This document shows positions 1 to 13,988 of a stretch of 13,988 bases of DNA, piece after piece. This DNA comes from Clostridiales bacterium (lineage in GTDB: Bacteria; Bacillota; Clostridia; Christensenellales; CAG-917). The translations under genes were made by a program, and so were the position numbers. The notes beneath the pieces are model-generated. The model did not search any database, had not been told where the DNA came from, and worked only from the letters and a program-made list of their open reading frames with translations. The DNA is taken from NCBI GenBank assembly GCA_012800805.1, contig JAAZIO010000096.1, forward strand, positions 1 to 13,988. The letters run 5' to 3'. The first letter of the stretch is position 1. Each line of letters starts with the position of its first letter.

Positions 1-1
1 G

Positions 2-352
2 ATACATTCGGTATTCCAGCAATTTATCCAAAACGCTCTTTTAATATACGGCGTTATTACGATAATCGTGCCAATGCTTTTTTTGTGGAAGTATCACCAT
101 AAAATCGCGCCGTGCTACTATATGCTTTTTATCAATATGCCTTGCCTGGCGTTTTTGGCGTATTTTACATGGAAACAGGTGACCCCCTTTAACAGCCTTG
201 CCTGGTTATGTTTCCTTTCGCTGCCTTTATACTACGCCGCCGCCATATCGATTATTTTAAAATATCGCGACAAAAAGGAAAGCATGGATAAACATGAACA
301 TAGCTTCCTTGCCGACGAAGAAGAGGAAAATCCCAAACACCACAGAGCATAA
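2..352 (+). CDS. Membrane protein, C-terminal fragment (cut by window edge)
   Basis: The reading frame is open from the first bases of the window, so this is the C-terminal part of a longer protein. A GTG at 68 could serve as a start but has no Shine-Dalgarno sequence before it. The visible 116 residues contain three hydrophobic stretches that look like membrane helices: around IYGVITIIVPMLFLW, YYMLFINMPCLAFLAYF and LAWLCFLSLPLYYAAAISII. They are followed by a strongly charged tail of about 28 residues (RDKKE, DEEEE, KHH) that is probably cytoplasmic. I do not recognise the family and assign no function. The TAA stop is followed within four bases by a strong terminator, so this is the last gene of its transcript and unrelated to the downstream operon. 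Confidence 0.7.
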   Translation: MHSVFQQFIQNALLIYGVITIIVPMLFLWKYHHKIAPCYYMLFINMPCLAFLAYFTWKQVTPFNSLAWLCFLSLPLYYAAAISIILKYRDKKESMDKHEHSFLADEEEENPKHHRA

Positions 353-355
353 TTT

Positions 356-378
356 AGCCGCCTTAAGGCGGCTTTTTT
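356..378 (+). terminator. Rho-independent terminator of the membrane protein gene
   Basis: A perfect palindrome AGCCGCC-TTAA-GGCGGCT (7-bp stem, 4-nt loop) runs directly into six T residues. It sits four bases after the stop codon at 350-352 and closes the upstream transcription unit. Confidence 0.9.
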
Positions 379-694
379 ATTGGCTTATTTTTGCAAAATC
401 GCAATTAAAAACATCTGTATAAAAATAATTTAATGTTTACCTTTTATGATTTTAGTCTATATTAGGTAAACACATTACTTTTATGATTTTAGTCTATAAG
501 ATAAACACAATATTTTATAAACTGTTTGCAGTGACAATACAGCTTAATCCTCTTAAAACTTTATATAAAAATAACCGATAAAAAGCGTGTAGTGCCGGTT
601 TGTATTAATAGACTTGCAGTTTTTATTTACTTGATGCATTGTAATAATCTCGGCAAGGCTTTTACAGTCTGGATTTATAATAAATTATATTAAA
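379..694. other. AT-rich intergenic region without a gene
   Basis: I see no reading frame with a ribosome binding site here. The region lies between the terminator of the plus-strand membrane gene and the 3' end of the minus-strand sigma-like gene. It holds the tandem direct repeat listed separately. A weak inverted repeat (AACCG near 576, CGGTT near 596) could act as a poor minus-strand terminator for the gene at 695-1054, but its loop is long and its U-tract is broken. Confidence 0.5.
441..510. repeat. Tandem direct repeat, two units, period 37 bp
   Basis: A 21-bp sequence (CTTTTATGAT...TCTATA) occurs exactly at 441-461 and 478-498. Each copy is followed by a similar tail ending in TAAACACA. 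The first unit is also flanked by an inverted repeat, TGTTTACC at 434-441 and GGTAAACA at 465-472. Two adjacent units without spacers do not make a CRISPR array. Possible roles are a tandem protein-binding site or simple duplication; the sequence does not decide. Confidence 0.7.
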
Positions 695-1054
695 CTAAGC
701 CTGCTCGCAAATATAAGCGTAGTTTTTTAACGCCCTTGCTTTTAGTCTTGCGGCGGTAGCCCAGCTGCAATACATTTTGGCGGCTATCATGTCAAGCGGA
801 TAATTTTTTAAATAATAGAGAATCAGCACTTGCTTTTCTTCTTCGTTTAGTTTAGAAAGCTTATTTAAAATATCGCTCTTTAACAAAGACAGTTCTCTTT
901 CGGCATTTTCAATATTGGAGGAGTTTAATCCGCAATAGCGTGTCATTTCACAGACTAATTTTTGAAGTTTCATCTCTGCTTCTTTGATTTTTATAAAATC
1001 TTTTAAAGCGTAGTTGTTTATTGCTTCGTCTTGATATGTTTTAATTCTTTGCAT
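695..1054 (-). CDS. Small sigma-70 region 4-like / phage-type transcription regulator
   Basis: A 119-residue, Lys-rich soluble protein with no membrane segment or signal peptide. Residues about 20-65 look like one or two long amphipathic helices. Residues 66-112 (LNEEEKQVLILYYLKNYPLD followed by MIAAKMYCSW and RLKARALKNY) resemble sigma-factor region 4 or the small sigma-like helix-turn-helix proteins common in Clostridia prophages: an 'EEEKQVL..YY' helix, then the HTH. There is no sigma region 2, so it is not a complete sigma factor. The start is well supported: read on the minus strand, CGGAGGTGAT lies just before the ATG (1058-1067), an almost perfect ribosome binding site. It stands alone, opposite in strand to both neighbours, with an imperfect palindrome at 1103-1120 in its upstream region. 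The target promoters are unknown. Confidence 0.75.
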   Translation of the reverse strand: MQRIKTYQDEAINNYALKDFIKIKEAEMKLQKLVCEMTRYCGLNSSNIENAERELSLLKSDILNKLSKLNEEEKQVLILYYLKNYPLDMIAAKMYCSWATAARLKARALKNYAYICEQA

Positions 1055-1102
1055 GTCATCACCTCCGTTTTTTTATATGCTATCAGCAAATTAAAAAATA
1101 AA

Positions 1103-1120
1103 TGTCCAACAATTGGGACA
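1103..1120. promoter_or_regulatory. Candidate operator palindrome upstream of the sigma-like gene
   Basis: TGTCC-AACAATTG-GGACA is an inverted repeat with 5-bp arms and an 8-bp centre, about 49-66 bp upstream of the minus-strand start at 1054. Its position in the likely promoter region and its dyad form suggest a repressor or activator site, perhaps autoregulatory. Only one copy is present, so this is tentative. Confidence 0.3.
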
Positions 1121-1173
1121 GCAAATAAAACGACCTGCTTATATATCAAAATTCTTAAAAATTTAAAAAGCTA

Positions 1174-1202
1174 TTGCAAATAGTATTAAAAAATGATAAT
1201 AT
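1174..1202 (+). promoter_or_regulatory. Candidate promoter of a small RNA
   Basis: A -35-like TTGCAA (1174-1179) is separated by 17 bp from a -10-like TAATAT (1197-1202) that carries an extended TGn element (TGA at 1194-1196). The same arrangement (TTGCTT, 17 bp, TGC-TAATAT) precedes the tRNA-Ser gene. Transcription would start near 1209. No ribosome binding site or reading frame follows. Confidence 0.5.
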
Positions 1203-1208
1203 AGTAAA

Positions 1209-1368
1209 AAGAATTGACTTAGCCGTCAATACAAAGACAGGTTTAATTGTATAAGGCGTATTTTATTTCTAAAGGTTTTAAGTGTTTTAAACTGTTCCAT
1301 AGTTTCCTTGATTTCTTTTGTAGCCGCCTTATACCAAAGAAAAACCGCTAAACCTCCGGCGGTTTTTT
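1209..1368 (+). ncRNA. Candidate structured small RNA of about 160 nt
   Basis: A promoter-like sequence upstream and a terminator at the 3' end bracket a stretch with clear pairing potential. ATTGAC (1213-1218) pairs with GTCAAT (1225-1230) over a 6-nt loop. GTATAAGGCG (1249-1258) is perfectly complementary to CGCCTTATAC (1325-1334), closing a 66-nt domain immediately before the terminator hairpin at 1340-1367. The domain includes a weak internal hairpin around GTTTTAAGTG. It does not show the hallmarks of tmRNA, RNase P RNA, SRP RNA or a T-box. It is not an obvious 6S RNA, since its two ends do not pair. This is a structural prediction made by eye. Confidence 0.4.
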
Positions 1369-1406
1369 CTTTTAATTAGCGGTTTAATTAATCACAAAAA
1401 CTTGTT
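1336..1406 (+). repeat. 71-bp direct repeat with terminator hairpin, copy 1
   Basis: Identical over 71 bp to 1498-1568. AAAAACCGC (1340-1348) pairs with GCGGTTTTT (1359-1367) as a terminator followed by T residues. The same 5' arm can instead pair with TTAGCGGTTT (1376-1385), so two exclusive hairpins are possible. Confidence 0.9.
1340..1368 (+). terminator. Terminator in repeat copy 1
   Basis: A 9-bp stem (AAAAACCGC with GCGGTTTTT) has a 10-nt loop and a run of six T at 1363-1368. It ends the candidate small RNA. The A-tract on the other side means it could also act on the minus strand. Confidence 0.6.
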
Positions 1407-1418
1407 AAAGCTGTTGCA

Positions 1419-1498
1419 TTAAATAGCAAATCGTCATTTAAATCAGCAAAAAAAGTATAGCTTATATTACCTGGCGGATAAAATATCGCTTGCTTTTA
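1419..1498 (+). repeat. Diverged copy of the tRNA-Ser upstream flank
   Basis: This stretch aligns with 2075-2153, just upstream of the tRNA, with a few substitutions and 1-2 nt gaps. Shared blocks include TTAAATAGC, ATTTAAATCAG and GCGGATAAAATATCGCTTGC. The copy keeps the TTGCTT that serves as -35 for the tRNA but lacks the -10, because the 71-bp repeat begins there instead. Confidence 0.75.
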
Positions 1499-1568
1499 AA
1501 GAAAAACCGCTAAACCTCCGGCGGTTTTTTCTTTTAATTAGCGGTTTAATTAATCACAAAAACTTGTT
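1498..1568 (+). repeat. 71-bp direct repeat with terminator hairpin, copy 2
   Basis: An exact copy of 1336-1406, 162 bp downstream, with the same two alternative hairpins (terminator arms at 1502-1510 and 1521-1529). It directly abuts the diverged copy of the tRNA promoter flank (1419-1498). Confidence 0.9.
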
Positions 1569-2074
1569 TAAAGCTGATTTTAACGCTAATAAAAAAATTA
1601 ATCCAAAAACAGGCGGCTTAAAATATGGTTTTATACAATAAAAAGCTTAAAATATTTTATAACAATATACCTAAGTCATCAGGAAAAAGACAAAAACTAT
1701 TACCTTTTATAAGTTTATTTAAAAGCTATATGATTAGTAAATAAAATGATAACTAAGCCATTGCTTTAATTATTCGTTAATCATAAGCCTTACAAAAATC
1801 TTTGCTCCTTTTAATTAATATTTTTTTATATTCTTATAGATAATTTTGCTATAACAAAGCCTTGCATTAATTAAACAAAAACAAAAAATTAACCACGGCT
1901 TAAATATGTTTTGTATAGAGCTATAACTAAGCCGTAGTTAAACTTTTAGCTTTTGTATAATTTATTAAATAAAATAAGGCTAAAGAATAACTGCTCACAT
2001 AAGAAGCTAAATATCAGCGCATTATAGTTTTAAGCCGAAAAACATATTGACCGAACAACAGATTGACGAAAACT

Positions 2075-2153
2075 TTAAATAGCTATTCGGCAATTTAAAT
2101 CAGAAAAAAGTATATCTTATAATTACCTGCGGATAAAATATCGCTTGCTTTTA
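2075..2153 (+). repeat. tRNA-Ser upstream flank, second copy of 79-bp repeat
   Basis: Partner of 1419-1498. It ends inside the tRNA promoter spacer, with the -35 element included and the -10 outside the repeat. Confidence 0.75.
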
Positions 2154-2173
2154 GAGCGGTCATATGCTAATAT
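2145..2173 (+). promoter_or_regulatory. Promoter of tRNA-Ser
   Basis: -35 TTGCTT (2145-2150), a 17-bp spacer, and extended -10 TGC-TAATAT (2165-2173). Transcription would start near 2180, about 13 nt before the mature tRNA 5' end, a usual leader length. Confidence 0.65.
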
Positions 2174-2192
2174 TATTAAGCGAATTTTATAC

Positions 2193-2281
2193 GGAAGAGT
2201 ATCGAAGTGGTCGTAACGAGCCGCACTCGAAATGCGGTGAACCGCAAGGTTCCGTGGGTTCGAATCCCACCTCTTCCGCCA
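2193..2281 (+). tRNA. tRNA-Ser, anticodon CGA
   Basis: An 89-nt class II tRNA. The acceptor stem is GGAAGAG with CTCTTCC (2193-2199 with 2271-2277), with discriminator G and an encoded CCA (2279-2281). The anticodon stem CCGCA/TGCGG holds the 7-nt loop CTCGAAA, so the anticodon is CGA and it reads the serine codon UCG. A long variable arm (GAACC-GCAA-GGTTC) confirms the serine class. The T arm is GTGGG-TTCGAAT-CCCAC. The gene has its own promoter and terminator and is a monocistronic unit between the repeat region and the ilv leader. Confidence 0.97.
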
Positions 2282-2312
2282 AGGCAACATTTAAGCAATG
2301 TTGCCTTTTTTT
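2281..2312 (+). terminator. Terminator of tRNA-Ser
   Basis: A perfect 11-bp stem AAGGCAACATT (2281-2291) with AATGTTGCCTT (2297-2307), a 5-nt loop and a run of T to 2312. The stem begins on the last A of the encoded CCA, so no spacer separates the tRNA from its terminator. Confidence 0.92.
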
Positions 2313-2372
2313 ATAATTTTATAGTAAATTGGATAGCATGCAGGTATAAAATTTCATTCAATTTTTATTTTC

Positions 2373-2386
2373 ATCTTACATAAGAT
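2373..2386. promoter_or_regulatory. Short palindrome upstream of the ilv promoter
   Basis: ATCTTA-CA-TAAGAT is a perfect 6-bp inverted repeat centred about 28 bp upstream of the ilv -35 element. It could be an activator or repressor site, but an AT-rich palindrome of this length can occur by chance. It does not match the CodY consensus well. Confidence 0.25.
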
Positions 2387-2407
2387 ATAAAAACAGCAAA
2401 AAAAACG

Positions 2408-2436
2408 TTGACAGATTTTAGGTCATTTGGTAAAGT
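2408..2436 (+). promoter_or_regulatory. Promoter of the ilv-leu operon
   Basis: A consensus -35 TTGACA (2408-2413), a 17-bp spacer and TAAAGT as -10 (2431-2436), preceded by an extended TGG. Transcription should begin near 2443. That leaves about 23 nt before the leader peptide start, enough for its AAGAGGG ribosome binding site. It is the best promoter match in the window. Confidence 0.8.
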
Positions 2437-2465
2437 AAGAACAAGCATAATTAAGAGGGTTAATC

Positions 2466-2567
2466 GTGTATAACTTTATGTTGGCGATTTTAATTATTAG
2501 CATTATTAGCGTTATCGTATTATTAGGTAACGCCGTTTGCCGTTTCGCCAATAAAGTTATAAGCTAA
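2466..2567 (+). CDS. Branched-chain amino acid leader peptide (attenuator peptide)
   Basis: A 33-residue peptide starting at GTG 2466, with AAGAGGG (2453-2459) six bases before it. An in-frame ATG at 2478 lacks a ribosome binding site. Residues 6-20 read LAILIISIISVIVLL: 12 of 15 are the end products of the operon (six Ile, four Leu, two Val). Known leader peptides such as enterobacterial IlvL have this composition. The peptide itself probably has no function. Ribosome position on its Ile, Leu and Val codons would report charged tRNA levels and choose between the RNA structures described in the attenuator entry. It was too short for routine gene calling. The start choice is fairly sure; in vivo translation is inferred. 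Confidence 0.85.
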   Translation: MYNFMLAILIISIISVIVLLGNAVCRFANKVIS

Positions 2568-2625
2568 ACTGTGATTTAATTAGGTAAAGCTTAGAAACCT
2601 ACGGCGAAACAGCCGTAGGTTTTTT
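2469..2625 (+). promoter_or_regulatory. Transcription attenuator of the ilv-leu operon
   Basis: Two exclusive structures can be drawn. Structure 1: TATAACTTTAT (2469-2479) plus TGGCGA (2482-2487) pairs with TCGCCA (2545-2550) plus ATAAAGTTATA (2551-2561), 17 pairs with one 2-nt bulge, joining the first and last codons of the leader peptide. Structure 2 (antiterminator): GTTTCGCC (2542-2549) pairs with GGCGAAAC (2603-2610), and nested inside it TAGGT (2581-2585) pairs with ACCTA (2597-2601). Structure 2 uses up the 5' arm of the terminator at 2595-2622 and shares bases 2545-2549 with structure 1. Model: a ribosome stalled on the early Ile or Leu codons blocks structure 1, the antiterminator forms, and transcription continues. 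Full translation to the stop at 2565-2567, or no translation, leaves the terminator free to form. The pairings are seen in the sequence; the regulation is inferred. Confidence 0.82.
2595..2625 (+). terminator. Attenuator terminator in the ilv leader
   Basis: AAACCTACGGC (2595-2605), loop GAAACA, GCCGTAGGTTT (2612-2622), then T residues to 2625. The 11-bp G+C-containing stem should stop transcription efficiently about 180 nt after initiation, 270 nt upstream of ilvB, with no gene between promoter and terminator other than the leader peptide. Confidence 0.92.
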
Positions 2626-2894
2626 AGTATACGGGGCATAATTAAAAGACATAAGGCTAGAAAATTTGTCCGCTAAAAAATATAAAAGCTATAAAAGGCT
2701 CATAGGCATGATAAAACAAGATTAAAGCATAGTGCGTTTAATAAACAAAGATAAAAAAAGTCACAAAAGATATAAGCCAAGTCAATAAAAGAAATAACGG
2801 TTTATAAGACACCTTTAAAAAAGATGTAGCAGATTAAAACAAAATAAACGCCGAATACGGCATACAAAGGCAAAAAGATAAAGAGGAGAGTGTT
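2626..2894 (+). other. Untranslated stretch between attenuator and ilvB
   Basis: About 270 nt, strongly A-rich on the plus strand, without a reading frame that has a ribosome binding site. The only structure I see is a small hairpin, GCCG-AATA-CGGC, at 2850-2861. A-rich, poorly structured RNA of this kind could be a processing or Rho-loading region, but nothing specific is visible. The ilvB ribosome binding site is at its end. Confidence 0.5.
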
Positions 2895-4556
2895 ATGAGA
2901 TTGAACGGAGCGGAAATCATCATCGAAACTTTGATAGAGCAGGGGATAGACACGGTATTCGGCTATCCCGGTGGTTCCGTTTTGGGGCTGTATGACGCGC
3001 TTTACAAATATCAGGGAAAGATAAAGCATTATATAACCTGTCACGAGCAGGCGGCGGCGCATGCGGCCGACGGATACGCCAGGGTAACCGGTAAACCCGG
3101 CGTGGTTTTTGCGACTTCGGGCCCCGGCGCCACAAACCTTGTTACGGGAATCGCAAACGCTTACTTGGATTCAAGCCCCGTTATAGCAATCACGGGCAAC
3201 GTGGCTACAAACCTTATCGGCCGCGACAGCTTCCAGGAAGTGGACATCTGCGGCATCACCATGCCCGTCACAAAGCACAACTTTATGGTAAAGGATGTGG
3301 AGCAGCTTGCTCCGACCATAAGAGAGGCGTTTAAAATCGCCCTTTCAGACCGTCCCGGCCCCGTGCTTATCGACGTGCCAAAAGACGTGCAGGCCGCCCT
3401 TTGCGAGTTCACCCCCATGGAAAAGGCCATGGCAAAGAGAAGGTGCATATTTGTTCAGAGCGATTTTGATGAGGCGGTAAAGCTGATAAAAGAAGCAAAG
3501 CGCCCCTTTATATATGCAGGCGGCGGCGTGGTGCTCTCCGAGGCGTCGAGCCAGCTTGAAGAGTTCGCAAACCTTATCGATGCGCCCGTCGGCGCTTCCA
3601 TGATGGGACTTACCGCTATTAAGAGCGATAATCCCCGTTTCCTTGGAATGACAGGCATGCACGGAAAATACGCAACCAACAAGCTGATGGGGGAATCCGA
3701 CCTCATTATTGCTGTCGGCACAAGGTTTTCGGACCGCGCGACGGGCAAAAAGCAGGAATTTTCAAACGGCAAAAAGGTTGTCCATATAGACATCGACCCC
3801 GCGGAAATCGGAAAGAACATACCTGCTTACGTTTCGCTTATCGGCGATGTCAAAATGATACTAAACAAGCTTATAAAAGAGATACCTAAAATAGACAACC
3901 CCGAATGGAGCAGGGAAGTGGCCGAGCTTAAAGCGGACAAAAAACACAACTGCGACATGGAAAAGGATACGCTAAACCCGCAAACCGCAATCGAGTGCGT
4001 TAATAAAGTCATGCCCGACAACATAGTGGCGACCGACGTCGGCCAGCACCAGATGTGGACCGCGCAATACTATAAGTTCAACAAGCCGAGAAGCTTTGTG
4101 ACATCGGGCGGTCTTGGAAGCATGGGCTTCGGCATGGGAGCGGCGATAGGTTCCGCTATCGGCTCAAAGGGCAGAGTTACCCTGTTTACAAGCGACGGAA
4201 GCTTCCATATGAATATGAACGAGTGCGCTACCGCCGTTACAAACAATCTGCCGCTAACGATAGTGGTTATGGATAACAACGCGCTAGGCATGGTAAGACA
4301 GTGGCAAAAACTGTTCTTTGGCGCCAGGTATTCCTGCACTACGCTTAACAGAAAGACCGACTATGTTGCTCTTGCCAAAGCGTTCGGAATGGAAGGAAAG
4401 AGAGCCGCAACACTAAAAGAGTTTGAAGAAGCTGTAATCGAGGCGAAAAACCATAACGGACCATTCCTTATACACGCAATCATAGACAGCGACCAAAAAG
4501 TTCTTCCCATGATACCGCCGAACGGCACATTCAACGACATGATACTAAAGGGATAA
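2895..4556 (+). CDS. ilvB: Acetolactate synthase, large catalytic subunit
   Basis: 553 residues, the usual length. It joins two pyruvates to 2-acetolactate (valine and leucine route) or pyruvate and 2-oxobutyrate to 2-aceto-2-hydroxybutyrate (isoleucine route), using thiamine diphosphate, Mg2+ and FAD in the cytoplasm. The N-terminal domain has GYPGG (23-27) and the catalytic glutamate in TCHEQAAAHAADGYAR (E51). ATSGPGATN follows, then a central FAD-binding domain. The C-terminal domain has the diphosphate motif starting at residue 433 and ending in DNNALGMVRQWQ (D434 and N461 as likely Mg2+ ligands). The first glycine of the usual GDG triplet is serine here (SDG, 433-435). The start has AGAGGAGAG 5-6 bases upstream. 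It is the first enzyme gene of the operon and is followed four nt later by the ribosome binding site and gene of its small subunit. Confidence 0.97.
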   Translation: MRLNGAEIIIETLIEQGIDTVFGYPGGSVLGLYDALYKYQGKIKHYITCHEQAAAHAADGYARVTGKPGVVFATSGPGATNLVTGIANAYLDSSPVIAITGNVATNLIGRDSFQEVDICGITMPVTKHNFMVKDVEQLAPTIREAFKIALSDRPGPVLIDVPKDVQAALCEFTPMEKAMAKRRCIFVQSDFDEAVKLIKEAKRPFIYAGGGVVLSEASSQLEEFANLIDAPVGASMMGLTAIKSDNPRFLGMTGMHGKYATNKLMGESDLIIAVGTRFSDRATGKKQEFSNGKKVVHIDIDPAEIGKNIPAYVSLIGDVKMILNKLIKEIPKIDNPEWSREVAELKADKKHNCDMEKDTLNPQTAIECVNKVMPDNIVATDVGQHQMWTAQYYKFNKPRSFVTSGGLGSMGFGMGAAIGSAIGSKGRVTLFTSDGSFHMNMNECATAVTNNLPLTIVVMDNNALGMVRQWQKLFFGARYSCTTLNRKTDYVALAKAFGMEGKRAATLKEFEEAVIEAKNHNGPFLIHAIIDSDQKVLPMIPPNGTFNDMILKG

Positions 4557-4566
4557 AGGAGTGAAT

Positions 4567-5115
4567 ATGAAGCAAGAAAAATACCTGTTTTCACTGCTTG
4601 TCAGAAATGAATCGGGCGTCCTGACCAGAATTTCGGGCCTCTTTGCAAGAAGGGGATACAACATCGACAGCCTGTCTGTCGGTGTGACGGAAGACGCCGC
4701 CGTTTCAAGAATGACAATCACCGCAACCTGCGACGAATACATGAAAGAGCAAATTTTAAAGCAGCTAAGCAAACTTCACGATGTAATCATCGTTGAGGCC
4801 ATGGACCTTGAAGCCACGGTTATGAGAGAGCTTCTTTTAATAAAAGTCAATGTGGCGCAAGGCGGCAGAAGCGAAATACTTGAGGCGATTTCAATCTTTA
4901 GGGCAAAAGTAGTAGACCTTACGCCCGAGTCTCTGACGGTTGAAATCACGGGAGAGAGAAACAAGTGTGACGCTTTCGTTGAATACCTAAGGCCCTTTGG
5001 CATTGCCGAGCTTTGCAGGACGGGAATAACCGCCATCAAGCGCGGAGCGGAAAGGCTGGCGGACGGAATCGGAAAGAACACCTATGAGCACATCATAGTT
5101 TCGGACGAAGAATAA
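4567..5115 (+). CDS. ilvN: Acetolactate synthase, small regulatory subunit
   Basis: 182 residues, in the normal range (160-180). It binds IlvB, stimulates it and confers valine feedback inhibition. An ACT domain covers residues about 6-77 (FSLLVRNESGVLTRISGLFA, then RRGYNIDSLSVG). A C-terminal ALS small-subunit domain follows (LLIKV, then EILEAISIFRAKVVDLTPES, then IAELCRTGITAIKRG). I chose the ATG at 4567 over the in-frame GTG at 4561, because the ribosome binding site AAAGGAG (4555-4561) overlaps the GTG but lies five bases from the ATG. The gene is ten nt after the ilvB stop, so the two subunits are probably made together. A 63-nt gap, the largest in the coding part of the operon, follows. 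Confidence 0.96.
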   Translation: MKQEKYLFSLLVRNESGVLTRISGLFARRGYNIDSLSVGVTEDAAVSRMTITATCDEYMKEQILKQLSKLHDVIIVEAMDLEATVMRELLLIKVNVAQGGRSEILEAISIFRAKVVDLTPESLTVEITGERNKCDAFVEYLRPFGIAELCRTGITAIKRGAERLADGIGKNTYEHIIVSDEE

Positions 5116-5166
5116 AAACAGATTTTAACTTCACAAAAAAATAACCAGATATTAAACGCAAAGTAA

Positions 5167-6186
<1,020 letters not shown>

Positions 6187-6187
6187 T

Positions 6188-7840
6188 ATGGAATTCAATT
6201 CGGACAAGATGAAACTTGGCGCTGAAAACGCTCCAAAAAGATCGCTCCTTAAGGCGGTTGGCCTTACCGACAAGCAGCTTAAAAAGCCCATTATTGGTAT
6301 AGTCAATTCCTTTAACGAAATCGTAGCGGGCCACATGCACCTTAACACTGTTGCAAGAGCGGTTAAAGACGGCGTTTTAGCCGCGGGCGGAGTTCCGCTT
6401 GAGTTCAACACCATTGGCGTTTGCGACGGGCTTGCCATGGGTCACGAGGGAATGAAATACTCGCTTTGCACAAGGGAGATAATCTGCGACAGCATAGAGT
6501 GCATGGTTAAAGCCCACTGCTTTGACGGTCTTGTGTTCATACCAAGCTGCGACAAAATCGTCCCGGGAATGCTTATGGCGGCGGTCAGGCTGAATATCCC
6601 TTCGATTTTTGTTTGCGGCGGCGCGATGCTCTCAATCGAGGGAAAAGACTTCAACTCTACCTATGAGGCTGTGGGAGCGTATAAGGCGGGCCAGATAACG
6701 GAGGAGGAACTGTCTGAAATCGAGTGCCTTGCGTGTCCTACCTGCGGTTCATGCTCGGGAATGTTTACGGCAAACTCCATGAACTGCCTCACAGAGGCAA
6801 TAGGAATGTCTTTAAGAGGCAACGGTACAGCCCCCGCTGTGTATTCGGAAAGGCTTAGGATAGCTAAAGCCACGGGCGAGAAAATCATGGAGCTTATAGA
6901 GAAAAACATACGCCCGAAAGATTTAATCAACGAAAAATCCGTTGAAAACGCACTCACAGTTGATATGGCGCTAGGCTGCTCGACCAACACCGTACTGCAC
7001 CTTGCCGCCATCTGCCACGAGGCCGAAGTAGGTTTTGATTTAAGCCACCTAAACGAAATAAGCGAAAAGACGCCAAATCTTTGCCGTCTGTCCCCCGCAG
7101 GAAAAGACCATGTTCAGGATTTGCACCGCGCGGGCGGAGTGTATGCGGTAATGAGCGAGCTTGATAAATTGGGGATTATAGATAAGAGCGTTATGACGGC
7201 GAACGGCAAAACCCTGGACGAGTGCTTAAGGGGAGTCAAAGTGCTGGATAACAGCGTAATAAAAAGCATTGACGAACCTTACTCGAAAACGGGCGGCCTA
7301 AGAGTGCTGTTTGGAAACCTTGCGCCAAACGGCGCGGTGGTGAAAAAGAGCGCGGTTAAAGAAAGCATGCTGCGCTTTACCGGAAAGGCAAGAGTGTTTG
7401 ACAGCGAGGAGGAGGCGGTAGGTGAAATCTATCGCGGCGGCATCAAAAAAGGCGATGTTGTTGTCATTCGCTACGAAGGGCCAAAGGGCGGCCCCGGCAT
7501 GAGGGAAATGCTGTCTCCGACATCCGCAATCGCCGGCATGGGGCTGGACGCCGATGTAGCGCTAATCACCGACGGGCGCTTTTCGGGCGCCACAAGGGGA
7601 GCGGCAATCGGCCATGTATCGCCCGAAGCCAGAGAAGGCGGTCTTATTGCCTACATCAAAGACGGAGACCTTATTGAAATAGACATTGTCAACAACTTAC
7701 TAAACCTTAAAGTGGACAGTGAGGAAATAGCGAAAAGAAAGCAAACGATGACGCTAAAGCCCGAGCCTGACATCAAAGGATATCTAGGCAGATATATGAA
7801 AACGGTAAGCTCTGCCGATAAGGGCGCGGTTCATCAATAA
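6188..7840 (+). CDS. ilvD: Dihydroxy-acid dehydratase
   Basis: 550 residues, normal length for the IlvD/Edd family. It removes water from 2,3-dihydroxy-isovalerate and -methylvalerate to give the 2-keto acid precursors of valine and isoleucine, using an Fe-S cluster and Mg2+. Cluster cysteines are recognisable: C121 in [14 protein letters not shown] (family signature) and C189 in [19 protein letters not shown] (C183, C186 and C189). The early motif [20 protein letters not shown] is also present. The C-terminal swivel domain with [12 protein letters not shown] and [13 protein letters not shown] is complete. The start ATG follows the ilvC stop by one base and must use GGAAAGAG within the ilvC 3' end. 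Because the cluster is oxygen-sensitive in many family members, an anaerobic host would be suitable, but this is only inference. Confidence 0.98.
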
Positions 7841-7854
7841 ATAAGGAGTTAGTT

Positions 7855-9363
7855 ATGAGAAATATAAAAATATTCGACACTACGCTAAGAGACGGCGAGC
7901 AAGCGCCAAAGTGCGGAATGCACCTGTCCGAGAAAATCGAGATGGCAAGGGCGCTCGAGCGCCTTAAGGTAGATGTCATCGAGGCGGGGTTCGCGATTTG
8001 CTCAAAAGGGGATTTTGAGTCCGTCCAGACCATCGCGGGCGCTATAAAGGACTGTCAGGTGGCAAGCCTTGCCCGCTGCGTTAAAGCCGACATCGACAGC
8101 GCGTATGAGGCGGTAAAGGCGGCGGTTGCGCCAAGAATTCACGTGTTCCTTGCCACCTCGCCGATACACATGCAGTATAAGCTCAAGATGTCGGAAGAAA
8201 GAGTGCTTGAAACGGTTAAAGAAATGGTTTCATACGCAAAGAGCAAGGTTTCGGACATCGAGTTTTCCGCCGAAGACGCTACCCGCTCAGAGCCGGAGTT
8301 TTTGGTTAAAGTAATTAAAACCGCGATTGCCGCGGGAGCAAAAACCATCAATATACCCGACACCGTGGGCTACATAACTCCCGGGGAGATGGGAGAGCTT
8401 ATAAGGTATCTAAAGTCCAGTGTGCCCGAACTTGACGGCGTAGACCTTTCGGTTCACTGCCACAACGACCTCGGCATGGCTGTCGCCAACTCGCTTGCCG
8501 CAGTTGCCGCAGGCGCAACTCAAGTCGAGTGTACGCTAAACGGTATCGGAGAGAGGGCGGGCAACGCGGCGCTTGAGGAAATCGTAATGTGCATCGACAC
8601 CAGAAGGGAGATGTTCAACGCAAGAACAAGGATACAGACAAACGAAATATACAGAGCAAGCAAACTGCTTTATAACATCCTCGGCATTCAGGTTCCGCTT
8701 AACAAGCCGATTGTAGGCGTCAACGCTTTCGCGCACGAAGCGGGTATTCATCAGCACGGAGTCATAGCAAACAGGCTGACTTATGAAATAATGACGCCCG
8801 AGTCCATAGGACTTCCTTCAAACCGTATGGCGTTCGGCAAGCACAGCGGCCGCCACGCGGTGGAAAAGCGTCTTGAAGAGCTGGGCTACAAACTTTCGCA
8901 AGAGGAACTCAATGAATTTTTTGAAAGCTTTAAAGCCCTTGCCGACAAAAAGAAGGTCATCAACGACTCAGACCTTGAAGCGCTTCTCAAACATAAGGCG
9001 GCGCCGTTCAAAGAGCAGGAATACCGCCTCGACCGCTTTACCATCAACAGCGGCAACTATGTTACATCTAACGCTGTTGTAAGGCTTATCTCAGGAGATG
9101 AGACTTTTGAGGAAGTAGCTATCGGCGACGGCCCCGTTGACGCGGCGTTTAAGGCAATCGATAAGATTGTTAAGGTCGTGCCGCACTCGCTTGACGACTA
9201 CTATATACAAAGCGTCACCGAGGGCAACGACGCTCTGGGCGAGGTTGTTGTTAAGATAAAGACCGCTGACGGAGTCGTTACGGGAAGAGGGCTCTCGACC
9301 GACATCATCGAAGCGAGCATACTTGCCTATATTAACGGTCTCAATAAACTGCTTGCGTATTAA
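7855..9363 (+). CDS. leuA: 2-Isopropylmalate synthase
   Basis: 502 residues, the usual length for the bacterial LeuA1 type. It condenses 2-oxoisovalerate with acetyl-CoA, the committed step of leucine synthesis. The N-terminal TIM barrel has FDTTLRDGEQ (R12, D13), IEAGF, and the metal-binding HCHNDLG (H201, H203). GIGERAGNAALEE and the HMGL C-terminal signature GIHQHGV follow. The linker region and a C-terminal regulatory domain of roughly 120 residues (from about 385, ending YINGLNKLLAY) are complete, so leucine feedback inhibition is expected. GGAG lies six bases before the ATG (AAGGAG-TTAGTT-ATG). It is the first of two HMGL-family genes in tandem; the second is more like citramalate synthase. 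Confidence 0.95.
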   Translation: MRNIKIFDTTLRDGEQAPKCGMHLSEKIEMARALERLKVDVIEAGFAICSKGDFESVQTIAGAIKDCQVASLARCVKADIDSAYEAVKAAVAPRIHVFLATSPIHMQYKLKMSEERVLETVKEMVSYAKSKVSDIEFSAEDATRSEPEFLVKVIKTAIAAGAKTINIPDTVGYITPGEMGELIRYLKSSVPELDGVDLSVHCHNDLGMAVANSLAAVAAGATQVECTLNGIGERAGNAALEEIVMCIDTRREMFNARTRIQTNEIYRASKLLYNILGIQVPLNKPIVGVNAFAHEAGIHQHGVIANRLTYEIMTPESIGLPSNRMAFGKHSGRHAVEKRLEELGYKLSQEELNEFFESFKALADKKKVINDSDLEALLKHKAAPFKEQEYRLDRFTINSGNYVTSNAVVRLISGDETFEEVAIGDGPVDAAFKAIDKIVKVVPHSLDDYYIQSVTEGNDALGEVVVKIKTADGVVTGRGLSTDIIEASILAYINGLNKLLAY

Positions 9364-9364
9364 C

Positions 9365-9380
9365 TGAGGTAACCATGTAA
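9365..9380 (+). promoter_or_regulatory. Ribosome binding site and start-stop (ATG-TAA) at cimA
   Basis: TGAGGT (9365-9370) is placed for initiation at ATG 9375, four bases on, and TAA follows directly. The element is a minimal start-stop frame. A single base, T9378, separates it from ATG-AAA-AAA. The site lies 11 nt after the leuA stop, so ribosomes arriving from leuA would meet it. Confidence 0.6.
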
Positions 9381-10949
9381 AAAGTAGAGATATTCGACAG
9401 CACATTAAGAGACGGCGCGCAAAGCGAGGGTGTTTCTTTTTCGGTGCAGGATAAACTAAATATCGTAAAGGCTCTCGATGACTTCGGGGTGACATACATC
9501 GAGGCGGGAAACCCCTACTCAAACCCTAAAGACATGGAGTTTTTCAGACGCCTTAAAGACTTCCCGTTAAAGAACGCAAAGCTTTGCGCCTTTGGAAGCA
9601 CCAGGAGAAAGTATTCACAAGCCGAGCGCGACGACAATGTCAAAGCATTGCTTGACGCCGACACTCCGGCGGTTGCGGTTTTCGGAAAGTCCTGGGACCT
9701 TCATATAAGCGAGGTTCTGGGAATTTCAAAGGAAGAAAACCTTGCTATGGTAGCGGATACCATAAGGTACCTTAAAGAGCAAGGAAAAGAGGTAATCTTT
9801 GACGCGGAGCACTTCTTTGACGGCTTTAAGTCTGACCCCGCCTGCGCAATGGAAGTTTTGAGGGCGGCGGACGAGGCGGGAGCGGATGTGCTTACCCTTT
9901 GCGACACAAACGGCGGCACGCTTCCAAGCGAAATTTACGACATCACAAAGAGGGTATGCGAGACATTCCCGGGCAAAAGGGTATCGATACACTGCCATAA
10001 CGACTCGGGCTGCGCGGTTGCGAACTCGCTGCTTGCCCTTGAGGCGGGCGCGGTTCAAGTGCAGGGAACATTTATCGGAATAGGCGAAAGGTGCGGAAAC
10101 GCTGACCTTAGCGTGATTATTCCTACCCTTACTTTAAAAAGGGGAGTCGAGTGCGTTGCGGGCGACATTTCAAAGCTTACGGAAACTGTCATAAAGCTCT
10201 ATGAGATATCAAACCTTGTAATGCCCACAAACAAGCCATACAGCGGCTCCAGCGCTTTTGCCCATAAGGGCGGAATGCATATAGACGGGGTGGACAAATG
10301 CTCAAGGTCGTTTGAGCACATAAGCCCGGAGCTTGTTGGAAACTCAAGAAGATATCTTATGAGCGAAATGAGCGGTAAGGCTACGGTGCTCTCAAAAATA
10401 AAAACGCTTGCTCCCGACCTTGACAAAAATTCGCCGCTTACCAAAGAGATTCTTGAGACCATAAAGAAGCTCGAGCACGAGGGATACCAGTTTGAGGCGG
10501 CGGACGCAAGCTTTGAGCTTATCGTTTTAAATATTCTCGGCAGGTTCAGGCCGCACTTTGAACTTCAGATGTATAAAACAAGCGGCGAGTATCCAAGGCC
10601 CAGCGGCGAGCACTCGGCTTACGCCGTGGTAAATGTAAAGGTGGGAGATAAGACGGAGACCGCGGCATCGCTTGGTAACGGCCCAGTAAACGCGTTGGAC
10701 CTTGCCTTAAGAAGAGCGCTTTCGGTATTTTACCCCATGCTGTCCGAAGTAAGGCTGACCGACTATAAGGTGCGCGTGCTCTCAGGTGACAGCGCAACGG
10801 GCGCGACCGTAAGGGTTTTGATTGAAAACACCGACGGCAAGAGCGTATGGACGACGGTTGGCGTATCCACCGACATTATTGAGGCCAGCAGGCTCGCTCT
10901 TGTCGACGCTATGGAATACTATCTTTTCAAGAGGGAGGCACAACTATAA
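9375..10949 (+). CDS. cimA: (R)-Citramalate synthase, with in-frame stop at codon 2
   Basis: From ATG 9375 the frame spans 525 codons including the stop, the normal CimA length. The sequence fits that family: [17 protein letters not shown] (residues 7-23), then [30 protein letters not shown] (H206, H208), [11 protein letters not shown] and a C-terminal allosteric domain. CimA condenses pyruvate and acetyl-CoA to citramalate, which LeuCD and LeuB convert to 2-oxobutyrate for isoleucine. The oddity is codon 2: the ATG, preceded by TGAGGT, is followed at once by TAA (9378-9380) where AAA (Lys) would give the common MKKVEIFD start. The next conventional start is GTG 9444 (codon 24). It has no clear ribosome binding site and loses the catalytic R12-D13 motif. 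No other stop or frameshift occurs. It is a recent nonsense allele, a sequence error, or a gene started in an unusual way. The stop overlaps the leuC start (TAATG). Confidence 0.85.
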
Positions 10950-12211
10950 TGGGAATGACAATGACTCAAAAAATCCTCGCGGCGCATGCGGGCAAAGAGT
11001 GCGTAAAAGGCGGGGAATATATAGAGGCAAAGCTGGACCTTGTGCTAGGTAACGATGTCACAAGCCCCGTTGCGGTAAAAGAGTTTTATAAAGCGGGTTG
11101 CGACTGCGTTTTCAACAAAGAAAAAATAGCGCTCGTAATGGACCACTTTACCCCCAATAAAGACATTAAAGCCGCAGAGCAGACAAAGACGGTTAGGGAC
11201 TTTGCCGGAAAATACAAAATCAAAAATTATTTCGATGTGGGCGAAATGGGAGTGGAGCATGCGCTTCTCCCAGAAAAAGGCCTGGTCACCGCGGGTGACC
11301 TTGTTATAGGCGCGGATAGCCACACTTGCACATACGGCGCTCTCGGCGCGTTCTCGACGGGCGTAGGCTCAACCGATATGGCGGCGGGTATGGCATACGG
11401 AAAATCGTGGTTTAAAGTTCCCACCGCAATCAAGTTCAACCTTACGGGAAAGCTTGGCAAGTGGGCAACGGGAAAGGATGTTATACTTACAATCATAGGA
11501 AAAATAGGCGTTGACGGGGCGCTTTATAAATCCATGGAGTTTGCGGGCGAGGGCGTAAAGAGCCTTAGCATAGACGACCGCTTCACAATCTGCAACATGG
11601 CAATAGAAGCGGGCGCAAAAAACGGGATATTCCCCGTTGACGACATAACGCTAAGCTACCTTAAAGAGCATGGCGACAAGGAGCCTAAAATTTACGCTGC
11701 AGACGAGGATGCGGAATACGACGAGGTCATAGATGTCGACCTTAGTAAAATTGAGCCTACCGTCGCTTTCCCCCATCTTCCTTCCAACACCAAGAGATTC
11801 GGCGAATTTGAGGGCGTAAAGATAGACCAGGTGGTCATCGGCTCATGCACAAACGGAAGATACAGCGACTTTGCTCAGGCGGCGGAAATTATGAAAGGGA
11901 AAAAGGTCGCCCCGGGAGTAAGGGTATTGATAATCCCCGCTACGCAAAAGATTTATCTTGATATGATAGAAAGCGGGCTTACAAAAATATTCATTGAGGC
12001 GGGTTGCGCCGTTTCAACGCCGACCTGTGGCCCCTGCCTTGGCGGCCACATGGGTATACTTGCAAAGGGCGAAAGATGCGTTGCCACGACAAACCGCAAC
12101 TTTGTCGGCAGAATGGGACACCCCGAAAGCGAGGTTTATCTCGCAAGCCCCTATGTCGCGGCGGCATCGGCAATCACGGGCAGAATTTCTCACCCCGATG
12201 AGGTTATGTAG
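10949..12211 (+). CDS. leuC: 3-Isopropylmalate dehydratase, large subunit
   Basis: 420 residues, the shorter aconitase-family LeuC type that pairs with short LeuD proteins (about 160 residues). It isomerises 2- to 3-isopropylmalate and, with citramalate as substrate, gives 3-methylmalate. The likely 4Fe-4S ligands are C300 in [13 protein letters not shown] and C360 and C363 in [10 protein letters not shown]. Other conserved segments are [30 protein letters not shown], and [12 protein letters not shown] near the end. The start overlaps the cimA stop by one base (TAATG), with GGGAGG about ten bases upstream. Another ATG lies two codons downstream and cannot be excluded. The overlap suggests that leuC translation depends in part on cimA translation. 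Confidence 0.97.
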
Positions 12212-12219
12212 GAGGAGTT

Positions 12220-12702
12220 ATGAAAATCACGGGCAGAATTATTAAATTTGGAGACAACGTTGATACCGATGTAATAATACCGGCAAGATATCTTAACACT
12301 TCAGACCCCAAAGAGCTTGCCGCGCACTGCATGGAGGATATCGACATAACCTTTGCCTCGCGCGTTCAAAAGGGCGACATCATTGCGGCGGGGGCAAACT
12401 TTGGGTGCGGCTCGTCAAGAGAGCATGCCCCAATCGCCATTAAAGCAAGCGGCGTCGCCTGCGTGATAGCAAAGAGCTTTGCAAGGATTTTCTTTAGGAA
12501 CTCGGTTAACATAGGACTTCCCGTTGTCGAGTTTGACGGCGAGCTTAACGAGGGCGACAGCGTGGAAATCGACTTTACAAACGGAACGGTAAAGAACCTT
12601 ACCACGGGTGAGGGAGGAAACATCAGCCCCTATCCCGAGTTTTTAAGCAAGCTTATAGACAGCGGAAACCTTTTAACCCATTTTGCAAAGGAGAATAAAT
12701 AA
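12220..12702 (+). CDS. leuD: 3-Isopropylmalate dehydratase, small subunit
   Basis: 160 residues, the short LeuD form. It supplies the swivel domain that completes the LeuC active site. Diagnostic segments are [20 protein letters not shown] near the N-terminus, [20 protein letters not shown] in the middle (substrate-recognition loop) and [19 protein letters not shown]. The ribosome binding site TAGGAGGAG is four to five bases before the ATG, among the strongest in the operon. The gene begins eight nt after leuC and overlaps the leuB start by one base. Confidence 0.97.
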
Positions 12703-13778
12703 TGGAATTTAATATAGCCGTAATCCCCGGTGACGGGGTTGGACCTGAAATAGCCTCCTCCGCGGTAAAAGTGCTTGACGCGGTGGGAGAGAAATTCGGC
12801 CATAAATTTTGCTATGACTATGTTGACGCGGGCGGCGTGTCTATAGATAAATACGGCGTGCCGATAACCGAAGAGAATATGCAAAAGTGCCTTAAGGCCG
12901 ACAGCGTACTTCTTGCGGCAGTCGGCGGATACAAGTGGGACACGCTCCCCGGGCATCTTCGCCCCGAAAGGGCGCTGCTTGGGATAAGAAAAAGCATGGG
13001 TCTGTTTGCCAACATCCGACCCGCCAGGCTGAACCCCTATCTTAAAGACGCCTGCCCCTTAAGAGCCGAGGCCGCGGATAAGGGCTTTGACATGATAATC
13101 GTAAGAGAGCTCACCGGCGGAATCTACTACGGCGCAAGAGGAAGAAGAAACGGCGAGGGCGGCGAGGAGGCGTTTGATACCGAATGTTACTCGGAAAAAG
13201 AGGTTGAAAGAATAGCCCGCGTTGCTTTTAATCTTGCGATGGGCAGAAGAAAAAAAGTAACCAGCATAGACAAGGCAAACGTTCTTGAAAGCTCAAGGCT
13301 TTGGAGAGAGGTTGTTCATAGGGTCGCAAAAGAGTATTCCGAGGTGGAGTGCTCGGATATGCTGGTGGATAACGCAGCCATGCAGCTTATCAAAAACCCT
13401 TCGCAGTTTGATGTTATAGTAACTTCCAATATGTTCGGCGACATTCTCTCCGACGAGGCTTCACAGCTTACGGGCTCAATAGGTATGCTGCCTTCCGCCT
13501 CGCTGGGTGAGGGAAAAGTGGGCCTTTATGAGCCTATTCACGGCTCCGCCCCCGATATCGCGGGAACGGACACGGTCAATCCCCTTGCCACCGTCTTGTC
13601 CGTCGCCATGATGCTAAGGCTCTCGCTTGGCCTTGAAAAAGAGGCGCAAGCGGTTGAGGAGGCCGTCGACAGCGTACTGAAAAACGGTTACAGAACGCGT
13701 GATATTTTAAATAACGGAACCTCCCCCCTTAAATGCACGGAGATGACCAGAAAGCTTATAGAAGAAATCAAAAAATAA
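12702..13778 (+). CDS. leuB: 3-Isopropylmalate dehydrogenase
   Basis: 358 residues, normal for the family. It oxidises and decarboxylates 3-isopropylmalate to 2-oxoisocaproate with NAD+; the same enzyme would process 3-methylmalate to 2-oxobutyrate when CimA is active. It has the [13 protein letters not shown] start, and the [18 protein letters not shown] segment with substrate-binding arginines. Catalytic residues are Y142 in [10 protein letters not shown] and K191 in [11 protein letters not shown], with metal ligands D223, D247 and D251 (MLVDNAAM and [11 protein letters not shown]). [16 protein letters not shown] is the family's cofactor-loop segment. AAAGGAG lies eight bases before the ATG, which overlaps the leuD stop (TAATG). 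It is the last gene of the operon; a terminator follows after four bases. Confidence 0.98.
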
Positions 13779-13782
13779 ACGG

Positions 13783-13802
13783 CCGCCGAAAGGCGGTTTT
13801 TT
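13783..13802 (+). terminator. Terminator of the ilv-leu operon
   Basis: CCGCC (13783-13787), a GAAA tetraloop, GGCGG (13792-13796) and six T residues. It begins four bases after the leuB stop codon. Confidence 0.9.
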
Positions 13803-13837
13803 ATTTTATTGATTTTATAGCTTAAATGTTAAAAAAA

Positions 13838-13875
13838 ACGGTTAAATTGGATTAAGTAGTTTACCTGACAACCGT
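13838..13875 (-). terminator. Possible minus-strand terminator
   Basis: ACGGTT (13838-13843) and AACCGT (13870-13875) form a 6-bp inverted repeat with a long loop of 26 nt. Read on the minus strand the stem is followed by eight T residues, so it could end a converging gene outside the window. The long loop makes this weak. I see no gene in 13803-13988. Confidence 0.2.
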
Positions 13876-13988
13876 AAAAAATTTTAATAAAGAGTTTTTA
13901 ATAGTATTTTAGTTTTAAATATTAAAAAAGATTTTTCCGCATTATAATCCTTTTATCTGATTGGCTTAAATATTGTTTTTAACTTTGC

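Follow-up and report, generated by a model that had tools for sequence, protein, structure and literature searches.

A probable leader-peptide attenuator in front of the ilv-leu operon in a Clostridia lineage

Attenuation by a leader has been reported for the ilv-leu operon of Staphylococcus aureus, in a paper whose excerpted text refers to predictions for Lactococcus and Streptococcus as well (PMC5794164). More widely, leader peptides in place of T-boxes have been noted in Firmicutes in the excerpts of one study (PMC2965389), and those of another give cases of leader attenuation in actinobacteria (PMC1262725). One route to low basal readthrough proposed in the sections of the source cited here is to have the stop codon lie far downstream within region II (PMC1183508). 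For the leader of the lineage treated below, no literature appeared among the matches listed, which cover few subscription journals. Here, we describe a window (the whole stretch of 13,988 nt that was analysed, contig JAAZIO010000096.1 of a Clostridiales bacterium) which, judged from its sequence and that of its relatives, very probably carries a ribosome-mediated transcription attenuator that senses the charging of tRNA-Ile, tRNA-Leu and tRNA-Val and controls a nine-gene ilv-leu operon. Classical attenuation, a known kind of switch and not a new mechanism, is the best explanation of the locus. The first-pass annotation had proposed attenuation of this operon and considered it unusual for Bacillota; comparison with relatives supports the proposal, but the view of it as unusual gives way to cases already reported in the excerpts of two papers (PMC5794164, PMC5864092).

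Table 1 Features of the leader region and operon in the window
Feature	Position	Strand	Basis or remark
tRNA-Ser	2193-2281		only Rfam match of the window
Terminator-like site after tRNA-Ser	2281-2307
Sigma-70-type promoter, TTGACA 2408-2413 / TAAAGT 2431-2436, spacing 17	2408..2436	+	sequence, promoter scan
Shine-Dalgarno AGAGGG, GTG 6 nt downstream	2454..2459	+	sequence
Leader peptide frame, 33 codons + stop (GTG 2466-2468, stop 2565-2567)	2466..2567	+
5' side of end-to-end helix, candidate protector (region 1)	2469..2487	+	partner 2545-2561
Mid-peptide hairpin within Ile/Val/Leu codons, arms 2509-2516 and 2526-2533	2509..2533	+	putative RNA polymerase pause hairpin
Antiterminator segment (region 2), inside peptide gene	2542..2549	+	partner 2603-2610
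Intrinsic terminator hairpin (regions 3 and 4), stem 2594-2605/2612-2623	2594..2623	+	dG -19.7
Bases of terminator loop and apical stem that pair with antiterminator segment	2603..2610	+	pairing prediction
T run of terminator	2620-2625	+	sequence
ilvB-ilvN-ilvC-ilvD-leuA-cimA-leuC-leuD-leuB, controlled genes	2895..13778	+	NCBIfam matches
Terminator-like site downstream of leuB	13781-13798

Promoter, peptide gene and terminator follow one another in the order first described (2408-2626). None of 200 shuffles folds as stably as 2443-2630 (z -5.6), and the same is true of 2501-2630 (z -4.85). An intrinsic terminator stands between the leader frame and the first gene, and the products of the operon genes, by their NCBIfam matches, make Ile, Leu and Val, all three end products; the nine genes are probably read as one transcript. 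In cimA (9375-9446), an in-frame TAA comes directly after a likely start codon, the ATG at 9375; the listed frame opens at GTG 9444, and its family match begins at profile position 23. The TAA is either a genuine lesion or a wrong base in the assembly. Elsewhere in the window, a 74-nt direct repeat (99%) containing a terminator-like hairpin lies at 1336-1571, and a 53-nt repeat (87%) occurs at 1449 and 2104 (2104-2156). Queries with HisG and the TrpE N-terminal domain, directed towards further attenuators, gave no match in this genome, which is 73% complete.

The leader frame is preceded by a Shine-Dalgarno sequence and is rich in end-product codons, with Ile (7), Leu (4) and Val (4) making up 15 of its 33 residues and, as the first-pass annotation had counted, 12 of residues 6-20. 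For Leu the frame uses TTA three times and TTG once, each codon accounting for 6% of the Leu codons of the operon, as if uncommon codons had been chosen in the leader, a suggestion that comes from one gene. Across the set of relatives described below, leaders are 25-41 codons long, all three branched-chain amino acids (BCAA) are present in 33/33, and an alignment of 29 leader peptides has a mean column identity of 26%. The frame could also be read as a small trans-acting membrane protein with the hairpin as its ordinary terminator, the operon being served by a separate promoter in the A-rich 2626-2894. Its core is hydrophobic and would be long enough for one membrane helix, and in the window a spacer of 269 nt (50% A) separates the terminator from ilvB, against at most 150 nt after the terminator in 27 of the 33 leaders read. 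We consider this reading very improbable: the 14-residue cores of the 33 leaders are 79% Ile/Leu/Val, with 0.2% Phe, 0.4% Met, 2.7% Ala and almost no Trp, and the peptides diverge as stated, yet the RNA complementarity is kept against synonymous resampling. Against the separate promoter stand a terminator-ilvB gap of just 23-60 nt in 19 of the 33 leaders and a promoter scan (cut-off 9 of 12) that finds no site between 2437 and 2894.

The complete fold contains the 17-pair helix that had been proposed to join the two ends of the peptide gene (2469-2487 with 2545-2561), plus two more pairs, at a probability of 0.88; in the window's nascent RNA lacking the terminator 3' arm, its probability is 0.0. 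Of the antiterminator, the proposed core stands: 2542-2549 and 2603-2610 are fully complementary (dG -11.4) and pair in nascent RNA with a probability of 0.98-1.0, taking from the terminator the loop and only three bases of the 5' arm. The core and the end-to-end helix have bases 2545-2549 in common, as the first-pass annotation had stated. The additional antiterminator helix, 2581-2585 with 2597-2601, is not supported, having a probability of 0.02 together with the core; it reaches at most 0.83, and only when the core is unavailable. Measured against its relatives, the antiterminator of the window is moderate, with z of -1.8 and -1.4 against shuffles and synonymous resampling and 1.0 in the nascent-RNA comparison, and among 32 partners its own takes 6th place. 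The mid-peptide hairpin, absent from the first-pass annotation, has a counterpart in most relatives.

Relatives were collected by IlvB searches of 60 genomes, of which 35 matched, of named genomes, from which the best 80 loci were taken, and of 396 members of the order, 124 of them with E <=1e-150. A first batch comprised 136 upstream regions including the window, of which 3 were too short and 133 were scanned with a detector that required, within the last 600 nt, a stretch of 12 residues with 7 or more Ile/Leu/Val, a Shine-Dalgarno-like word and a hairpin of -10 kcal/mol or below with a T run. This search for Leu/Ile/Val-rich frames upstream of ilvB found 29 positive loci (window included), and neither the 133 reverse complements nor 399 shuffles gave any. 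By IlvB identity, the positives comprise 23/27 loci at 58% or more, 4/12 at 55-58% and 2/94 below; once leaders added by eye are counted, all 27 loci at 58% or more carry one. The detector missed L117 and L124 (both at 58% or more, recognised by eye), L033 (a leader with a TTG start and no visible Shine-Dalgarno) and L036 (two leaders in series before leuA, there the gene before ilvB); the leader of L004 is also a by-eye addition. A looser detector with no Shine-Dalgarno requirement, run on 80 further upstream regions from the 396-genome set, gave 12 positives, 9 of which were accepted (eight in family f31, plus L238, whose antiterminator is weak at z 0.4), and L189, L213 and L216 were set aside as doubtful. 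L213 and L216, from two genomes of one genus, have similar short Ile/Leu/Val-containing frames and a terminator, with no Shine-Dalgarno.

By manual count, the leader occurs in 30 of 119 genomes of the order, in 8 families and 17 genera, the 119 being those of the 124 genomes whose upstream region was analysed (shorter than 160 nt in two). The RNA model R1 matches 20/396 genomes at E <=0.01: nine members of its own alignment, two with known leaders (G131, G006), one with a confirmed leader (G125) and eight unconfirmed. The leader is common to a group of mostly uncultured bacteria, among which Oribacterium sinus DSM 17245 is a named strain that has one. At L034, L035 and L036, the operon is preceded by two BCAA leaders in series, with their terminators. 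The records of L033, L034 and L035 are labelled Oligosphaeraceae, Lentisphaerae or Verrucomicrobia; their IlvB falls inside the leader-bearing tree group and the leader is present, which reflects either transfer or wrong binning.

In all, 33 leaders at 31 loci were read, with statistics on 32 (L032, a near copy of L116, was dropped); L031 and L038, whose peptides are the same as those of L114 and L121, stand outside the 33. A terminator lies downstream of 44/44 leaders read, 14-45 nt (median 25) after the stop codon in the 32 leaders. Of 30 first leaders, 26 have a promoter-like site upstream that scores 9 or more of 12 matches, against 4.7 expected from shuffles (the second leaders of L034 and L035 were left out of this count). 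The late codons pair with the 5' arm and loop of their own terminator at a mean of -17.7 kcal/mol, and with those of other leaders at -11.6 kcal/mol (32 leaders; z -11.0, 0/10000 permutations as good). For the two ends of the frame (R1:R2) the matched and mismatched values are -20.3 and -14.7 (z -8.9, 0/10000). Because shared composition could help such permutations, we added comparisons with each leader's own shuffles and with synonymous codon resampling, which gave Stouffer scores of -13.4 and -9.2 for the antiterminator and -8.6 and -7.9 for the end-to-end helix. Against resampling, no element has a stronger combined score than the mid-peptide hairpin (-11.9, 32 leaders). Individually, z falls below -1 against resampling in 26/32 leaders for the antiterminator, 24/32 for the hairpin and 19/32 for the end-to-end helix. 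All these Stouffer and permutation scores overstate the evidence, since related leaders are not independent, and they were chosen over a covariation count because alignment A2 does not keep the antiterminator columns in register. L113 and L128 are the weakest, without a convincing antiterminator; L118 has a weak one, as does L002 in the nascent-RNA comparison only. A lack of conserved peptide composition or helices in relatives, named in the first-pass annotation as what would count against attenuation, was looked for, and the hypothesis survived with these exceptions. What can be read from the aligned leaders, then, is the elements, their conservation and a complementarity of the late codons to their own terminator loop and apical stem that is retained while the peptides diverge.

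Predictions of nascent RNA by ribosome position fit the proposed switch. The terminator arm and loop are paired upstream at a mean of 0.73 with a ribosome stalled in the BCAA block, 0.14 with one at the stop codon and 0.57 with none; the antiterminator segment is predicted to be free on stalling and covered at the stop. The stalled value exceeds the at-stop value by more than 0.1 in 32/32 leaders, a contrast that is partly built in because a ribosome at the stop leaves less upstream RNA unoccupied, and exceeds the value without a ribosome by that margin in only 15/32. With the upstream stretch shuffled, occupancy is 0.47; the true sequence is higher in 31/32 leaders, with z above 1 in 27. In the window, the core forms at 0.98-1.0 at the seven stall positions tried (codons 9 to 21) and also at 1.0 without a ribosome. 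The ends of the end-to-end helix are kept across leaders, yet in the window's nascent RNA this candidate protector does not lower antiterminator occupancy.

Once the complete terminator is present, it beats the antiterminator of the window in every ribosome state (0.98-1.0), and with a stalled ribosome it holds at least half in 24/32 leaders. As the terminator wins at equilibrium in all states, the switch would be kinetic. The same calculation gives an equilibrium terminator of 0.70-1.00 in seven E. coli leaders, so this result does not separate the window from them. That the antiterminator loses at equilibrium would also suit a scheme in which translation of the leader controls readthrough through ribosome-released polymerase pausing, or through Rho, with the mid-peptide hairpin as the main element; the resampling score of that hairpin points the same way. 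Such a scheme is nevertheless hard to credit, given that antiterminator complementarity is kept across families and that the terminator found after every leader is an intrinsic one.

The distribution of T-boxes bears on a further alternative, in which the operon answers to a T-box, or to some other leader that binds tRNA or a metabolite, and the frame has no role in its control. Of the 216 upstream loci (136 + 80), 135 were given to Rfam at the gathering cut-off. A T-box precedes ilvB in 25/99 scanned leaderless loci (of 173), which keeps the idea in view, and in 0/36 scanned leader loci (43 carry the leader). In the window, the tRNA is the sole Rfam family found and RF00230 (T-box) is not matched; the first-pass annotation had likewise seen no T-box features. 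None was found in its genome (G000; 73% complete, and the filters lose weak matches), and the same search gave matches at E <=0.001 in 44/60 genomes, 24 of them over the cut-off. Control of this operon by such a leader is accordingly a most remote prospect, less probable still than the two readings above. Elsewhere in leader-bearing genomes T-boxes do occur (two in G005, two in G006, five in G047). For leader versus T-box, a Fisher test gives p 2.6e-4, as a guide only, the loci being related and some near-identical. On an IlvB tree of 135 rows (FastTree only, L077 left out), on which gain and loss are not distinguishable, the leader label changes 2 times against the T-box rows (17.2 in shuffles, 0/500 as low) and 4 times against all other rows. 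One tree group has the leader in 27/28 rows, the exception being L036, whose leaders precede leuA.

In the attenuation model that we prefer, RNA polymerase would start near 2443 and a ribosome would start on the 33-codon leader. A shortage of charged tRNA for Ile, Leu or Val would stall the ribosome in codons 6-20 and so leave 2542-2549 free to pair with the emerging 2603-2610; this pairing would delay or block the terminator, and the operon would be read. A ribosome at the stop codon would instead cover 2542-2549, the terminator would form and transcription would end near 2625. With no ribosome, the end-to-end helix may act as a protector that sequesters part of 2542-2549 and favours termination, and the mid-peptide hairpin may serve in timing as a polymerase pause site. 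More tentatively, and with the balance leaning somewhat against it, the leaders might form an undescribed family of BCAA attenuators that stands in place of the T-box in one Clostridia IlvB lineage, built from three elements (an end-to-end protector, a hairpin within the control codons and an in-frame, loop-directed antiterminator), with the control-codon hairpin as a pause signal and with two attenuators in series in some members.

The comparison indicates that a branch of the Clostridia senses BCAA by translation, with a geometry like that of E. coli ilv leaders, while sister lineages have a T-box before ilvB. The T-box leader of ilv operons (RF00230) resembles the attenuator as a sensor of tRNA charging before the same gene, but the two were not found together (0/36), and the split between them along the IlvB tree is an opening to study the swap of tRNA-charging sensors. 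Among described leaders, Corynebacterium ilvB-II and the ilvB-OMG motif are alike in having a BCAA-rich uORF before ilvB and in the attenuation proposed in the excerpted source (PMC10272879). This likeness is one of description; on the leader loci scanned here, tRNA alone among the families of the Rfam library used gave a match at the cut-off. The S. aureus ilv-leu leader, as excerpted (PMC5794164), shares the BCAA-rich peptide, the terminator, the phylum Bacillota and the lack of a T-box, but differs in its 26-aa Ile/Leu peptide, a terminator 52 nt past the stop, ilvD as first gene, an antiterminator proposed to take the U tract and joint action with CodY. Listeria Rli60 is also a ribosome-mediated ilv-leu attenuator with a terminator more stable than the antiterminator (-17.1 against -10.3 in the excerpts of PMC5864092), but it has a 13-aa leader and structures downstream of the peptide, and acts with CodY. 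The E. coli leaders trpL, hisL and pheL are unlike the window, with gaps of 42-61 nt and a pairing outside or nearly outside the frame, and in leuL, where the gap is 21, the same measure shows hardly any antiterminator (occupancy 0.02). E. coli ilvL (ilvXGMEDA), ivbL (ilvBN) and thrL do resemble it; they belong to a different phylum and differ in operon order and content, the likeness being one of geometry: leaders of 21-32 codons, a terminator 20-24 nt past the stop, an antiterminator pairing mostly in-frame (0.80-1.00) and a terminator favoured at equilibrium.
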